Positions 1 to 64,000 of a stretch of 64,000 nucleotides of DNA are shown here, piece by piece. This stretch comes from Deltaproteobacteria bacterium. GTDB taxonomy: Bacteria > Myxococcota > Myxococcia > Myxococcales > 40CM-4-68-19. The stretch covers positions 139,895 to 203,894 of the forward strand of contig VBKI01000064.1 in assembly GCA_005879535.1 (NCBI GenBank). Reading direction: 5' to 3'. The notes beneath the pieces are model-generated. The model was not told the DNA's origin and made no database searches. It saw only the letters and a program-made list of their open reading frames with translations. The position numbers and the translations under genes are program-made. Position 1 is the first letter of the stretch. Every line of letters starts with the position of its first letter.

Positions 1-2195
1 GTCCGCCCGCTGGCGTCGCGGGGGTCGAACTCGATGCTGGAGAGTAGATATGTGCCGCCTGCGGACCCCTGGGGGCGCTGCTGGATACCGACAAGCCAGT
101 GCGACCCCCCGTCGTTGGTCATGTACGCATACCGGTTCGACACTGCGGCCCACACCTGCGTGCTACCCGGATGAGCGGCGAGGTTGCGCAGTCCGATCGT
201 CGTGCCGTCCACCGTGATGAATCCGGTCGTGTTCCGATTCGAGTCCTGCCAGTGCAGGATACCGGACACATTCGTCCACGACTGCGTCCCGCTCCTCCAC
301 TGATAGACTCCGGCGGGCTGGCCGCTGAACGTGAGAAATTGTTCCGGCGTCGCGCCGGCGCGGACGATGCGGACGAAGAACGGAAGCGGCGCGAGGCCGG
401 AGGTGAACCGGGCAAACGTCTGTCCACCGTCGGTGCTCCTGTACAGACCGCCGGCGACGGACGCGAAAAAGTTGTCCGGCACCTCGACCTGCAGCGTGGC
501 ATCGACATGCGTCGTCGCGCTGACCGCCAAGCCGATCCCATCTCCGCCGAGCACCTGGTTGAACACGGTCGTTTCGCCGAGCCGGACCCTGGTGCCGTTG
601 TCCTGCAGGCCTCCCGCGACGAAGCCCTTCGTCGCCGGGGAGTCTGGCCACGATTCGGGAGCACACGCTACGCTGTAGGCGAGGTGCGTGATCAGACCCT
701 CGTTGTGCGCACTGGTGAAGATGACGTCCTTCGCAGGCGAGGAGAGCGCGTTCGGCGACACCGAGATGCCGCCATCGGAACCCGCGTAGAAGAGGCCGTC
801 CGCCCCGACGGCGAACGCGTGCAGGTCGGCGTGGACGTACGCGCGATCGATGTTCGCGTTCGCGGAGTTGTTCGGCAGCCAGTCCGAGAGGACGGACCAC
901 GTCCGACCCGCGTCGAGGGAGCGGATGATCGCCAGTTGGCCGCCGATGAAGACACCGTCGGGATTCGCGGCGTCGACGAGAAGCGCCTGGTTGTACCAGG
1001 CCTGCACGCCGAGAACATCGAGGGACATCGCGTCCGGGTTCGGGTTCTCCGGCCGCCGCGACGCGTTGACGTGCAAGGCCTGGAAGCTCAGCCCTCCATC
1101 GTCGCTGCGAAAGAGATCGAGCTGCGCACCGCCGTCGACGGTGGCTGCGAGCAGGTAAATCCGTGCGCTGGCGGAATCCGGTACCGTGCTCTCCGCCGTC
1201 GCCAACGTGGCGCGCCCGGCAAGCTGCGCGCTCGCGTCCCCGCCGGGAAGCGCAGCGCTGGCAAGGGTCCATGTGGCGCCGTCGTCCGTCGAGCGGAAGA
1301 GGACGAGCGAGCCGCCGGCGTCGGCCGTCGGCGGTGCGGTGATGTCCGCCACCGCCTGTCCAGTGGCCAGCCATGTGTCGCTTCCGGCAAAGGCCAGGCT
1401 CCACATGTAGTACGCGCGGGAGACGCCGGAAACGATGAGCGGTACGTGGAACCAGCCGGCGCCGCCGTCGGTGCTCCGGAACAGGCCCGCGTCGGTTGTC
1501 GCCAGGACCACGGCGCTATTTCGCGGATCCACCTTGATGTCCGTCACCGCGCCCGCGGTCAGCGTCCGGGTGGTGGCCCCGATCGTGTATGTGGCCGCCA
1601 CAGCCGCGGGGGTCGACCACGTGCCCCCGCCGTCGGTGCTGCGGGTAATGCCTGGCTGCCGCACGTCGAATGGATCGCCGAATCCAAGGAAAAGGATGTC
1701 TGGATTCGACGGGTCCATCGCGAGCGTACCGACCGCGGTGGTGCCGATGGCGTCAGTGAGTGGTTCCCAGAGGACCACCGGTGCGGTTGCAGTGGATGTC
1801 TTCCAGACCCCCCCACCCGCAGTGGCGAAATAAAGGACGTCGGGGTCCATCGGGTGCGCCAGGATACGGCGGGCACGCCCGGAGTCGATCTCTGTATATC
1901 TGTCGCCGTTCACCGCGTAGTTGGCGCGCGTCGGACCGAGGTTCACGAACGCGCTGCTCGACGCTGCAGAGAGCCGCTTCGCGCCCGAAAGGGGCCGGCC
2001 CTGGCCGATCGCGTACCGGTCCCTCTCTCTCTGCGCCGCGTCGAGAATCCGCGCCCGGCCGGCGACGTCGTCGCCAGACCAGTCACGCGTCGCCCGCAGC
2101 CGCGCCGCCGGATCGTCCAACTCGACTGCCGCCGCCCGTGCAACGGCTGCAGCGAGCAGGACCGCCGCGAACAAGACGGGTGTGCGGGGGCGCAA
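1..2195 (-). CDS. Secreted BNR/Asp-box repeat protein, C-terminus cut by window edge
   Basis: About 731 codons are visible and the frame is still open at position 1, so the C-terminus is missing. A TTG start at 2195 follows GGGAGGG at good spacing and opens a Sec signal peptide (charged RPRTP, then a hydrophobic stretch ending ARAAA). At least seven Asp-box motifs follow (STDGGGTW, STDGGAGW, STDDGATW, SDDGGLSF, SLDAGRTW, STDGGQTF, TNDGGSHW), the signature of sialidase/sortilin-type beta-propellers. Family members are extracellular glycoside hydrolases, adhesins or photosystem-assembly-like propellers. No sialidase catalytic RIP motif was seen, so the activity is unknown. The ATG at 2199 is out of frame. 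It is the last gene of a minus-strand run. Confidence 0.8.
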   Translation of the reverse strand, partial: MRPRTPVLFAAVLLAAAVARAAAVELDDPAARLRATRDWSGDDVAGRARILDAAQRERDRYAIGQGRPLSGAKRLSAASSSAFVNLGPTRANYAVNGDRYTEIDSGRARRILAHPMDPDVLYFATAGGGVWKTSTATAPVVLWEPLTDAIGTTAVGTLAMDPSNPDILFLGFGDPFDVRQPGITRSTDGGGTWSTPAAVAATYTIGATTRTLTAGAVTDIKVDPRNSAVVLATTDAGLFRSTDGGAGWFHVPLIVSGVSRAYYMWSLAFAGSDTWLATGQAVADITAPPTADAGGSLVLFRSTDDGATWTLASAALPGGDASAQLAGRATLATAESTVPDSASARIYLLAATVDGGAQLDLFRSDDGGLSFQALHVNASRRPENPNPDAMSLDVLGVQAWYNQALLVDAANPDGVFIGGQLAIIRSLDAGRTWSVLSDWLPNNSANANIDRAYVHADLHAFAVGADGLFYAGSDGGISVSPNALSSPAKDVIFTSAHNEGLITHLAYSVACAPESWPDSPATKGFVAGGLQDNGTRVRLGETTVFNQVLGGDGIGLAVSATTHVDATLQVEVPDNFFASVAGGLYRSTDGGQTFARFTSGLAPLPFFVRIVRAGATPEQFLTFSGQPAGVYQWRSGTQSWTNVSGILHWQDSNRNTTGFITVDGTTIGLRNLAAHPGSTQVWAAVSNRYAYMTNDGGSHWLVGIQQRPQGSAGGTYLLSSIEFDPRDASGR

Positions 2196-2272
2196 GCATT
2201 CCCTCCCGGATTCGGGAACGCTAACACTCGGCGCCGCGGCCCCCAAGCCAATCGGCGGGGGCGGCGGTCGGC

Positions 2273-2584
2273 TCAGGCCGTCGGGCGTCGGAACCGGGAC
2301 AGTTGCGCCGGGAGCGCAGCGATCGCCGGGAAATTCCTTTGGGGATGAAGCTTTTGCGCCCGGGCAAGAAGGTCCGCCTCCGTCTCCGGATTCGTCGGAT
2401 CGACAACACAGCAGTCGACCGGACAGACCGCGGCGCAAGCTTCCTCGTCGTGGAAGCCTACGCACTCGGTGCAGAGGGCCGGGTCGATGACGTAGATGTC
2501 CTCACCCTGCGTGATGGCTTGATTTGGACACTCGGGCTCGCAGGCTCCGCAGTTGATGCACTCCTCGGTGATGATCGTCGCCAC
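2273..2584 (-). CDS. YfhL-type 2[4Fe-4S] ferredoxin
   Basis: A 103-residue soluble electron carrier. The first cluster motif is C9-x2-C12-x2-C15-x3-CP. The second is C38-x2-C41-x8-C50-x3-CP, with the long x8 loop (VGFHDEEA) typical of Alvin/YfhL ferredoxins, which also carry a helical C-terminal tail as here. The GTG start at 2584 gives VATIITEECINC, matching family N-termini, and has GGAG 8 bases upstream; an in-frame extension to 2710 is open but is arginine-rich and unlike the family. The redox partner is not evident; the aldehyde dehydrogenase upstream uses NAD(P), so the pairing may be only positional. Confidence 0.92.
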   Translation of the reverse strand: MATIITEECINCGACEPECPNQAITQGEDIYVIDPALCTECVGFHDEEACAAVCPVDCCVVDPTNPETEADLLARAQKLHPQRNFPAIAALPAQLSRFRRPTA

Positions 2585-2642
2585 TCGGGTCTCCGTCACG
2601 GCCGGCTTCGGCACCCGGGCACGCCGCGTGCCGGGCGACCGA

Positions 2643-4004
2643 TCAACCGATCCAGACCGTCTTCGTATTCGTGAACTCGCGAATTCCCTCTTCGGACAGC
2701 TCGCGGCCATAGCCGGAGGCCTTGATGCCCCCGAAGGGAAGCCGCGGGTCGCTCTTCACCATGCCGTTGATGAATACCTGCCCAGCGTCGAGCTCGTCCA
2801 CCAGGCGATCGATCTCCTTCGGATCCTGGGTGAAGGCGGCCGAGCCCAGGCCGAACTGCGTGTCGTTGGCGAGCGCGATGGCGTCGTCGAGCCCCTTCGC
2901 GCGTACCACCGCGGCGACCGGGCCGAAGACCTCTTCCTCCCAGACCTTGGTCCCCTTGGCTTCGAGGGCGACGGTAGGCTCGAAGAAGAAGCCGGGGCGG
3001 TCCAGGCGCCGGCCGCCGCAGGCCACGTTCGCGCCCTGCTCGCGGGCGCCGCGCACCTGCTTTTCCAGGTCCTCGAGGACCTGCCGGGAGGCGAGCGGGC
3101 CCACCTCTGTCGCGTCGTCCTGCGGGTCGCCGATCTTGAGCGCCCGCATTCCCTGGACGAAGCGCTTCTCGAACTCGGGGGCGATTCTCTCGTGCACGAT
3201 GAAGCGCTTGGCGGCGATGCAGCTCTGGCCGGCGTTCTGGACGCGGGCGGTGATGGCGACCTTGACGGCCTTGTCGAGATCGGCGCTGGGAAGCACGACG
3301 AAGGGATCGCTTCCTCCGAGCTCGAGGACCGTTTTCTTTAAGTGGGCGCCGGCGGTAGTTGCAAGGCTGCGGCCCGCCCCGTCGCTGCCGGTCAGGGTGG
3401 CGGCGGCGATCCGGGGATCCTCGACGATCTTCTTCACTTTCTCGCTGCCGACGAGGAGCGTCTGGAAGCACCCCTCGGGATAGCCGGCGTCGCGGAAGAT
3501 CTCCTCGATGGCGAGGGCGCACTGCGGAACGCTGCTCGCGTGCTTGAGCAGGCCGACGTTCCCAGCCATGAGGGCCGGAGCGGCGAAACGGAAGACCTGC
3601 CAGAACGGGAAGTTCCAGGGCATGACGGCGAGCACCGGGCCGAGTGGCTGGAACCGCTTCTCGGACCGGCGCGCGTCGGTCTGGACGGGCTCCGGAGCGA
3701 GGTGGCGCTCGGCGTTCTCCGCATAGTAGCGGCAGCCGTTGGCGCACTTCTCGACCTCGGCGATGGCGGCCTTGCGCAGCTTTCCCATCTCCAGCGTCAT
3801 CAGGCGGCCGAGAGCGTCCTTGCGCTGCTCGAGCAGCGCCGCGGCGCGGGCGAGCCGCTGGCTGCGCTCGGCGAAACTGGTCCGTCTCCACCGCCCGGCC
3901 GCGGCGGCGGCTTTCTCGAGCTTCTGCTCGATGACTGCATCGGAGTCGGGTGGAAACGTCTTGACGGTTTCCCCGGTCGCGGGATTCACGCTGGCGATGG
4001 TCAT
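2643..4004 (-). CDS. sad: Succinate-semialdehyde dehydrogenase (NAD(P)+), Sad/YneI type
   Basis: A 453-residue aldehyde dehydrogenase, the usual length of the short Sad/YneI subgroup, oxidising succinate semialdehyde to succinate. It shows the NAD-site MPWNFPFWQV, the general base in VLELGGSDPF (about E228), the nucleophile in AGQSCIAAKR (about C262), EEEVFGP and the closing FGGIKASGYGRELS, all close to E. coli Sad. The ATG at 4004 overlaps the stop of the upstream HAD gene as ATGA, so translation is probably coupled. Substrate is inferred from overall similarity; a related medium-chain aldehyde is possible. Damaged carbonyl clean-up with the phosphatase is a guess. Confidence 0.9.
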   Translation of the reverse strand: MTIASVNPATGETVKTFPPDSDAVIEQKLEKAAAAAGRWRRTSFAERSQRLARAAALLEQRKDALGRLMTLEMGKLRKAAIAEVEKCANGCRYYAENAERHLAPEPVQTDARRSEKRFQPLGPVLAVMPWNFPFWQVFRFAAPALMAGNVGLLKHASSVPQCALAIEEIFRDAGYPEGCFQTLLVGSEKVKKIVEDPRIAAATLTGSDGAGRSLATTAGAHLKKTVLELGGSDPFVVLPSADLDKAVKVAITARVQNAGQSCIAAKRFIVHERIAPEFEKRFVQGMRALKIGDPQDDATEVGPLASRQVLEDLEKQVRGAREQGANVACGGRRLDRPGFFFEPTVALEAKGTKVWEEEVFGPVAAVVRAKGLDDAIALANDTQFGLGSAAFTQDPKEIDRLVDELDAGQVFINGMVKSDPRLPFGGIKASGYGRELSEEGIREFTNTKTVWIG

Positions 4005-4672
4005 GGCGTTCCGAGAGTAGCGAGCTTCCGCGCGATGCGCACCACCTCCGCAAAGGAGTGTGCAACCCAGGTCGGCGCCGCGGACCGCAGGAGGGGTTCC
4101 GGCTGGGCGCCGTAGGTGACGGCGATCGAGCGGATGCCCGCCCTTTGCGCCATCTCCAGATCGTGCGTGGAGTCGCCGACGATGACCGTGGCGGCCGCGC
4201 TGACGCCGAGCTTCTCCAGCGCGAGCAGGGCGATGTCCGGCGCGGGCTTGGGGCTCGCGACGCTGGTGTAGCCGAGGACGACGTCGAAGACATGGCGAAG
4301 GCCCGCCGCCGCGACGGTGGAGTCGGCGCCGTCCTGCGCCTTGCCGGTGACGACGGCCAGACGGAAGTCCGCCCGTTTCAATTCGTCGAGCCCTTCGCGC
4401 ACGCCGGGATAGAGCAGGCCCGGAATGCGCGGCGTGACGTGCGTCCGCCAAAGGACGCGGTAGATTTCGACGGCCTCCGCGGCGCCGGTGGGGCCAGTGC
4501 CGATCAGCTGCGCCAGCGCGACGGGAAGCGGCAGCCCGATGGTGTCCTTGATCGCCTGCGGATCCGCGGGTGGAAGGCCCAGCGCGGCGAGGGTGCCTTG
4601 CGCGACGTCGACGATCGCCTGGGGGGTGTCGACGAGCGTGCCGTCGAGGTCGAGAAGAAGGGCATGCAGCAC
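4001..4672 (-). CDS. HAD-superfamily phosphatase, phosphoglycolate phosphatase-like
   Basis: A 223-residue HAD hydrolase. Motif I is LLLDLDGTLVDT (nucleophile D8, acid D10), motif II is in AVVTGKAQDG, the substrate lysine lies near SPKPAPDI, and motif IV is GDSTHDLEMA. The helical cap after motif I fits the Gph/PGMB group, so phosphoglycolate or another small phosphate ester is likely. The GTG at 4672 puts motif I at residue 8 as in the family. The frame stays open to a TTG at 4795 that would overlap the dnaE2 stop, but those 41 extra residues look nothing like a HAD protein. It ends in an ATGA overlap with the dehydrogenase gene. Confidence 0.85.
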   Translation of the reverse strand: MLHALLLDLDGTLVDTPQAIVDVAQGTLAALGLPPADPQAIKDTIGLPLPVALAQLIGTGPTGAAEAVEIYRVLWRTHVTPRIPGLLYPGVREGLDELKRADFRLAVVTGKAQDGADSTVAAAGLRHVFDVVLGYTSVASPKPAPDIALLALEKLGVSAAATVIVGDSTHDLEMAQRAGIRSIAVTYGAQPEPLLRSAAPTWVAHSFAEVVRIARKLATLGTP

Positions 4673-4791
4673 CGGCGCGGTCTCGCATGCGAGGCCGGCG
4701 CGGTCAACGCAGTTCCAGATCGTTTGGAATGCGCACGCATTGGCAGCCTCCGGCATGCCTGGCCACCAAGGGCGGCGCCCGGAACACGCGA

Positions 4792-7700
4792 TCAATGAAA
4801 ATCGTGCGAGCGGATGTCGTACTCGATTGCCTCGTGCAGGCCCCAGAAGCGGTCACCCTTGACGCTGGTCACGCCGTCGTACGTCTCCAGGCGTCCCTCC
4901 ACGACGAGCAGTGAGCTGGCGAGGATGGGGCGGCGGTTCTTCTCGAATGTCGGGGGGTCGATGACGATGTTGGAAATGCCGGTCTCGTCCTCGAGCGAGA
5001 GGAAGACGAACCCCTTCGCCGTGCCGGGACGCTGGCGAACGATGCAGAGCCCCGCGGCCCGCACCCGGCGACTCCGGCGCAGCGTGGGGAGCTCGGCGGC
5101 GGAGTGGACGCCGAGGACGCGCAGGCGCTCGCGCTCCAGCGCGACCGGGTGCGGACCGACGGTCATGCCCGTGCCGCGCAGATCGGCGGCGATGCGATCG
5201 CGCAGGTCCATCTCGGGGAGCGGGCTGCGGCCGCGGTCGGGCGGCGGTTCGACTCGCCCCGGCAGTGGTTGCTCGCCGCGGACTTCCTCTCCGAAGGTCC
5301 GCAGCGCCTTCAACGCATGCTCCCGCGGATGCGCATTGATGTGCGCGAGGAGCGCGCCCTCCCGCTGCCTCTCGGGCGCGAGTGGCTTCTGGGGCGCGAG
5401 ACCTGTCCCACCGGCTACCATGTTGGCAGAGGGGTCCGACATCAGATCCTCGCGTGGCTCGATTCGGGCGAAGAGGCCGGGACCTCGCCGTGAGGCGGCC
5501 TCCGCTTGCCAGAGTGCGGCCCGCCGGGTGGGCAGCGCCCCTCCGGGGTGCATGGGCACCGAGGCGAGCGCGCCGATCTCCGCCAGCGCGGTCAGCTCGT
5601 CGCGGCGCAGCCTCGTCCGCGCCGCCAGATCGGCGATGCTCGCAAACGGCGCGCGGGCGCGTTCCTCGACGATCTTCTTTCCCACCGTCTCCCGCAGCCC
5701 GCGCGCGTACCGCAGCCCGAGTCGCAGTCGCAGCTCCTCCTCCGGTCCGGTCCGCTCCAGCGTGCACAGCCAATCGCTGCGGGCCGCGTCGATGGGCTTC
5801 ACCCGCACCCCGCGCCGCTGCGCGTCCTTCACCAGCGTGGCAGGGCTGTAGAAGCCCATCGGCCAGCAGTTGAGCATCGCCGCGTAGAACGCCTGCGGAT
5901 GGTGCACCTTGAGGTACGCGCTGGCGTAGACGATCAGCGCGAACGACGCCGCGTGGCTCTCGGGAAATCCGTAGAGCGCGAACGAGGTGATGCTCTGCAC
6001 GATCTCGTCCTGCGCCTTGGGCGCGATCCCGTTCGCCGTCATTCCCGCGCGCAGCCGCTCCTCGATGTGCTTCATCCGCTCTACGCTGCGCTTGCTGCCC
6101 ATGGCCCGCCGCAGCTCGTCGGCCTCGCCGCCGGTGAAGTTCGCCGCGGTCATGGCGATGCGCATGAGCTGCTCCTGGAAGAGCGGCACCCCGAGCGTCC
6201 GCTTCAGCACCGGCCAGAGCGACGGATGGGGCACCGAGGGTTTCTCCCGCCCGGCGCGCCGCTCCAGGTACGGGTTGACCATCTGCCCGACGATCGGTCC
6301 GGGCCGGATGATCGCCACCTCCACCACGATGTCGTAGAAATGGTCGGGGCGCATGCGCGGCAGCGTGGCCATCTGCGCGCGCGACTCCACCTGGAAGACG
6401 CCGATGGTGTCCGCCGTCTGCAGCAGCCGATAGACACCGGGGTCGTCGGGCGGAAGCTGCGCCAGATCGAGCTCGACGCCTTCGTGTCCGCGGACCAGCG
6501 GAATGGCCTGCTCGAGCACCGCCATCATCCCCAGCCCGAGCAGGTCGATCTTGATGATGCCCAGATCGGCGCAGTCGTCCTTGTCCCACTGCACCACCGC
6601 CCGGCCGGGCATCGAGGCGGGCTCGAGCGGAACGATCTCGTCGAGCCGCCCGCGGGCGATGACCATCCCGCCCGAGTGCTGGCCGAGATGCCGCGGCAGG
6701 CCGGCGATCTGCTGGCAGAGCTGGAGGTACAAGGCCACCCGCCTGTCGCCGGTGGCGAGCCCCGCCTCGCGCGCCCGGTGCTGGAGCGAATCGTAGTCGG
6801 TGATGAACTCGAATTGCGGGAGCAGCTTCGAGATCCGGTCCAACTCCTCCTGCGGGAGTCCGAGGACCTTGCCGATCTCCCGCGAGGCGGAGCGGGCGCG
6901 GTAGGTGATCACGTTGGCGGTCATCGCCGCCCCCACCGCTCCGTAGCGCTGGTAGACGTGCTGGATGACCTTCTCGCGCTGGTCGCCGCTGGGAAGATCG
7001 AGATCGATGTCCGGCCACGCCTTGTGCCCGGTTGCGTCGGTCCGTTCCTCGGAGAGGAAGCGTTCGAAGAGCAGGTTCATCCCCACCGGATCGACCGCGG
7101 TGATCCCCAGCGCGTAGCAGACGGCGCTGTTGGCCGCCGATCCGCGCCCTTGCACGAGCACGTTCTCCTGCCCGCAGAAGAGCACGAGGTCGTGCACGAT
7201 GAGGAAATACCCTGCGAGCCCGAGCCTCGCGATCAGCGCCAGCTCCCGCTCGAGCTGCGCCACGGCCTTCGGCCATCGCGAGCTGCCCGGGCCTCCGTAC
7301 CGCTTCGGCGCGACGTCCATGGTGCGGTGCCACAGCTCGCCGTCGAGCGAGGCGGCATGCAGGAACTGCGGCTCGGGCAGCTCGTACCCGAGATCGTCGA
7401 GGGTGTAGGCGCAGCGCTCCGCGATCTCGCGCGTCCGGCGGACTGCCTCCGGCAGATCCCGGAACAGCCTGGCCACCTCGGGCGGGGAGCGGACGTGCCG
7501 CTCGGCGTTGCGCGAGAGGCGCCGGCCCGCTTCGTCCAGCGTCGTCTTGAGGCGGATGCAGGTGAGCGCGTCGAACAAGGGCTTCCCTTGCGGCGCCGCG
7601 TGGCGCACCCCGGATCCGGCGACGATCCGCAGCCCTCGCGCCCGCGCGGCGTCGATCCGGCTGCGGTTCTCGCGCTCGCTGCGTGGATCGAGGTCGCGCC

Positions 7701-8433
7701 GGATTTCGGCAAAGAGCCGCTCGGTCCCGAGGTGGGCGGCGAGGACCATCAGGTGCTGCGGCTTGCCCGCGCTCAGCGCGACCAGCCCCTGCCGGAAGTC
7801 GGCGAGTTCCGCGGCAGTGACGGTGCACGCGTCCTTTCCCCCTTTGGCGTGGCCGAGCGTCAGCAGCCGGCAGAGGTTTTTGTATCCCGGGCGATCCTCG
7901 CAGAGCAGCGCCACCCGGCCGGCGCCCTCGACGTCGAGCTCGGCGCCGACCAGCGGCCGGACTCCTTGGCGGCGGGCGATCGCATGGAAGCGGGGGATGC
8001 CGTACAGACCGCCGACGTCCGCGAGACCGAAGACGGCATGTCCGGCGGCGGCCGCGGCGTGCGCGAGATCCTCCGGCAACGAGGAACCGCGGAGAAACGA
8101 GAACGCGCTCCGGGCATGGAGCTCGACGTAGTCGCAGGAGATGTCGGACCGGCGCGATACACTGATCACGGGCGGGGCACGCGGACCCCTGACTGTATCG
8201 ATCGCGTTCGCGCCCTCGTCGCCCGAGAGCACGCCAAACGGAACGAGTGAGGGCCGCGGGGCCGGGGTGTCCACCAGATCGTCCTGCGGAAACGGCGAGA
8301 GCTGCGCTTCGGGCGGCCGGCGCGCGTCGATGGCGAGCTGGATGGGACAGTCATCGTGCGACTTGCGCGGATCGCCCCGCGCCACCTCGCGCTTTGCCCT
8401 TGCCCTGCGCTCCTCGCGGGAAGGCCGTTTCAC
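4792..8433 (-). CDS. dnaE2: Error-prone DNA polymerase III alpha subunit DnaE2
   Basis: A 1213-residue C-family polymerase that carries out translesion synthesis with ImuA and ImuB. After a non-conserved charged extension of about 100 residues comes the PHP domain (YVELHARSAFSFLRGSS), then the palm (VQGRGSAANSAVCYALGI and the acidic WPDIDLDLPSGDQR), the fingers with YGFPESHAASFALIVYASAY, and a C-terminal OB fold. It ends in SHDFH, typical of DnaE2. The DnaE2 identity rather than replicative DnaE1 rests on the imuA-imuB context and that tail. The GTG start at 8433 overlaps the TGA of the preceding small frame (GTGA). Its message lies downstream of the LexA-like box before imuA. Confidence 0.95.
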   Translation of the reverse strand: MKRPSREERRARAKREVARGDPRKSHDDCPIQLAIDARRPPEAQLSPFPQDDLVDTPAPRPSLVPFGVLSGDEGANAIDTVRGPRAPPVISVSRRSDISCDYVELHARSAFSFLRGSSLPEDLAHAAAAAGHAVFGLADVGGLYGIPRFHAIARRQGVRPLVGAELDVEGAGRVALLCEDRPGYKNLCRLLTLGHAKGGKDACTVTAAELADFRQGLVALSAGKPQHLMVLAAHLGTERLFAEIRRDLDPRSERENRSRIDAARARGLRIVAGSGVRHAAPQGKPLFDALTCIRLKTTLDEAGRRLSRNAERHVRSPPEVARLFRDLPEAVRRTREIAERCAYTLDDLGYELPEPQFLHAASLDGELWHRTMDVAPKRYGGPGSSRWPKAVAQLERELALIARLGLAGYFLIVHDLVLFCGQENVLVQGRGSAANSAVCYALGITAVDPVGMNLLFERFLSEERTDATGHKAWPDIDLDLPSGDQREKVIQHVYQRYGAVGAAMTANVITYRARSASREIGKVLGLPQEELDRISKLLPQFEFITDYDSLQHRAREAGLATGDRRVALYLQLCQQIAGLPRHLGQHSGGMVIARGRLDEIVPLEPASMPGRAVVQWDKDDCADLGIIKIDLLGLGMMAVLEQAIPLVRGHEGVELDLAQLPPDDPGVYRLLQTADTIGVFQVESRAQMATLPRMRPDHFYDIVVEVAIIRPGPIVGQMVNPYLERRAGREKPSVPHPSLWPVLKRTLGVPLFQEQLMRIAMTAANFTGGEADELRRAMGSKRSVERMKHIEERLRAGMTANGIAPKAQDEIVQSITSFALYGFPESHAASFALIVYASAYLKVHHPQAFYAAMLNCWPMGFYSPATLVKDAQRRGVRVKPIDAARSDWLCTLERTGPEEELRLRLGLRYARGLRETVGKKIVEERARAPFASIADLAARTRLRRDELTALAEIGALASVPMHPGGALPTRRAALWQAEAASRRGPGLFARIEPREDLMSDPSANMVAGGTGLAPQKPLAPERQREGALLAHINAHPREHALKALRTFGEEVRGEQPLPGRVEPPPDRGRSPLPEMDLRDRIAADLRGTGMTVGPHPVALERERLRVLGVHSAAELPTLRRSRRVRAAGLCIVRQRPGTAKGFVFLSLEDETGISNIVIDPPTFEKNRRPILASSLLVVEGRLETYDGVTSVKGDRFWGLHEAIEYDIRSHDFH

Positions 8434-8636
8434 GGCGAGCCTCCAGCGAGCTCGTTCCGGGACGAGTTGAAGTGTTCACTTCCCAACTCGCCCCGGGGCG
8501 AGTTCAAGTGTTCACCAGTCGACTCGCCCCGGGGCGAGTCCGAGGCATCCCTGAGAATTTCCGGGCAGTTGGCGGTGCTTCGTGCGCCTGCTCGCGCCGC
8601 GGTCGTCAGCCGATCAGTCGTCAGCCGATCAGTCAT
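8430..8636 (-). CDS. Small palindrome-bearing reading frame linking imuB and dnaE2
   Basis: A 68-codon frame (starts MTDRLTTDRLTTAARAG) that fits exactly between its neighbours: its ATG overlaps the imuB stop by 8 bases and its TGA overlaps the dnaE2 GTG. The N-terminus has a five-residue duplication (TDRLT twice) and the C-terminal half repeats S-P-R-G-E, read from palindromic DNA. No known domain is recognised. It may be a translated spacer that keeps ribosomes moving from imuB to dnaE2, a small protein, or chance coding across a regulatory repeat. The exact fit at both ends favours translation, but there is no independent evidence of a functional product. Confidence 0.4.
   Translation of the reverse strand: MTDRLTTDRLTTAARAGARSTANCPEILRDASDSPRGESTGEHLNSPRGELGSEHFNSSRNELAGGSP
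8451..8540. repeat. Three palindromes at 36-base spacing between imuB and dnaE2
   Basis: Perfect 20-base palindromes lie at 8485-8504 (AACTCGCCCCGGGGCGAGTT) and 8521-8540 (GACTCGCCCCGGGGCGAGTC), with a decayed copy at 8451-8466 (CTCGTTCCGGGACGAG). Centres are 36.0 bases apart in both intervals. The first two copies are each followed by a shared spacer AAGTGTTCAC. Because 36 is a multiple of three, each copy is read in the same frame of the small ORF. In RNA each would form a strong stem, so the array could act on message stability, translation of dnaE2, or as dimeric protein sites in DNA. Confidence 0.85.
8605..8634. repeat. 15-base perfect tandem duplication across the imuB stop codon
   Basis: GTCAGCCGATCAGTC occurs twice without a gap, at 8605-8619 and 8620-8634. 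The second copy contains the imuB stop (TCA on the plus strand at 8629-8631), so the duplication lies across the end of imuB and the start of the small frame, where it encodes TDRLT twice. Confidence 0.9.
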
Positions 8637-10158
8637 AGACCGCCTCGATCCGCCAGGTGCCGGTGGCCAGCTCGCGTGCCGCCCGGATCAGGAGCCCTCC
8701 GGCCAACTCCAGGTCGTACGCGTCGAGCGCGAGCGGCGCGTCGGTCCACCATTCCGCGACCGTCCGCCACGGGCCGGCGCTGGCGACCACCCGCCCGCCC
8801 AGGGCGCCCTCGCCGATGACCAGCAGCGGCGTGCCGGCATCGTCGCAGCGCACCTCCGCCGTGCGCGGCGGGCGCAGCGCTCGCGCGGCGAGCGACAGCT
8901 CGATCTCTCCCGGAACCGCGATCCGCGGCGGCGGAGGTGGCGCGAACTTGCCGCATTCCGCGGCGAAGGGCGCCCACCGATCTGGTGCATGCGGCCGGCC
9001 GATCCGGTCGGGCCCGACCATTGCGGACAGCCGCGCCACCGCGGTTGCGAGCTGGGTCGGACTGGCGGCGCGCGGTCCGAAGAGCGGCATCTGCTCGAGC
9101 ACTTCGCGCGTGGGAACCGCCGAAAGCCGCACGGCGCGCACGCCGGCCATGGGCGGACGCGACTCGACCGACAGCCGCAGCAGCTGCAAAAGGGCGGCGG
9201 CCTCGCGTGTAGGCGCCGCAAGATCCAGCGCGCGCTCATCCCAGGAGCCGTCTGCAAGCCGCAGCTGCAGATCCATCTCCCGCGCCATCAGCCCGCGCGC
9301 AGAGAACCTTTGCGCCAGCCGATCGAGCAGCGCTTTCCAGACGAACAGCAACGGCTCCACCGAAGAGGCGTCCCACTCCAGCTCCTCTCCTTCCTCGAAC
9401 CGTTCCGGCTCCTCGCGCGACACCAGCGCAGATGCGTCTTCCCCTCGCGCCAACCGCGCCAGCAGCCCTGCTTCGGGCCCGAGCCGTGCCGCCAGCGGAC
9501 CCGGCGGAAGAGCACCGACTTCACCGAGCGTGTGCAGGCCGAAGCGGCGCAGCGATTCGAACAGCTCGTCGGGCAGCTCCAGCGCATGCAGCGGCAGCGC
9601 GGCGAGAAACTCGCGTTGCTCCTCGGCCGCGACCACGAGAAATGCTCCTCCGCCGGCGCCCCACCGCGTCTCCTCCAGCGTCAGGTCGGCGGAAGCCGCC
9701 CGCGCCGCGAGCCGGGCGACCGCCTTGCTCGAACCGAAGCCGACCGCAGCGCGAAGCCCGACGTGCTCCGCGGCGGCCACCAGCGCGCGAGCCACCGCGC
9801 GGTCGTCCCCGATCAACGATTCCAGCCCCGCTACGTCGAGGTAGACGAGTCCGGGCGCCGCCTCCTCGACGCGAGGCGACACCGCGGCTGCCGCCTCGCG
9901 TGCCGCCTGGGCCGCGGCCCTCTCCCGCTCGGGCGACGACTCGCGCGTGAGCAGCCGCGGACACGTCGCGCGCGCCTCCGCCAGCGTCTGCCCTGCTCCG
10001 ACGCCGTCGGCCGCTGGCGTCGCCCCGAGCACATGCGCGCGCCCGCCGAGATCGCGTCCCGCCTGGACCACGGCGAGCGGCTGGGAGCAGAGCTGCGGCT
10101 CCGCGCGCAGGGCGGCGACGAGCGGAAGGTCGGGAACCCAGAGGCAGGCGATCTTCAT
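8629..10158 (-). CDS. imuB: ImuB, catalytically inactive Y-family polymerase-like protein
   Basis: A 509-residue member of the Y-family fold that bridges DnaE2 and the sliding clamp in the SOS mutasome. The usual catalytic aspartate near the N-terminus is absent (MKIACLWVPDLP) and the SIDE motif is replaced by GLVYLDVAG, as expected for ImuB, so it should not polymerise. A likely beta-clamp motif, EQMPLFG, sits near residues 355-361, comparable to QLPLWG of mycobacterial ImuB. The ATG at 10158 is 9 bases after the imuA stop. The second half is poorly conserved in the family. Confidence 0.93.
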   Translation of the reverse strand: MKIACLWVPDLPLVAALRAEPQLCSQPLAVVQAGRDLGGRAHVLGATPAADGVGAGQTLAEARATCPRLLTRESSPERERAAAQAAREAAAAVSPRVEEAAPGLVYLDVAGLESLIGDDRAVARALVAAAEHVGLRAAVGFGSSKAVARLAARAASADLTLEETRWGAGGGAFLVVAAEEQREFLAALPLHALELPDELFESLRRFGLHTLGEVGALPPGPLAARLGPEAGLLARLARGEDASALVSREEPERFEEGEELEWDASSVEPLLFVWKALLDRLAQRFSARGLMAREMDLQLRLADGSWDERALDLAAPTREAAALLQLLRLSVESRPPMAGVRAVRLSAVPTREVLEQMPLFGPRAASPTQLATAVARLSAMVGPDRIGRPHAPDRWAPFAAECGKFAPPPPPRIAVPGEIELSLAARALRPPRTAEVRCDDAGTPLLVIGEGALGGRVVASAGPWRTVAEWWTDAPLALDAYDLELAGGLLIRAARELATGTWRIEAVYD

Positions 10159-10167
10159 CGGCCACCG

Positions 10168-10926
10168 TCATCCCGGCTCGAGCGGCAGATGGATGGGCAG
10201 CGGCGGTGAAGGCGGCATCCGCTTGTGCCGCGCCACCGCGCCCACCGCCTGCATGCCCCGCAAAAACCGCCCTGGATCGCCTGGACTGCCTTCCCACTGC
10301 GCGCGACCGCGCTCCAATTCGATGGTGGCGGTGGCAAACGTTCCGGCCTGCGGAGCCCGCGCCAGCACCAGGAGGACGCCGCCGTGCTTCTCCGCCCGCC
10401 GCGCCAGCCGCGCCCACGGCGATGCGCCCGGGGAGAAGGACTTCTTCTCGAATCGGACCACCTGGATGATGCCGCGCGGCTGCTTCGGCGGCGGGAGGAC
10501 GCTGACGTCGCCGAGGTCCAGCGCCACCAGCGCGAAGCGCGCCTCCAGCGCGACTTCGGCGGTGCGCAGCGCCTGCACCGGATCGCGCGGGCGCACCCAG
10601 AGGAGGCGGTCGAGATCGATGCCGTGCGGCGACGCATCGAAGGAATCGCCGGGATCGATCAGCGCGCAGTTCTCCCCGGCGCGCGTTGCCGAAGCGAGAG
10701 CGGCGCGCATCAGCGCCGTTCCCCCTGCGCCGGCGGGGCCGACGATCTCGTGAAGCTGCCCCCGCGCAAGTCCTCCTCCGAGCGCAGCATCGAGGGCACG
10801 AAACCCCGTGGGCAGCGGCCGCGGCACGCGAGGAGAGAGCGCCGGCGCCCTGCGCACCTGGCCGTCGCGAAGCAGCTCCTCGAGGGCGTGGAGGTCCCTG
10901 GGCAGGCGGCGCGCGGGCAGTGTCAC
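10168..10926 (-). CDS. imuA: ImuA, RecA-like mutasome protein
   Basis: A 252-residue RecA-fold protein, first gene of imuA-imuB-dnaE2. The core starts at LPTGFRALDAALGGGL, typical of RecA/ImuA. The P-loop is odd: GPAGAGGT has glycine where Walker A requires lysine, so ATP binding may be lost. The hydrophobic strand FALVALDLGDV is the Walker B region. ImuA homologues bind RecA and ImuB and are needed for damage-induced mutagenesis. The GTG start at 10926 has only a weak Shine-Dalgarno; a -10-like element ends 9 bases upstream, so the message may be nearly leaderless. Confidence 0.9.
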   Translation of the reverse strand: MTLPARRLPRDLHALEELLRDGQVRRAPALSPRVPRPLPTGFRALDAALGGGLARGQLHEIVGPAGAGGTALMRAALASATRAGENCALIDPGDSFDASPHGIDLDRLLWVRPRDPVQALRTAEVALEARFALVALDLGDVSVLPPPKQPRGIIQVVRFEKKSFSPGASPWARLARRAEKHGGVLLVLARAPQAGTFATATIELERGRAQWEGSPGDPGRFLRGMQAVGAVARHKRMPPSPPLPIHLPLEPG

Positions 10927-10935
10927 GGCCTGATC

Positions 10936-10964
10936 GATCTAGCTAAACATCAGTTCAGGTGCAA
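10936..10964 (-). promoter_or_regulatory. imuA promoter with LexA-like box in the spacer
   Basis: On the plus strand 10943-10959 reads CTAAACATCAGTTCAGG, which fits 16 of 17 positions of CTRHAMRYBYGTTCAGS, the LexA box I recall for Myxococcus xanthus. Read toward imuA, TTGCAC (10964-10959) and TAGATC (10941-10936) are spaced 17 bases and the box fills the spacer, ideal for repression. Transcription would start about 3 bases before the imuA GTG. The hexamers are weak matches; the box is the stronger evidence. Confidence 0.72.
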
Positions 10965-10970
10965 GGGCCG

Positions 10971-10995
10971 GGTTGATCAAGTCTTCGGATCAACC
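10971..10995. repeat. Inverted repeat upstream of the imuA promoter
   Basis: GGTTGATC and GATCAACC (8 of 8 paired) flank a 9-base loop just upstream of the imuA -35 element and downstream of the DoxX-like gene. There is no T-run after it in the direction of that gene, so it is either a factor-dependent terminator or a second operator. Confidence 0.5.
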
Positions 10996-11033
10996 GCCAG
11001 GGGCGCCAAACGAGCCAAGTTTTTAATCTTTTT

Positions 11034-11468
11034 CTAGTGTACCGATTGGGGGATCGTCCCGACCGGATCCATCCGCATCCGCCGCTCCGGGATGGGCATC
11101 CGCTCCTTCACTCCAGGTCGCTCCGGCATCATCGCCAAGGCAGCCGCGCCTACCGCGAGCAACGCGTCGCGAGCGGCGATGTCCAGGTACTTGCCCGTTG
11201 AGAGCAGGTTACCGGTGATGGCCGCGAGCCATCCGGACACGAGCGCGCCCCCCACGCGCGGCCGCCGCAGCACGAGAAGCCCGGCGGCGATCTCCACCAG
11301 ACCGACCAGGCGCATGAACGTTCGTCCGTCGACCGGCAGGCGGCGCTCCACCTCCGGGCTCAGATACTTGTCCCAGTCCACCAAAAGATTGGTGAACTTG
11401 TCGGCGCCCGCGACGATGGGCACCAGCCCATACCCGATTCGCAACAGCGTTCTCGCATCCGACGGCAT
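11034..11468 (-). CDS. DoxX-like integral membrane protein
   Basis: A 144-residue membrane protein with about four hydrophobic segments: LLRIGYGLVPIVAG, FMRLVGLVEIAAGLLVL, ALVSGWLAAITGN and ALLAVGAAALAMM. The layout and the early GADKFTNLL segment resemble DoxX/SURF4-like proteins, whose biochemical role is uncertain. The start is the ATG at 11468, with GGGGG upstream; an open extension to 11552 is arginine-rich and unlikely. It is the only intact gene between the mutagenesis cassette and the OmpA remnant. Confidence 0.7.
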   Translation of the reverse strand: MPSDARTLLRIGYGLVPIVAGADKFTNLLVDWDKYLSPEVERRLPVDGRTFMRLVGLVEIAAGLLVLRRPRVGGALVSGWLAAITGNLLSTGKYLDIAARDALLAVGAAALAMMPERPGVKERMPIPERRMRMDPVGTIPQSVH

Positions 11469-11532
11469 GCTCGCACCCCCGACGGGAAGGTTGCGACGGC
11501 GAGGCGGCCCGGGAAGCCCTCGTGGCCGCCTC

Positions 11533-11763
11533 CTACTCCTTGACCATCGCAATCCGCAGCTCGACCCGGCGGTTCTTCGCCCTGCCCCTCACGGTCGCAT
11601 TGGTCGCCACGGGCTGAGCTTCACCGAGTCCCACTGCCATCGCCCGCTTCTCCGGAATGCCCCGCTGCACGAGAACGCGGCGCACGGCTTCGGCGCGGCG
11701 GATCGAGAGCTCGTTGCGCCTAAGACTGCGGCCGGAGTCGCGAAATGCAGCAAGCGCGCGCCC
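11533..11763 (-). pseudogene. Truncated OmpA C-terminal domain remnant
   Basis: About 76 codons ending at 11533 read as the second half of a peptidoglycan-binding OmpA domain: FRDSGRSLRRNELSIRRAEA matches the TDxxG...LSxxRA region, then VLVQRGIPEKRAMAVGLGEA, PVATNATVRGR and KNRRVELRI. The first strand, the start codon and any signal peptide are missing. Upstream the open frame runs antisense to the peroxiredoxin and DUF2461 genes, so it is not a real N-terminus. The intact OmpA gene at 19210-20187 has the same ending pattern. It is most likely a decayed gene fragment. Confidence 0.65.
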
Positions 11764-11829
11764 GTCCGCCCGCGCCGGGCTTGCACGCGCGGTCAAACCC
11801 TGCGAAGAGGGCGCGCATCCGGAGGCCCC

Positions 11830-12288
11830 ATGCTTCAGGTCGGAGAAGTCGCGCCGGACTTCGAGCTGCTCGACGAGGAAGGCAAGCCTACGCGCCTTTC
11901 GAGCTTCCGCGGGCGCAACGTAGTGATCGTCTTCTTCCCGGCAGCGTTCTCTCCCATCTGCACGCAGGAGCTGAAGCAGATCGGTGCCCGCAGGATGGAA
12001 TACGAACGGGAGAACGCGGCGGTGATCGGCATCTCCGTCGACAATCGCTGGAGCCTGCGCGCGTTCAAGCGGGACGAAGGATTGAGCGCGACGCTCCTCT
12101 CGGATTTCCATCCCAAGGGCAACGTGGCGCAGAAGTTCGGCGTCTTCCTCGGCGAGACCGGATATGCGAAGCGCGGCACGTTCGTGGTCGACAAGGACGG
12201 AGTCATCCGCGGGATCAGCGTCAAGGAGCCGAAGGAGCCGCGCAACGAGGAGGACTACTTCAACCTGCTGCGCAACTGTCCGAGGTGA
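11830..12288 (+). CDS. Peroxiredoxin, AhpE/Bcp-like
   Basis: A 152-residue thiol peroxidase that reduces hydroperoxides. The active site is PAAFSPIC with peroxidatic C44, a serine in the usual threonine position and an FF preceding, as in AhpE. The fold runs from GEVAPDFELLDEEGK to GTFVVDKDGVIRGI. A second cysteine is three residues from the C-terminus (RNCPR) and might resolve; otherwise it is 1-Cys. The ATG at 11830 follows GGAGG. It is the first of three tightly packed plus-strand genes. Confidence 0.93.
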   Translation: MLQVGEVAPDFELLDEEGKPTRLSSFRGRNVVIVFFPAAFSPICTQELKQIGARRMEYERENAAVIGISVDNRWSLRAFKRDEGLSATLLSDFHPKGNVAQKFGVFLGETGYAKRGTFVVDKDGVIRGISVKEPKEPRNEEDYFNLLRNCPR

Positions 12289-12297
12289 GTCGGCCGG

Positions 12298-12981
12298 ATG
12301 GCTTTCGCGGGCTTTCCCGAGAGCGGCCTCGCGTTCCTGCGCGACCTTTCCGACCACAACGACCGGGACTGGTTCGAAGCGCACCGCTCCGTCTGGGACC
12401 AACAGATCGTTCCGGCGATGCTGGAGTGGTGCGCAACGCTCGCCGATCGTCTGAAGGACGTGATACCCGGCCTCGTCTTCGTCCCTCGAGTCGGCGGAAG
12501 CCTCTACCGGTTGAACCGCGACATCCGCTTCTCGCGCGACAAGCGTCCCTACAAGACGCACGTCGCCGCGCTGCTCTGGGACGGGGCCGAGAAACACGAC
12601 GCGCCCGGCGTGTACCTGCACGTGTCCGCCGCCGAAGTGATGTTCGGCGGCGGCATCTACTCGTTCGAGGATGCGCGCCTCGATCGGTGGCGCAAGCTCC
12701 TGCACGCTCCGGCCTCCGCAGCGCGGCTGGAGTCCGCGCTCGACGCTGCGAAGGAGGGCGGGCTGAAGCTGGAGATCTCCGAGAAGCTGCAGCGACCCGC
12801 GCGCGGATTCGACCCCGAAGGACCTTACGCGGAGCTCTCTCGCTTCAAAGGGCTCGCCGTGGTCAAGCGGTCGAAGCCGGCCTCGTGGCTTCACCGACCG
12901 GAAGCGCTCGACCGCGCCGAGTCCGCTGCGCGCGCCTACGCGCCCCTCCACGTCTGGATGCGCGACGAGCTCTGCCCATGA
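12298..12981 (+). CDS. DUF2461 family protein
   Basis: A 227-residue soluble protein of the DUF2461/TIGR02453 family, recognised by FLRDLSDHNDRDWFEAHR near the N-terminus, RLNRDIRFSRDKRPYKTH in the middle and the GGGIYSFE segment. Function is unknown; members are widespread in bacteria and some fungi. It starts 9 bases after the peroxiredoxin stop and its TGA overlaps the next ATG (ATGA), so the three genes probably form one operon. Confidence 0.9.
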   Translation: MAFAGFPESGLAFLRDLSDHNDRDWFEAHRSVWDQQIVPAMLEWCATLADRLKDVIPGLVFVPRVGGSLYRLNRDIRFSRDKRPYKTHVAALLWDGAEKHDAPGVYLHVSAAEVMFGGGIYSFEDARLDRWRKLLHAPASAARLESALDAAKEGGLKLEISEKLQRPARGFDPEGPYAELSRFKGLAVVKRSKPASWLHRPEALDRAESAARAYAPLHVWMRDELCP

Positions 12982-13592
12982 TCGAATCGGTCACGTTGCA
13001 GGGCAGGTTCGTGATGCTGCGACCGCTTTCGCGGGACGACGTTCCCGCACTGCGCTCGCTCGCAGCCGGTCCCCGTCGGACGTTCGAGTGGGCCATGGTT
13101 CCCGCGCCCGAGCGGGCCGAGCACTACGTCGAGAATGCGCTGGCGCAGATGGAGCGCCGGACCGCCCTGGTGTTCGCGATCTGCCTGCCTTCCGGCGAGC
13201 TGGTCGGCTCCACCCGGCTCTTCGATCTGCAGCGCTGGGAATGGCCGGAAGGAAGGGATCCGCGCCACGGCGAGGACGTGCTGGACGCGGCGGAGATCGG
13301 CTACACCTGGCTCGCCGAGCGCGTCCAGCGCACCGCGGTGAACACCGAAGCGAAGCTGCTGCTCCTCCGGCATGCGTTCGAGACCTGGCGCTGCTTCCGC
13401 GTGACGCTGAAGACGGACGAGCGGAACACGCGCTCGCGCCGAGCCATCGAGCGGCTCGGCGCCCACTTCGACGGCATCCTCCGTGCCTTCCAGCCCGCAG
13501 TGGACGGCAAGCCGCGCAACACGGCTTACTACACGATCCTCGCCTCGGAATGGCCTTCGGTGGAGGCGGCGCTCCGAAAGAAACTCGGCTGA
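12978..13592 (+). CDS. GNAT N-acetyltransferase, RimJ/RimL type
   Basis: A 204-residue GNAT fold. It opens with MIESVTLQGRFVMLRPLSRDD, the typical L-x-G-x-x-x-L-R-P-L start of RimJ/RimL-type enzymes that acetylate protein N-termini or small amines. VFAICLPSGELVGSTRLFDL is the core strand, EIGYTWLAERVQRTAVNTEA the acetyl-CoA region (glycine loop weakly kept), and FRVTLKTDERNTRSRRAIER the final helix. Close relatives are annotated only as GNAT, so the substrate is unknown. It ends directly against the convergent S1 gene with no spacer. Confidence 0.88.
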   Translation: MIESVTLQGRFVMLRPLSRDDVPALRSLAAGPRRTFEWAMVPAPERAEHYVENALAQMERRTALVFAICLPSGELVGSTRLFDLQRWEWPEGRDPRHGEDVLDAAEIGYTWLAERVQRTAVNTEAKLLLLRHAFETWRCFRVTLKTDERNTRSRRAIERLGAHFDGILRAFQPAVDGKPRNTAYYTILASEWPSVEAALRKKLG

Positions 13593-15404
13593 TCACTCAT
13601 CCTCGGTCTGCTCCAGCTTGGCGCGCAGCAGATCGCCGAGCGTCCCGAAGCCCTTTCCCGGCGGCATCTTCTTGTTCATCTGCCGCTGGTACTCGCGGTA
13701 GTCGGACGCGCCTTCCGCGCGCTCCGCGGCGGTGCGCGAGAGCCGGTAGCGCCCCCGATCGTCGAGGTCGACGACCTGCGCCTTGAACTGCGTTCCGGGC
13801 GGCACGGTCTTCTTGTTGTCGCTCCCGCGCGGCGTGCCCAGCTCGGCGTTGGGCACCAGCCCCTTGCCACCGTCCCAGTGGACGAAGACGCCGAAGGGTT
13901 CGCACTTGTCGACGGTGGCATCCACCACGTCGCCGACGCGGGCGCGCTTCTGCTTTTCCGGCTTCGCGCTCTCCTTCCCCTGCGCTTCGTCCTCGCTGAT
14001 CCGGCGGAGGGCCACCCGCTTCTGCGCGTCGTCGACCGACTCGATCTGGACTTGGATGGTCTCCCCTTCCTTGACGACGTCCCGCGGGTGTTGCACGTGC
14101 CGGTCGGAGAGCGCGGAGACGTGCACCAGCCCGTCCACGCCGGGGAACAGCTCGACGAACGCGCCGAAAGGCTGCAGGCGCGCCACCTTGCCCGAGAGCC
14201 TTGCTCCTTCCTTCAACTGCGGGCGGGCTGCGTCCCACGGATCCTGCTCGAGAGCGCGAAGGGAGAGAGCGATCTTGTCGTGTCCTTTGTCGTCCTTCTC
14301 GATCCGCAGCACCTGCACCTTGACGCGCTGGCCGGGCTTCACCACGTCCTGCGCGTGGGCCACGCGGGCATGGGACAGCTCGGAGACGTGGACCAGCCCT
14401 TCCAGGCCGCCCAGATCCACGAAGGCGCCGAAGTCGCGCACCGAGGTGACGGTCCCTTCGATCTGCGCGCCCACCTCGAGCCGCTTGCGCAGCTCCGCCG
14501 CCTGCGCGGCTCGCTCCTCTTCCAGGAGGGCCCGGCGCGAGAGGATGGCGTTTCCGCCGCGGATCTCGGTGACACGAAACCTGAGGCGCTGCCCGACGAA
14601 CTGCGACTGGTCCTCGACGAACCTCAGGTCCACCTGCGAGGCGGGCACGAATCCGCGCAGCCCGCCGAGATCCACTTCCAGGCCGCCCTTGTTCTGCCCG
14701 GTCACCAGCCCTTCGATGGGGATCTTCGAGTCCAGCGCCTGCTGCACGATCTCGCGGCCCGCTCCCTTCGGCACGGTGCGCGTGACCACGACGTTGCCCT
14801 CGGTGAGCGAGAGCACATATCCCTCGATGGTCTCACCGGCGTGCACCAGCAGGTCGCCCTTGTCGTTGCGCAGCTCGCGGAGATCGATGATCCCTTCGCC
14901 CTTTCCGCCCAGATCGAGAAAGGCCACTTCAGCGCCCAGGTGGGCCACGCGCGCGGACATCTTCTGCCCGACGCGCAGCTTCCCCGGCTTCTGCTGCTCG
15001 GTCTCCGCGAACAGCGCCGCGAAGTCGGCGTTTTCCTCCGGCGAGGGTTGCGCGTAGACCGACCCGGGATCGTCGGTCGGCTTGGACGCGGGCCTTTCCG
15101 CGGCCTCCGCCGCGGCGGCAGGCGGCTCGGAAGGCGCCGGCGCTCCCAGAGTCGGCTTGCGCACGACAATGGGCATCTTGCGCTCTTCCTTCTGACGTGG
15201 AGGCCGGCTCTTCCGCTCCGCCGCCGGTGGCCGGGAAGGGTCGGATGTTGGCCGTGCCGACTCGAGGATCTCCTCGAACGTCGGCTGCGTGGCCTTCTTC
15301 GGCGGCTTCGGCGCCGCTTTCGGCTCCTCGGTCGAAACGCCCTGGAGGACCTCCTCGAACGAGGGCTGCCGCTTCCGCTGCTGTTCTTCCGGCTTGTCGC
15401 TCAT
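13593..15404 (-). CDS. Multi-S1-domain RNA-binding protein
   Basis: 603 residues. The first 130 or so are charged and proline-rich with two FEEVL/FEEIL motifs and look disordered. Then come four clear S1 OB folds plus a shorter fifth: KMSARVAHLGAEVAFLDLGG, then FRVTEIRGGNAILSRR, TVTSVRDFGAFVDLGGLEGL, KVARLQPFGAFVELFPGVDG and ATVDKCEPFGVFVHWDGG. It resembles ribosomal protein S1 but has a divergent architecture, so it may aid translation or RNA decay rather than be RpsA itself. The ATG at 15404 follows GGAAGAAGG. The stop abuts that of the convergent GNAT gene. Confidence 0.88.
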   Translation of the reverse strand: MSDKPEEQQRKRQPSFEEVLQGVSTEEPKAAPKPPKKATQPTFEEILESARPTSDPSRPPAAERKSRPPRQKEERKMPIVVRKPTLGAPAPSEPPAAAAEAAERPASKPTDDPGSVYAQPSPEENADFAALFAETEQQKPGKLRVGQKMSARVAHLGAEVAFLDLGGKGEGIIDLRELRNDKGDLLVHAGETIEGYVLSLTEGNVVVTRTVPKGAGREIVQQALDSKIPIEGLVTGQNKGGLEVDLGGLRGFVPASQVDLRFVEDQSQFVGQRLRFRVTEIRGGNAILSRRALLEEERAAQAAELRKRLEVGAQIEGTVTSVRDFGAFVDLGGLEGLVHVSELSHARVAHAQDVVKPGQRVKVQVLRIEKDDKGHDKIALSLRALEQDPWDAARPQLKEGARLSGKVARLQPFGAFVELFPGVDGLVHVSALSDRHVQHPRDVVKEGETIQVQIESVDDAQKRVALRRISEDEAQGKESAKPEKQKRARVGDVVDATVDKCEPFGVFVHWDGGKGLVPNAELGTPRGSDNKKTVPPGTQFKAQVVDLDDRGRYRLSRTAAERAEGASDYREYQRQMNKKMPPGKGFGTLGDLLRAKLEQTEDE

Positions 15405-15474
15405 CGAACGCCTTCTTCCGCGCAACGCGAGCGGCGGGTCATAGCACAGCTCGCTGCCGGGGCTGTACAGCGAG

Positions 15475-16341
15475 TCAGCCTCGGGCCCGGCGACGGCCCG
15501 CGTCGTGCGCTTCGGCGTCCAGCTCGCGCATCGATGCGAGCAATTTCGCCTCCGCCGGCAGGCGCGCTTTGCGCATTCCATCTCCACCGACGACGACCCT
15601 TCCGCCCGTCTGCCGTGTCGCGGCCACCGCCATCGCCACCTGCTCGCCGACCTCTCCACTCACCGTGCTGCTCAGAGCGACGATCGCGCCGCGCGCGCGG
15701 AGGATCAGATCGGCGAGGTCGCGAGCCGGGGTCTGGGCCAGCGGTGCGAGCACCTCGAATCCCTGGGCCCGCAGAAGGCAGGCTGCCATGCGCGCAGCGA
15801 TGTCATGCAGCTCGCCGGCCACGGCGGCGACGATGGCGGTCCCGCGGTCGGATCGGACCGGCTCGCCGGGAGGCTCGGCCAGAGGCTGCGATCTCGCCAC
15901 CGCGTCGATCACGGCCTGCGAGGCGACATGCTCCTCGGCGATGGAGAGCTGCGCCTCCGCCCACTTCTTCCCCACTTTGTGGAGGGCCGGCGCCACCACC
16001 TCGTCGAAGAGCTGCGGCAGCGAATATCCACGCAGCCGGATTCCGGCGAGCTGGGCGACGAGGGCCGCGGCGTCGCCGCGAAGAGCCGCCTGCTCGAACT
16101 GTCGGGTCGCTTCCTCACCGGGCTCTTCCGCTCCCTGCGGGAGCGCCGAGGGCAGTGGACCCGCCGCCTGATACTGGCGCTTCTGCACGAACGCGGTCAC
16201 GTCGCGGAGGCGGAACTTGCGATGACCGCCCGGCGTCCGAAAACAATCGATCTCCCCGGCGTCCGCCCAGCGTTTGACGGTCGCCTCACCCACGCCGAGC
16301 AGCGTGGCCACCTGCCGTGTCGACAGAACATCCGTGTTCAT
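15475..16341 (-). CDS. MerR-type regulator with cobalamin-binding domain, CarH-like
   Basis: A 288-residue regulator. Residues 5-50 form a MerR helix-turn-helix (STRQVATLLGVGEATVKRWA, then TPGGHRKFR). Residues 75-145 are the helical cap with W127-x9-E137-H138, the signature by which CarH-type photoreceptors shield adenosylcobalamin. The Rossmann B12 domain has E177-x-H179, where the histidine ligates cobalt; the usual following glycine is alanine. LSSTV and GGRVVVGGDG complete the B12 fold. In Myxococcus and Thermus, CarH represses carotenoid genes in the dark. No carotenoid gene is in the window, so the targets are elsewhere. It is divergent from gluQ with 31 bases between. Confidence 0.88.
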   Translation of the reverse strand: MNTDVLSTRQVATLLGVGEATVKRWADAGEIDCFRTPGGHRKFRLRDVTAFVQKRQYQAAGPLPSALPQGAEEPGEEATRQFEQAALRGDAAALVAQLAGIRLRGYSLPQLFDEVVAPALHKVGKKWAEAQLSIAEEHVASQAVIDAVARSQPLAEPPGEPVRSDRGTAIVAAVAGELHDIAARMAACLLRAQGFEVLAPLAQTPARDLADLILRARGAIVALSSTVSGEVGEQVAMAVAATRQTGGRVVVGGDGMRKARLPAEAKLLASMRELDAEAHDAGRRRARG

Positions 16342-16372
16342 GCTTTTCCTGAGCGATGTGAGCGGTTAGACG

Positions 16373-17299
16373 ATGAACGAGCGCGGACGATTCAACGAGC
16401 GCGGACGATTCGCTCCGAGCCCCACGGGCGAGCTGCATCTGGGCAACGCGCGTACCGCGTTGCTCTCCTGGTTGTGGGCACGACAGGCAGACGGCGAGTA
16501 CGCGATGCGCGTGGAGGACATCGACCTCCCGCGCGTACGCGCGGGGATGGCCGAGCGCCAGCTCGACGAGCTGGCGTGGCTCGGGCTCGATTGGGACGGC
16601 CCACCGATCTTCCAGTCGCGACGCACGGATCTCTATGAGGACGCCCTGCGCAAACTGCGCGGCCACGTGTATGAATGTTTCTGTTCGCGGACCGAGATCG
16701 CCGCTGCCAGCGCGCCGCAAGGCGACGAAGGGCCGCGCTATCCCGGCACCTGCGCCTCGCTCACCCGCGCGCAACGCGACGAGCGCTGCCGGACGCGCGC
16801 CCCTTCGTTGCGCCTGCGCGTTCCGCCCGGCCCGCTGTCGTTCCACGACGAGATCCTCGGGGACCAGACGTTCGATACCCAGCAGCTGGTCGGAGACTTC
16901 GTGCTGCGCCGAGGCGACGGAGTCTTTGCCTATCAGCTTGCCGTCGCCGTGGACGACGGCGCCATGGCCATCACGCAGGTCCTGCGCGGAGCCGATCTCG
17001 TGTCGTCCACCGCCCGCCAGATCCTTCTCCACCGCCTGCTCGGCCATCGCGAGCCTCGCTGGGCCCACGCGCCACTGGTGGTCACGCCGGGCGGAGAGCG
17101 GCTTTCCAAGCGCGACCGGCCGCTCTCGCTCTCGGCTCTGCGTGCCCGCGGGGCCGACCCGCGTCGGATCGTCGCAGATCTTGCGCATCTGTCCGGGATG
17201 ACCGCACCCGATCGCTGCGAGCCGCGGCAGCTTATCGGCTCTTTTTCGTTATCGAAAGTAGGCAAAGCCCCCGTCCCGATTGGCCCATTGCCGTACTGA
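16373..17299 (+). CDS. gluQ: Glutamyl-Q tRNA(Asp) synthetase
   Basis: 308 residues, homologous to the catalytic half of glutamyl-tRNA synthetase without the anticodon domain. It attaches glutamate to queuosine at the wobble base of tRNA-Asp. It has GRFAPSPTGELHLGNARTAL (HIGH region), a zinc site built from CFC and YPGTC, and a KMSKS-like GERLSKRDR. The N-terminus carries a six-residue duplication (NERGRF twice) from an 18-base tandem repeat, so a few residues may be dispensable. The ending after HLSGM diverges from the family. Confidence 0.92.
   Translation: MNERGRFNERGRFAPSPTGELHLGNARTALLSWLWARQADGEYAMRVEDIDLPRVRAGMAERQLDELAWLGLDWDGPPIFQSRRTDLYEDALRKLRGHVYECFCSRTEIAAASAPQGDEGPRYPGTCASLTRAQRDERCRTRAPSLRLRVPPGPLSFHDEILGDQTFDTQQLVGDFVLRRGDGVFAYQLAVAVDDGAMAITQVLRGADLVSSTARQILLHRLLGHREPRWAHAPLVVTPGGERLSKRDRPLSLSALRARGADPRRIVADLAHLSGMTAPDRCEPRQLIGSFSLSKVGKAPVPIGPLPY
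16376..16411. repeat. 18-base tandem duplication at the gluQ N-terminus
   Basis: AACGAGCGCGGACGATTC is repeated head to tail at 16376-16393 and 16394-16411 with no mismatch. It keeps frame and duplicates NERGRF just before the conserved APSPTG motif. The single copy would be enough for the normal synthetase N-terminus, so this looks like a recent slippage event. Confidence 0.95.
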
Positions 17300-17395
17300 T
17301 TTCCGACAGCGCCTGCGGCCAGGAGCGGTGCCCCGATTGCCGATTCAACGCAGCGTGTGCTACTTCCACCGGCCCGCGCTGACCGGAGAGTCGCA

Positions 17396-18976
<1,581 letters not shown>

Positions 18977-18987
18977 AACGCCGCAGA

Positions 18988-19209
18988 ATGTCTGAAAAAG
19001 AAGCCGGCATCGAAGTCGAAGGCACCGTGCGCGAAGAGCTCGCGGGAGGCAATTACCGCGTCGAGCTCGACAACAAGCACTCGGTGCTGGCGTACGCGAG
19101 CGGGAAGATGCGCAAGTTTCGCATCCGCATCCTGCCCGGCGACCGGGTGAAGCTCGAGCTGTCCCCCTACGATCTGACGCGCGGCCGGATCACGTACCGC
19201 CAAAAATAA
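18988..19209 (+). CDS. infA: Translation initiation factor IF-1
   Basis: A 73-residue single OB-fold protein with the family core [20 protein letters not shown], the [15 protein letters not shown] strand and the ending LTRGRITYR. It binds the ribosomal A site during initiation together with IF-2 and IF-3. Its linkage to pckA is not the common arrangement (infA is often next to rpmJ or map), suggesting it is a separate copy; whether it is the only one cannot be told from this window. It ends directly against the convergent OmpA gene. Confidence 0.96.
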
Positions 19210-20187
19210 TCAACTTCTGTCCTCGATCCGGAACTCGACCCGGCGGTTCAGGGTGCGGCCGGCTTTGGTCGCGTTCGGCGCGATGGGTCGCTTCGGCCCG
19301 AATCCGACGGACTTGAGCTGTTTGGATTCGACGCCCTCCTGAACCAGGTATTCCTTCACCGCGTCGGCGCGCGCTTGCGAGAGCGTGATGTTCTCCTTCC
19401 GCTTGCCGACGTTGTCGGTGTGGCCCTCGATCCGGACCGCGACGGGCGCGTCCTTGATCGCCTGGGCGACCTCTCGGAGCACGTCGAAGCTGTCGGAGAG
19501 GATCTTCGCGCGGTTGGGCTGGAAGTGGATCTGCTGCTTGAGCTCGATGCGGTCGCGGCGGATCACGATCAGCGCGGTCCGACGCGGGCACCCCTGGTTC
19601 TCGGGCGTTCCCGGCTCGTCGGGGCAGCGGTCGTCCTTGTCGGCGACGCGATCGCCGTCGCGGTCGGGCCAGGGACAGCCGAAATTCTCCTTGGGACCCG
19701 CCAGCTCCGGGCAGCGGTCGATGTCGTCCGCCACGCCGTCACCGTCGCGGTCGGTGAAGACCGGGCAGCCGCGGTGCTCGGCGGGACCGGGGACGTCGGG
19801 GCAGAGATCGTCGACGTCGGGCACGCCGTCGCCGTCTGTATCCTTCGCGCTCACCGACAGCGTCGCAGGCTGCGGGTCGGCCGGCTTCCGGACGGCGACT
19901 TTGGTATTGCCGCAGTCGCGGCTTCTGGCCAGGGCGTCGCGGGCGGCGGGCGCCGCCGTGTCCAGGTGTGCTCCGGCGCGCGGCGAGTCGCCCTGATCGA
20001 GCGCCAGTTGAGCGAAGCGGAGGTTCGCTTCGGCGGTGGCGATCTCGCGCGGCGCGCAGGCAGCCGCGTTGAGGTCCCTGGCGGACTTCACGTCCTGCCC
20101 GATCGCGTCCGCGCGCTGGCGCAAGGCGGACCCGCTCGCGCACGCGACAGCGAGACCACACGCCAATGGCGCGAGGTTCCTCATCAC
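19210..20187 (-). CDS. OmpA-family lipoprotein with thrombospondin type 3 repeats
   Basis: 325 residues. A lipobox LAVAC gives a lipid-anchored cysteine near residue 16. Residues 35-90 form helices of DUF4398 type. Three calcium-binding TSP3 repeats (DTDGDGVPDVDDLCP, DRDGDGVADDIDRCP, DRDGDRVADKDDRCP) make a rigid stalk, then an OmpA domain with EGHTDNVGKRKENITLSQAR and NRRVEFRI binds peptidoglycan. It likely tethers the outer membrane to the wall. The ATG overlaps the stop of the next DUF4398-type lipoprotein as ATGA, so the two are co-translated. Confidence 0.93.
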   Translation of the reverse strand: MMRNLAPLACGLAVACASGSALRQRADAIGQDVKSARDLNAAACAPREIATAEANLRFAQLALDQGDSPRAGAHLDTAAPAARDALARSRDCGNTKVAVRKPADPQPATLSVSAKDTDGDGVPDVDDLCPDVPGPAEHRGCPVFTDRDGDGVADDIDRCPELAGPKENFGCPWPDRDGDRVADKDDRCPDEPGTPENQGCPRRTALIVIRRDRIELKQQIHFQPNRAKILSDSFDVLREVAQAIKDAPVAVRIEGHTDNVGKRKENITLSQARADAVKEYLVQEGVESKQLKSVGFGPKRPIAPNATKAGRTLNRRVEFRIEDRS

Positions 20188-20498
20188 CGCTTCGGGACCG
20201 CCGCGGAACCTGCCGCCGGCGCCGCCCGGTTGTCGCTTGCCTTCCGCGCCGCCGCGCCCGCGTATCGGAGCGCCTCGTTGGCGAGCGCGCGGGCATCCGC
20301 GTAGCGCGCGTGGCCCTGCTCCTCGCGCGCTTTCGTCAGGTAGAGCTCGGCGAGGGTCGCCTCGTAGGGCGCAAATCTGTCGGCGTCAGCTGCCCGGGCA
20401 CGGACGACCGCCAACGACGCGTCGTCGATGACGCTCGTCGCCGTCACGGGCCCGCAACCGAGAAGCAGGCAGGCCAGAATTGTGCCGCGCCATGCCAA
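20184..20498 (-). CDS. DUF4398-like lipoprotein
   Basis: A 104-residue lipoprotein. LAWRGTILACLLLGC is a type II signal peptide with the lipobox ending at LLLGC. The mature part is helical: RFAPYEATLAELYLTKAREE then ADARALANEALRYA, a repeat-like pair as in DUF4398. The TTG start at 20498 lies 8 bases from a -10-like element and gives the signal peptide at once; an open extension to an ATG at 20573 would add 25 residues of unlike composition. The product probably works with the OmpA lipoprotein encoded directly downstream. Confidence 0.75.
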   Translation of the reverse strand: MAWRGTILACLLLGCGPVTATSVIDDASLAVVRARAADADRFAPYEATLAELYLTKAREEQGHARYADARALANEALRYAGAAARKASDNRAAPAAGSAAVPKR

Positions 20499-20506
20499 CG
20501 TATTTT

Positions 20507-20535
20507 TTGGTATCCCGGGGTCCGATCCCTGTCTA
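20507..20535 (-). promoter_or_regulatory. Promoter of the DUF4398-like lipoprotein
   Basis: Read on the minus strand, TAGACA (20535-20530, 5 of 6 matches) and TACCAA (20512-20507) are 17 bases apart. The -10 ends exactly 8 bases before the TTG start, and no Shine-Dalgarno lies between, which points to a leaderless message. Confidence 0.45.
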
Positions 20536-20544
20536 GTTCTTTGC

Positions 20545-20573
20545 TTGAACCGGGCCTCCCGGCCCCCTACCAT
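20545..20573 (+). promoter_or_regulatory. Promoter of the DUF1460 gene
   Basis: TTGAAC (20545-20550) and TACCAT (20568-20573), each 4 of 6 matches, are 17 bases apart. The -10 ends 8 bases before the ATG at 20582. There is no Shine-Dalgarno, so a leaderless transcript is likely. It is back-to-back with the minus-strand promoter at 20507-20535. Confidence 0.5.
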
Positions 20574-20581
20574 TAGTGCCG

Positions 20582-21418
20582 ATGATCCCTGCCCTGCTCG
20601 CCGCCCTTCTCTCCAGCGCTCCGGTCCTGGAGATGACCGACCCTCAGCTCGACGCGAAGATCGCCGAGGCGCACCGGCTTCCCTTCCCGGAACGGATAGA
20701 TTCGCTCAGCCGCCTCTTCGTCGGCGTGCCGTATACGGATCTGCCGCTGGGCGACGGCGAGCAGGGGCCCGAGCCCGGGCCGCGGTTCCGCACCGACGGC
20801 GTGGATTGCCAGACCTACGTCGAGACGGTCCTCGCGATGGCAAACGGGCGCAGCCTCGATCAGGCGAAGGCGATCCTCGACGACATCCGCTATGCGGACG
20901 GCAAGCCCAGCTTCCAGTCGCGCAACCACTTCACCGAGGCGCAGTGGCTGCCGGCGAACGCGCGCAAGGGGTATCTCGCCGACGAAGTGCCTGCGCTCGA
21001 CCGGCGCGCGCCGGCGGAGACGCTGATCCTGGACAAGTCCCAATGGACGCAGGTGCCGGGACTCAAGCGGCTCATCCCCGCCAACGTGCCCGACGGCAAG
21101 TACAAGGTCCGGTACCTGCCGCTCGACAAGGTGGAGAAGCGCGCGAAGGATATCTCTCCGGGCAGCATCCTGATGGTCGTGCGCGAGCACGACCCGAATC
21201 GCGTCGTGCGCATCACCCACATGGGCTTCGTGGTCCGGAGCGATTCCGGGCTGGTGGTGCGTCACGCGAGCACGGGCAAGGCCGTGATCGACGAGCCGCT
21301 GGACGCATTCGTGCAGCGGCAGGGCGAATACAAGAAGTGGAAGGTGATCGGCGTCGCGCTGGCGCGTCCGCTCGACGCCTCCCGGCGAGTATCGAGAATC
21401 CAGACCGCCTCGCGCTAG
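20582..21418 (+). CDS. DUF1460 (AmiA-like amidase) secreted protein
   Basis: 278 residues, with a short N-terminal hydrophobic segment (IPALLAALLSSAP) suited to export. The domain is DUF1460, a member of the NlpC/P60 superfamily seen in N-acetylmuramoyl-L-alanine amidases. The nucleophile is in TDGVDCQTYVETVLAMA and the histidine in ITHMGFVVR, with WLPANARKGY between. It probably cleaves peptidoglycan fragments in the periplasm. The ATG at 20582 suits the promoter spacing; a GTG at 20576 is in frame and would add two residues. Confidence 0.87.
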   Translation: MIPALLAALLSSAPVLEMTDPQLDAKIAEAHRLPFPERIDSLSRLFVGVPYTDLPLGDGEQGPEPGPRFRTDGVDCQTYVETVLAMANGRSLDQAKAILDDIRYADGKPSFQSRNHFTEAQWLPANARKGYLADEVPALDRRAPAETLILDKSQWTQVPGLKRLIPANVPDGKYKVRYLPLDKVEKRAKDISPGSILMVVREHDPNRVVRITHMGFVVRSDSGLVVRHASTGKAVIDEPLDAFVQRQGEYKKWKVIGVALARPLDASRRVSRIQTASR

Positions 21419-21494
21419 CGCCGCGCAGGTCACGTGGGCCTGGAGGACATTCGTCAGCGATGGCTGCGATCCGGACGGGTCGTCCCGGAAACGG

Positions 21495-21842
21495 TCAGTG
21501 CGGTTCGGTCTGCGCCTCTTCGTCTTCCGCGGCCTTGGCGGCTCCGTCGGGATCCTCCTCCAGCGCCTCCTTCCGCTCCTGCAGCAGCTGGCGGGCGCGC
21601 GCAAGGTCGCGGCGCGGCACGAGGATGTTGAAGCCGTCCACGGGAGACGCGATGGTTCCCACCGGCCCGCTTCGCGGCGATTGCAAAATCGCCGGGATCC
21701 CCGCGTGCTCGCAGGCGGAGATGAGCAGCTGTGCCTCCATCTGATCGTTGGCCGCGATGGCGACCTCGAACTCTCCCGGGTCGAACGGCGTCTCCGGGGC
21801 GTCTTCCGATTCCGTCTCCGTCGGGTGCAAGAGGTCCGCCAT
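21495..21842 (-). CDS. DUF2007-domain protein
   Basis: 115 residues. The core EVAIAANDQMEAQLLISACE, GIPAILQ and FNILVPRRDLARARQLLQ matches the small DUF2007 domain, a ferredoxin-like fold described as a putative signal transducer. Both ends are acidic and look disordered. Its gene precedes none in an obvious pathway; the minus-strand lipoprotein upstream is 25 bases away and may share its message. Function is unknown. Confidence 0.83.
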   Translation of the reverse strand: MADLLHPTETESEDAPETPFDPGEFEVAIAANDQMEAQLLISACEHAGIPAILQSPRSGPVGTIASPVDGFNILVPRRDLARARQLLQERKEALEEDPDGAAKAAEDEEAQTEPH

Positions 21843-21867
21843 TCCCGTCTCCTTGCCGGCAAAGATA

Positions 21868-22257
21868 TCAACGCGGCAGGTCGAGGTCGACGCGCCAGCG
21901 CCCCGCTTCCTTCACCACGCGATAGATGTGGCCGCCGCCGTCGTCGGCTGTTCGCACCTCGGCCGAGTCGCCCGTCTGGCTGACGACTTGCGCTTCCACG
22001 GCGCGCCCGGGAAGGGCGCTGGTGAAGAGCATGGCGCGGCCGGATTCCGCACCGGCGTCTGCCCGGCCGGGGGCGCGCGCAGCCACCGCGTCCGCATCCC
22101 TCTGCGTCCTCGTCGAGAGCAGAGACCATGCGGTGGCGGTATCCCCCTTCTGGAGCGCGGCCGCGAGATCCTGGACGGCTTCCGCGGGTCCGGCGCTTCC
22201 AGGCGGAGGCTGCGGCGAGGTACAGGCGCAGAGCGCGGCGAGCAGCAGCACCCTCAT
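21868..22257 (-). CDS. Small lipoprotein of unknown function
   Basis: 129 residues starting MRVLLLAALCAC, a compact lipoprotein signal. The mature protein has a helical stretch (PAEAVQDLAAALQKGDTATAW) and then beta strands (AEVRTADDGGGHIYRVVKEA, then WRVDL), a pattern like DUF4878 or NTF2-like lipoproteins, though I cannot name the family. The ATG overlaps the stop of the upstream amidohydrolase as ATGA, so it is probably made together with that enzyme. Confidence 0.75.
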   Translation of the reverse strand: MRVLLLAALCACTSPQPPPGSAGPAEAVQDLAAALQKGDTATAWSLLSTRTQRDADAVAARAPGRADAGAESGRAMLFTSALPGRAVEAQVVSQTGDSAEVRTADDGGGHIYRVVKEAGRWRVDLDLPR

Positions 22258-23609
22258 CGCATCCCCACCACGCCGCGCACGGAGTCGAACAGCTTCTGCG
22301 AATCGTATCCGACGCCTTGCTTGAAGACGATCTCGACCTTCTCGATTTCGGCGATGTTCTTCGAAGGATCGCCCTGCACCACCACCAGGTCGGCGTCCTT
22401 TCCCGGCGCGATCGATCCGATGCGGTCCTGCTGCCCGAGCCAGATCGCCCCGTTGAGCGAATGGATCTTCAGCGCCTGGACCGGCGTGAACCCCGCGTCG
22501 ACGAGCAACTCGACGTCCCGCCAGTCGCCATAGCCGGCGAGCACCGCGCCATTTCCGGTGGGATCGCACCCGGCCATCAGGAGGCCGCCGGCCTCGGCGA
22601 ACGCTCGCTCGAACGCCATCTCCAGCTTCATCGCCGAGCGCCAGATCGCCGGATCGCGGGAAATGTGCGCTTGCAGCAGGCGCGCGCGGGTATCACCCGA
22701 GACTGCCTCGAGTACCGCCGGCGTCAGCGCGCGCCGGAAACCGTCCTCGGTGAATGCGTCGAAGACGGCGAGTGTGGAAGTGATGGCGACCTTCCGCTTC
22801 ACCAGCTCCGCGACGAGCTGCGCGAGACGCGGATCGCCCGCGTCCATCTTCGCCAGCTCCGCCAGCGCCTCGCGTGGGTTCGGGCACTGGTCCGGCTTCT
22901 TGGCCGCAAAGAACTCGGTGTCGACGAGCAGCCCGTGCTCCAGGTCGTCGATTCCGAGGCGGGCCGCTTCCGTGAACCCGATGGAACAGAGATGCGCGGT
23001 GACCTTCAGGCCGCGCTTGTGCGCCGCCTCGATGGCGGCGCCCAGCTCTGCGCGGGTGAGCGTGTTGTAGGCCTTGAACGAGGTGGCTCCCTGGTCCGCC
23101 CAGAAGCTCACGAACTTTCGCGCGTCGTCCGGACCGCGCAGCGCATGCATCTGGACGGCGAACGATCCCTGCCCTTCCAGGTAGGGACCGCTGATCCAGA
23201 TCGACGGTCCCGGCGCCTTGCCGGCGTCGATGGCCTTCTTGATCTCGAGATCGGTGTACGGCTCGACGCTCCCCGCGGTCCGGATGGTGGTCACGCCCGC
23301 GGCCAGGTAGAGCCGGGGGAAGCTGTACGCCATCTCGCCGAAGATCGCGCCGCCCATCGGATAGAACAGGTGGTCGTGCATGCCCACCAGGCCGGGCATG
23401 ACCGTGCGGCCGGTCAGATCGATCCGCTGCGCGCCGCCCGGCGCCTGCGCCACGACCTTTCCGCCGGCGATGAACAGCGTCTGATCCTCGCGCGGCGGCG
23501 CGCCCGTGCCGTCGATGATCCGGACGTGTTCGAGGGCAAGCGCCGCCGCCTCCACCTTGACGAACGGCTGCAGCGCGGCATCCACTGCCAGCAATACGGC
23601 GAGCAGCAT
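22254..23609 (-). CDS. Secreted amidohydrolase, imidazolonepropionase/prolidase-like
   Basis: 451 residues with a short hydrophobic N-terminus (MLLAVLLAVDAAL) that may export it. It has the metal site GMHDHL (H78, H80), a bridging lysine SFKAYN (K179), H206 in TAHLC and H225 in EHG, and closes with the beta-sandwich GSIAPGKDADLVVVQGDP. This fits binuclear Zn amidohydrolases of the COG1228 type that hydrolyse small cyclic or peptide substrates. Substrate unknown. It is followed by a lipoprotein through an ATGA overlap and preceded by a membrane protein 8 bases away. Confidence 0.9.
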   Translation of the reverse strand: MLLAVLLAVDAALQPFVKVEAAALALEHVRIIDGTGAPPREDQTLFIAGGKVVAQAPGGAQRIDLTGRTVMPGLVGMHDHLFYPMGGAIFGEMAYSFPRLYLAAGVTTIRTAGSVEPYTDLEIKKAIDAGKAPGPSIWISGPYLEGQGSFAVQMHALRGPDDARKFVSFWADQGATSFKAYNTLTRAELGAAIEAAHKRGLKVTAHLCSIGFTEAARLGIDDLEHGLLVDTEFFAAKKPDQCPNPREALAELAKMDAGDPRLAQLVAELVKRKVAITSTLAVFDAFTEDGFRRALTPAVLEAVSGDTRARLLQAHISRDPAIWRSAMKLEMAFERAFAEAGGLLMAGCDPTGNGAVLAGYGDWRDVELLVDAGFTPVQALKIHSLNGAIWLGQQDRIGSIAPGKDADLVVVQGDPSKNIAEIEKVEIVFKQGVGYDSQKLFDSVRGVVGMR

Positions 23610-23617
23610 GTGGTTCT

Positions 23618-24181
23618 CTACCTCTGATCTTTCGAAGCCTTCGCGTTCTCAGGGCGATCGATCGCGACGTACGTGACGGCGTCCCAGGCGTTGTGGATCC
23701 CGATGAAGAGCAGGAGGAGCGCCGACCCGCCGATCGCGAAGAGGGCAGGCGCGGGTTGGTGGCGGACCACCATCGAGGCAACCAAGAGCGACGCGTAGGC
23801 GATGATCGGAAGCACGCCGTGCCAGATCCAGTCCTCCAGCACCGGCTTGTAGATGGTCTGCCTCGAAGCGGTCCGGACGACCAGGAGCGCGTACGCGAGT
23901 CCCAAAAGCCCACAAGCCGCCAGCGCGGCGCCGGCGTTCGAGACCGCCGTCCACGGCGCGCTCACGATCGCCGACACGAGCAGCACGGCGCAGAAGTGCA
24001 CGATGGTCGGGGTGCCGAAGGCGCGGATCGTCGCCGGCCCGGTCGGTCTGCTCCCCTCCGACATGAGGGTGATCACCACGAACTGCAGACCCGTCAGCGC
24101 TGCCCCGGAGGAACCCACGATCACGTAGAAGCTTTCCCAGCGCGCCAGGGGCGAAACAATGCCTTCCGCGACCGCGAGCAT
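23618..24181 (-). CDS. Polytopic membrane protein, unknown function
   Basis: 187 residues with about five or six membrane spans: SFYVIVGSSGAALTGLQFVV, IVHFCAVLLVSAIV, AALAACGLLGLAYALLVV, GVLPIIAYASLLVASMVV and FAIGGSALLLLFIGI. No catalytic motif was seen. The ATG at 24181 is preceded by GGAGG at ideal spacing. It lies between trmB (11 bases upstream) and the amidohydrolase (8 bases downstream), so all are likely on one transcript. Confidence 0.75.
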   Translation of the reverse strand: MLAVAEGIVSPLARWESFYVIVGSSGAALTGLQFVVITLMSEGSRPTGPATIRAFGTPTIVHFCAVLLVSAIVSAPWTAVSNAGAALAACGLLGLAYALLVVRTASRQTIYKPVLEDWIWHGVLPIIAYASLLVASMVVRHQPAPALFAIGGSALLLLFIGIHNAWDAVTYVAIDRPENAKASKDQR

Positions 24182-24192
24182 GACCCTCCTTA

Positions 24193-24867
24193 CTACTTGC
24201 GCCGGATGTCCTGCCACTCCCGCCCGGTCCGTCCGGTTTGAATCGGGCGGAGATTGCCCTCGGGGTTTCGGAAGCGCGCCCGAAACACCCGCTGGCCGCC
24301 GATGGCATAGCGCCGCTCGCGCGTCGAGAGTACTTCGGGACGCTCGTCGGGCAGCTTCTCGAATCCCGCTTCGAGCCAGGTCTGCTCGCCTTCCCGCGCG
24401 TACGCCGGCACGTCGGTGCGGAAGTCCACGATGGCTCCGGGCGCGAGCAGCTCGCGCATCCGGATCGCGAAGTCCACGTCGACCATGCGGCGCTTCCGAT
24501 GCCGTTTCTTCCACCAAGGGTCGGGGAACTGCACGTGCAAGGCGGCGAGCGAACGCAGAGGAAAGATGCGCGGCACAAGCAGCCTGGCATCGCCCTGCAG
24601 CACCATCACGTTCCGCAGCCCGCGCTTCTGCGCCCGCGCGCGGATCAGCTCGCAATCCGAACGGCGCGTTTCGATCAGCACCAGATCGATGTCCGGGTGG
24701 CGCGCGGCGTGGTCCAGCGCGAACGCTCCCCTGCCCGGTCCGATCTCCAGCTCCAGGGGCGCCGCGCGGCCGAAGTCGCGCGCCCAGTCGGGGAAGACCT
24801 CTTCCGGTTCCTGGCATCCGATCGACATCCGGCCCGCGAAATAGCCGTTCCTTGCCACCGATCTCAA
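24193..24867 (-). CDS. trmB: tRNA (guanine-N7-)-methyltransferase
   Basis: Up to 224 residues. It makes m7G46 in tRNA using S-adenosylmethionine. Motif I is LELEIGPGRGAFALD, and the diagnostic substrate motif is VQFPDPWWKKRHRKRR; FRTDVPAYA and ERRYA complete the family signature. The start is uncertain: the longest version uses TTG at 24867, inside the divergent pspA leader, while an ATG at 24828 (MSIGCQEPEEVF) gives a 211-residue protein that still covers every motif. Confidence 0.92.
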   Translation of the reverse strand: MRSVARNGYFAGRMSIGCQEPEEVFPDWARDFGRAAPLELEIGPGRGAFALDHAARHPDIDLVLIETRRSDCELIRARAQKRGLRNVMVLQGDARLLVPRIFPLRSLAALHVQFPDPWWKKRHRKRRMVDVDFAIRMRELLAPGAIVDFRTDVPAYAREGEQTWLEAGFEKLPDERPEVLSTRERRYAIGGQRVFRARFRNPEGNLRPIQTGRTGREWQDIRRK

Positions 24868-24905
24868 GCTATGCTTTGAGGGGCCGACCCTCTGGAGGCT
24901 TCGCT

Positions 24906-25631
24906 ATGTGGCAGCGCATGAAGCGCGCGTTTCGCTCGATGTTCGGCTGGATGATCTCCGCGGCCGAAGATCCCGAGCTGATCCTCGAGCAGAACATCCG
25001 CGACCTGAACGACCAGGTCCCGAAGATGAACGAGTCGATCGCCATGGTGAAGGCGAACGTCACGCTGCTCGACAAGGAGAACCAGAAGTACAGGAACGAC
25101 GTCGCCGAGCTGACCTCCAAGGTGAAGGCCGCCATCCAGGCCAATCGCGACGACATCGCCACCACGTATGCCACGCAGCTCCAGACGGTGAAGTCGGCGC
25201 TCAACCGCAACGAGCAGCAGCTGATGGCGGCGCGGCAGGCCTTCGACAAGGCCATGCAGGTGAAGCAGGCCTTCATGCGCGAGAAGGACCGCAAGACCAA
25301 CGACGCCATGCAGGCGCTCCGCGACGCCCGCCGGGCCAAGTGGCAGAGCAAGGTGGCGGACGCGATGGAGAGCTTCCAGGTCGCTGGCATCGATGCCACG
25401 CACGACGAGATGCTGCAGAAGATCCAGGAGCGCACGGCCGTCAACGAAGCGCGCATGGACATGGCGATGTCGAACGTCGACACGCAGGGGATGAAGATCG
25501 AGGAGGAGGCGGAGAAGATCCGCGCCAACGAGCTGCTCAAGCAGTTCAAGCAGGAGATGGGGATGGAGGCGCCTGCGTCCACGCCGGAAGGGCAGAAGAC
25601 GCTGGGCAGCCGCGAGGGCGTGAAGTCGTAA
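24906..25631 (+). CDS. pspA: PspA/IM30 family phage-shock protein
   Basis: 241 residues, nearly all alpha-helical coiled coil. The short amphipathic N-terminus MWQRMKRAFRSMFGWMISAA binds membrane, followed by EDPELILEQNIRDLNDQVPK, the family signature. PspA proteins assemble into ESCRT-III-like rings that protect or remodel the inner membrane under stress. The start follows GGAGG. No sigma-54 promoter or PspF gene is seen beside it. A small membrane protein follows after 6 bases. Confidence 0.92.
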   Translation: MWQRMKRAFRSMFGWMISAAEDPELILEQNIRDLNDQVPKMNESIAMVKANVTLLDKENQKYRNDVAELTSKVKAAIQANRDDIATTYATQLQTVKSALNRNEQQLMAARQAFDKAMQVKQAFMREKDRKTNDAMQALRDARRAKWQSKVADAMESFQVAGIDATHDEMLQKIQERTAVNEARMDMAMSNVDTQGMKIEEEAEKIRANELLKQFKQEMGMEAPASTPEGQKTLGSREGVKS

Positions 25632-25637
25632 CCGGCG

Positions 25638-25838
25638 ATGGACGACAGCTACGTCAAGGACGCCTTCCTGATGAAGCCGAACCTGATCGGGCTCGGCGTC
25701 GGCGTGGTGGCGGCGGCCGCGCTGCCTTTCACCGGTCCGTTGCTTCTCGGGGTCGCCGCGCTCGAGGGCGTCTACTTGTGGTCCATGAGCAGGAATCCGA
25801 GGTTCCAGCGCATGATGCGTTCGCGCCGGGGACCGTAG
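25638..25838 (+). CDS. Small membrane protein following pspA
   Basis: 66 residues, with a long hydrophobic hairpin LIGLGVGVVAAAALPFTGPL and LLGVAALEGVYLW, then a basic tail NPRFQRMMRSRRG on the cytoplasmic side. It begins 6 bases after the pspA stop, so it is co-transcribed and is a candidate membrane partner that recruits PspA. No family is recognised. Confidence 0.78.
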   Translation: MDDSYVKDAFLMKPNLIGLGVGVVAAAALPFTGPLLLGVAALEGVYLWSMSRNPRFQRMMRSRRGP

Positions 25839-25845
25839 CCGTTGT

Positions 25846-25861
25846 CGCACCGAAAGGTGCG
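25846..25861 (+). terminator. GNRA-capped hairpin after the pspA pair
   Basis: CGCACC-GAAA-GGTGCG forms a 6-base-pair stem with a GAAA tetraloop, 8 bases after the small membrane gene. No U-run of normal length follows (GGCTTTGCGG), so termination might be factor-dependent, or the hairpin may only protect the 3-prime end. Confidence 0.5.
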
Positions 25862-25905
25862 GCTTTGCGGCTATGTTTGAGCGCGGACATTCGCCGGCTC
25901 CGGCC

Positions 25906-27474
25906 ATGAGAGCTCTTCCGATATGTTCGTACGGCTGCGCGCTGCTCCTCCTCGCCGCGGCGGGCTGCTCGCGTTGCGGCGGCACTACGACGGCGAACGC
26001 GGCGGAGGAGCTCTTGCCCTTGCATCCCGCCGCCGCGGTCGTCACTGCGCCGCTCGGCGCCGTTGCCCGGCACCTCGCCGCGCTCATCGACCGCGCCTCG
26101 TCGCTGCCCGGCGGCGAACAGCTCGGAGAGGCGCGCCGCGTCGCCGCGGCGCAGCTCGGATTCGATCCGCTGGCCCGCGAAGGGCTGATTTCGGCCGGCT
26201 TCGATCCGGATCGCGCCGCCGCCGTGGCCTTCTTCGAGGCGCAGCCGCGCGCCGAGCTGATTGCTGCCCTCCCGGTGAGCAAGCCCGACCTGTTCCTGCA
26301 GACGATGCAGCGGCTTCTCGTCGATCGAGGTGGCTTTTCGCGCGCCGAAGGACAGTCGCAGTCCGCCACCCTCTTCGAGCGAGGCGGCACGCGGGTCGCC
26401 GTCTCCGTGGTGCGCGGATACGGCCTGTTCGCGCGCACCCGCGATCCGGCGGCCTCCATCGCGGAGGCCGGCGCCCGGCAGCCCGAGCAGAGTCTCGCGC
26501 GCGACCCGGGTCTGGCGGCCGCGCGCAATCGGCTCGGGGCGCAGGACTTCGTCGGCTGGGCCCCGGCGGGCAGCGGGATGCCGCGGCGGTACACGGCGAG
26601 GACGCTGCCCGGCGACGTGGCCGTGTCGCTGCAAGCCTCCCAGCAAGGAGCCGCCTCGCGACTGTTTGCGCAGCTTCCCGAGGCGGATGCGCGCAAGGCG
26701 CAGGCGGCGCTCCCCGGGGGCGGCGCGCCGCTGGTCGAGTTGCTGCCGGCGGATGCCCCGCTGCGGGCGCGCCTGGGCGTGGCGCCGGCGAAGCTCCTCG
26801 ATTCGCTGCGCGGCGATCCGGATCTGGCGGCCGTCCTCGACCGCCTCCACGGGGCGGATGCGGAAGTGTTCGCCTCGCTCGCGCCCGGCGTGGCGGCGTC
26901 GCTCGGGGTCGCTCGCGGCGTGAACATCGGCGAGGCCATCGACTACGGATTCGATTGGCGTCGCAAGAGCCCGTTCGACACCGTCCAGCTGGTCGCGCTC
27001 GCGGAGGTGACCGACCGCCCGCGCTTGCTCAAGGCGTTCGGCCGGATCGCGAGGACCCTGCCCGATCTTGGAGCCCGCGTAGAACGAACCGGCGACGACT
27101 TCCAGGCGACCTACGCGGCTGGCAGGGGAGCACGCTTCGGCGTCCGCGAGATCGACGGCAAGCCGGTCGCATATCTGCTCGGCGGTCCTCTCCGCCCGGA
27201 CGAGCTCCGGCGCACTCCGCGCTCGGCGAACCCCGAAGCAGCCGCGCTGTACGAAAGCGGCGGAGCCGCTGTGCGCGTGGATTTCGGCAAGCTCGCATCC
27301 GCGCTGCGCACGCTGCCCGACGGCGCATATGGCAGCGGGCCGCAGGCGTACGTCGCGCGCTCCATCGTCGGACAGGTGATCGAGCCGCTCCGGACCGTCC
27401 GCCTGTCGATGGCCGCCGAGTCGTTTGCCGATCGCCTCGGAGGCACGCTCGACGTCGAGCTGGTCGCTCCATGA
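25906..27474 (+). CDS. Large lipoprotein linked to an ABC exporter
   Basis: 522 residues. The signal MRALPICSYGCALLLLAAAGC ends in a lipobox. The remainder alternates helix and strand with no recognised catalytic residue; segments such as FDPLAREGLISAGFDPDRAA and SPFDTVQLVALAEVTD recall DUF3352-type bacterial proteins, but the assignment is weak. Its stop overlaps the ATG of the ABC ATPase (ATGA) and that overlaps the permease, so the three products probably act in one export or envelope-remodelling complex. An in-frame start at 25873 is possible. Confidence 0.75.
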   Translation: MRALPICSYGCALLLLAAAGCSRCGGTTTANAAEELLPLHPAAAVVTAPLGAVARHLAALIDRASSLPGGEQLGEARRVAAAQLGFDPLAREGLISAGFDPDRAAAVAFFEAQPRAELIAALPVSKPDLFLQTMQRLLVDRGGFSRAEGQSQSATLFERGGTRVAVSVVRGYGLFARTRDPAASIAEAGARQPEQSLARDPGLAAARNRLGAQDFVGWAPAGSGMPRRYTARTLPGDVAVSLQASQQGAASRLFAQLPEADARKAQAALPGGGAPLVELLPADAPLRARLGVAPAKLLDSLRGDPDLAAVLDRLHGADAEVFASLAPGVAASLGVARGVNIGEAIDYGFDWRRKSPFDTVQLVALAEVTDRPRLLKAFGRIARTLPDLGARVERTGDDFQATYAAGRGARFGVREIDGKPVAYLLGGPLRPDELRRTPRSANPEAAALYESGGAAVRVDFGKLASALRTLPDGAYGSGPQAYVARSIVGQVIEPLRTVRLSMAAESFADRLGGTLDVELVAP

Positions 27475-28172
27475 GCGCGATCGAGCTCCGCGGCGTCACC
27501 AAGGGGTACCCTGCGCGGGAACCGGGACTTCCCGCGCAGGAGCTGCTGCGCGGCGTAGACCTGACGGTGCAGCGGGGCGAGTTCGTTGCCGTCGAAGGCC
27601 AGAGCGGGAGCGGAAAGAGCACCCTCCTGCACCTGCTCGGCGGCCTCGACCGCGAGTTCGACGGCACGGCGCACGTCCTCGGCTGCGATCTGCGCGCGGT
27701 GACCGACGCCGAGCTGGCGGCGCTCCGCCATACGCAGATCGGCTTCGTCTTCCAGAGCTTCAACCTGTTGCCGTCACTCAGCGCGTTGGAGAACGTGCTT
27801 CTGCCCGACTTCTTCGGCGACGGCGTCCCCGACGCGGAGCGGCGGGCGCGGGAGGCGCTCGAGCGGGTCGGCCTCGCGGACAAGGAACGCGCCCGCCCGG
27901 TGGCGCTCTCCGGCGGCGAACGCCAGCGGGTCGCCATCGCCCGCGCGCTGCTCGCGCGGCCGCCCTTGCTGCTCGCGGACGAGCCCACCGGAAACCTCGA
28001 CGCGAAGACCGGACAGGGCGTGATCGATCTCTTCCGTCAGCTCCATCGGGAGGGGATGACGCTCCTGATCGTCACGCACGAGGCGCGCGTCTCGCACGCC
28101 GCGAACCGCGTCCTCGTGCTGCGCGAAGGCGTTCTCCAGACCGAGGGCGCCGAGTCGATGGAGACGGAATGA
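27471..28172 (+). CDS. ABC transporter ATPase, LolD/MacB type
   Basis: 233 residues with Walker A GQSGSGKST, Q-loop FVFQSFNLLP, signature LSGGERQRVAIARALL, Walker B LLLADEPTGNLD and the switch in VTHE. The LolD/MacB subfamily powers mechanotransmission rather than classical transport, moving lipoproteins or outer-membrane substrates from the inner membrane. The ATG overlaps the lipoprotein stop, and its own stop overlaps the permease ATG. Confidence 0.95.
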   Translation: MSAIELRGVTKGYPAREPGLPAQELLRGVDLTVQRGEFVAVEGQSGSGKSTLLHLLGGLDREFDGTAHVLGCDLRAVTDAELAALRHTQIGFVFQSFNLLPSLSALENVLLPDFFGDGVPDAERRAREALERVGLADKERARPVALSGGERQRVAIARALLARPPLLLADEPTGNLDAKTGQGVIDLFRQLHREGMTLLIVTHEARVSHAANRVLVLREGVLQTEGAESMETE

Positions 28173-29446
28173 GGGTGGGCAAGCTCATCCGGCTGGCCCG
28201 TGGCAACCTCGTCCGTGAGCTGGGTGCGCTCGCCGTCAGCGCCGGAGGCGTCGCTCTGGGGACGGGCTGCCTGGTCTTCTTCCTCGCCTTGGGCACTGGC
28301 CTGCAGGACGTGGTCCACGACGTGTTCCCGGTGAGCACGCGGGAGGTCGAAGTGGTCGTCCCGCAACTCGCCATCGGAAGCCTGCTCGGCGAGCAGAAGA
28401 TCGACGAGGCGACCGTCCGGCGCCTGCGCGCCGTCCGTGGGGTCGCTGCCGTCTATCCGAAGATGCAGCTCCGGATTCCCGCCGTGAGCCGCTACAACGG
28501 CACGTTCTTCGGGCGCGAGATGCGCGTGGGTCTGGAGGTCGTCGCGACCGGGCTGATGCCTGAGCTGGTCGGCCCCGATGCGCGCATGCCGTTCGACGAC
28601 CGCGGCGAGTCGCAACCCATCCCCGTCGTCATCAACCGGCGGCTGCTGGAGCTCTACAACAAGGTCTTCGCGCCCCAACGAAACCTGCCGCGGCTGACCG
28701 ACTCGATGTTGATCGGCTTCCAGCTCCCCGTCGAGCTGGGCCGCAGCTTCATGACCTCCCGCACGCTGCCGAATCCCCAGGACACTTCCATGCTGGTGGT
28801 CGGCTTCTCCGAACGGGCGACGCTGGCGGGCGTCTCGATGCCGCTTGCAGCCATCCAACGGATCAACCGCAAGTACGGCGCCGACGCCGACACGTATTCG
28901 AGCGTCCTGGTCCGCGCCCAGAACGCCGACGAAGTCACCGACCTCGCCGCCGCGGTGCGAAAGCTTGGCCTCGAGATCGACGACACCGAGCGCCGCTACG
29001 CCGTGCAGATCGGGGCCGCGGTGGAGCTCGTGACCCTTGCGCTGTCGCTGCTCGCCGCGCTGATCACCGGCCTCGCAGCGGTGAACACCATGCAGGCGTT
29101 CTATGCCAGCGTGCGCGAGAGGACGCGCGAGATCGGCGTGCTCCGCGCCGTGGGAGCGACCCGCGGCGACGTCGCGGCCGTCGTCCTGGTGGAAGCAGCG
29201 GCCACGGGCCTGGCCGGGGGCGCCGTGGGAGTCGCGCTGGCGCGCATTGCAGCGGCGCTGCTCGATCGGCTGGCGCGCACCGGGCTGCCGGACTTCCCCT
29301 TCAAGCCGACGACGTTCTTCTCCTTCCAGCCCGGGCATGTCGCCGTCGGCCTCGGCGTCGCCCTGCTCGCCGCCCTGCTGGGCGCGTTCCTTCCCGCCCG
29401 CGCCGCGGCGCGCCTCGATCCAGCAAAGGCCTTGACCGAGAGCTGA
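28169..29446 (+). CDS. ABC permease, FtsX/MacB-like
   Basis: 425 residues: one N-terminal span (LGALAVSAGGVALGTGCLVF), a large periplasmic domain of about 250 residues, then three spans ending LLAALLGAFLPARAAARLDP. The ending RAAARLDPAKALTES is the usual closing motif of MacB/LolC permeases. Only one permease gene is present, so a homodimer as in MacB is expected rather than LolCE. Substrate unknown; the lipoprotein encoded first in the operon is the likely partner. Confidence 0.92.
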   Translation: MRVGKLIRLARGNLVRELGALAVSAGGVALGTGCLVFFLALGTGLQDVVHDVFPVSTREVEVVVPQLAIGSLLGEQKIDEATVRRLRAVRGVAAVYPKMQLRIPAVSRYNGTFFGREMRVGLEVVATGLMPELVGPDARMPFDDRGESQPIPVVINRRLLELYNKVFAPQRNLPRLTDSMLIGFQLPVELGRSFMTSRTLPNPQDTSMLVVGFSERATLAGVSMPLAAIQRINRKYGADADTYSSVLVRAQNADEVTDLAAAVRKLGLEIDDTERRYAVQIGAAVELVTLALSLLAALITGLAAVNTMQAFYASVRERTREIGVLRAVGATRGDVAAVVLVEAAATGLAGGAVGVALARIAAALLDRLARTGLPDFPFKPTTFFSFQPGHVAVGLGVALLAALLGAFLPARAAARLDPAKALTES

Positions 29447-29466
29447 CGCGTCCGCAGCGTCCGTGG

Positions 29467-29727
29467 ATGAGCGACAGCGACAAGCGCAGGGCGCGGGCGG
29501 CGAAGCCACACCGGGATGTCGGCGATTCAGGCGGGAACACGCCGCGAGGCGGCGACGTCGAGGGCCTCGCCGGACCGGGTGAGAGCGGCGGTCCGGCAGG
29601 CGTGCAGCGGAGCGGTGGGCTCGAAGAGAACCGGGAGCGCAGCGGCACCGGCGTTTCCCCCGGAATGACACCCGGCGATCTGCAGAAGACCCCTGATGAC
29701 CTCGTCGAAGGGTGGAGCAAGGAGTAG
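29467..29727 (+). CDS. Hypothetical glycine-rich hydrophilic protein
   Basis: An 86-codon frame rich in glycine, serine, arginine and glutamate, predicted to be disordered. Codon third positions are mostly G or C as in real genes here and the frame lies 20 bases after the ABC permease, but no domain or clear Shine-Dalgarno is seen. It could be a small protein or a chance frame. Confidence 0.45.
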   Translation: MSDSDKRRARAAKPHRDVGDSGGNTPRGGDVEGLAGPGESGGPAGVQRSGGLEENRERSGTGVSPGMTPGDLQKTPDDLVEGWSKE

Positions 29728-29746
29728 CTCGCCCATTCTGTGTTAG

Positions 29747-30322
29747 TTGCGACGGGTGGGCCGGGGCCGCCTCGAAGCATTCAGCGACGGCGTCATCGCC
29801 ATCATCATCACCATCATGGTGCTGGAGCTGAAAGCGCCACACGAGGCGAGCGCCCACGCCCTGGCTGCGCAGGCGCCCGTCTTCCTCAGCTATGCGCTGT
29901 CGTTCCTGGTCGTCGCGATCATGTGGGTCAACCACCACCATCTGCTGCATGCGATCCGCGCCGTGGACGCGCCGCTGCTCTGGTGGAACAACGCCCTCCT
30001 CTTCGCCATGTCGCTGATCCCGTTCTCCACCGCCTTTCTGGGCGAAAACCCTCGCTCGCCGCTGGCCGTCGGCGTCTACGGTTCGAACCTGGCGCTGGCC
30101 GGGTTCGGGTTCTTCCTCTTGCGCGGCGCGGTCGCCCGCCGCGCCGATCCCGCGAACCAGGAAGCGCACCGGCAGCAGCAGCGCAAGAATCTCCTCACCG
30201 CCGGCCTCTACGCGAGCGCCGTTCCGCTCGCATACGTCTCGATCTGGATCTCCTTCGGCATCTACCTCTTGATTCCCGCCCTCTACTTCATGCCGGAGCG
30301 GAAGCTCGAAACTGCCTCGTGA
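29747..30322 (+). CDS. TMEM175-family potassium channel
   Basis: 191 residues with about six spans, one copy of the repeat seen twice in human TMEM175. The pore helix motif is RLEAFSDGVIAIIITIMVLE, where FSD is the family hallmark and the isoleucines line the selectivity filter. Bacterial members conduct potassium ions as tetramers. The start is TTG at 29747 or GTG at 29756, both just before the first span. Physiological role here unknown. Confidence 0.88.
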   Translation: MRRVGRGRLEAFSDGVIAIIITIMVLELKAPHEASAHALAAQAPVFLSYALSFLVVAIMWVNHHHLLHAIRAVDAPLLWWNNALLFAMSLIPFSTAFLGENPRSPLAVGVYGSNLALAGFGFFLLRGAVARRADPANQEAHRQQQRKNLLTAGLYASAVPLAYVSIWISFGIYLLIPALYFMPERKLETAS

Positions 30323-30368
30323 TACCGTCCGCTGCGCAGCGGGGCGCGAAAGGTTAAGAAAGGACGCC

Positions 30369-32123
30369 ATGCCGAGGAAGTCCCGTTCGCTCTCGTCCGA
30401 TCCGCTGGCGTCGTTTCCCGCCTGGGCGCGCATGCTCGCCGAGCGGTACTACACGAAGACCATCTCCACGTTCATCCTGCACGGCGCCGTCCGCGATCTG
30501 CAGCCTGCGGATGACGGCAAAGGCGGCCGCCGCTTCGTCTCGCTGCGCAGCTTCCTCGCCGACGAGCTGTTCGGCACCCGCGATCTCGTCGTCTTCTACG
30601 ACCGCTCCGGCGGCATCCGGCTCGCGACGCCGGAGATGCAGAAGGACTTCATGGGCGCCGTGGCCGGCTACGACACCCTGTTCGGGACCGACTACGCCAA
30701 AGCGGTGCCCAAGGACCCCGCCCGCGCCTTTCCGCTGCTCGAGTCGTACGCCCGCGTCCGCATCGCCGACGGGAAGAGCCTCGCGGTGATCATCGATTTC
30801 GCCGAGACCGTCGCCCCGGCCGGCGATCTCGGGTACATGCCGGGCGAGGACCGCTACTCGCTGGTGACGCTGGTGAAGTGGGCGCAGGATCCGCAGTTCC
30901 TCACCGCCGACTTCTCCGTCTGCCTGATCGCCGAGAATCTCGCCGAGCTGAATCCGCGCCTGGGGCGGAATCCCTACGCCGCGTCCATCGAGCTGCCGCT
31001 CCCCGACGAGAAGGAGCGCTTCGAGTACGTGGAGTGGAAGATCGCCCAGTCCGGCAAGAAGCGGGCGGACATCTCCGAGGTCAACGCGGAAGCCCTCGGC
31101 CAGATGACCGCGGGCATGTCGCGCGTCGCCCTCGATCGGGTGCTCACCGAGGCCATCGCAGGCCCGCGGCTGACGGTTGCGAGGCTGAAGGAGAAGAAGA
31201 AGGAGATCATCCAGGCGGAGTGCCACGGGCTCCTCGAGTTCATCGAGCCCGCGCATTCGATCGACATGGTGGCCGGCCATGGCAAGGCGAAGCAGCTGTT
31301 GCGGCAAGCGGCGAAGGCTATCCAGTCGGGCAAGCGCGACGTGGTCCCGATGGGGTTCCTCATTGCCGGACCTATCGGAACCGGCAAGACGTTCCTCGCC
31401 ACCTGTTTCGCCGGCGAAATCGGCATTCCCTGCGTCAAGTTCCTCAACTTCCGTTCCCAGTGGCAGGGGGTCACCGAAGGGAACCTGGAGAAGATCTTCA
31501 ACCTGCTGAAGGCGATGTGGCCGGTGGCGGTGATCGTCGACGAGGCGGACGCCTTCCTCGGCAACCGGAACGCGCAGGGCGACAGCGGCACGAGCGCCCG
31601 CGTGTTCTCCCAGATTGCGACCTTCATGGGGAACACCGAGTTCCGCGGGAAGATCGTCTGGTTCCTGCTCACTTCCCGGCCCGACCTGCTCCCCGTCGAT
31701 CTCAAGCGGCAGGGGCGCGCGGAGGAGCACCTCGCCCTCTTCTACCCGGAGTCGCACGACGAGCGCGTCGAGCTGGTGAAGACGATGGCTCGCAAGGCGA
31801 AGGTGAACTTCGACGGCGAAATCACCGCCGTCCTGCCGCCAGACCTGCCGAAGATGTCCGGCGCCGACATCGAGGCCGCTCTGGTCCGCGCCAGGCTGCG
31901 CGCGGTCACCGACCGCCGCGAGAAGGTCACGGCGACCGATCTGCGCGAGACGTTCGCGGACTTCGTCCCGCCGAGCTATCCGCTGGAGGTAGAGCTGCAG
32001 ACCCTGGTCGCGGTCAGCGAGTGCACCTCGCGAGAGCTCTTGCCAGAATCCTACCGGCAGAAGCCGCGCGACGAGATCACCCGCCGCATCCGCGAGCTGA
32101 AGCTCCTCCTCTCGGAGCAGTGA
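30369..32123 (+). CDS. AAA+ ATPase with degenerate N-terminal ATPase half
   Basis: 584 residues. The N-terminal third (about 30-250) looks like an AAA domain that has lost its P-loop but kept the Walker B-like strand SLAVIIDFAET and an AENLAELNPRL sensor region. The C-terminal half is an active AAA+ module: P-loop GPIGTGKT near 334-341, Walker B VIVDEADAF near 387, and a sensor in FLLTSRPDLLP followed by an RQGRAEEH region. This architecture is close to Ycf46. It overlaps by one base (TGATG) with a thioesterase gene. Substrate unknown. Confidence 0.85.
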   Translation: MPRKSRSLSSDPLASFPAWARMLAERYYTKTISTFILHGAVRDLQPADDGKGGRRFVSLRSFLADELFGTRDLVVFYDRSGGIRLATPEMQKDFMGAVAGYDTLFGTDYAKAVPKDPARAFPLLESYARVRIADGKSLAVIIDFAETVAPAGDLGYMPGEDRYSLVTLVKWAQDPQFLTADFSVCLIAENLAELNPRLGRNPYAASIELPLPDEKERFEYVEWKIAQSGKKRADISEVNAEALGQMTAGMSRVALDRVLTEAIAGPRLTVARLKEKKKEIIQAECHGLLEFIEPAHSIDMVAGHGKAKQLLRQAAKAIQSGKRDVVPMGFLIAGPIGTGKTFLATCFAGEIGIPCVKFLNFRSQWQGVTEGNLEKIFNLLKAMWPVAVIVDEADAFLGNRNAQGDSGTSARVFSQIATFMGNTEFRGKIVWFLLTSRPDLLPVDLKRQGRAEEHLALFYPESHDERVELVKTMARKAKVNFDGEITAVLPPDLPKMSGADIEAALVRARLRAVTDRREKVTATDLRETFADFVPPSYPLEVELQTLVAVSECTSRELLPESYRQKPRDEITRRIRELKLLLSEQ

Positions 32124-32515
32124 TGCAGCCGGGCGCGACCTTCAAGTTCCGCTACACGGTCACCGACGCGGACACCGCCGCCGCGCTGAAGCCGATCACC
32201 GGCGACGATTTTCCGCCAGTGTTCGCGACGACGAAGTGCATCGCCCTGCTCGAGCTCGCCGCCGGACACCTGCTCAAGGCGGAGTGCGGCCGAGGCCAGC
32301 TTTCGGTGGGCGTGGTCGTCGACGTGAAGCACACTGCGGCCACGCCCGTCGGCGCATGGGTGGAGGCGCAGGCTACCTATACCGGCCGCAACGGGCGCCT
32401 CTACGTTTTCGAGGTCGTCGCGCGCGATCCGGGCGGCGAAGTCATGCGCGGCCGCCACGAGCGCGGGGTGATCGACGAAGCGCGACTGCTCGAAGGCGCC
32501 GCGAAGCGCCGGTGA
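32123..32515 (+). CDS. Hotdog thioesterase, fluoroacetyl-CoA thioesterase-like
   Basis: 130 residues of the COG5496 hotdog group. The catalytic residues T36, E44 and H70 lie in VFATTK, LLELAA and VKHTAATPVG, each exactly six positions before T42, E50 and H76 of the Streptomyces enzyme FlK. It therefore probably hydrolyses a short acyl-CoA; fluoroacetyl-CoA itself is not implied. The start overlaps the AAA+ gene by one base, so the two are translated together, an uncommon pairing. Confidence 0.9.
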   Translation: MQPGATFKFRYTVTDADTAAALKPITGDDFPPVFATTKCIALLELAAGHLLKAECGRGQLSVGVVVDVKHTAATPVGAWVEAQATYTGRNGRLYVFEVVARDPGGEVMRGRHERGVIDEARLLEGAAKRR

Positions 32516-32626
32516 GGCGCGCAGCCGGCCTACACGCGGCACGCGATGCCTACAGCATTGCCCGTGGTGGGGTGAACGGCCGGTTCGGATCGCGATGCTA
32601 CACTCGGCGCTCGACTGCGGGGAACG

Positions 32627-34045
32627 ATGGGCGCGTGCGCCGGTTGTGGAAGAGCGGGCACCGATTCTCGCTGCGCTTTCTGCGGCGTCGCTCTTGCTCC
32701 GCGCGGCTATGCCGTCGAGAAGGTCCTGGCACAGACGGATCACGGGCGCGTCTACCGCGCGCGATCCCCGGACGGAGCCATCGTCGCGCTCAAGGAGCTG
32801 CAGTTCGCCAGCGTTCCCGGCGCGCAGCAGATCGACGCGTTCGAGCGCGAGGCGGCGACCCTCAAGACGCTGCACCACCCGCGCATCCCTCGTTACGTCG
32901 ACAGCTTCTCCGAAGGCGAGGGCGTCCATCTGCGCTTGTACCTCGCGGCCGAGTTCATCGAAGGCGAGCCGCTTTCGGCGCGGATCCGCCGCGGGCCGTT
33001 TCCCGAGGCGGAGCTGCGCGACGTCGCCGGACAGGTGCTGTGGGTGCTCCTGTACCTGCACAAGCTCGGGGTGCTGCACCGGGACATCAAGCCGGACAAC
33101 CTCATCGTCCGGCCGGGCGGCGAGATCGTCCTCGTCGACTTCGGAAGCGCCCGGCAGCTCTCCGGAACGCACACCTACGGCTCGACGCTGGTCGGCACAT
33201 TCGGCTACATGCCGACGGAGCAGCTCGGCGGCACGGTGGACGCGACCAGCGACCTTTACGCGCTGGGAGCGACGCTGCTCCATGCCGCCACGGGGAAGCC
33301 GCCCTCCGAGCTTCTCTCGAGCGACATGACGCTGCGGGTGCCTCGCGACGCGCCCCTGCGTGGATGGATCGCGGGCCTCGTGCAGCCGCGGCGCGAGAGA
33401 CGGATGCAGAGCGCACCGGCGTCGCTCGCCGCCCTGGAGGATCCGGCGCCGTCCCGAGCCGTCCGGCCGCGATTCGCCCTGCTCGCTGCCGCCGGCGTAG
33501 CGATGACGGCGCTGTCCTTCGTCCGCGGTTCCGCACCCGCCGCAGCCTCTGCGCCCGTGGTCCGAACGGCGTCGCCCCACGCGACTGGCGCTCCGTCTTC
33601 GCCACGACAGTGGTTCGCGATGGCCAAGCCGTTCTGCAATCCCGTGGAAGTGGCGCAGCTCATGGCGAGGCGGCCGGGCCCGTCCGGATGGGAGGGCACG
33701 GGTTATGTCGCCGGCTGCTGGGCATTGGCGGGCCGGATCGGCGAGGCGCGTTCCGCGCTCGCCCTCGTTCCCGAGCAGGAACGCTGGCGCGCCGCGGGAA
33801 TCGTCTTCGACCTGGGCCACCCGGTAGCCGACGCAGGCGACGATATCGCCGCCGCGCCGATCATGAATCTCGTCCTCGAGTCGTGGCCAGCTCATTTCCA
33901 GGCGCTGTACCACGCCGGGATGAGCGACTACGCGCTGGGCAATGCGGAGCGCGCGCGCACGCACCTCACTGGGTTCCTGCGCCTCTACAAGGAAGAGGAC
34001 GGTTTCACACGCAACGCCCGGAATGCGCTCGCCAGGCTGCGCTGA
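32627..34045 (+). CDS. Zinc-ribbon Ser/Thr protein kinase with membrane anchor
   Basis: 472 residues. An N-terminal ribbon C4-x2-C7 and C16-x2-C19 precedes the kinase. The ATP lysine is K56 (VALKELQF), the catalytic loop is VLHRDIKPDNLI (D153), and the metal site is LVDFGSAR (D171), so it should be active; the glycine loop AQTDHGRV keeps only one glycine. After GTFGYMPTEQ comes the C-lobe, a single span near 283-300 (FALLAAAGVAMTALSFV) and an outer helical domain. Such kinases are abundant in myxobacteria. Targets are unknown. Confidence 0.93.
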   Translation: MGACAGCGRAGTDSRCAFCGVALAPRGYAVEKVLAQTDHGRVYRARSPDGAIVALKELQFASVPGAQQIDAFEREAATLKTLHHPRIPRYVDSFSEGEGVHLRLYLAAEFIEGEPLSARIRRGPFPEAELRDVAGQVLWVLLYLHKLGVLHRDIKPDNLIVRPGGEIVLVDFGSARQLSGTHTYGSTLVGTFGYMPTEQLGGTVDATSDLYALGATLLHAATGKPPSELLSSDMTLRVPRDAPLRGWIAGLVQPRRERRMQSAPASLAALEDPAPSRAVRPRFALLAAAGVAMTALSFVRGSAPAAASAPVVRTASPHATGAPSSPRQWFAMAKPFCNPVEVAQLMARRPGPSGWEGTGYVAGCWALAGRIGEARSALALVPEQERWRAAGIVFDLGHPVADAGDDIAAAPIMNLVLESWPAHFQALYHAGMSDYALGNAERARTHLTGFLRLYKEEDGFTRNARNALARLR

Positions 34046-34050
34046 CCGCG

Positions 34051-34190
34051 ACTAGCCCCGGCGCGGGGTCGCGCCGGCTGTCTCGCAGCGCCGCGGGGGT
34101 CCGCGCGCTGCCTGGGGACTAGCCCCGGCGCGGGGTCGCGCCGGCTGTCCCGCAGCGCCGCGGGGGTCCGCGCGCTGCCTGGGGACTAGC
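34051..34190. repeat. 67-base tandem repeat with paired hairpins between convergent genes
   Basis: Two copies (34051-34117 and 34118-34184, one mismatch) plus the first bases of a third fill the gap between the kinase and transglycosylase stops. The third partial copy starts ACTAGC and supplies the TAG stop of the transglycosylase (34186-34188). Each copy contains two strong stems: CCGGCGCG pairs with CGCGCCGG, and GCAGCG pairs with CGCTGC around an inner CGCGG/CCGCG. It may serve as a bidirectional transcription terminator. Confidence 0.85.
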
Positions 34191-35832
34191 TCTCGCGGAC
34201 GGCGATGGTCTGGCCGACCTGCAGCGCCCGCGCACGCCGGCCGCTCAGCCCATTCAGCTTGCGAAGCTTGTCCACCGTCGTGGAGAACTTGGCGGCGATG
34301 GTCCAGAGCGTGTCGCCGGCCTTGACCGTATAGAGGGTTCCCGGGACGCGCTTTGCGGCGGGCGCGGGATCCGGCGGGGCGGCGCGCAGCTGCATGCGTC
34401 CCCGCGCACGTCGATCCTCGAGCTGCGAACCGGCGAGCATCCCGCGCGACGCGCCCGCCATCGGGATCACCAGCATCCGGCCCGGCTTGATCTGCCTGTA
34501 GCTGCGGATACCGTTGGTGCGGAGGATGGCCGCTTCGGTGACGCCGTACGCGCGGGCGATCTTCCCCAGCGGCTCGCCCTTCTCCACCCGGTGCTCGGTG
34601 AAGCTGAGCCGATCCTTCGCGTCCAGCTTCTCGTACTCGGCGAGGAACGATTCCCGCTTTGCCTGCGGCAGCCGCAGCGTGTATCCGCCCGGCGGCGTGC
34701 AGAACCGGCGCAGCTCAGGATTCAGGTCCCGCAACTCCTCGAAGGCGATCCCTGCCGCCTTGGCGACCACGTGCAGGTCGGTGGCGTCCGGCACCCGCAC
34801 TTCCTCGAAGTCGCGCGGCTGATCGTAATCGACGTGGAAGCCGAATCGCTCGGGGTGCTTGGCGATGAGCGCCGCCGCGATCAGCTTGGGGACGTAGTGC
34901 TTCGTCTCCGCTCGCAGCGTCCGCCCGCGCCCCATCATGCGCCAGAAGTCGGTGGTCTTCTCCTTGCGAATGGCGCGGCTGATCTTCCCCTCGCCGGCGT
35001 TGTAGCCCGCCCAGGCCAGGTACCAGTCGCCGTGGAAGCGCGCCTTCAGCTCCTTGAGATACTTGGAAGCGGCGATGGTCGACTTGTACGGATCGCGCCG
35101 CTCGTCGACCCAGAAATCGGTGAGCAGCCCGTACCGTCGCGAGGTGCCGACCACGAACTGCCAGGGGCCGGCGGCCTTGGCGAACGAGTATGCGTAGGCG
35201 CTGAACCCGCTCTCGATCATCGCCAGGTACACGGTGTCGAGCGGCAAGCCTTCCCGCTCGAGCACCTTGCGCATCATCGGGATGTAGCGGGTGCTGCGCG
35301 TGAGCCACTTGCTGAAGTGCTCGCGGGCGTCGGTCTGGAAGAAGCGGATATAGGCGACCACCGCGTCGTTCATCTCGACGGGGATGTCGTACTTGGCGCG
35401 CAGCTCCTCGTCGGAGATTCCCAACAGCTCGGGGATCTTCGCCGCGACGCTGCCCGCCGGTGCGGGGTCGGCGAGAGGAGCGCCGTCGAGGCCGGTGCCG
35501 AGGGCGGTGGAGAGATCGCGCGCGATCGGATCGGTCGGGTCGAGGCCGACGGAGATGCCGTCCCTGGGTCCGGCGCCGGGAGCCTGTGGGACGAGCCCCG
35601 CCTTTTCCTCCGCCTTGCGCACGGCCTCGAGCTCGGCCGCGCTCTTCTCCACTTCCGCCTGCGCGTCGGCGTCGTCGTCGGACAGATCCTCGGGCTTCTG
35701 GTCCTCGGGCTTCTGTTCGGTTTCGCGCGCGGCCTCGGGCTCGCGCGCGTTGTCGCCCCAAGGGTCTTCCTGCGCCCGCACTGCGGACGCCACGAAGACG
35801 GCTGCGAGCACGGTGGCGATCGCGGAGCGCAA
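34186..35832 (-). CDS. mltD: Membrane-bound lytic murein transglycosylase D-like, LysM
   Basis: 548 residues. A signal peptide (LRSAIATVLAAVFVASAVRA) is followed by an acidic spacer, then a transglycosylase domain with AMIESGFSAYAYS (catalytic glutamate), AAGPWQFV and AWAGYNAGEGKISRAI. Two LysM domains follow (HRVEKGEPLGKIARAYGV and YTVKAGDTLWTIAAKFS), with a degenerate third before them. It cleaves glycan strands to anhydromuropeptides in the periplasm. The TTG start at 35832 has a GGAGGG Shine-Dalgarno; an open GTG at 35877 adds residues before the signal. The stop lies in the 67-base repeat. Confidence 0.93.
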   Translation of the reverse strand: MRSAIATVLAAVFVASAVRAQEDPWGDNAREPEAARETEQKPEDQKPEDLSDDDADAQAEVEKSAAELEAVRKAEEKAGLVPQAPGAGPRDGISVGLDPTDPIARDLSTALGTGLDGAPLADPAPAGSVAAKIPELLGISDEELRAKYDIPVEMNDAVVAYIRFFQTDAREHFSKWLTRSTRYIPMMRKVLEREGLPLDTVYLAMIESGFSAYAYSFAKAAGPWQFVVGTSRRYGLLTDFWVDERRDPYKSTIAASKYLKELKARFHGDWYLAWAGYNAGEGKISRAIRKEKTTDFWRMMGRGRTLRAETKHYVPKLIAAALIAKHPERFGFHVDYDQPRDFEEVRVPDATDLHVVAKAAGIAFEELRDLNPELRRFCTPPGGYTLRLPQAKRESFLAEYEKLDAKDRLSFTEHRVEKGEPLGKIARAYGVTEAAILRTNGIRSYRQIKPGRMLVIPMAGASRGMLAGSQLEDRRARGRMQLRAAPPDPAPAAKRVPGTLYTVKAGDTLWTIAAKFSTTVDKLRKLNGLSGRRARALQVGQTIAVRES

Positions 35833-35928
35833 CCTTTCCCTCCTACTGGCCGCTGAGCGCTCTGTCAAAGTACACACCGACGCACATCGGAGGCAGCGCC
35901 CGGAGCAAGAATCACCGGCGCGGCGCGC

Positions 35929-36939
35929 TTATTTCAGCGTGTCGATGAACGCGGCCACGGCCCGTCGCGTCTGCGCAGGTCTCTCCAGCTGGGGAATGTG
36001 GCCGCAGCCCTGCAGCATCTCGACCCGCGCGCCCGCGATCCGCGCGAAGTCCTCCACGCTGCGCAGCGGCAGCAGCCGATCCTGCGCTCCCCAGAGGATC
36101 AGCACCGGCACGTGGATGTCGGTGAGCACGTCGAGACCGAGCGAGCGATCGTTGCCGGCGCGGGCATCGTCGAGGATGCGCTGCACGGTCGGAGTGCCCC
36201 AATGCCGCGCGAAATCGCGCGCCACCAGCCAGAAGGGCCACGGCGTCCGGTGAAAGAGCAGCCGCGCCATGTGGGCCGCGCCCAGGTTCGGGTCGTCGAA
36301 CGCGCGCGGCAGCGCCGTCATCGCCTCGTCGGACAGCTCCGCGCCGGCGGGGTTCATTCCCACCACGCCCGCGCAGAGATCGGGGCGCTCGTGCGCGGCA
36401 TAGAGCGCCAGCGCTCCTCCCAGCGAATTGCCGATCAAAACGACCTTGCCGCGGTGTTCGCGAGCCATCTCTTCGGCGCAGGCGATCACCACCGCCCCGT
36501 ACTCGCGCGCGCTCAACGGGCCGCTGGCGGGCTGCGGCGAGCGGCCGTGGCCTGGCAGCTCGAGGAGGACGACGCGGGGCGACCGCGGGACGAGGGCGGG
36601 TACCAGCGGCGCGATGGAGCTGGCGGACCCTCCCAGTCCGTGCAGGAGCAGGGCGGCTGGTCCGACCCCATGTCCTGCGAACGCGTAGCGATGCACGCGG
36701 TAGCCGTGGAGCGACGCCGTCCAGCTCTCGGCGCCCTGCGCTAGCATCGCTCCGTGCGCGAGACGCATCAGCAGATCGAGCGAGAGATCGGGGACGCCGC
36801 GCAACGCGAGCTGACCTCCCTGCGCGAGCACGCGGCGCGCCGCCAGCCCCAGACGCTTGCGCTGCGAGGCGAGGGCGAGCCAGAGGCGGCGCGGCTCCGG
36901 ATGTCGTTCGAGGGCCTCGGCCAACGTCTCCTCACTCAT
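35929..36939 (-). CDS. Alpha/beta hydrolase
   Basis: 336 residues. LLLHGLGGSASSIAPLVP is the oxyanion loop, IGNSLGGALALYAA carries the nucleophile elbow, LILWGAQDRLLP the acid and GCGHIPQLERP the histidine. About 80 residues precede the fold, of unknown role. It resembles esterases of the MhpC or lysophospholipase group; the substrate is unknown. The ATG at 36939 overlaps the stop of the cytochrome gene by 8 bases, so it is translated as its partner. Confidence 0.88.
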   Translation of the reverse strand: MSEETLAEALERHPEPRRLWLALASQRKRLGLAARRVLAQGGQLALRGVPDLSLDLLMRLAHGAMLAQGAESWTASLHGYRVHRYAFAGHGVGPAALLLHGLGGSASSIAPLVPALVPRSPRVVLLELPGHGRSPQPASGPLSAREYGAVVIACAEEMAREHRGKVVLIGNSLGGALALYAAHERPDLCAGVVGMNPAGAELSDEAMTALPRAFDDPNLGAAHMARLLFHRTPWPFWLVARDFARHWGTPTVQRILDDARAGNDRSLGLDVLTDIHVPVLILWGAQDRLLPLRSVEDFARIAGARVEMLQGCGHIPQLERPAQTRRAVAAFIDTLK

Positions 36940-38572
36940 GCGCTGGGCCGCCGGGCCTGGGATGCGCCTTCTCCCCCTTCGCCAGGGGGTGGCCGTGTCC
37001 GGGTCCGACGATGTACGGGCGGTATTTCGCGTCGTCGAAGTGAGGCGAGTTGGCGGCCTCGTGGCAGCGCATGCAGGCAGTGTCGGGAACCTCGCGCTGG
37101 ATGAACGCACCCGCGGCGTCCTTCACGTGATGGCTCCCCGGCCCATGACAGTCCTCGCACTGCACGTCGCGTCTCCCGACTCCCTTTCCTTCGATGCCGG
37201 GCCCGCCGAGCTGGGTGCGATCGATCCGGCAGACGCCTCCCGGCTGTTGCCACCCGGTGACGTGGCAGCGGATGCAATCGAGGCTGTATTGCTTCTCGAC
37301 CGCGACCAGCGTGGCGTATGCGCGGGCGTGCTTGGTCTGCGTCCAGAAGGCGACCGCGTCCTCGTGGCATTGGACGCATCCGGTGACCCCGAGGAAAGCG
37401 CGCTCGCCCTTCGCCGGCGGCGGGCAGGTCTCCGGCTGCCGTTGCGCTTCCGCAAGATTGAGCTCCGTCACCTGGTGGTCGTAGGCATCGACGAGCTTCT
37501 GCGCATCCTTGTCCGACCCGACCTGTCCGGTGAGAGGCAGGAACGAGGCGCGCACCCACGACGTTCCCGCGGCCGGCTGCGGCGCGGGCGCCGCCGTGAG
37601 CGCGCGCTTGCGCTCCTCCAGCTCGCGGATCTTCGCCTCCAGCTGATCGCGGCGCTGCGGCGCCGACCGGATCTGCGCGCGAAAGCGTTCGATGCGCGCA
37701 TCGAGACCCCTGATCTCCTCTTCGCGGTCCTCCGGCGAAGGCAGAAGTGCCGGCGGGCCATCGCCGAGATGGACGTCGACGCGCAGGAGGCTCTGTCCGT
37801 GCCCTTCGACCGCGAGCAGCGGCGGGAGACCCGGATCCTTGGCGTTCGGGTCGGCGGCGGGATCGTCGCGGCGGCCGAGGATGACCAGATCGACGCCGGC
37901 CGCCCGCGCCGCGGGAAGGAGCGCTTGCGCAGCGGTGAACGCGCTCGCTCCGCGCGGGTGAAGGAGAAGGACCACGATTCGCGCGCCCTGCTCGCGCAAG
38001 CCGCGGCTGCGCGCTGCGATCGTCGCCCCGGGATCCGTCTCGAATCCGGCGGCGAACAGGCCCACCTTCACCGGTCCGGCATCGGCGATCAGCGTCGCGC
38101 GGGCGCCGGGAAGCGGCGCGACACCTGCATCGAGCAGCGGAACCCCCAGAGCCGTCTCCGAGACGAACGGCGCGCCCAGCGCGAGGTCCCGTGCGCCGAC
38201 GGCGCGAGCCGCGGCTCCGAGCATCTGGTCGCCCCTGGCCAACGTGCGCGCTTTGAGCTGCCGCTGCGTCAGCATCTGCGCCGGCGGGCGCGCCGGGCTC
38301 TCGAAGAGGAGGTCGCCCGCATCGACGAAGAGCAGGTTCGGATCGGACCTTCGCAGGCTCTGCATCAGCGCCACGGCGCGGGGAAGGCCGCCGCGCTGAT
38401 CGGGCGCGCAACCGCAGGGAACGATCTGGCCGGCGACCGAGGCCGAGAAGACGAGGGTCACCCGATCGACCGGCCCGGGCCCTGCCTGCTGCGTTTCGGC
38501 GGCCCGCGCGGGGGCCGGCGCTTTCGGCGCGGCGCAGGCCACCGCGAGCGAGACGAGGAGCAACGAGCGCAC
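36932..38572 (-). CDS. Multihaem lipoprotein with degenerate UshA-like domain
   Basis: 546 residues with a lipobox LAVAC. The first 250 resemble the metallophosphoesterase domain of UshA-type 5-prime nucleotidases, but metal ligands are gone: the DxHG motif reads SVAG and GNHEFD reads LGAPFVS, so it is probably not catalytic. A coiled coil (about 275-340) leads to four haem sites: CVQCH near 399, CIRCH near 433, CEDCH near 472 and CMRCH near 499. It is presumably an exported electron-transfer protein of the cytochrome c554 type. GTG start. Expressed before the hydrolase. Confidence 0.88.
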   Translation of the reverse strand: MRSLLLVSLAVACAAPKAPAPARAAETQQAGPGPVDRVTLVFSASVAGQIVPCGCAPDQRGGLPRAVALMQSLRRSDPNLLFVDAGDLLFESPARPPAQMLTQRQLKARTLARGDQMLGAAARAVGARDLALGAPFVSETALGVPLLDAGVAPLPGARATLIADAGPVKVGLFAAGFETDPGATIAARSRGLREQGARIVVLLLHPRGASAFTAAQALLPAARAAGVDLVILGRRDDPAADPNAKDPGLPPLLAVEGHGQSLLRVDVHLGDGPPALLPSPEDREEEIRGLDARIERFRAQIRSAPQRRDQLEAKIRELEERKRALTAAPAPQPAAGTSWVRASFLPLTGQVGSDKDAQKLVDAYDHQVTELNLAEAQRQPETCPPPAKGERAFLGVTGCVQCHEDAVAFWTQTKHARAYATLVAVEKQYSLDCIRCHVTGWQQPGGVCRIDRTQLGGPGIEGKGVGRRDVQCEDCHGPGSHHVKDAAGAFIQREVPDTACMRCHEAANSPHFDDAKYRPYIVGPGHGHPLAKGEKAHPRPGGPAHE

Positions 38573-38613
38573 GGGGCGGATCTGCTACCAGAGGGCGGGC
38601 GCGAAGGACAACC

Positions 38614-38642
38614 TTGCTCTGCGGGCTGGCCGCCGATACAAG
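38614..38642 (+). promoter_or_regulatory. Promoter of dusB
   Basis: TTGCTC (38614-38619) and TACAAG (38637-38642) are 17 bases apart. The -10 ends 8 bases before the ATG at 38651 and there is no Shine-Dalgarno, so the transcript would be leaderless. On the opposite strand, TTGTCC and TAGCAG are placed likewise 9 bases before the cytochrome GTG. Confidence 0.42.
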
Positions 38643-38650
38643 CGTGCGCG

Positions 38651-39874
38651 ATGTCAGTGGAAGCGCTCAGCCACGCCGCGCCGTTTGCCGCCCGCGCACA
38701 GCCGCGCGCGCCGGCGACCGGCCCTTGCCGTCCGATTCAGCCGGTCCGGCTGGGACCGCTGGTGCTACCGAATCGGTATTTCCTCGCGCCGCTCGCGGGC
38801 GTGTCGGACTGGCCGTTCCGGCTACTCTGCCGGGAGATGGGCGCCGCCATCGCGCACACGGAGATGATCAGCAGCCACGGCCTCGTGCACGGCGGCGATC
38901 AGACGCTCAGCTATCTCGAGCGGCCCGCGTCGGAGCGGCCGTTCGCCATCCAGGTCTTCGGACACGATCCCGAGGTGCTCGCCGCGGGCGCCCGCATCGC
39001 CGTCGAGAATTACGGCCCCATCGACGCCGTCGATATCAACATGGGCTGCCCGGTGAAGAAGGTCTGCTGCCACGGCGCCGGCGCCGCCATGCTGAAGGAT
39101 CCGCATCTCGTCGAGCGGACGGTCCGCAACGTCGCGGCTGCTGTCGCTCCTCTGCCGGTCACGGTCAAGCTCCGCGCCGGTTGGGACGATCAAGCGCGAA
39201 ACGCTCCCGACATCGCCCGGGCCTGCGAGCAGGGCGGCGCCGTGGCCGTAGGCCTCCATCCGCGGACGCGCGCGCAGATGTACCGCGGACGCGCCGACTG
39301 GGACCTGATCCGGCGCACCAAGGAAGCGGTGGGGATCTCCGTCTGGGGCTCCGGCGATCTGTTCACCGCCGAGGCGGCGCTGCGGATGCTCGCAGAGACC
39401 GGCGCCGACGCCGCGCGTATCGCCCGCGGAGCATGCGGCTATCCCTGGATCTTCCGCGAGCTGCTCGCGCTCGAGCGCGGGGAGACGCCGGCGCCGGTGA
39501 CGGTGCAGGAATGGCGCGCCACCATCCTCCGCCACGTGCGCATGGCGATCGAGGACAAGCAGGGCAAGCACCGCATCGTGCCCGCCGCCGGGTCCCCGCG
39601 GGCGCGCCCGTACCGGCCCAACGGAGGACACGAGCACCATGCGCTCGACACGCGCGAGGCCGAGCTGGCGGCGATCCGCGAGCTGCGCAAGCACCTGCTG
39701 TGGTACACGCGCGGCCGGCGCGGCGGGCTCGCGTTCCGCCGGATCGCTCCCGATCTGCACACCGAAGAGGACGTGCGGCGAGCGCTGGACCGCTTCTTTC
39801 CCGAGGACGGTTCCGTGCCTGCGGAAGTGAGCGACGAATCGGTGGGGTCGCGCGAGATGAGCGCAGAGGATTGA
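38651..39874 (+). CDS. dusB: tRNA-dihydrouridine synthase, DusB type
   Basis: 407 residues. FMN-dependent reduction of uridine in the tRNA D-loop. LAPLAGVSDWPFRLLCREMG and the active-site INMGCPVKKVCCHGAGAAML are diagnostic; LHPRTRAQMYRGRADWDLI and ARGACGYPWIF hold FMN. About 25 residues rich in Pro, Arg and Gly (IVPAAGSPRARPYRPNGGHE) are inserted before the terminal helical domain (RKHLLWYTRG), a departure from the usual 320-350 residue size. The ATG at 38651 is leaderless-type. Confidence 0.92.
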   Translation: MSVEALSHAAPFAARAQPRAPATGPCRPIQPVRLGPLVLPNRYFLAPLAGVSDWPFRLLCREMGAAIAHTEMISSHGLVHGGDQTLSYLERPASERPFAIQVFGHDPEVLAAGARIAVENYGPIDAVDINMGCPVKKVCCHGAGAAMLKDPHLVERTVRNVAAAVAPLPVTVKLRAGWDDQARNAPDIARACEQGGAVAVGLHPRTRAQMYRGRADWDLIRRTKEAVGISVWGSGDLFTAEAALRMLAETGADAARIARGACGYPWIFRELLALERGETPAPVTVQEWRATILRHVRMAIEDKQGKHRIVPAAGSPRARPYRPNGGHEHHALDTREAELAAIRELRKHLLWYTRGRRGGLAFRRIAPDLHTEEDVRRALDRFFPEDGSVPAEVSDESVGSREMSAED

Positions 39875-39882
39875 TCCAGAAC

Positions 39883-40614
39883 ATGCCGCCGACCGTCCTC
39901 GCCCTGCTGTTGCTCGCCGTCGTCAGCCCCTTGAACCTGGAGAAGTCGTGCAACGCCGGCAACGCGGGCGACTGTCTCCAGTTCGGCATACGGATCCACG
40001 ACGGCATTGGCGTACGGCGCGATCCTGCGCGCGCCGCCGACCTCTTCCGCAAGGCGTGCAAGGGCAACAACCAGGACGGTTGCGCGGACGACGCCTTCGC
40101 GCTCGCGGTGGGCGAAGGGCAAGCGCCGAATCCGCGGACCGCGATTCCCAAGCTGGAAAAGATGTGCAAGCAGGGACAGGCCCGGGCCTGCGGCAATCTC
40201 GGCGCGCTGTTCATGCGCGGCCTCGGCGGGCCGCAGGATGCGTTGCGCGGGGAGAAGCTGCTCGAAGATGCCTGCAACAAGCGGGACGCGCGCGCATGCT
40301 CGAATCTCGCCACCCTCGCGTACCGCGCCGGCGATGCGGAACGGGCGGAGCAGCTAGCGGAGGCGGCGGACGATCTCGGGGATCCGGTCGGCTACGCGCA
40401 CCTCGGCGACCTCTATGCGCGGACGAACGACACCGTGCGCGCCATCGTCTACTTCAAGCACGCGTGCGATGCGGGCATGGCGCACGGGTGTGCCGGCCAC
40501 GGCTTTCTCCTCCTGGAGAGCGGGATCGACGAGAAGAAGGGACGCGAGCTGTTGCAGCGCGGGTGCGACGGCGGGGAAACGCAGGCCTGCGACGCGCTCC
40601 GGAACCCGAAATGA
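39883..40614 (+). CDS. Sel1-repeat exported protein
   Basis: 243 residues with a signal peptide (MPPTVLALLLLAVVSPL). At least five cysteine-paired Sel1-like repeats follow (ARAADLFRKACKGNNQDGCA, GEKLLEDACNKRDARACSNL, AIVYFKHACDAGMAHGCAGH and others); each helix pair carries two cysteines that probably form a disulphide, as in HcpA-type proteins. They are likely periplasmic or secreted scaffolds. It begins 8 bases after dusB, though a functional link to tRNA modification is unlikely. Confidence 0.87.
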   Translation: MPPTVLALLLLAVVSPLNLEKSCNAGNAGDCLQFGIRIHDGIGVRRDPARAADLFRKACKGNNQDGCADDAFALAVGEGQAPNPRTAIPKLEKMCKQGQARACGNLGALFMRGLGGPQDALRGEKLLEDACNKRDARACSNLATLAYRAGDAERAEQLAEAADDLGDPVGYAHLGDLYARTNDTVRAIVYFKHACDAGMAHGCAGHGFLLLESGIDEKKGRELLQRGCDGGETQACDALRNPK

Positions 40615-40693
40615 GCGGGACCCGAAGTGAGCGGGAAGTTTAGTCGGCTCCGGGGGTTCTGGTAGCCTGCGGCAGCCGCAAAGGAAAGGCACC

Positions 40694-41695
40694 TTGAGCG
40701 CCCAGCCTGCGACCGACATCCGCCTCCTCAACGATCGCATCCAGCAGGAATCGGCGTTCGTGGACGCGCTGATCCAGCAGGCCGCGCAGGTCATCGTCGG
40801 GCAGCGGCAGATGATCGAGCGGCTCCTGATCGGGTTGATCACCGGCGGGCACGTGCTGCTGGAAGGCGTTCCCGGGCTGGCCAAGACGCTGACGGTGAAG
40901 ACGCTCGGCGACTGCCTCCAACTCTCCTTCAAGCGCATCCAGTTCACGCCGGATCTCCTTCCGGCCGACCTGGTGGGCACGCAGATCTATCAGCCGCAGA
41001 CGCAGAGCTTCACGGTGAAGAAGGGGCCGCTGTTCGCGAACCTGATCCTCGCCGACGAGATCAACCGCGCGCCGGCGAAGGTCCAGTCCGCGCTCCTCGA
41101 GTCGATGCAGGAGAGGCAGGTCACCATCGGAGACCAGACGTTCCCGCTCCCTGCCCCGTTTCTCGTGCTGGCGACCGAGAACCCCATCGAGCAGGAAGGG
41201 ACGTATCCGCTGCCGGAGGCGCAGGTCGACCGGTTCATGCTGAAGGTGAAGGTCGGCTACCCCACGCGGCAGGAGGAGCTGCTGATCATGGATCGGGTCG
41301 CAGGCCGGGAGCTGCCCCGCCCCGCGGCGGTCGTGACTCCCGAGCAGCTCCTGCGCGCGCAGAAGGTCGTCAGCGACATCTACATCGATCCCAAGGTGAA
41401 GGAGTACATCGTCAACCTGGTGCTGGCGACGCGGGACGCCCCGGCGGCCGGCCTCAACGACATGGCCGGAACCATCGAGTACGGCGCCTCGCCGCGCGCG
41501 ACCATCTACCTGAACCTGGCGGCGCGCGCGCACGCCTTCCTCCGTCACCGCGGCTTCGTCACGCCCGAAGACGTCAAGGCCGTCGCCTACGACGTGCTCC
41601 GCCACCGGATCTCGCTCACCTACGAAGCGGAGGCGGAGAACCTGACGCCGGAGAAGGTGATCCAGAAGATCCTCGAGAAGATCGAGGTCCCGTGA
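40694..41695 (+). CDS. moxR: MoxR-type AAA+ ATPase
   Basis: 333 residues; P-loop GVPGLAKT, Walker B LILADEINRAP and sensor LATENPIEQEGTYPLPEAQ, all typical of MoxR. MoxR proteins work with von Willebrand A proteins as chaperones that insert metals or assemble complexes. It heads the eight-gene Bat cluster. The TTG start at 40694 follows AAGGAAAGG. The following gene starts 6 bases after the stop. Confidence 0.95.
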   Translation: MSAQPATDIRLLNDRIQQESAFVDALIQQAAQVIVGQRQMIERLLIGLITGGHVLLEGVPGLAKTLTVKTLGDCLQLSFKRIQFTPDLLPADLVGTQIYQPQTQSFTVKKGPLFANLILADEINRAPAKVQSALLESMQERQVTIGDQTFPLPAPFLVLATENPIEQEGTYPLPEAQVDRFMLKVKVGYPTRQEELLIMDRVAGRELPRPAAVVTPEQLLRAQKVVSDIYIDPKVKEYIVNLVLATRDAPAAGLNDMAGTIEYGASPRATIYLNLAARAHAFLRHRGFVTPEDVKAVAYDVLRHRISLTYEAEAENLTPEKVIQKILEKIEVP

Positions 41696-41701
41696 GTTCG
41701 A

Positions 41702-42589
41702 ATGGCGGCGCCCGCAGAGCTCATCCGCAGGATCCGGCGCATCGAGATCACCACCCGGCGCGCGGTGCAGGACACGCTCGCCGGCGGCTACCATTCCGTC
41801 TTCAAGGGGCGCGGAATGGCGTTTTCCGAAGTCCGCCCCTACCAGCCTGGCGACGAGATCCGCTCCATCGACTGGAACGTGACGGCGCGGATGGGCGAGC
41901 CCTTCGTCAAGGTCTTCGTGGAGGAGCGCGAGCTGACGGCGCTGATCGCCGTGGACCGCAGCGCTTCGCAGGACGCCGGCGTCGCGCCGCAGGCCAAGGC
42001 GGAAGTCGCCGCGGAAATCGCCGCGCTGCTGGTCTTCTCCGCCCTGGAGAATGGTGACCGGGCGGGGCTGCTGCTGTTCACCGACCGGATCGAGCGCTAC
42101 GTCCCGCCGCGCCGCGGAATCAAGCACGGCCTGCGCCTGATCACCGAGACGCTGGCGTTCCGGCCGCGCGGTCGGGGCACCGATCTGGCCGCGGCGCTCG
42201 GCCATCTGACCACCGCGCAGCGACGGCGCGCGGTGGTGTTCGTCGTCAGCGACTTCCTCGCCGGGGGATACGAGGCCGCGCTGGCCGTGCTGGCGCGCCG
42301 GCACGACGTGGTTCCGGTGGTGGTGAGCGATCCGGTGGAGGAGAAGCTGCCGCAGATCGGCGGGCTCTGGCCGGTGGCGGACGCCGAGACCGGCGAGATG
42401 GTGCTCCTGGATCTCTCCGATGTCCGCACGCGCCGCGCCTACGAGGCGCGGGCGCGCGAGCGGGTGGAGACGCGCGACCGGATGTTCCGGCGCCTCTCGC
42501 TCGATGCCGTGCGCGTCCGCCCGGGCGACGACTACGTCGCTCCCCTCGCTGCGCTGTTCCGCGCCCGCACGCGGAGGCGCACGGCATGA
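41702..42589 (+). CDS. DUF58 domain protein
   Basis: 295 residues. The family signature RPYQPGDEIRSIDWNVTAR is followed by a von Willebrand A-like half (VDRSASQD and later FVVSDFL). DUF58 proteins are the invariant partner of MoxR. There is no membrane span, so it is probably cytoplasmic. Its TGA overlaps the ATG of the next gene (ATGA). Confidence 0.94.
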   Translation: MAAPAELIRRIRRIEITTRRAVQDTLAGGYHSVFKGRGMAFSEVRPYQPGDEIRSIDWNVTARMGEPFVKVFVEERELTALIAVDRSASQDAGVAPQAKAEVAAEIAALLVFSALENGDRAGLLLFTDRIERYVPPRRGIKHGLRLITETLAFRPRGRGTDLAAALGHLTTAQRRRAVVFVVSDFLAGGYEAALAVLARRHDVVPVVVSDPVEEKLPQIGGLWPVADAETGEMVLLDLSDVRTRRAYEARARERVETRDRMFRRLSLDAVRVRPGDDYVAPLAALFRARTRRRTA

Positions 42590-43467
42590 TCGCGGCGCTG
42601 CTCCTCGCGCTGGCGGCGCCGGTCGGCGAGGCCACCCCCCTCGCGCTCGAGCTGCGCGTGGAGCCCGAAGAAGTCACGCTCGGCGAGCACGTCTCGGTCC
42701 GGATCGCCGTGGAGCACGACGCGCGCGACGTCTACTCGCTCGAGGCCGTCGACCCGGCGCCGCTCGCAGTCCCTCCGGGGACCCCCCCGCCACAATCCCG
42801 CCGGGAGGAGCTGGGCAGTGGCAAGCGGGTCCCGGATCTCAAGCTGGCGGTCAGCGGTCCGGATGGGCCGCGGCAGCTGTCCGTGCGAGGACGACCCCTG
42901 AAGTTTCGCAGCGTGGTGGCGGAGGAGGCCCAAGGCTCGCCCGAGCGCGCGCATCACGGGCCGAAGCCACCGGTTCCGGTGATCGTCCGCAGCTTTCTCT
43001 GGGCCTGGCTGCTCGCCGCGCTCGCCGTTGCTGGCGCCCTGATCGCGATGCGCAAGCGGCTGCTCGAGCGTTGGCGGAAGCGAAAGCCGGAGGCGCTGCC
43101 CGAGATCCTTTTCGACGACGCCGCCTTGCAGCGACTCGCGGCCCTCCGCGCCGACGCCCCCTGGGCGCGGAGCCAGGGCCGCTCGGCGATCTTCGCTCTC
43201 TCGGAGATCGTCCGCGCCTACCTCGGCTCCCGGCTGCAGTTCAACGCCCTGGATCTCACCAGCGAGGAGTTCGTCGCCGAGCTGCGGCGGCGCAGGCTGA
43301 TCGGGCTCGATCTGGCCGGCCTCATCGAGCAGCTGCGCTGGGAAGACCTGGTCAAGTTCGCGAAGCTGGAACCGACGCCGGAAGAGTGCCTGCGCGGAAT
43401 CGACCTCGCCGAGTCGGTGATTCGTCACACCCGTCCGCTGCGATCGCTGCCGGTGAAGGCCGCATGA
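42586..43467 (+). CDS. Membrane protein of the Bat cluster, DUF4381-like
   Basis: 293 residues. A signal or anchor (MIAALLLALAAPVGEA), an exported beta domain of about 110 residues, one span (FLWAWLLAALAVAGALIAM) and a helical cytoplasmic domain with LSEIVRAYLGSRLQFNALDL, a segment typical of DUF4381 proteins found between DUF58 and batA. Its start and stop both overlap neighbours by ATGA. The precise role is unknown. Confidence 0.82.
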   Translation: MIAALLLALAAPVGEATPLALELRVEPEEVTLGEHVSVRIAVEHDARDVYSLEAVDPAPLAVPPGTPPPQSRREELGSGKRVPDLKLAVSGPDGPRQLSVRGRPLKFRSVVAEEAQGSPERAHHGPKPPVPVIVRSFLWAWLLAALAVAGALIAMRKRLLERWRKRKPEALPEILFDDAALQRLAALRADAPWARSQGRSAIFALSEIVRAYLGSRLQFNALDLTSEEFVAELRRRRLIGLDLAGLIEQLRWEDLVKFAKLEPTPEECLRGIDLAESVIRHTRPLRSLPVKAA

Positions 43468-44477
43468 CCTCGGGCGCGCTCAGCTTCGCGCACCCCTGGG
43501 CGCTTCTCGGTCTTCTCGCGCTCGCTCCGGCGGCCTGGCTGCTCCGGCGGAGGCGAACCACGCTGCCGCGGCTGCGGGTGCCGGACGGCGAAGGCGCCCG
43601 AAGCGTCGCGCCGTCCACCTGGGCGCGGCTCTGGTGGCTGCCGGGCGCGCTGCTCCTCGCTGCGGTGGCGCTGACCAGCATCGGCGTCTCCGGACCGCGG
43701 CTGCGGGCCTCCCGCCGGCAGGATCTCTCGGTCGAAGGCATCGACATCGTCGTCGCGTTCGACCTCTCCACTTCCATGCTCGCCGCCGACTTCCGCCCCA
43801 AGGACCGGATCACCGTCGCGAAGGAGGTGCTGAAGAGCTTCATCGCCTCGCGGCAGAACGACCGGATAGGGCTCGTGGTGTTCGCGGGCGAGGCATACAC
43901 CCAATGCCCGCTGACGCTCGACTACAAGGTGCTCGAGTCGCTGCTCGATCAGGTGCGCACCGGCGTAATCGTCGACGGCACCGCCATCGGCAACGCGCTG
44001 GGAACGGCGGTGAACCGGCTGCGCGAATCCGAGGCGAAGAGCCGCGTGATCATCCTCATCACGGACGGCGACAACAACGCCGGCAACCTCTCGCCGCTGC
44101 AGGCGGCGGGGATCGCCAAGGATCTCGGGATCAAGGTCTTCACCATCCTGATCGGCAAGGGTGGCCGCGTCCCTTATCCCACCGGGACCGATCTGTTCGG
44201 CCGCACCACGTACGAGCCGGTGGAGATCGACGTCAATCCCGAGCTGCTCCAGCAGATCGCCAACCTCACCGGTGGCTCCTATTACGCGGCGACCGACAAG
44301 GAATCGCTGGAGAGAGGCCTCAGCGACGTGCTCGACAGCCTGGAGAAGAGCAAGATCTACGACGTGGGAGGAAGCACCCGCTACGACGAGTGGTACGCGC
44401 GCTTCTTCGTGCCGGCGGCGCTCTTCGGGCTTCTCGGCGTCGCCCTGCGCGGCACGCGCATGCAGGGGGCGCCATGA
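43464..44477 (+). CDS. batA: BatA-like von Willebrand A membrane protein
   Basis: 337 residues. A span near the N-terminus (HPWALLGLLALAPAAWLL), a second (LLAAVALTSIGVSG), then a von Willebrand A domain with the intact MIDAS motif VVAFDLSTSMLA (D-x-S-x-S) and the later TDGDN. A C-terminal span (FFVPAALFGLLGVAL) closes it. In Bacteroides the Bat proteins support aerotolerance, though the biochemical role is unsettled. ATGA overlaps at both ends. Confidence 0.92.
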   Translation: MTSGALSFAHPWALLGLLALAPAAWLLRRRRTTLPRLRVPDGEGARSVAPSTWARLWWLPGALLLAAVALTSIGVSGPRLRASRRQDLSVEGIDIVVAFDLSTSMLAADFRPKDRITVAKEVLKSFIASRQNDRIGLVVFAGEAYTQCPLTLDYKVLESLLDQVRTGVIVDGTAIGNALGTAVNRLRESEAKSRVIILITDGDNNAGNLSPLQAAGIAKDLGIKVFTILIGKGGRVPYPTGTDLFGRTTYEPVEIDVNPELLQQIANLTGGSYYAATDKESLERGLSDVLDSLEKSKIYDVGGSTRYDEWYARFFVPAALFGLLGVALRGTRMQGAP

Positions 44478-45529
44478 CGGGGATCCAGACCACCCTGTTG
44501 GGCCAGCACATCCGCGTGCTCACGCCGCTCTTGCTCTGGATTGCGCCCCTGGGGCTGATCGCCGGTGTGCTGGCGGCCGTCCGATCCTGGCAGCGCCAGC
44601 AGCGCGTCGCGGCGCTCGTCCCGGGTCCGCGACTCGGGCACGTGATCCAGGGCGGCGGTTCCAGCCAGGGCATCGCGAAGGGTTCGCTGCTCGGGCTTGG
44701 ACTCTTCTTCCTCTTCGTCGCCGCCGCCGGCCTGCAGTGTGGCGAGCGGACGGAGCTGGTGAAGCGCACCGGGATCGATCTGGTCGTGGCGCTGGACGCG
44801 TCGAACAGCATGCTGGCGCGCGATGTGAAGCCCTCGCGGATCGAGCGCGCGAAGCTGGAAGTGACGGCGCTGCTCGATCGGCTGAAGGGAGATCGGGTCG
44901 GCCTGGTGGTGTTCGCGGGCGACGCGTTCATCCAATGCCCGCTGACCACCGATTACTCCGCCGCCCGGTTGTTCCTGCGCGCCGTGGCACCCGTCAGCAT
45001 GGCCACGCAGGGGACCGCCATCGCGGACGCTCTCTATGAAGCCCGGGAAGTCCTCGAGGGCGGCGGGCGCGGCGAGGCGGGCAAGGCGGTGCTGCTCATC
45101 ACCGACGGCGAAGATCACCGCGGCGATGCGATCGCCGCCGCTTCGGCCTTGGCCGACGCCGGGATCCGCATCTTCGCGGTGGCGGTCGGGGGGGCGGAGG
45201 GCGAACCCATCCCGGTGCTCGACCGCGAGGGCAATCTGACCGGCTACAAGAAGGACAAGGAGGGCCGCACCGTCCTCACCCGCACCGACGCGGCGGGCCT
45301 GCGCGATCTGACCGCGCGCGGCAACGGCCTCTTGCTCACCGCTTCGGGCGCCGATCTCGGAGTGCTGAAGTTCCTGCCGGAGCTGGAGAAGATCCAGAAG
45401 GGCGAAATCGAGTCGCGCCTCTCCGTCCAGTACGACGACAAGTACGCCTGGTTCGCCTGGCCGGCGTTCGCGCTGCTCTGCGCCGCCGCTGCGCTCGGCG
45501 AGGGCCCGCTGCGGCGGAGGCCGGCATGA
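44474..45529 (+). CDS. batB: BatB-like von Willebrand A membrane protein
   Basis: 351 residues, a paralogue of the preceding gene. Spans are at LLLWIAPLGLIAGVLAAV and GLGLFFLFVAAAGL, the MIDAS site is VVALDASNSMLA, and ITDGEDHRGD is the second metal loop. The repeated FIQCPLTTDYSAARLFLRA segment corresponds to TQCPLTLDYKVLESLL of BatA. Together the two probably form a heteromeric VWA platform for MoxR. Confidence 0.92.
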   Translation: MTGIQTTLLGQHIRVLTPLLLWIAPLGLIAGVLAAVRSWQRQQRVAALVPGPRLGHVIQGGGSSQGIAKGSLLGLGLFFLFVAAAGLQCGERTELVKRTGIDLVVALDASNSMLARDVKPSRIERAKLEVTALLDRLKGDRVGLVVFAGDAFIQCPLTTDYSAARLFLRAVAPVSMATQGTAIADALYEAREVLEGGGRGEAGKAVLLITDGEDHRGDAIAAASALADAGIRIFAVAVGGAEGEPIPVLDREGNLTGYKKDKEGRTVLTRTDAAGLRDLTARGNGLLLTASGADLGVLKFLPELEKIQKGEIESRLSVQYDDKYAWFAWPAFALLCAAAALGEGPLRRRPA

Positions 45530-46404
45530 GCGCGCTCCTCCTCGCCGTCCTGCTCGCCGCGCCGGAACGCGTGGTGATCGTGGCGAAGAAGAGCGAGCCC
45601 CCCGGCGTCGTCACGCGGCTGCGGCAGTCGCTCGCGCGTTCCGCGCGTCGCCTGTACGAGCGGGAGGACGACGACGTCGCCGAGGGAAACGCCTTGGCCG
45701 CGCAGGACGATCCCGAAGGCGCGCTGCGCGAATACGACCGCGCCCGCGCGCGGTTGCCGGAAGATGCCCGCCTCGCCTTCGACCGCGCGGCCGTGCTCCT
45801 CAAGCTCGATCCATCGAAGGCAGCGGAAGCGGCCAGCGAGGCGACGCAGGCCCTCCAGCGCGGAGATGCGGACCTCAAGCCGAAGGCCGCCTACCATCTC
45901 GCCCTCGCGAACGAGGCGATGGGTCATGCGGAGGAGGCCGTCCGCCACTACGGCGCCGCCCTCGCGCTGGATCCGATGGATACGGACTCCAAGGTGAACC
46001 TCGAGCTGCTCCTGCGCACGCAGCAGGAACGGCGGCAGAATCCCGCCGGCCAACCGCGACCCGATCAACCCCCGCGACAGGGCGATCAACCGAAGCCCGA
46101 GCCGCAGAAGGGCGAAGCTCCACAGAAACGGGACCAATCGCGCCCGGAGGACCCGGGCGAACGACAGAAGCAGAGCGACGCGCAGCAGCGGCAGGACGAC
46201 TCCGCGCAGCAGGAAGGCAGGAAGGAGCCCGAGTCACAGCCGCAGACCGGCCCGCGGGCCGCCCAGGACAAGCCGGTCGATCGCAGCGAGGCGCAGCGGT
46301 TGCTCGACGCCCTGCGCACGAGCGAAAAAAATCTGGAGATCTGGCGGTTCGCGAAGAAGAAGACGGAGGCGAGGAAGCGAAGTGATCCCGAGAAGGACTG
46401 GTAA
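45526..46404 (+). CDS. batC: BatC-like TPR protein
   Basis: 292 residues. Short N-terminal hydrophobic segment, then at least three TPR repeats (PEGALREYDRARARLPEDAR, KPKAAYHLALANEAMGHAEE, AVRHYGAALALDPMDTDS), and a long, low-complexity tail rich in Gln, Pro, Lys and Asp up to the C-terminus. The tail is expected to be disordered. The last 23 bases overlap batD. Confidence 0.88.
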   Translation: MSALLLAVLLAAPERVVIVAKKSEPPGVVTRLRQSLARSARRLYEREDDDVAEGNALAAQDDPEGALREYDRARARLPEDARLAFDRAAVLLKLDPSKAAEAASEATQALQRGDADLKPKAAYHLALANEAMGHAEEAVRHYGAALALDPMDTDSKVNLELLLRTQQERRQNPAGQPRPDQPPRQGDQPKPEPQKGEAPQKRDQSRPEDPGERQKQSDAQQRQDDSAQQEGRKEPESQPQTGPRAAQDKPVDRSEAQRLLDALRTSEKNLEIWRFAKKKTEARKRSDPEKDW

Positions 46405-48196
46405 AGCGTTTGCTCTGGCGTTTCTCCTTGCGCTGCCCGCGCTCGCGGCGGCGGAGGTGGAGCTGTCCGCGACGGCGGACGCGACGGAAATCGCCCTCGA
46501 CGGCACCGTGACGTTGCGGATCTCCGCCACCTACGCCTCGAAGGCGGAGACCGGAGATCTCGTGGTGCCGGCGTTCGCCGACTTCGACGTCGTCAGCCGG
46601 TCGCACTCGGAACAGGTGACCTTTACGCTCTCGAGCAGCGCGCCGAGCTTTCGCAGGACGGTGATCACCTCGCTCGCGCTGACGCCCAGGCGCGTGGGCG
46701 AGCTCAGCATCGAGCCCGCGCGGCTCGAGTTCCATGGCAAGAGCTTCCAGACCGAGCGGATCCGGATCCGGGTCGTCCCCGCCGGCCAGGCCGCCCGCGG
46801 AGGCACGCAGTCGCCCGACGCTTCCGCCGATGACAGGCTCCCTGACAACCTCGATCCCTTTGCCGACGTGCATCCAGGGCAGCGCGACCTGGTGCTGCGG
46901 GCGGCGGTGGACAACGAGCGGCCATTCGTCGGTCAACAGATCTCGTATTCGCTCTACCTGCTCGCGCGAACCAACGTGAGCAGCATCGAGAAGCTGCAGA
47001 TCCCGCGCCTGGACGGCTTCTGGAGCGAGGACGTCGAGGCCCCGCAGCAGCTCGTCCCCGAGCAGCGCATCCTCGACGGCGTCCCGTACACCGCATATCT
47101 GTTGAGGCGGCGCGCGCTGTTCGCGCTCCGACCCGGGAAGGCCACCATCGAGGCCGCCGAAGTCCAGGTGCTCACGGGCTTCGGAATGCTCTTCTCGCGC
47201 GGCAGCTCCCGGCGCACGTCGCAGGCGTTGCAGATCGACGTGCAGCCGCTGCCGCCCGGAAAGCCTGCCGGATTCGACGTCGGCAACGTAGGCCAGTGGA
47301 CGCTCACCGCTTCAGCGGAGCCGTCCACCGCGCCCGTCGGACAGCCGATCACGTTCCGCCTGGTGGCGAGCGGACGCGGCAACATTCGCGACCTGCGGTT
47401 GCCCAGGCTTCCCGCCGTCCCCGGCATGCGCGCGTACGACGCCACCACCGCGGACAAACAGTCGGTCGAGCGCGGAGTGATCACCGGGACGCGCACCGTC
47501 GAGCAGCTTCTCGTTCCCGAGCGGACCGGTGCGGTCGAGATTCCCCCACTGGCGATGGACGTTTTCGACCCCATCCAGAAGCAGTATCGGACGGTGCGGA
47601 CCGAGGCCATCCCGCTGCGGATCTCGGCGGCGCAGGTGGGCCAGCCGGCCGCGGAGCCGATCTCGCAGAACCTGCTCGGCGGCGGCGGGCTGCGACCGAT
47701 CCGGCTGCGGCTGGGGTCCACGCAGCGCGCCACACCGCCGTGGGCAGACCCGTGGTTCTGGCCCGCCCTGGGATTGCCGCCGTTCGGCCTTGCGCTGTTC
47801 CTCGCGTTCGCCGGCCTGCGGCGGATGCTGCACGTGGATCCGGCTCGCCGGCGCGTCCGGCTGGCGCGAAACGCCGCCGAGAGGCGCCTGCGCGGAGCGC
47901 GCGCCCTGCTGGAGCGGGGCGAGCCGGTCGCGTTCTATGCGGAGATCGCTCGGGCCGTGACCGGCTATCTCGCCGACAAGCAGGGCGTCGCGGCGGCGGG
48001 ACTCACCCGTGAGGAGCTCTCCTCGGCGCTGGTCGGGCGAGGCCACTCCGAGGAAACCGTTCGCAGGCTCGTCCGCGTCCTCGACGACTGCGACCGGGCG
48101 CGGTTCGCTCCGGGCAGCGGCGACGCCCCCGCCCGCGAAGCGATGCTTGGACGCGCCGACCAGGTGCTGAGCGAGCTGGACCGGAGGAGCGCTTGA
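46382..48196 (+). CDS. batD: BatD-like oxygen tolerance protein
   Basis: 604 residues. A signal peptide (GKAFALAFLLALPALAAA), then several immunoglobulin-like beta domains starting VELSATADATEIALDGTVTL, a span (PALGLPPFGLALFLAFAGL) and a helical cytoplasmic domain. It matches the BatD/oxygen tolerance family, the periplasmic scaffold of the cluster. The GTG start lies within batC. Its TGA overlaps the TTG of batE. Confidence 0.92.
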   Translation: MIPRRTGKAFALAFLLALPALAAAEVELSATADATEIALDGTVTLRISATYASKAETGDLVVPAFADFDVVSRSHSEQVTFTLSSSAPSFRRTVITSLALTPRRVGELSIEPARLEFHGKSFQTERIRIRVVPAGQAARGGTQSPDASADDRLPDNLDPFADVHPGQRDLVLRAAVDNERPFVGQQISYSLYLLARTNVSSIEKLQIPRLDGFWSEDVEAPQQLVPEQRILDGVPYTAYLLRRRALFALRPGKATIEAAEVQVLTGFGMLFSRGSSRRTSQALQIDVQPLPPGKPAGFDVGNVGQWTLTASAEPSTAPVGQPITFRLVASGRGNIRDLRLPRLPAVPGMRAYDATTADKQSVERGVITGTRTVEQLLVPERTGAVEIPPLAMDVFDPIQKQYRTVRTEAIPLRISAAQVGQPAAEPISQNLLGGGGLRPIRLRLGSTQRATPPWADPWFWPALGLPPFGLALFLAFAGLRRMLHVDPARRRVRLARNAAERRLRGARALLERGEPVAFYAEIARAVTGYLADKQGVAAAGLTREELSSALVGRGHSEETVRRLVRVLDDCDRARFAPGSGDAPAREAMLGRADQVLSELDRRSA

Positions 48197-48975
48197 CGGT
48201 GCTGCTCGCAGCGCTGCTCGCCGCGGAGGCGGGAGGCGTGCAGCTTTTCGCCGACGCGAACGCCGCGTATCTCTCCGGAGACGTCTCGCGCGCCGTCGCG
48301 GCGTACGAGGCGCTCGTCTCCGAAGGCGTCGCCTCCACGGAGCTGGAGACCAACCTGGGCGCCGCTTATCTACGCCAAGGCAAGCGCGGGCTGGCGGTGC
48401 TGCATTTCGAACGCGCGCTGTTCCTGGAGCCCGGCGACGACGACGCCCGGGTGGATCTCGTCGAAGTGCGCCGCGGAAACGTCGACCGCCTCGAGGGTGA
48501 TTCGGACGAAGGCGGAAGCCAGGCCGTAGCGCGCCTGCTGGCGCCGCTCCCGGGTCCCGAGGGCGCTTTTGCATTGGTCGTTCTCTGGGCGGCGGCCTGG
48601 GTCCTGCTGGGGATTCGCCTCCTGGTGCGCGCACCGGCGTGGACGGGCCTGGTCGCCGCGATCTGCTTCGGCGGGGCGTTGCTGTCGGCGCTCGTCGTCG
48701 GGGGCGCTGTCGCCGGGCGCGATCTGGCGATGCGCCGCGCCGTCGTCGTGGCGCAGGCCGTTCCAGCGCGGGAAGGGCCTGCCGAGAGGAGCGTCAGCCG
48801 CTTCGAGATCCACGAGGGCACCACCGTCGGGATCGAGGACGAGGAAGCCGGCTTCAGGCGCGTGAAGCTGGCAAACGGACTGACCGGCTGGGTGCCCGCG
48901 GGCGCGCTCGAGCTGGTGGTCCCGCCCGGGTGGGCGGGACGGCCGGTGCTCGCCGCCCGCGTTGGCCGGCCGTGA
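48193..48975 (+). CDS. batE: BatE-like TPR and SH3 membrane protein
   Basis: 260 residues. Two TPR repeats (YLSGDVSRAVAAYEALVSEG and LGAAYLRQGKRGLAVLHFER), two spans (GAFALVVLWAAAWVLLGIRL and LVAAICFGGALLSALVVGG), and a C-terminal SH3b-like domain (VPAREGPAERSVSRFEIHEG, then LTGWVPAGALELV). This order is typical of BatE. It starts with TTG in the batD stop (TTGA). The cluster probably ends here. Confidence 0.85.
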   Translation: MTVLLAALLAAEAGGVQLFADANAAYLSGDVSRAVAAYEALVSEGVASTELETNLGAAYLRQGKRGLAVLHFERALFLEPGDDDARVDLVEVRRGNVDRLEGDSDEGGSQAVARLLAPLPGPEGAFALVVLWAAAWVLLGIRLLVRAPAWTGLVAAICFGGALLSALVVGGAVAGRDLAMRRAVVVAQAVPAREGPAERSVSRFEIHEGTTVGIEDEEAGFRRVKLANGLTGWVPAGALELVVPPGWAGRPVLAARVGRP

Positions 48976-49130
48976 GCCCCGAAGCGTCGCCCGGGATCCC
49001 GCGTACCACTACCTCGCCGGAAACCGGACCGCGCTGCCCGCCATGATTTTCGCGGTGACGGCGGGCGCGGGGTTCGGCGAAGAGACGTGGGAAGCCGAAC
49101 CCGCCGTGGCGCACTTCGTGTTCAGACAGG
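48976..49130. other. 155-base gap with a coding-like frame after batE
   Basis: No gene is assigned here. A plus-strand frame from a TTG at 48962 has third positions like real genes here and reads a peptide beginning AGREPRSVARDPAYHYLAG, but it runs into the YciI gene on the opposite strand and is not a known family. I regard it as a possible gene remnant. Confidence 0.4.
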
Positions 49131-49436
49131 TCAGCGCGGGCGAGGAGCCAGCGAGTCGAGACCTTCCCGGCCGATGTTCGGATCCCAGACGTAGATCGTG
49201 TCGGAGACGAGGTTCTCGACGTGGTAGGGGTCTTTCGCGAGCAGCGGGCCGATCTCCGACCGATCTTCGATCCGGAGCAGCAGCGCGCCTCCCTCGCGGG
49301 GGACGAATGGCCCCGAGCAGACCATCTTTCCCTGGCCGAGGAGCTCGCGCAGATATGCCCGGTGGCGGTCCACTGTCTGCTGGATGCGTTCGAGCGGAGC
49401 TTCGTACTTCAGCGCGACGAAGGCGTAGAGGGCCAT
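49131..49436 (-). CDS. YciI-like protein
   Basis: 101 residues of the YCII fold (dimeric alpha-beta, ferredoxin-like): MALYAFVALKYEAPLERIQQ, the conserved R-x-H-x-x-Y-L segment VDRHRAYLRELLGQG, then GPFVPREGGALLLRI and DPYHVENLVSD with a conserved histidine/aspartate that may bind a ligand. Function is not established in the family. The start at 49436 was preferred over 49457 because it gives the normal N-terminus. Confidence 0.9.
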   Translation of the reverse strand: MALYAFVALKYEAPLERIQQTVDRHRAYLRELLGQGKMVCSGPFVPREGGALLLRIEDRSEIGPLLAKDPYHVENLVSDTIYVWDPNIGREGLDSLAPRPR

Positions 49437-49517
49437 GCGTTCGCTTCTAGAACGCATCCCATGACGTGTACAGCCTCAAGACATAGCCACAAAGCCGCGC
49501 CGTCGGTGCCGCAGCGG

Positions 49518-49706
49518 CTAGCATTCCTTGCGGCGCTTGCGGGTGCGCTTGCGGCGCGGGCGCGGCGGAGCAGACAGCCGCGAGACGAGCTCCTCCGCCT
49601 CAGTGAGAAGTCCGGCCGCCTCCGCGAGGGCTTCCTCGGTGGCGAGGCCGCACTCGATGGCGTCCGACAGCTCGGATTCGATCCGCTCGCGAAGGCCGTT
49701 CCGCAT
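49518..49706 (-). CDS. Small helical hypothetical protein
   Basis: 62 residues: two acidic helices (GLRERIESELSDAIECGLAT and EEALAEAAGLLTEAEELVSR) and a strongly basic tail (PRPRRKRTRKRRKEC). The amphipathic pattern and codon usage favour a real gene, with divergent transcription from the HD gene at 49736. No known family is recognised; a nucleic-acid-binding role for the tail is only a guess. Confidence 0.6.
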   Translation of the reverse strand: MRNGLRERIESELSDAIECGLATEEALAEAAGLLTEAEELVSRLSAPPRPRRKRTRKRRKEC

Positions 49707-49735
49707 CGCTAACTACGCTAGCCCGAGGCGTTCAC

Positions 49736-50593
49736 ATGGCAACAATTCCGCTCCTGTTCCTGCTCGCGGCGGCCCAGACTCCGGCGGCGCGTGCGCGCGA
49801 GGTCGCCGCCAGACTCCCCTTTGCCTACCGCGCGTACCTCGAGGTTCGCCGGGAGGCCGCCGCGATCGGCGACCCGGCGCTGCGGTCCGCGACCGAGACG
49901 CTGCTGCTCGCTCCGTGGCTACCTCCTGAGGCGTGGGCGTACTCCCACCTCGGCGAGGCGCGTAAGCTGCTCGACGACCCGCGGCTCGAGCTGCCGCCTC
50001 CAAAGAAAGGAGACTTCCTCGCTTCCGCCGGCGGCTCCTGCGAAGGCGGCCACCACGGATACCCAGGTGGGCTCGCCGTCCACACACTCGCCACGCTGCG
50101 CCATGCGCGCGCGCTCGCGGACGTCTACCGCCACGTGTACGGCGTCGACGTCAAAGCGGATCAGCTCACCACAGCCGTCCTCTGGCACGACGCTCTATTG
50201 GCCGCCACCCTCCCCTTCCGCGCCGACGGCTCCTGTGGGCCGGAGCCGGACATCGCGCGAGCGCCTGCCCACCACGTCCTCGGGCTCGCCGCGGGCATCC
50301 TGCGCCACCTTCCGGCCGACCTGCTCTACGTGATCGCGGCGGCGCGCAGTCCGGATCCAGGAGAGATCTGCCCCTGGCTGCAGGCGGCCTCGATCCTCGC
50401 CGAAGGCCGCAAGCTCGAGTGCCCGATGCGGCAGACGGTGGAATCGTTCATCCATCGCTTCGCCGATTCCGACTCGGCGCTGACCGTGCTGACCTGGTCC
50501 CGGTACGAGGCCCGGGCGCCAGGAGGATGGGCGCGCTACGAAGCGCTGCTGCAGGACGGAAACGACGTATTGCTCTTCAGTCGCTCTCCGTGA
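49736..50593 (+). CDS. HD-domain phosphohydrolase-like protein
   Basis: 285 residues. A hydrophobic N-terminus (MATIPLLFLLAAAQ) suggests export. The HD core has H116 in GGLAVHTLATLRHA and the H151-D152 pair in TAVLWHDALLA, followed by histidines in APAHHVLGLAAG, consistent with a metal-dependent phosphohydrolase or esterase. The substrate is unknown; an exported HD protein would be unusual. The 3-prime end overlaps that of the convergent nth gene by 17 bases. Confidence 0.75.
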   Translation: MATIPLLFLLAAAQTPAARAREVAARLPFAYRAYLEVRREAAAIGDPALRSATETLLLAPWLPPEAWAYSHLGEARKLLDDPRLELPPPKKGDFLASAGGSCEGGHHGYPGGLAVHTLATLRHARALADVYRHVYGVDVKADQLTTAVLWHDALLAATLPFRADGSCGPEPDIARAPAHHVLGLAAGILRHLPADLLYVIAAARSPDPGEICPWLQAASILAEGRKLECPMRQTVESFIHRFADSDSALTVLTWSRYEARAPGGWARYEALLQDGNDVLLFSRSP

Positions 50594-51254
50594 CGCCGCG
50601 GCGCGGGCACAGATCGAGGACTGCGCAGCGCGAGCAATGAGGGCGCCGCGACTCGCAGGTCCTTCGCCCGTGCCAGATCAGGAGCTGGTGGGCGCGCCCC
50701 CAGAGCTGCTCCGGCAAGAGCGCGGAGAGCTCGTGCTCCACCTTGCGCGGATCCTCCTGGCGGGTGAGGCCCAGCCGTCGCGAGACGCGGCCTACGTGCG
50801 TATCGACCGGCAGCGCCGGCGTGCCGAACGCGTGGTTCACCACCACGCCCGCCGTCTTCCAGCCGACGCCCGGCAGCTCGCACAGCTCCTCGCGCTTGCG
50901 GGGAATGTGCCCGCCATGGTCGCGGGCGATCCGGGTCATCGTTTCGTGCAGGTTCTTCGCCTTGCCCCGCCAGAGGCCGACGCGCTTGATCTGTTCGCCG
51001 ATGACCTCCGGCGTGCTCCGCGCGTAATGCGCAGCGGTCGGGTAGCGGTCGAACAGCGCCGGCGTCACCTGGTTCACGACGGCGTCGGTGCACTGCGCCG
51101 AAAGCATCACCGAGACGAGCAGCTGCAGCTCGTCCTGGTACTCCAGGGCGATCTTCGCCTCCGGCATCTCCTTCTCCAGCCGGCGGACGATCCGTGCGAA
51201 CCTGCGCGCGCGCTCTGCTTTCGATTCGCGGGCCACCGCAGCCGCGTTTATCAT
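50577..51254 (-). CDS. nth: Endonuclease III
   Basis: 225 residues. DNA glycosylase/AP lyase that removes oxidised pyrimidines. The helix-hairpin-helix is ELPGVGWKTAG with K133 as nucleophile and D151 in PVDTHVGR as the second catalytic residue. The [4Fe-4S] loop C-x6-C-x2-C-x5-C (CESRRPHCSRCAVLDLC) is intact. The ATG at 51254 was chosen as the first credible start, giving the normal size (about 210-225). It faces ltaE divergently. Confidence 0.95.
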   Translation of the reverse strand: MINAAAVARESKAERARRFARIVRRLEKEMPEAKIALEYQDELQLLVSVMLSAQCTDAVVNQVTPALFDRYPTAAHYARSTPEVIGEQIKRVGLWRGKAKNLHETMTRIARDHGGHIPRKREELCELPGVGWKTAGVVVNHAFGTPALPVDTHVGRVSRRLGLTRQEDPRKVEHELSALLPEQLWGRAHQLLIWHGRRTCESRRPHCSRCAVLDLCPRRGVTESD

Positions 51255-51317
51255 GCCCCATCCCGGAGGAGCGGGCTCCGCCCGCGACGGGCGGAGCGCC
51301 TCGGCGCGGAGCATCCA

Positions 51318-52328
51318 ATGGACTTCATCGACCTGCGCAGCGACACCGTGACCCGCCCTACACCCGGCATGCGAAAAGCAATCGCGGCGGCGGAAGTCGG
51401 CGACGACGTCTATGGCGAAGACCCGACCATCAACGCGCTTCAGGACCGCGTCGCCGCCATGCTGGGCAAGGAAGCGGCTGTCTGGGTGCCCACCGGCACC
51501 ATGGCGAACCAGATCGCGCTGGGGTCGCTCGCGGGGATGGGCGACGAGATCATCTGCGACCGGCACTGCCATGTCGTGAACTACGAGGGCGGAGCCATCT
51601 CCGCCTTGTGGGGAGTGCAGAGCCTGGTCGTCGACGGACCTCGCGGGATCTTCACCGCCGAGGCTGTGAAGGCGGTCATCCGCGCGAGCCAGGGCGACCA
51701 CGATCCCCGCCAGAAGGCGGTCGCCATCGAGAACACGCACAACCGCGGCGGCGGAAGCATCTGGCCGCTCGCGCAGCTCGAGGCGGTCGCCGGCGTCGCG
51801 CGTGCCGCCGGCCTCGCCGTTCATCTCGACGGAGCGCGGATCTGGAACGCGCACGTGGCGACCGGGATCCCGCTGCAGCAGTGGTGCGCGAAGGCGGACA
51901 CGGTCTCCGTCTGCCTGAGCAAGGGTCTGGGGGCGCCGGCGGGGTCGCTGGTGGCGACCACGCGCGAGCGGATGAAAGCGGTGCGGCGCCTGCGCAAGCG
52001 CGTCGGAGGTGGGTTGAGGCAGGCAGGGGTGCTCGCCGCTGCGGGCATGTACGCCCTCGACCATCATCTGCAGCGGCTTGCCGAGGACCATGAGAGCGCC
52101 CGAAAGCTCGCGGAGAGCGTTCCGTTTTCCTGGCATGCCCCGGAGACGAACATCCTGCTCGCCGACGTCGCCAACGCGCCGGCGCTGGTCGACGCGGCGA
52201 AAAAGGAAGGGGTGCTGATCAACGCCGTCAGCGGTACCCGCATCCGCGCCGTGACGCATCTCGACTTCCCGCTTGCCCAGGTTCCGGAAGCCGCCGCACG
52301 CCTGCGCCGCGCCGCGGACAGACTCTGA
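51318..52328 (+). CDS. ltaE: Low-specificity L-threonine aldolase
   Basis: 336 residues, a pyridoxal-phosphate enzyme splitting threonine to glycine and acetaldehyde. It opens IDLRSDTVTRPTPGMRKAIA (family hallmark), has DDVYGEDP, and binds the cofactor through K202 in VCLSKGLGAPAGS, with HLDGARIWNA upstream. The normal fold-type I length is kept. The start follows GGAG. Stop lies 22 bases before the AAA+ gene. Confidence 0.95.
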   Translation: MDFIDLRSDTVTRPTPGMRKAIAAAEVGDDVYGEDPTINALQDRVAAMLGKEAAVWVPTGTMANQIALGSLAGMGDEIICDRHCHVVNYEGGAISALWGVQSLVVDGPRGIFTAEAVKAVIRASQGDHDPRQKAVAIENTHNRGGGSIWPLAQLEAVAGVARAAGLAVHLDGARIWNAHVATGIPLQQWCAKADTVSVCLSKGLGAPAGSLVATTRERMKAVRRLRKRVGGGLRQAGVLAAAGMYALDHHLQRLAEDHESARKLAESVPFSWHAPETNILLADVANAPALVDAAKKEGVLINAVSGTRIRAVTHLDFPLAQVPEAAARLRRAADRL

Positions 52329-52342
52329 TCTTCTGGTAGAAT
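52315..52342 (+). promoter_or_regulatory. Promoter of the Ycf46-like ATPase gene
   Basis: CGGACA (52315-52320) and TAGAAT (52337-52342, 5 of 6) are 16 bases apart and overlap the end of ltaE. The -10 ends exactly 8 bases before the GTG at 52351, with no Shine-Dalgarno, consistent with a leaderless transcript. It is a sequence-only prediction. Confidence 0.48.
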
Positions 52343-52350
52343 CGCGGGCC

Positions 52351-53903
<1,553 letters not shown>

Positions 53904-53904
<1 letters not shown>

Positions 53905-54545
53905 TGGCTGGACGGCTGACGCGCTTTCTGAACCTGGAGCGCCCACGCCGGCCCGGGGAAGCGCCGCACCACGAAGTGGCGACGACGGGTCGTTTCACCG
54001 GCGAACCCTCCACTCTCGGCCTGCAGCGGGACTTCGGGGAGCAGCCCTTCGTGCGCTGCCCGCGGTGCGAGGCGGACAACTCGCGCTACGCGCAGCTCTG
54101 CACGAACTGTCAGGGTCCGCTCACCGGAGACGACGTCCGAGCCTGGAACGAGAAGCTGTGGGCGGACCGGCAGGCGCAGCTCGCTGGCGAGCACACTGCC
54201 CGGGAGCAGACGCAGCGGGAGCTTCTCCAGCAGAACCGTCTGCTGGGCGCGGCGCTGGCGCGGGAGGTCGGCGAGCGCGAGCGAGCGCGCCTCTCCTGGT
54301 GGTGGTCGAACGGCGGGTTGCCGGATGCGACGCCGATCGGCTTCCGGCTCTTGTCGATGCTGCCGACGACGCGCGCGAGAATCGTCGCCGGGGCCGTCGC
54401 GGCCGGGGCATTCGTCGGGGCGGCGCTGCTGGCGTTCGGGGCACGGCGGCATCCGATGCTGCAAGGTGCTGGGTTCGTGATCGGCTTCCTCCTGCTGGTG
54501 CTGTTCACCCCCAACGTGCCGCGATATCGCCGCTGGTGGTGGTGA
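53904..54545 (+). CDS. Zinc-ribbon membrane protein partnered with the ATPase
   Basis: 213 residues. A ribbon C-P-R-C...C-T-N-C in the first third ([20 protein letters not shown]) binds zinc. A helical, coiled-coil-like segment (ARE to GERERARL) leads to two membrane spans ([19 protein letters not shown] and [14 protein letters not shown]). The one-base overlap with the AAA+ gene suggests that it recruits the ATPase to the membrane. No family name can be given. Confidence 0.82.
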
Positions 54546-54554
54546 GGCTGTCTC

Positions 54555-54578
54555 GTTTCGAGCCCAGCAGCTCGAAAC
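54555..54578 (+). terminator. Hairpin between the zinc-ribbon gene and comM
   Basis: GTTTCGAG and CTCGAAAC pair perfectly across an 8-base loop (CCCAGCAG), 10 bases after the zinc-ribbon gene stop. No U-tract follows, so it might be factor-dependent termination or an operator for comM-recA. Confidence 0.42.
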
Positions 54579-54655
54579 AGGAGTCCCATTTCGAGCGCGC
54601 CTGCTGAGGCGTCCTTTGGCGCGCGCACGGCACGCCGTTCGCAGAAGCGCGCTCC

Positions 54656-56277
54656 GTGCATTCGTCGCTCTACTGCGCGGCCATCGCCGGCGCCGGCGCG
54701 CGCCTCGTCGAGGTGCAGGTGGACCTGGCGCTGGGACTACCCGGGTTCCACTTGGTCGGCTTGCCCGACCACGCGTGCAACGACGCGCGCACGCGCGTCC
54801 TCACCGCGCTGCGCAATACCGGGTACCAGCTGCCGCAGAAGAAGATCACGGTCAATCTCGCTCCAGGAGACCTGCGCAAGGAGGGGGTCGGCTTCGACCT
54901 CGCCATCGCGCTCGGGATCCTCGCTGCCGCGGGGCTGACTCCGTTGCCGGAGCGCACGCCGCTGGTGGTCGGCGAGCTCGCGCTCTCCGGCGAGGTGTTG
55001 GCGGTGCGCGGCGTACTGCCCGTCGCGCTGGAGGCGCGCAAGCGCGGGTTCGAGGGCCTGATCGTGCCCGAGCAGAACGCTCCGGAGGGTGCGCTGGTGC
55101 AAGGGATCCGCGTGTACGGCGCCCGCACGCTGGCCGAGGCAGCGGAGACGTTCTGCGGGACGGGAGGTCGCCCTCCCGCAACCGCGCCGCAGGAGACGGC
55201 GCCCGCGACGGCGCTCGATCTGGCCGACGTGCGCGGGCAGCAGACCGCGAAGTGGGCGCTCGAGGTGGCCGCCGCGGGCGGCCACAACGCTCTCTTCATC
55301 GGACCGCCGGGGGCCGGAAAGACCATGCTGGCCCGCCGCTTTTCCGGGTTGCTTCCGGCGCTCTCGTTCGAGGAAGCCGTGGAGGCGACATCCATCTGGT
55401 CGGTGGCCGGCCGGCTCACGCCCGGGCAAGGCCTTATGCCCGCGCGCCCTTTTCGCGCCCCCCATCACACCATCTCGGTGGCCGGGCTGATCGGCGGGGG
55501 ATCGCCGCTGCGGCCGGGCGAGATCTCTCTGGCGCATCGAGGAGTGCTCTTTCTCGACGAGCTGCCGGAGTTCGGGCACGCGGCGCTGGAGGCGCTGCGA
55601 CAGCCGCTGGAGGACGGCAAGGTGTCTCTGGTGCGCGCGAAGGATCGCGCCACCATGCCCGCCCGCTTCATGCTCCTCGGCGCGATGAATCCGTGTCCTT
55701 GCGGACACGCCTCCGATGCGGACCCCGACCGCTGCACGTGCACGCTGCCCGCCAAGGAGAACTACATGCGGCGCATCTCGGGGCCCATCCTGGACCGGTT
55801 CGACCTTCACATCGAGGTCGGAGCATTGCGCACGAAAGACTTTCTCGCGCTGCCGCAGGGCGAAGCGTCGGCCGCCGTTCGCGAGCGCGTCGAAGCCTGC
55901 CGCGCGCTGCAGCGGCGCCGGTTCGCGCAGTTCCCGGATCTCCATTGCAACGCGCAGCTCAGCGGTCCCGCGCTGCGGAAGCTCGTCGGGGCGAGCGACG
56001 CGGCACGGTCGCTGCTGGCGCGCTTCATCGACGAGAAAGGCCTCTCGGCCCGCGCGCACGATCGCATGCTCAAGCTCGCGCGCACCATCGCCGATCTGCA
56101 CGGCCACGAACACGTCGGCGAGCAGCACGTGCAGGGGGCGGTACAGCTGCGCTGTCTCGACAGCCCCACCACCGGCAGGCCGGACCGGATCCGTATGGCG
56201 CCCCTCCAACTCGCGCGCAGGGCAGCGCTGCAACCACCTCCGGGCACGTCGCCCGGCGCGATTCCCAGGGAGGGAAC

Positions 56278-56281
<4 letters not shown>
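54656..56281 (+). CDS. comM: ComM/YifB Mg-chelatase-type helicase
   Basis: 541 residues. The N-terminal Lon-like fold is seen as [20 protein letters not shown]; the AAA+ core has P-loop [14 protein letters not shown] near 216-223 and the Mg-chelatase signature [29 protein letters not shown] and [10 protein letters not shown]. ComM is a hexameric helicase that extends branch migration during natural transformation. The start is GTG at 54656. Its stop overlaps the recA ATG (ATGA). It implies that recombination of incoming DNA is a co-regulated function. Confidence 0.94.
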
Positions 56282-57332
<1,051 letters not shown>

Positions 57333-57336
<4 letters not shown>

Positions 57337-57731
57337 GCACGCTGCAGCAGATCGCGAGCCTGGAGGCCCACCGCGCGGTGCGCAGCGGACGCTGGTTTTC
57401 GCTGCTGCGCATCGCGCCGCCGGGGTGGGTGGCGCTGGATTCGGACGTGGAGGAACTGGCTGCCGTCATCCGCGCCCACCTGCGCCGCACCGATGCGGTA
57501 CTGCGCGTCCGCGACCGCGAGATAGGCGTGGTCCTGATCGAGACGGTGGGCGACGACGTGCACGTTGCCGTCGACCGCCTGCGGGGAGCGCTGGCCGCGC
57601 GGCTGCCGTGGCTCGAGGTGCGAATCGGCTGGGCATCTGTGGGGCCGGGGCAGCGGCCGACATGGCAGGAGGCATGGCGGTGGGCGGGTCAGCTGCTGGT
57701 GGCGGCCGCGGCGGTTCCGGCCGCGGCGTGA
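57333..57731 (+). CDS. Degenerate GGDEF-like protein
   Basis: 132 residues that begin in the recA stop (ATGA). The segment [20 protein letters not shown] corresponds to the strand-turn-strand of a GGDEF domain, but the GGDEF motif itself is replaced by RDREI, so it cannot make cyclic di-[16 protein letters not shown] matches the final strand. It may be a non-enzymatic c-di-GMP sensor or a structural domain; the linkage to recA is notable. Confidence 0.6.
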
Positions 57732-57776
57732 AGGGGGAGTAGGGCGGGGGCGCGCCGGCGGCGCCTCTGCTCCGCT

Positions 57777-58979
57777 TCAATAGAGGCGGTTGAAAACGGC
57801 CGCTCCCCAGGCGTTGACGGCAACGCCGAGGAGCGCGAGGAACCAGAACGTGCCGGTGAACCGGCGTCCGCCCAGCGCCAGCAGGACGATCAGATATGGC
57901 GTGTAGTCCACCGAGAAGCGGAAACCGAACTGGTAGTAGCCGCTGTTCTGGTAGAAAAAGCCGGGAACGGCCACCACGGCGACCGTCAGCCAGAGCGCGC
58001 GGTGCAGGCGCGGCTTCTCCTTCGGCCAGAGCAGGTACAGGAAGAGGGGCGTGGTGACGAACAGGCTCATGCCCTCGCCGTTGAAGCCGATCCGCAGCGG
58101 GTGGAACTGGATCTCCGGCAGGCGCGTGAAGGCATCGTGCAGGTTCCGCTCGAGGAAGGCGTAGTGGAACAGTCCATAGCGGAGGACCTGGGCGTTCACC
58201 CGGTTTGCGTACAGGTGAGAATGGCCGAATTCTCCGAAGCTGCCGAATCGGACGTAGTTCATCCACGCCATCGGCACGGCGATGGCGGCGATGGCGGCGG
58301 CGAACGGCACCAGCCGCGGCAGCGCTGCCCGCCAGCCCGCCGGATCGCGCAGCTTGCTCCATTCCAAAGGGCCGTCGGGGGACAGCGCCTCGAAGACGAA
58401 GAACACCGCGGAGAAGGCCAGCGGCGTCCGCGTGATGGCGGCGCACCCGACGGCAAGGCCGGCGAGCACCGGATGGCGTGCTCCGATCGAAGCGTGCAGG
58501 TAGAGCAGCGTCAGCGTCACGCCGATGGTCTCGGCCGTGAACCAGACCTCGCCGCGGATTCCGCAGCTCCAGGCCAGCGTCCCGAATCCGTAGATGAGGG
58601 CCAGGGCGACGTGCTCCCATTCCGGCCGGGCCTGTAAACGGCGGAAGAGGCGATAGAGGAGCGCCACGTTCGCGGCCGCGAAGAAGAGCGTGAAAGCGAC
58701 GTCGTTGAACGAGAGGCCGAAGACGGCCACGAAGGGAACCATCAACAGCGCCGGGAAAGGGGGGAAGGACACGTACCAGCGCCCGTCCTGCAGGACCCAG
58801 TCGTTGAGGTTCGGCGGCTGCGGCACGGCCAGATGGAGCTGGCCATGGAGGAATGCGTGCGCCTGGTAGACGAAGTGCGGCGCGAAAGACTGATGCGCGA
58901 GCAGCCCGTCGCTGGAGAGCGCGTACGCTGCGAGCGACGCGACGAAGAGGATCAGGTCGACGCGATGGCGCGCGGCCAC
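57777..58979 (-). CDS. Polytopic membrane protein, GT-C-like
   Basis: 400 residues with ten or more membrane spans, for example DLILFVASLAAYAL, MVPFVAVFGLSFNDVAFTLF, IAAIAVPMAWMNY, LWLTVAVVAVPGFFY and IVLLALGGRRFTG. The pattern of long helices with polar loops (VYQAHAFLHGQLHLAVPQPP near the N-terminus) resembles GT-C glycosyltransferases (PMT/ArnT group), but a catalytic aspartate is not definite. The GTG at 58979 is the first suitable start after the cinA stop, 17 bases away. It is the last gene of the pssA-pgpA-cinA operon. Confidence 0.72.
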   Translation of the reverse strand: MAARHRVDLILFVASLAAYALSSDGLLAHQSFAPHFVYQAHAFLHGQLHLAVPQPPNLNDWVLQDGRWYVSFPPFPALLMVPFVAVFGLSFNDVAFTLFFAAANVALLYRLFRRLQARPEWEHVALALIYGFGTLAWSCGIRGEVWFTAETIGVTLTLLYLHASIGARHPVLAGLAVGCAAITRTPLAFSAVFFVFEALSPDGPLEWSKLRDPAGWRAALPRLVPFAAAIAAIAVPMAWMNYVRFGSFGEFGHSHLYANRVNAQVLRYGLFHYAFLERNLHDAFTRLPEIQFHPLRIGFNGEGMSLFVTTPLFLYLLWPKEKPRLHRALWLTVAVVAVPGFFYQNSGYYQFGFRFSVDYTPYLIVLLALGGRRFTGTFWFLALLGVAVNAWGAAVFNRLY

Positions 58980-58996
58980 TTCGCGCCAACCGGTGG

Positions 58997-60259
58997 TCAG
59001 GGGACCCTCGTTGGACCCAACGCCTCGCGCAGGAGCTGGAGCGCGCCGTAGGCAGCCTGCAGGCGCACCTGGCCGCGATCGCCCCGGTACTTCGCGAGTC
59101 GCGCGGTCGTCCCCGGCGGCCCGCACAGTCCGAGCCACACCGTGCCGACGGGTTTGTCCGCGGTCCCGCCGTCTGGCCCGGCAATGCCGGTGATCGCCGC
59201 GGACCACGTCGCACCCGATCGCTCCCGGGCGCCTTCCGCCATCGCGCGCACCACCGGCTCGCTGACGGCGCCGTGCTGCTGGAGCATTTCGCGCGGGACT
59301 CCCAGCGCGCTGTGCTTGAGATCGTTCGAGTACGTGACGAATGCCCCGGCCGTCCAGCGAGAGCTTCCGCCGACCTCGGTCAAGAGCTGGGTCAAGAGTC
59401 CGCCGGTGCAGCTCTCGGCGCAGCAGATCGTCTCGCCGCGGCGCGCGAGCTCCTCGCCCAGCGCCTGCGCGAACGTCACTCCGTCCGCGCCATAGACGAA
59501 CGGACCGAGCGCTTCGCGGCACTTGCGCTCGACGCGCGAAAGGCTCGCCTCCGCCGTCGCGGCGTCGGCGGCCAGCGCGGAGAGCGAGAGATGGTTCTCG
59601 GGGAACTTGGTGCGGAACCCGAAGCGCACTTCCGGATGCGCCTCGCGCACCGCGGAGACGAGCTCGTCGAGCTTGCTCTCGGTGACTCCGTAACAGTGGA
59701 GGATCCGCGAGCGGAGGATGGCGTTGCCGGTGGCCGCGACGAGGCGCGGAAGCACCATCTCTTCGACGATGCGGTGGTATTCGCGTGGCACGCCGGGGAG
59801 GAAGAAGAACTGGCAGCGGTCGATGCGCAACGCGAAGGCGGGCGCGCTGCCGTCGGGGTTGCCGAGCACTTCGGCGGAGCCGGGCACCTCCGCCTGCCGG
59901 AGATTGTTCGCCGGCATCGTCTCGTTGGGTCGAATCTTCGCCCAGCGCCGTCGCAGGTGCTCGAGCCACGGCTCGTATGTCCGCAGCGGGACGCCGGCAG
60001 CCTGCGCGGCGCACGCAGCGGTGAGATCGTCGGCGGTAGGCCCGAGACCGCCGCTGACGATGCAGTAGTCGGCCCGCACGCTGATCTCCAGCAGGGCACG
60101 GCGGATGTCCTCGCCGCGGTCGCCCACTACCGTCGTCCTGCGCAGGGCGAGCCCCAGCGGGTAGAGCCTGGTCGCGGTGATCTGCGTGTTCGTGTCTGCG
60201 ATCAAGCCGCGCATCACCTCGTCGCCCGTGACGAGGAACTCTACGACCGCGGCGCTCAT
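58997..60259 (-). CDS. cinA: CinA, competence/damage-inducible nicotinamide-nucleotide amidase
   Basis: 420 residues. The N-terminal COG1058 domain starts AVVEFLVTGDEVMRGLIADT and has VSGGLGPTADDLT; the C-terminal domain AESCTGGLLTQLLTEVGGSS is nicotinamide mononucleotide amidase (PncC-like). CinA recycles NMN from DNA ligase and pyridine salvage. In other bacteria the gene is often near pgpA and recA, as in this window. The ATG overlaps the pgpA stop (ATGA). Confidence 0.95.
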   Translation of the reverse strand: MSAAVVEFLVTGDEVMRGLIADTNTQITATRLYPLGLALRRTTVVGDRGEDIRRALLEISVRADYCIVSGGLGPTADDLTAACAAQAAGVPLRTYEPWLEHLRRRWAKIRPNETMPANNLRQAEVPGSAEVLGNPDGSAPAFALRIDRCQFFFLPGVPREYHRIVEEMVLPRLVAATGNAILRSRILHCYGVTESKLDELVSAVREAHPEVRFGFRTKFPENHLSLSALAADAATAEASLSRVERKCREALGPFVYGADGVTFAQALGEELARRGETICCAESCTGGLLTQLLTEVGGSSRWTAGAFVTYSNDLKHSALGVPREMLQQHGAVSEPVVRAMAEGARERSGATWSAAITGIAGPDGGTADKPVGTVWLGLCGPPGTTARLAKYRGDRGQVRLQAAYGALQLLREALGPTRVP

Positions 60260-60837
60260 GGTCCGAGCAGCCGTCCCTTCGCCGCCACCGCACCCCAGGT
60301 GAGGAGCAGCGCCCAGAGTCCGGCGAACAGATCGTCGAGCACCACGCCTGCCCCGTTCTTCCAGCGCGGCGCGCGGTCGAAGAATCGCGCCGGCCAGGGC
60401 TTGAGCACGTCGCAGATGCGAAAGAGGACGAAGCCCGCGAGCGCGGCAAAGAGCGTGCGGGGCAGGAACGCCATGGTGACGAGATACCCGGCGACCTCGT
60501 CGATGACGATGTGGCCGGAATCGGGGACCCCGTAGTACCGCCCCGCCCGGTCGGCCGCCGCGATCCCGGTCAGCACGACGGCGGCGGTCGCGGCGAGATA
60601 GAGCCAGCCGGGAACGTACGAGAGCCCCCACCACAGCGGAATCGCGGCGGCGGTCCCCGCGGTGCCCGGCGCCAGCGGCGCATACCCCGCGCCGAAGAAG
60701 GTCGCCCAGACCAGCGCCACTTTCGGCGCAGGCCCCCGGTCGCCGGGGAGCCGCCGCGGCTTGGTCACGACGCGCGTCGCGACGGACTCCGACGTCGGGT
60801 CCGCCGGCGCGTCAACGAGTGGACGGGAGGCGCTCAC
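60256..60837 (-). CDS. pgpA: Phosphatidylglycerophosphatase A
   Basis: 193 residues. Dephosphorylates phosphatidylglycerophosphate to phosphatidylglycerol in the inner membrane. It has WATFFGAGYAPLAPGTAGTA, IVIDEVAGYLVTMAFLP and RICDVLKPWPARFFDR, the diagnostic PgpA segments, with several spans between. GTG at 60837 overlaps the pssA stop as GTGA. The first 30 residues are not conserved. Confidence 0.95.
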   Translation of the reverse strand: MSASRPLVDAPADPTSESVATRVVTKPRRLPGDRGPAPKVALVWATFFGAGYAPLAPGTAGTAAAIPLWWGLSYVPGWLYLAATAAVVLTGIAAADRAGRYYGVPDSGHIVIDEVAGYLVTMAFLPRTLFAALAGFVLFRICDVLKPWPARFFDRAPRWKNGAGVVLDDLFAGLWALLLTWGAVAAKGRLLGP

Positions 60838-61766
60838 GCGTCGTGCTCGCCCTCGTCGGTCCCGCCTCCCGAGGCCGTCGCCGCCGCCGTTTCCAGGGGC
60901 ACCTCGTCCTCTTCCGCCGGAAGCAGTGGCTCTTCGGGCTCCGGTACCTGCGTGGCGACCTGCGCGGCGCGCGCAGCGGCACGGCGGCGGCGGCCGAACA
61001 GCGCTTCCTCCGCGAGCCCGAGCAGGATGTAGATCGAGAAGTAGACGAGGAGCACCAGGGAAGGACGCCCGCGGATGGCGACGGCGACGCCCACCACCGT
61101 GATCAGCAGGAAGACCAGCAGGGTGCGGGGATTGAGGCCCGCCTCCTTGAACGTGCGGTAGCGGATGGTCGACACCATCAGGAACGCGAGCACCAGCACC
61201 AGGGTGGCGATGGGCCACAGTCCCACGGCTTCCGAGACCGGCGCTTCCAGGTTGTTGAGCGCGATCACCAGGGAAACCAGCATGCCGGCCGCCAGCGGAA
61301 TGGGAAGCCCGATGAAGTACCGCTGGGTCCCCGATTCGGCATGGGCGATGACGTTGAAGCGCGCCAGCCGGATCGCCCCGCAGGCGGCGTAGATGGAGCA
61401 GATGGCGATCCCGCCGGTACCCATCCCCGCCAGCGCCCACTTGTAGACGAGGATGGCGGGGGCGACGCCGAAGGTGATGACGTCGGCGAGCGAATCCAGC
61501 TCCACGCCGAACTCGCTCTGCGTCCGCGTCAGGCGCGCCACGCGGCCGTCGAATGCGTCGAAAAAGCTGCCGAAGAAGATCGCTACCGCCGCGCGATAGA
61601 AATTGTCGCCGGTGGGTTCGCCCGCCGAGAGCGTGATGGAGTAGACGCCGCAAAAGATGCTGCTGACGGTGAACAGGTTCGGCAGCACGAACATCAGCTT
61701 GCGGAGGTTCGCGCGGGGGCGCCGCGGGTGGCGCCTTTCCGCGGGCGGTGGGTACGAATCCGGCAT
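60834..61766 (-). CDS. pssA: CDP-diacylglycerol-serine O-phosphatidyltransferase
   Basis: 310 residues. The CDP-alcohol motif D73-G-x2-A77-R78-x8-G87-x3-D91-x3-D95 is exact (FDGRVARLT and FGVELDSLAD). It condenses CDP-diacylglycerol with serine to form phosphatidylserine, the precursor of phosphatidylethanolamine. After the membrane part is a 60-residue acidic low-complexity tail (EEPLLPAEEDEVPLETAAAT). It is the first gene of the pssA-pgpA-cinA-membrane protein operon. Confidence 0.95.
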   Translation of the reverse strand: MPDSYPPPAERRHPRRPRANLRKLMFVLPNLFTVSSIFCGVYSITLSAGEPTGDNFYRAAVAIFFGSFFDAFDGRVARLTRTQSEFGVELDSLADVITFGVAPAILVYKWALAGMGTGGIAICSIYAACGAIRLARFNVIAHAESGTQRYFIGLPIPLAAGMLVSLVIALNNLEAPVSEAVGLWPIATLVLVLAFLMVSTIRYRTFKEAGLNPRTLLVFLLITVVGVAVAIRGRPSLVLLVYFSIYILLGLAEEALFGRRRRAAARAAQVATQVPEPEEPLLPAEEDEVPLETAAATASGGGTDEGEHDA

Positions 61767-61823
61767 CCAGAGGGAAACGCTAGCACGCCAAAGGGGTCGT
61801 CGCTACGAAGTGATTCCGGCTCT

Positions 61824-63302
61824 TTACGGCGTGTTCGGGCAGGTGCGCTGGCGCAGCGGGCCGCCCAGGGCGCGGTTCCCCTCGCCGATCTCGGCCTTGC
61901 CGGAAAGACCGCTCCCGCATCCGGCGTCGATGTCGAGCCGCAGGTTGCCGCCGAAGCGATTCCGCGTCAGCGTGGCCCGGGCCTGCTCGCCGAGCTCGAC
62001 GCCGGCCTTGTGGTTGCGATCGAAGGTGTTTCCGGTGGCGCTGCCGCGCGATCCGTCGAGGAGCAGCAGACCGGAGCGGCCGTTCCCGATGAAGGCGTTG
62101 CCGTTGAGCCGCACCTGCGACCGCAGGGCCGTCACCCCGCTGCCGGCGTTGCCCCGCATGACGTTCTGTTCGATGACGAGTCGCGAATCCACCGCATAGA
62201 AGGCGTCGCCCAAGTCCTTCTCCGCATCGAGCTTCGCTCCGGTGATGGTGTTGCCGCGCGCGGTGACCGCCGACTCGGTGACGTGGACGCCCATGGTTCC
62301 GGGATTCGACATCCGGTTGTCGACCAACAGCACGGGCTTCTTCCCGTCGGACCGGGTGATCGAGATGGCGGCGTCGGTCCCGCCGCGTGCGAGCGTGACG
62401 TTCTCCACGCTGCCGTGCGAGTTCACCATCGCCACGCCGGCGACGCTGTAGTCGGTCAGCTCACCCCCGATCACCGCCAGCTCGGCGCCGCGGAATCCGA
62501 GCACGGCGTACTCGCCGCGCCGGACGCGCGCGCTCTCCACGCGCAGATGCGAGCCGCCTGCGTAGAGCGTCGCTCCCCCGCGCCCTTCGTAGTCTCCGCG
62601 GACGACGCGCGCATCGGCGCCGCCCGTCGCCTGCAGCGCAGAGAGCGACGAGCCGCGCACCTCGACGTCCTCGAGAAGCCCCTTGGCGCCGTTCAACTGG
62701 ATCGCCCTTCGCCCCGCGTCGTGGAACACGACACCGCGCGCCTCCAGGCTTCCTCCTTGCAGATCGATACCGCGGCCCTCGCGACCGCCGCTCACGTCCG
62801 AAACCGTGCTCGACGCAAGCTCGATCTCGGCACCGCGGCCCACCAGCGCGGCGTCGCTGCACCCGCGCAGCTCCACCTTCTGCAGCTTCACGGCCCCGCC
62901 GGTGAAGACGGCGCAGGTGGCCCCGCCCTCGATGGAGAGCCCGTGGATCTGCACGTGGTCCGCTGCACGCCCTTCCAGAGCCGTTGCCCGCGCGTCCACG
63001 GCGACCAGGCGCGTGCGCCCTGCCCCGCGCCCGAGCAGCACCACCGATCGCGTGATCACCAGCGTCTCGCGGTAGACGCCCGCGTCGATGCGCAAGAGAG
63101 CCCCGGCGGGAGCGGCGTTCAGGGCCGCCTGGAGCGAGGAAAACGGCCGCGCCTCGGATCCGTCCGCCGGAGCGGGCTGCGGCTGCGCCTGCTGGCGCAC
63201 GAAAAGGACGGCGGGAGCGATCTCGCGCTGCTCGGCCCATGCTCCCCCGAGCTCACACGCCGCGCAGAGGGCGAACGCGACGGCGGCGAAGGATCGATCC
63301 AC
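61824..63302 (-). CDS. Right-handed beta-helix protein
   Basis: 492 residues. The N-terminus (AAVAFALCAACELGGAWA) is a signal peptide, possibly a lipobox at LCAAC. The body has PFSSLQAALNAAPAGALLRI and then more than ten short repeats (for example LSIEGGATCAVFTGGAVKLQ, AISITRSDGKKPVLLVDNRM, VIEQNVMRGNAGSGVTALRS), matching a pectate-lyase-like solenoid of parallel beta-helix type (COG3420 NosD-like). Catalytic residues are not identifiable. It is a secreted or cell-surface carbohydrate-binding candidate. GTG start with GGGGAGAG upstream. Confidence 0.85.
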   Translation of the reverse strand: MDRSFAAVAFALCAACELGGAWAEQREIAPAVLFVRQQAQPQPAPADGSEARPFSSLQAALNAAPAGALLRIDAGVYRETLVITRSVVLLGRGAGRTRLVAVDARATALEGRAADHVQIHGLSIEGGATCAVFTGGAVKLQKVELRGCSDAALVGRGAEIELASSTVSDVSGGREGRGIDLQGGSLEARGVVFHDAGRRAIQLNGAKGLLEDVEVRGSSLSALQATGGADARVVRGDYEGRGGATLYAGGSHLRVESARVRRGEYAVLGFRGAELAVIGGELTDYSVAGVAMVNSHGSVENVTLARGGTDAAISITRSDGKKPVLLVDNRMSNPGTMGVHVTESAVTARGNTITGAKLDAEKDLGDAFYAVDSRLVIEQNVMRGNAGSGVTALRSQVRLNGNAFIGNGRSGLLLLDGSRGSATGNTFDRNHKAGVELGEQARATLTRNRFGGNLRLDIDAGCGSGLSGKAEIGEGNRALGGPLRQRTCPNTP

Positions 63303-63441
63303 GAAGTTGCTCTCCCCGCGCGCGCCGCCGTAGCTACGACGTTGGTTCTATGTCCTCCACGCCGCGGGACGCAAATCCCGGTCCCGGTTCCGGAGCACCA
63401 ACGCTCCGTAGCCGTCGCGAGTCAGGCAGATGACCGATGTA

Positions 63442-63457
63442 GTTCAACCGGTTGAAC
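63442..63457. promoter_or_regulatory. 16-base perfect palindrome in the 226-base intergenic region
   Basis: GTTCAACCGGTTGAAC is a perfect palindrome lying between the beta-helix gene and the hypothetical gene at 63529, both on the minus strand. It resembles an operator for a dimeric repressor; GTTCAA half-sites also overlap the LexA half-site GTTCAG in part. Nothing else in the gap (63303-63528) was recognised. Confidence 0.5.
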
Positions 63458-63528
63458 CGGTCGACGAGATGGCCGGCCTGCGCGCCGCGCTCGTGTTCCC
63501 CCTCTCTGCGCATTGCGTCATCCGGCCA

Positions 63529-63951
63529 TCAGGCGTCGCCGCCCTTCGGCCCCGGCAAGAGCAGCGGGTCGGAGCGCACTGCCGTCCGGCGCTCGCCCGT
63601 CCCGTGCCGGCGGACCAGCTCGTCCGCGCTGACGCCGAGCATCGCGCAGGCGCGCGCCACGAATGCCTTCGCGTGGAAGAAATGCAGCCGCTCGCCGACG
63701 AACGCCGCGATCAGCACGCCGCGGCACTCCGGCAGGTGCGCGCCGATCGATTCGAGATGGTAGACGAGCTTCGGAAGCAGGTCGTTCGCGAACGCGCCGA
63801 AGCCCGAGAGGATGATCTCGTACGATCGCAGCGATGGCGACGCTTCGTCGTCGCCGTCGGGACGGCGGGCGCGGGCAATGGCCACGTTGGCGTCGCGGGC
63901 TGCGGCCTCGCTGAAGGCGTCCTGCAAGAGCTCGCGGATCTTCTCGTCCAT
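63529..63951 (-). CDS. Hypothetical protein
   Basis: 140 residues. MDEKIRELLQDAFSEAAARD begins a helix, then a disordered linker, and a folded core SYEIILSGFGAFANDLLPKL, GVLIAAFVGERLHFFHAKAF and ACAMLGVSADELVRRHGTGE. No family is recognised; the mixed alpha-beta pattern is plausible for a small soluble protein. The frame also stays open to a GTG at 63999 at the window edge, so the true start may be upstream. Confidence 0.65.
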   Translation of the reverse strand: MDEKIRELLQDAFSEAAARDANVAIARARRPDGDDEASPSLRSYEIILSGFGAFANDLLPKLVYHLESIGAHLPECRGVLIAAFVGERLHFFHAKAFVARACAMLGVSADELVRRHGTGERRTAVRSDPLLLPGPKGGDA

Positions 63952-64000
63952 CGAATCGAACGTACCCCATCGCGCCGGCCGCGCGAACCCATCGTACACT

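What the first reader, a model, noticed from the sequence alone, without database searches (positions are those of the whole stretch)
8430..8636. Three palindromes at exact 36-base spacing inside a small frame between imuB and dnaE2
Seen: two perfect 20-base palindromes and one decayed copy, centres 36.0 bases apart, lie in a 68-codon frame that overlaps the imuB stop by 8 bases and the dnaE2 GTG by GTGA. The period is a multiple of three, so all repeats are read in one frame. Known: in most genomes imuB and dnaE2 are simply adjacent. Inference: the array may be an RNA or protein-binding control element for dnaE2 translation, or a translated linker that keeps the two proteins in balance. This is the most unusual local structure in the window.
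Basis: partly seen in the sequence, partly recalled or inferred. Interest (0 to 1): 0.72.

Follow-up and report, generated by a model that had tools for sequence, protein, structure and literature searches.

The report
Dispersed HNH-linked palindromes splitting a mutasome operon
Three evenly spaced palindromes between two DNA-repair genes are one copy of a repeat scattered through this bacterium's genome and tied to an HNH-nuclease gene family, and the small reading frame that runs through them probably keeps translation of the two genes coupled.

Summary
In detail: two perfect 20-bp palindromes and one decayed copy, centres 36 bp apart, lie in a 68-codon frame joining imuB and dnaE2. The array is not a conserved dnaE2 control element. 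The same palindrome occurs at 11 places in this genome (about 20 copies, often in 36/37-bp arrays) and is absent from imuB-dnaE2 in all relatives examined, including the closest. Across 147 genomes of the class it tracks one subfamily of HNH-type nuclease genes (7 of 8 genomes with it, 1 of 139 without). Copies sit at the 3' end, in the linker, or 170-330 bp upstream of those genes. Some elements carry private palindromes: both copies in the genome belong to one HNH gene. This resembles the REP/RAYT arrangement, but with an HNH protein in place of a Y1 transposase. Mobilisation by the HNH protein is inferred, not shown. The small frame has its own explanation. Its ATG, inside the imuB stop, is dnaE2's own start where no insert is present. 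In four congeners with inserts (three kinds, unrelated in sequence) it stays open and ends exactly at GTGA on dnaE2, which points to a translational relay.

The parts
8521..8540 (.). perfect 20-bp palindrome, copy 1 in coding order (GACTCGCCCCGGGGCGAGTC)
   Evidence: member of genome-wide family
8485..8504 (.). perfect 20-bp palindrome, copy 2 (AACTCGCCCCGGGGCGAGTT), identical to 7 further exact copies elsewhere in the genome
8449..8468 (.). decayed third palindrome (AGCTCGTTCCGGGACGAGTT)
8473..8478 (+). TGTTCA core of spacer 1, shared with spacers at other arrays
8509..8514 (+). TGTTCA core of spacer 2
8430..8636 (-). 68-codon relay frame: ATG overlaps imuB stop (ATGACTGA), TGA overlaps dnaE2 GTG (GTGA)
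8602..8631 (-). 15-bp tandem duplication (2 x GTCGTCAGCCGATCA on +) at the upstream edge of the insert; five codons, keeps frame
8440..8444 (-). GGAGG Shine-Dalgarno-like motif before the dnaE2 GTG
8629..10158 (-). imuB; last codons contain GAGGCGGTCTATGACTGA, i.e. SD-like motif plus the relay ATG
4792..8433 (-). dnaE2

Best explanation
The array is a lineage-specific insertion of a dispersed palindromic repeat into the imuB-dnaE2 junction, which tolerates insertions. The repeat belongs to a system made of an HNH-type nuclease gene bounded by, or containing, copies of its own palindrome, plus many solo copies and 36-bp-unit arrays elsewhere. The most likely mechanism is that the HNH protein recognises the palindrome, perhaps through its helical N-terminal domain, and cuts, so that repair copying or transposition spreads it, as RAYT proteins are thought to do for REPs. 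Dispersal and the HNH link are shown; recognition and mobilisation are inferred. At this site the insert is held in a relay frame. Ribosomes finishing imuB restart at the overlapping ATG, read through the insert, and stop on GTGA at the dnaE2 start, which preserves the start-stop coupling seen in insert-free relatives (inferred from frame conservation).
For: Dispersal: 22 sites with up to 3 mismatches in G000 against 0 for the control; about 20 genuine copies at 11 places, none inside a long predicted gene except the HNH tail. HNH link: in G007 most palindromes lie at HNH 3' ends (P about 1e-52 under uniform placement, not corrected for shared descent). G000's only close HNH gene (C58:32121-33374) has one copy 175 bp upstream and two at its 3' end (P 6e-6). 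Presence across the class: 7/8 against 1/139, Fisher P 2.5e-10. Private palindromes: ACACGCCCCGGGGCGTGT occurs twice in G008, flanking one HNH gene; ACTGATCCCGGGATCAGT occurs twice in G060, upstream of and inside one HNH gene. Both arms change together (ACTCGCCCCGGGGCGAGT, ACTTGTCCCGGGACAAGT, ACTTGTTCCGGAACAAGT) and copies occur in different reading frames, so peptide constraint does not explain it. Invariant D364-H365, C345/C355/C384, H387 fit an HNH nuclease, with weak PDB similarity to the Cas9 HNH domain, E 0.0016. Relay: G000, G002, G003, G004 frames open with 0 stops, the other two frames closed in all four, all ending at GTGA; insert-free G001, G006, G008, G011 use the same ATG for dnaE2; SD-like motifs precede both starts.
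Against: No transposition event, target-site duplication or empty-site pair was demonstrated. Many HNH genes of the family lack a recognisable palindrome and more distant HNH genes showed no matching flanking pair. G000 has one HNH gene but many solo copies. The HNH protein gives no Pfam match above cut-off. For the relay, P(open) by chance is 0.28-0.63 per insert (product 0.023, or about 0.0003 with phase); G002 and G003 inserts are related and the phase may be inherited, so the support is moderate.
Confidence: 0.58

Rival explanations
1. The palindromes are operators: the HNH protein (or a partner) binds them to repress its own gene, and the solo arrays form a regulon that happens to include dnaE2.
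For: Copies 170-330 bp upstream of HNH starts; perfect dyads with arms changing together; AF2 model of the N-terminal domain (pLDDT 95) finds only ParB/Noc DNA-binding domains among credible PDB hits (prob about 0.85, E about 1).
Against: Most copies in G007 are at HNH 3' ends, not promoters; solo arrays are not fixed upstream of genes; dnaE2 relatives lack them; fold matches are not significant by E-value.
Confidence: 0.17
2. A dedicated cis-acting RNA or DNA element regulating dnaE2.
For: Location at the junction; the two palindromes pair into one long hairpin, z -6.2.
Against: Absent from every relative's junction; dispersed genome-wide; no Rfam family (only chance miRNA matches); the paper read on the M. 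xanthus damage regulators DdiA and LexA mentions no palindrome or consensus site.
Confidence: 0.12
3. A classical REP family mobilised by RAYT (Y1_Tnp) proteins.
For: G000 has four Y1_Tnp genes and relatives have more; REP-like size and dispersal.
Against: None of the 14 Y1_Tnp loci examined is flanked by the palindrome as a perfect dyad; two G007 palindromes lie within about 1 kb of a Y1_Tnp gene but not at its ends; no GTAG or CGTC tag and a fully paired dyad.
Confidence: 0.06
4. An IS-like target-site effect: HNH elements insert into pre-existing palindromes and duplicate them, so the palindromes are targets rather than parts of the element.
For: Identical copies on both sides in G000 C58 and G008 C60.
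Against: In G060 and G104 a copy lies inside the HNH reading frame; private palindromes have no other copy in the genome.
Confidence: 0.07

Closest known systems
REP/REPIN repeats with RAYT (TnpA-REP) genes, 'REPtrons' (PMC2817692, PMC8266576, PMC3116915)
   Same: Short palindromes dispersed between genes, present as solo copies and arrays, and flanking a nuclease-like gene; arms change together between genomes.
   Different: The linked gene is HNH-type, not Y1/HUH; no GTAG or CGTC tag; perfect dyad without a non-complementary middle; about 20 copies instead of hundreds; palindromes also lie inside the gene.
CGTC-tagged REPs without a known transposase (PMC3733652)
   Same: Dispersed palindromes, some inside genes.
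   Different: No unpaired CGTC tag, and here a candidate partner gene is identified.
Proliferated HNH families such as DUF222/REP13E12 of mycobacteria (named in PMC10589994)
   Same: HNH genes in many copies per genome (G007, G003, G104), with an alpha-helical N-terminal domain.
   Different: No Pfam DUF222 match; linked palindromes are, to my knowledge, not described there.
Palindromic elements of organelle genomes (Volvox palindromic repeats, PMC2670323; yeast mitochondrial mobile DNA family, PMC4478555)
   Same: Selfish short repeats spread through non-coding DNA (abstracts only read).
   Different: Organelle genomes; no paired HNH gene with private palindromes known to me.
Translational coupling by start-stop overlap (reviewed in PMC12548453)
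   Same: ATGACTGA and GTGA overlaps between consecutive frames with SD-like motifs.
   Different: Here a small frame made of inserted repeat DNA bridges two overlaps.

Membership tests
REP/RAYT (REPtron) | Short palindromic repeat dispersed in intergenic DNA | tested here: met
   11 places, about 20 copies
REP/RAYT (REPtron) | Unpaired GTAG (or CGTC) tag at one end of the palindrome | tested here: not met
   palindrome is fully paired; no common tag in flanks of the copies
REP/RAYT (REPtron) | RAYT (Y1_Tnp) gene flanked by the repeat | tested here: not met
   14 Y1_Tnp loci without a flanking perfect palindrome of this family
REP/RAYT (REPtron) | Cleavage of the repeat by the partner enzyme | not testable with these tools
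   needs biochemistry
CRISPR array | Identical repeats separated by unique spacers of similar length, next to cas genes | tested here: not met
   18-19-bp spacers mostly share a TGTTCA core; up to three units, dispersed over 11 places; cas genes not searched
HNH nuclease | HNH (beta-beta-alpha-metal) motif with catalytic His/Asn and zinc Cys | tested here: met
   invariant D364, H365, H387 and C345/C355/C384, N388 nearly invariant; Cas9 HNH match E 0.0016; PF01844 reached only E 0.037 in 3 of 12 members
IscB / RNA-guided HNH | RuvC halves around HNH and an omega RNA | tested here: inconclusive
   one member matches guided_IscB at E 0.08 only; no RuvC match; omega RNA not sought
Translationally coupled gene pair | Stop codon of upstream frame overlaps or adjoins the next start | tested here: met
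   ATGACTGA and GTGA in G000, G002, G003, G004
Translationally coupled gene pair | Expression of the second gene depends on translation of the first | not testable with these tools
   needs reporters or Ribo-seq

The most novel reading that the evidence does not exclude
A REPtron-like mobile system in which an HNH nuclease, not an HUH transposase, recognises and spreads its own short palindrome. Each lineage of the gene carries a private matching palindrome, and solo copies are distributed through the host genome.
Probability: 0.36. Interest if true: 0.82.

Novelty: new variant of a known kind. Interest (0 to 1): 0.6.

Why it matters
Some dispersed bacterial palindromes have no known mobiliser (the CGTC REPs, PMC3733652). 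A consistent link between one HNH subfamily and a covarying, sometimes private palindrome gives a concrete enzyme-substrate pair to test. It would add HNH proteins to the short list of enzymes able to seed REP-like DNA. At the imuB-dnaE2 site it also shows how a mutagenesis operon may tolerate repeat insertions: the insert is read through as a relay frame that keeps the genes coupled.

Tried and rejected
RAYT-linked REP: 14 Y1_Tnp loci scanned, none flanked by the palindrome. Chance: the reversed-pattern control gives 0. Conserved dnaE2 element: junctions of relatives compared, array absent. Peptide-level cause of the palindrome at HNH C-termini: different reading frames or positions in G000 (TRPGAS), G104 (NSPRGE) and G060 (TDPGIS, in the linker), so rejected. 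The copies inside HNH genes of G002/G003 (ACTTGTTCCGGAACAAGT at DLFRNKL) lie in conserved coding sequence and may be one chance or conversion event inherited by descent; not used as evidence. Sites in L021-L024 with 2-3 mismatches mostly lie in coding sequence and are treated as chance. Rfam: nothing meaningful. First exact 29-mer scan of genome contigs: 0 hits. Full-length AF2 model of the HNH protein: poor (pLDDT 58); the N-domain model is good, but its PDB matches to ParB/Noc have E about 1, so only a lead. A perfect flanking pair of identical palindromes was found for three elements only. Junctions in other families of the order: imuB and dnaE2 mostly adjacent or overlapping, no further inserts for the relay test.

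Full report
Observation. On the + strand two perfect 20-bp palindromes (8485-8504, 8521-8540) and a decayed one (8449-8468) have centres exactly 36 bp apart. They are the only perfect palindromes of at least 20 bp in the window.

The repeat is dispersed. A search of the window's own genome (G000, 5.16 Mb, 118 contigs) with AACTCGCCCCGGGGCGAGTT at up to 3 mismatches gives 22 sites, against 0 for the reversed control. After setting aside four single sites that mostly lie in coding sequence, and counting the decayed window copy, about 20 copies remain at 11 places, none inside a long predicted gene apart from the HNH tail described below. Six of these places, and one HNH 3' end, are arrays with 36- or 37-bp period; most of the 18-19-bp spacers share a TGTTCA core. 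The period is therefore a property of the repeat unit, not of the imuB-dnaE2 reading frame.

It is not conserved at imuB-dnaE2. The junction was recovered in nine relatives. The closest (G006, ImuB 86% identical), G001, G008 and G011 have no insert. G002 and G003 have a different hairpin repeat (CACCGCGGAGGCGCGGAGAGC type), G004 a third sequence with an A/T hairpin, and G007 a Y1_Tnp gene in place of the array. The G010 junction is rearranged.

Link to HNH genes. Related palindromes exist in the same family with both arms changed together: ACTTGTCCCGGGACAAGT in G007 and G002, ACTTGTTCCGGAACAAGT and ACTTGTCCTAGGACAAGT in G003. In G007 most palindromes lie in the last codons of, or directly behind, genes of one protein family. 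The G000 member (P0001, 418 aa) is the only close one in its genome; it has a palindrome 175 bp upstream and two at its 3' end. The family has invariant HNH-type residues and a weak profile match to the Cas9 HNH domain, but no Pfam hit above cut-off. In the 147 genomes held for the class, the degenerate palindrome ACTYGYCCCGGGRCRAGT occurs in 7 of the 8 genomes with a close HNH member (50% identity or more, a cut-off chosen after seeing the list) and in 1 of 139 others (Fisher P 2.5e-10).

Private palindromes. In G008 the only two copies of ACACGCCCCGGGGCGTGT flank one HNH gene 1301 bp apart. In G060, a distant genome (HNH 39% identical), the only two copies of ACTGATCCCGGGATCAGT lie 326 bp upstream of the HNH match and inside the gene's linker. 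In G104 (the genome of L210, titled Myxococcales) copies occur in an HNH linker, at an HNH 3' end in another reading frame, and solo. Different frames and both-arm changes argue that the DNA (or RNA) palindrome, not the peptide, is maintained. Several G007 copies keep the 5' region and the last codons but lack most of the gene, like internal-deletion derivatives, and many contigs of G007 and G104 end inside these genes, as expected for recent multicopy elements.

Mechanism. The arrangement resembles RAYT genes flanked by REPs with solo REPs elsewhere (PMC2817692, PMC8266576), but with an HNH protein. RAYTs of these genomes are not flanked by the palindrome, and the GTAG or CGTC tag is missing, so it is not filed as a REP/RAYT system. 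The N-terminal domain is predicted with high confidence as an all-helical domain (pLDDT 95); its best fold matches are ParB and Noc DNA-binding domains, which read palindromes, but with E about 1. That is a lead for palindrome recognition, not a demonstration.

The small frame. Where there is no insert, dnaE2 begins at the ATG inside the imuB stop, ATGACTGA, behind a GAGG motif in the last imuB codons. In G000, G002, G003 and G004 the insert pushes dnaE2 to a downstream GTG with its own SD-like motif. In all four the frame from the old ATG stays open (68, 44, 48, 47 codons) and ends with TGA on that GTG (GTGA), while the other two frames contain stops. Chance of openness is 0.28-0.63 per insert; the product is 0.023, or about 0.0003 with phase. 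This overstates independence because the G002 and G003 inserts are related and the phase may be inherited. I read this as selection to keep translational coupling across inserts, with moderate confidence. A 15-bp tandem duplication at 8602-8631 also keeps the frame.

Limits. Most genomes are metagenomic assemblies; the HNH cut-off was chosen after inspection; no mobility event was observed; the literature search covered open PMC papers only and found no description of an HNH-linked palindrome family.

Noticed in passing
L137, L138 (G003, G002 imuB-dnaE2 junction): A different hairpin repeat (CACCGCGGAGGCGCGGAGAGCGCAGAGG type) occupies the same junction, and G004 has a third insert: the junction collects repeats.
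   Followed up: partly
L140 (G007 C118): A Y1_Tnp (RAYT-like) gene lies directly behind imuB where dnaE2 is expected.
   Followed up: no
L013, L016, L018, L025, L231, L237, L056: A second, smaller palindrome (TTCARCCGGYTGAA in G000/G006, CAGCCGCGGCTG in G104, GAGCCGGCTC in G007) often lies within about 25 bp of the first: a possible double-palindrome element.
   Followed up: no
L080, L085, L087, L090, L091: A perfect palindrome ACTTGTTCCGGAACAAGT lies within conserved HNH coding sequence (DLFRNKL) in G002 and G003 without any insertion.
   Followed up: partly
G033, G035, G043, G053, G066: More distant members (about 30-36% identity) of the HNH family are present in ten or more copies per genome in another family of the order; the few loci scanned had no matching palindrome pair.
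   Followed up: partly
L136 (G006 C461): The G006 dnaE2 start lacks the MKRPSREE... N-terminus and is fused directly to the imuB-overlapping ATG, suggesting deletion of an earlier insert.
   Followed up: no
window 3074, 3830, 16536: Three other perfect palindromes of at least 18 bp in the window, unrelated in position to this array; order-2 Markov sequence gives 1.4 on average.
   Followed up: no

Follow-up and report, generated by a model that had tools for sequence, protein, structure and literature searches.

The nearest homologue of known structure to the regulator considered here is CtMerR of Chloracidobacterium thermophilum (PDB 8JBS/8JBT), and CtMerR-type photoreceptors have been characterized by spectroscopy and structure (PMC11796333). 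The same paper gives a light signature for cobalamin-binding domains (SignatureFinder), made of GxxW, EH, GxxH, and GxxxP; in the CtMerR structure, as it is described there, the glycine of the last motif makes no obvious contact with adenosylcobalamin (AdoCbl). CtMerR has an arginine at the position of H132 of Thermus thermophilus CarH (TtCarH), yet it binds AdoCbl and passes from tetramer to monomer in green light. The photocobilins (8J2W/X/Y) also have a light-responsive AdoCbl domain, and they carry bilin-binding and other output domains (PMC11796333). As for DNA targets, the Results of that paper give neither an operator nor target genes for CtMerR itself, and no report of either turned up among open-licence PMC papers, of which this one alone was found to name CtMerR; a regulon inferred here is thus that of a relative only.

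Two other systems are close enough for comparison. CarH, from T. thermophilus and myxobacteria, has a classic MerR HTH and an operator of 11-bp direct repeats, and carH usually lies near crt genes; the myxobacterial B12 motif reads D/ExHx2G/Px41SxT/Vx22-27GG, and CarA has lost the Trp of Wx9EH (PMC9304148). BldC of Streptomyces (PDB 6AMA/6AMK) is a 68-residue protein without a sensor domain, which binds 9-bp direct repeats head-to-tail with the consensus AATTNNNN(C) (PMC5859096).

The locus analysed here belongs to a stretch of 64,000 nucleotides, the whole of which is called the window. Its features are collected in Table 1. G000 stands for the window's own genome, and the other handles of this kind stand for genomes of its relatives.

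Table 1. Positions in the window (or residues of the regulator) of the features discussed
Feature	Position	Strand	Remarks
Multi-S1-domain protein gene	13593..15404	(-)	S1 domains; ~70 bp downstream of the regulator, same strand; possible operon partner; start codon picked by reading
CtMerR-type cobalamin-binding regulator gene, 288 aa	15475..16341	(-)	BldC-like HTH at residues ~5-55
Regulator, helical bundle	residues ~76-150		carries W127-x9-E137-H138
Regulator, B12-binding Rossmann domain	residues ~168-285		axial H179
Candidate operator, tandem 9-bp units TAACCGCTC ACATCGCTC	16351..16368	(-)	9 bp upstream of the regulator ATG, 4 bp upstream of the gluQ ATG
gluQ (glutamyl-Q tRNA(Asp) synthetase-like)	16373..17299	(+)	divergent neighbour, possible target; tRNA-synt_1c 184.9 bits

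The regulator and its ligand residues

A sequence-only reading of this DNA had proposed a CarH-like regulator, as in Thermus, with a MerR-type HTH, and both proposals hold in part. The protein is most probably a regulator of the cobalamin photoreceptor type, in which Pfam recognizes HTH_17 (45.3 bits) and MerR_1 (22.7 bits, cut-off 21.6), together with B12-binding_2 (42.7 bits) and B12-binding (33.1 bits, cut-off 32.1). In sequence and fold, however, it is nearer to CtMerR than to Thermus CarH: a phmmer search against the PDB places CtMerR first, over residues 6-255 (E 6.4e-30), with Thermus CarH at 4.6e-18 and 5.4e-18. The HTH searched alone finds CtMerR (2.7e-11) and BldC (1.3e-8 and 1.8e-8, alignable over residues 5-52), and nothing else in the PDB at 0.001; by this search it is BldC-like and not of the classic CarH type. 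Of the NCBIfam models, HTH_BldC gives 55.2 bits against a cut-off of 77, although 6amk aligns well when only the HTH is compared, and the CarH equivalog NF052513 gives 81.5 bits against a cut-off of 400. The latter cut-off is likewise out of reach for a CarH-like protein linked to crt genes in G009, with 137.3 bits.

An AlphaFold2 model of the regulator (12 sequences, mean pLDDT 80.9, pTM 0.71) matches the fold of CtMerR with Z 22.8 (rmsd 2.4, 213 aligned) and the photocobilins with 22.1-22.3, and a tied group follows at lower values: a monomethylamine corrinoid protein (17.8), MetH (17.6), AppA (17.6), and TtCarH (17.5). These matches place the protein with the CtMerR/photocobilin group, but to set it apart from light-insensitive corrinoid proteins the Wx9EH residues are needed in addition to the fold. 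The extra domains of the photocobilins are absent from the window protein, whereas its BldC-like HTH is absent from them. With CarH it has in common the domain order, Wx9EH, the lower axial His, and likely isoprenoid/carotenoid targets. With CtMerR the homology covers the whole length, HTH included, and the two share the W, the EH, the axial His, the alanine that follows it, and the lack of an H132 equivalent. For the window protein, CtMerR-type regulator is therefore a better name than CarH.

The residues on which the sequence-only reading was built, W127-x9-E137-H138 and E177-x-H179, are all found at the named positions of the translation, and W127, E137, H138, and H179 are invariant in the ten regulators of the family. 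Its claim of a complete photoreceptor signature has to be narrowed. GxxW and EH are present (G124-W127, E137-H138), as is GxxH with the axial His (G176-E-L-H179), each in 10/10 family members, but in GxxxP the glycine, which CtMerR retains, is replaced by Leu201, with Pro205 kept; all ten regulators read LAPLAQTP or LAPLAATP here. In addition, the equivalent of H132, in TtCarH the second Co ligand of the light state (bis-His), is Ala128 in the window and Ala, Glu, or Gln across the family.

That an alanine follows the histidine in place of glycine was correctly seen: position 182, after the axial-His motif, is A182 in the window, alanine in nine of the ten family members, and glycine in G007. 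When the protein is compared with the myxobacterial B12 motif, length and spacing fit and Wx9EH is present, and it is again this alanine that stands in place of Gly/Pro. Could it block the cobalamin pocket, which the sequence-only reading had named as a ground for refutation? In the alignment CtMerR reads GDLHEIA at its axial His, i.e., it has alanine too, and CtMerR is a tested, light-responsive photoreceptor (PMC11796333). Ala182 is thus no obstacle to the pocket, and a blocked pocket is ruled out as an objection. We infer that the window protein binds AdoCbl and responds to light.

The regulator is present in 10 of the 12 genomes of its family, the window's own counted, with 63-81% identity between the relatives' proteins and that of the window; it is missing from G003 (61% complete) and G009 (98% complete). 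In each of the ten loci gluQ diverges from the regulator, which is followed by the S1-domain protein (the contig of G008 holds the start of gluQ alone). Among the gluQ-type genes of G003, G009, and 20 genomes from elsewhere in the order, none of the 24 loci read has the regulator as neighbour. The invariance of W, EH, and H, together with this conserved gene order, argues that the signature is not a matter of chance.

Related regulators were also seen in family f6 of the order (L125 in G049, L021 in G051, and L128 in G027), and the two that were aligned, from G049 and G051, retain the W, the EH, and the axial His. In another family of the class, two adjacent CtMerR-type regulator genes lie on opposite strands, both with W..EH (L122, G145:C33, ~6005-7669). 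Two side observations concern the window: the 5' end of gluQ (16373-16408) contains an 18-bp tandem duplication (MNERGRF-NERGRF), absent from the relatives' upstream regions that were read, and two neighbouring ORFs at 8629-10926 (-) resemble, by eye, an ImuB/ImuA-type DNA-repair pair.

Tandem 9-bp repeats and the promoters that carry them

The start codons of the regulator and gluQ are 31 bp apart, and the candidate operator occupies most of this gap, so the earlier suggestion that the divergent gluQ might be a target gains ground; judged from the repeat, the regulator's own promoter and that of gluQ are both likely targets. The consensus is NAAWCGCTC twice, in direct tandem with a period of 9 bp, as for BldC; the AT-rich element of BldC is AATT, whereas here NAAW is followed by CGCTC. 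The repeats at the HMG-CoA reductase (HMGR) and crt promoters are likewise built of 9-bp units, and not of the 11-bp units of the CarH operator.

With at most one mismatch, ATCGCTCANATCGCTCA matches the own genome (5.16 Mb) a single time, in the regulator/gluQ gap. At the same threshold G007 has one match and G004 two, all at the regulator locus, G008 has three with one at that locus, and G001 and G010 have single matches elsewhere. The gap of G010 contains an exact 9-bp tandem, GAAACGCTC, that of G011 two imperfect units, and the loci of G005 and G006 weak versions with 5 mismatches; the gaps of G001 and G002 (16 and 20 bp) have no recognisable repeat (6 and 7 mismatches). Allowing three mismatches makes the scan too loose, with 75 matches in the own genome. 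A period scan upstream of the ten regulator genes picks out period 9 (Fisher p 1.75e-6; all other periods, 11 included, at least 0.58), a value on which we do not rely because the sequences are related and the peak falls inside the gluQ coding sequence in G001 and G002 (with a tie in G004).

When the 12 genomes were scanned with AAWCGCTCNAAWCGCTC at up to two mismatches, intergenic matches appeared ahead of HMGR in G001, G002, G004, and G008, and also in G007; the genes downstream were identified after the scan, and the sites of G001 and G002 are perfect. Inspection of 10 HMGR promoters adds G000 and G010 (3 mismatches) and G005 (4 mismatches); the repeat was not found in the HMGR promoters of G011 and G009, nor an HMGR gene in G003 and G006. 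All eight sites share one strand relative to HMGR and lie, by eye, ~50-80 bp before the start codon. Among carotenoid genes, G011 has a perfect double unit upstream of its crtI-like/crtB genes (L111:5725; gene at 5800), and the crt operon of G004, where the crtI family scores 654.6 bits, has three imperfect units that immediately precede its gene for lycopene cyclase (L127:10982).

The strength of these sites was assessed with a matrix built from seven regulator/gluQ sites alone, taking the best score within 200-bp promoters. The background consisted of 213 promoters from the family genomes and the window, with 10 that overlap regulator/gluQ regions or the crtI site set aside, and its highest score is 11.4. 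HMGR promoters exceed the entire background in eight of the nine regulator-bearing genomes, the own included (G000 18.3, G001 26.8, G002 25.5, G004 18.7, G005 13.1, G007 21.5, G008 23.1, G010 17.5), although the genomes are related and the scores are therefore not independent trials; the HMGR promoter of G011, at 6.2, has no site. The crt promoters are marked in both genomes in which they are readable (crtI of G011, 32.0; crtY of G004, 16.8), the crtB of G007 lying at a contig end where its promoter could not be read. G009, the sole control genome without the regulator, gives -0.4 for HMGR and at most 7.6 for five crt-region genes. In this genome, the one well-assembled member of the family that has no gluQ-linked regulator, a CarH-like gene sits beside crtB in a crt cluster (L103, G009:C41, 6354-15434).

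A genome-wide model search was also run; it lists its own training sites, whereas the HMGR matrix test uses only the seven regulator/gluQ sites. In G004 the first three places go to the gluQ/regulator, crt, and HMGR sites, and in both G007 and G008 the first two go to gluQ/regulator and HMGR. For the own genome the list begins with a match in a coding frame (E 0.054); gluQ/regulator (0.068) is next, then a site upstream of an RND gene (0.53), then HMGR (0.71), so that the imperfect HMGR site, with its 3 mismatches, comes fourth and behind one coding-frame site. A wider regulon was considered and rejected, most of the weaker matches elsewhere sitting inside called genes. A match without mismatches at C66:11265 of the own genome is in a coding frame, as are similar ones in G005 and G006. 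Two matches may be further sites: one at C78:22163 of the own genome, with an AcrB-like RND gene 145 bp downstream, and one that precedes a TonB-dependent receptor gene in G002 and G003. The pattern is fitted as well by an element dispersed in G002/G003 and by a repeat that G007 carries at contig ends. A recurring element around TTGGTCAAATGACCAAAWCGNTCAAATCGCTCA includes 9-bp units (L203 and L204 in G002, L205 and L207 in G003), and its copies L204 and L205 lie between convergent genes.

The regulon had earlier been called unknown; the 9-bp repeat now points to the HMGR promoter and, in relatives, to crt promoters as candidate members. For the own genome, the predicted targets are the HMGR and the regulator/gluQ promoters.

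A proposed light switch and its alternatives

Computation establishes to which family the protein belongs, that its ligand residues and the repeats are conserved, and where the repeats lie. How might they work together? We consider it probable that the protein is a CtMerR-type AdoCbl photoreceptor acting by dark repression through the 9-bp repeats, on a regulon of HMGR, the crt genes where present, and regulator/gluQ. In the dark, AdoCbl would lie between the helical bundle and the Rossmann domain, with W127 and E137/H138 facing the adenosyl group and H179 on the cobalt; the loaded protein would oligomerise, and its BldC-like wHTHs would bind NAAWCGCTC NAAWCGCTC head-to-tail and block the promoters. 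Green light would then break the Co-C bond, the oligomer would dissociate, and the genes would be switched on. By analogy with CarH and CtMerR, it should be the dark AdoCbl form that binds and represses, and light that releases it. We infer that it is this protein that binds the repeats, and that it represses rather than activates. In G011 and G004 only a short distance separates the repeats from the crt genes, as would be expected for repression; those of HMGR are farther upstream, where activation may be conceivable. The earlier description, an AdoCbl-dependent and possibly light-responsive repressor, can thus be kept as that of a regulator that would depend on AdoCbl and probably responds to light, the sign of its action being presumed to be negative.

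AdoCbl should be available in the own genome, where a cobalamin adenosyltransferase is encoded (PF01923, 210.6 bits) and two cobalamin riboswitches precede BtuB-like receptors, the receptors themselves scoring below the model cut-off. The adenosyltransferase and QueG genes lie ~3 kb apart (L106, G000:C67, 1154-1765 and 5034-6071). QueG, found in 11 of the 12 family genomes, is a cobalamin enzyme, and gluQ acts after it. With respect to carotenoids, the sequence-only reading had proposed a search of the genome for their genes and for CarH-type operators. For the former, a PF00494 search alone recognised no phytoene synthase in the own genome, its two matches being a squalene-synthase-like gene beside a squalene-hopene cyclase and a weak one; for the latter, the tandem repeats at the regulator and HMGR promoters are of 9 bp, not 11 bp.

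Other readings of the same data have to be weighed. The regulator might sense the amount of B12 and not light, AdoCbl binding alone switching its DNA binding, with photolysis incidental or absent. The missing H132 and GxxxP glycine would agree with this, as would the apparent import of B12 (the riboswitches ahead of the BtuB-like receptors) and the place of gluQ after an enzyme, QueG, that 11 of the 12 genomes possess. On the other hand, W and EH, which face the adenosyl group, do not vary in the family, and the nearest solved homologue, CtMerR, responds to light although it also lacks H132 (PMC11796333). Isoprenoid/carotenoid targets suit light better than B12 supply, and we regard a sensor of B12 amount as unlikely. 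Or is the main job to couple B12 status to the queuosine modification of tRNA, by control of gluQ, whose substrate depends on QueG? The gluQ adjacency in 10 of the 12 family genomes, the frequency of QueG (11/12), and a candidate operator 4 bp from the gluQ start in the window speak for it. Nevertheless, HMGR and crt promoters carry repeats too, G001 and G002 have perfect HMGR sites but none in the gluQ gap, and a gap shared with a divergent gene need not imply control of that gene; this coupling appears distinctly improbable as the main job. Regulation of gluQ only was rejected as a working model, the repeat being found at other promoters as well.

The repeats might instead be the sites of a different protein (a second BldC-like or MerR regulator), with the window protein beside one copy by chance. 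The G001 and G002 loci, which have no repeat beside the regulator, would allow this. It seems quite unlikely, though, considering that ATCGCTCANATCGCTCA at up to one mismatch is unique to the regulator locus in G000 and G007, that both G004 matches are there, that the HMGR and crt promoters of the regulator-less G009 are without the repeat, and that 9 bp is the known spacing of sites for an HTH of the BldC type (PMC5859096). Last, a CarA-like protein, with the fold retained but B12 no longer needed, would account for the departures from the classic B12 motif, i.e., Ala for Gly/Pro, and for the Leu in GxxxP. This we hold to be very improbable indeed: the Trp of Wx9EH that CarA lost (PMC9304148) is present in 10/10 family members, and CtMerR has the Ala too.

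A possible link between light, cobalamin, and the entry into isoprenoid synthesis

Searches of open-licence PMC papers listed no report of control of the mevalonate pathway by CarH or a cobalamin photoreceptor through an operator, and none in which a cobalamin regulator governs the synthesis of glutamyl-queuosine. A precedent in gene order exists for CarH-type control linked to HMGR, since HMGR lies inside the carotenoid cluster in five Cystobacterineae (PMC9304148), although none was found for control by a 9-bp operator of this kind or a CtMerR-type regulator.

If the protein is the CtMerR-type photoreceptor and dark repressor that we favour, what would it do for this organism? It is quite possible, if still somewhat doubtful, that a light sensor with a BldC-type head sets the mevalonate inflow via HMGR, here without recognised carotenoid synthesis, and that light in this way tunes the supply of hopanoids or quinones, and perhaps tRNA modification via gluQ. 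The comparison with CarH suggests that the BldC-type head brings with it 9-bp head-to-tail repeats, which replace the 11-bp repeats. DNA signals common to these related uncultured soil bacteria suggest that it acts chiefly on the enzyme at the entry to isoprenoid synthesis, and on the carotenoid genes as well where a species has them.

The locus and its relatives thus supply a concrete candidate operator and a candidate regulon for CtMerR-type photoreceptors, and they offer a case in which B12 and light probably control HMG-CoA reductase at a site separate from the carotenoid genes. Gain or loss of crt genes around a retained HMGR site would show the evolutionary shift of a light regulon.
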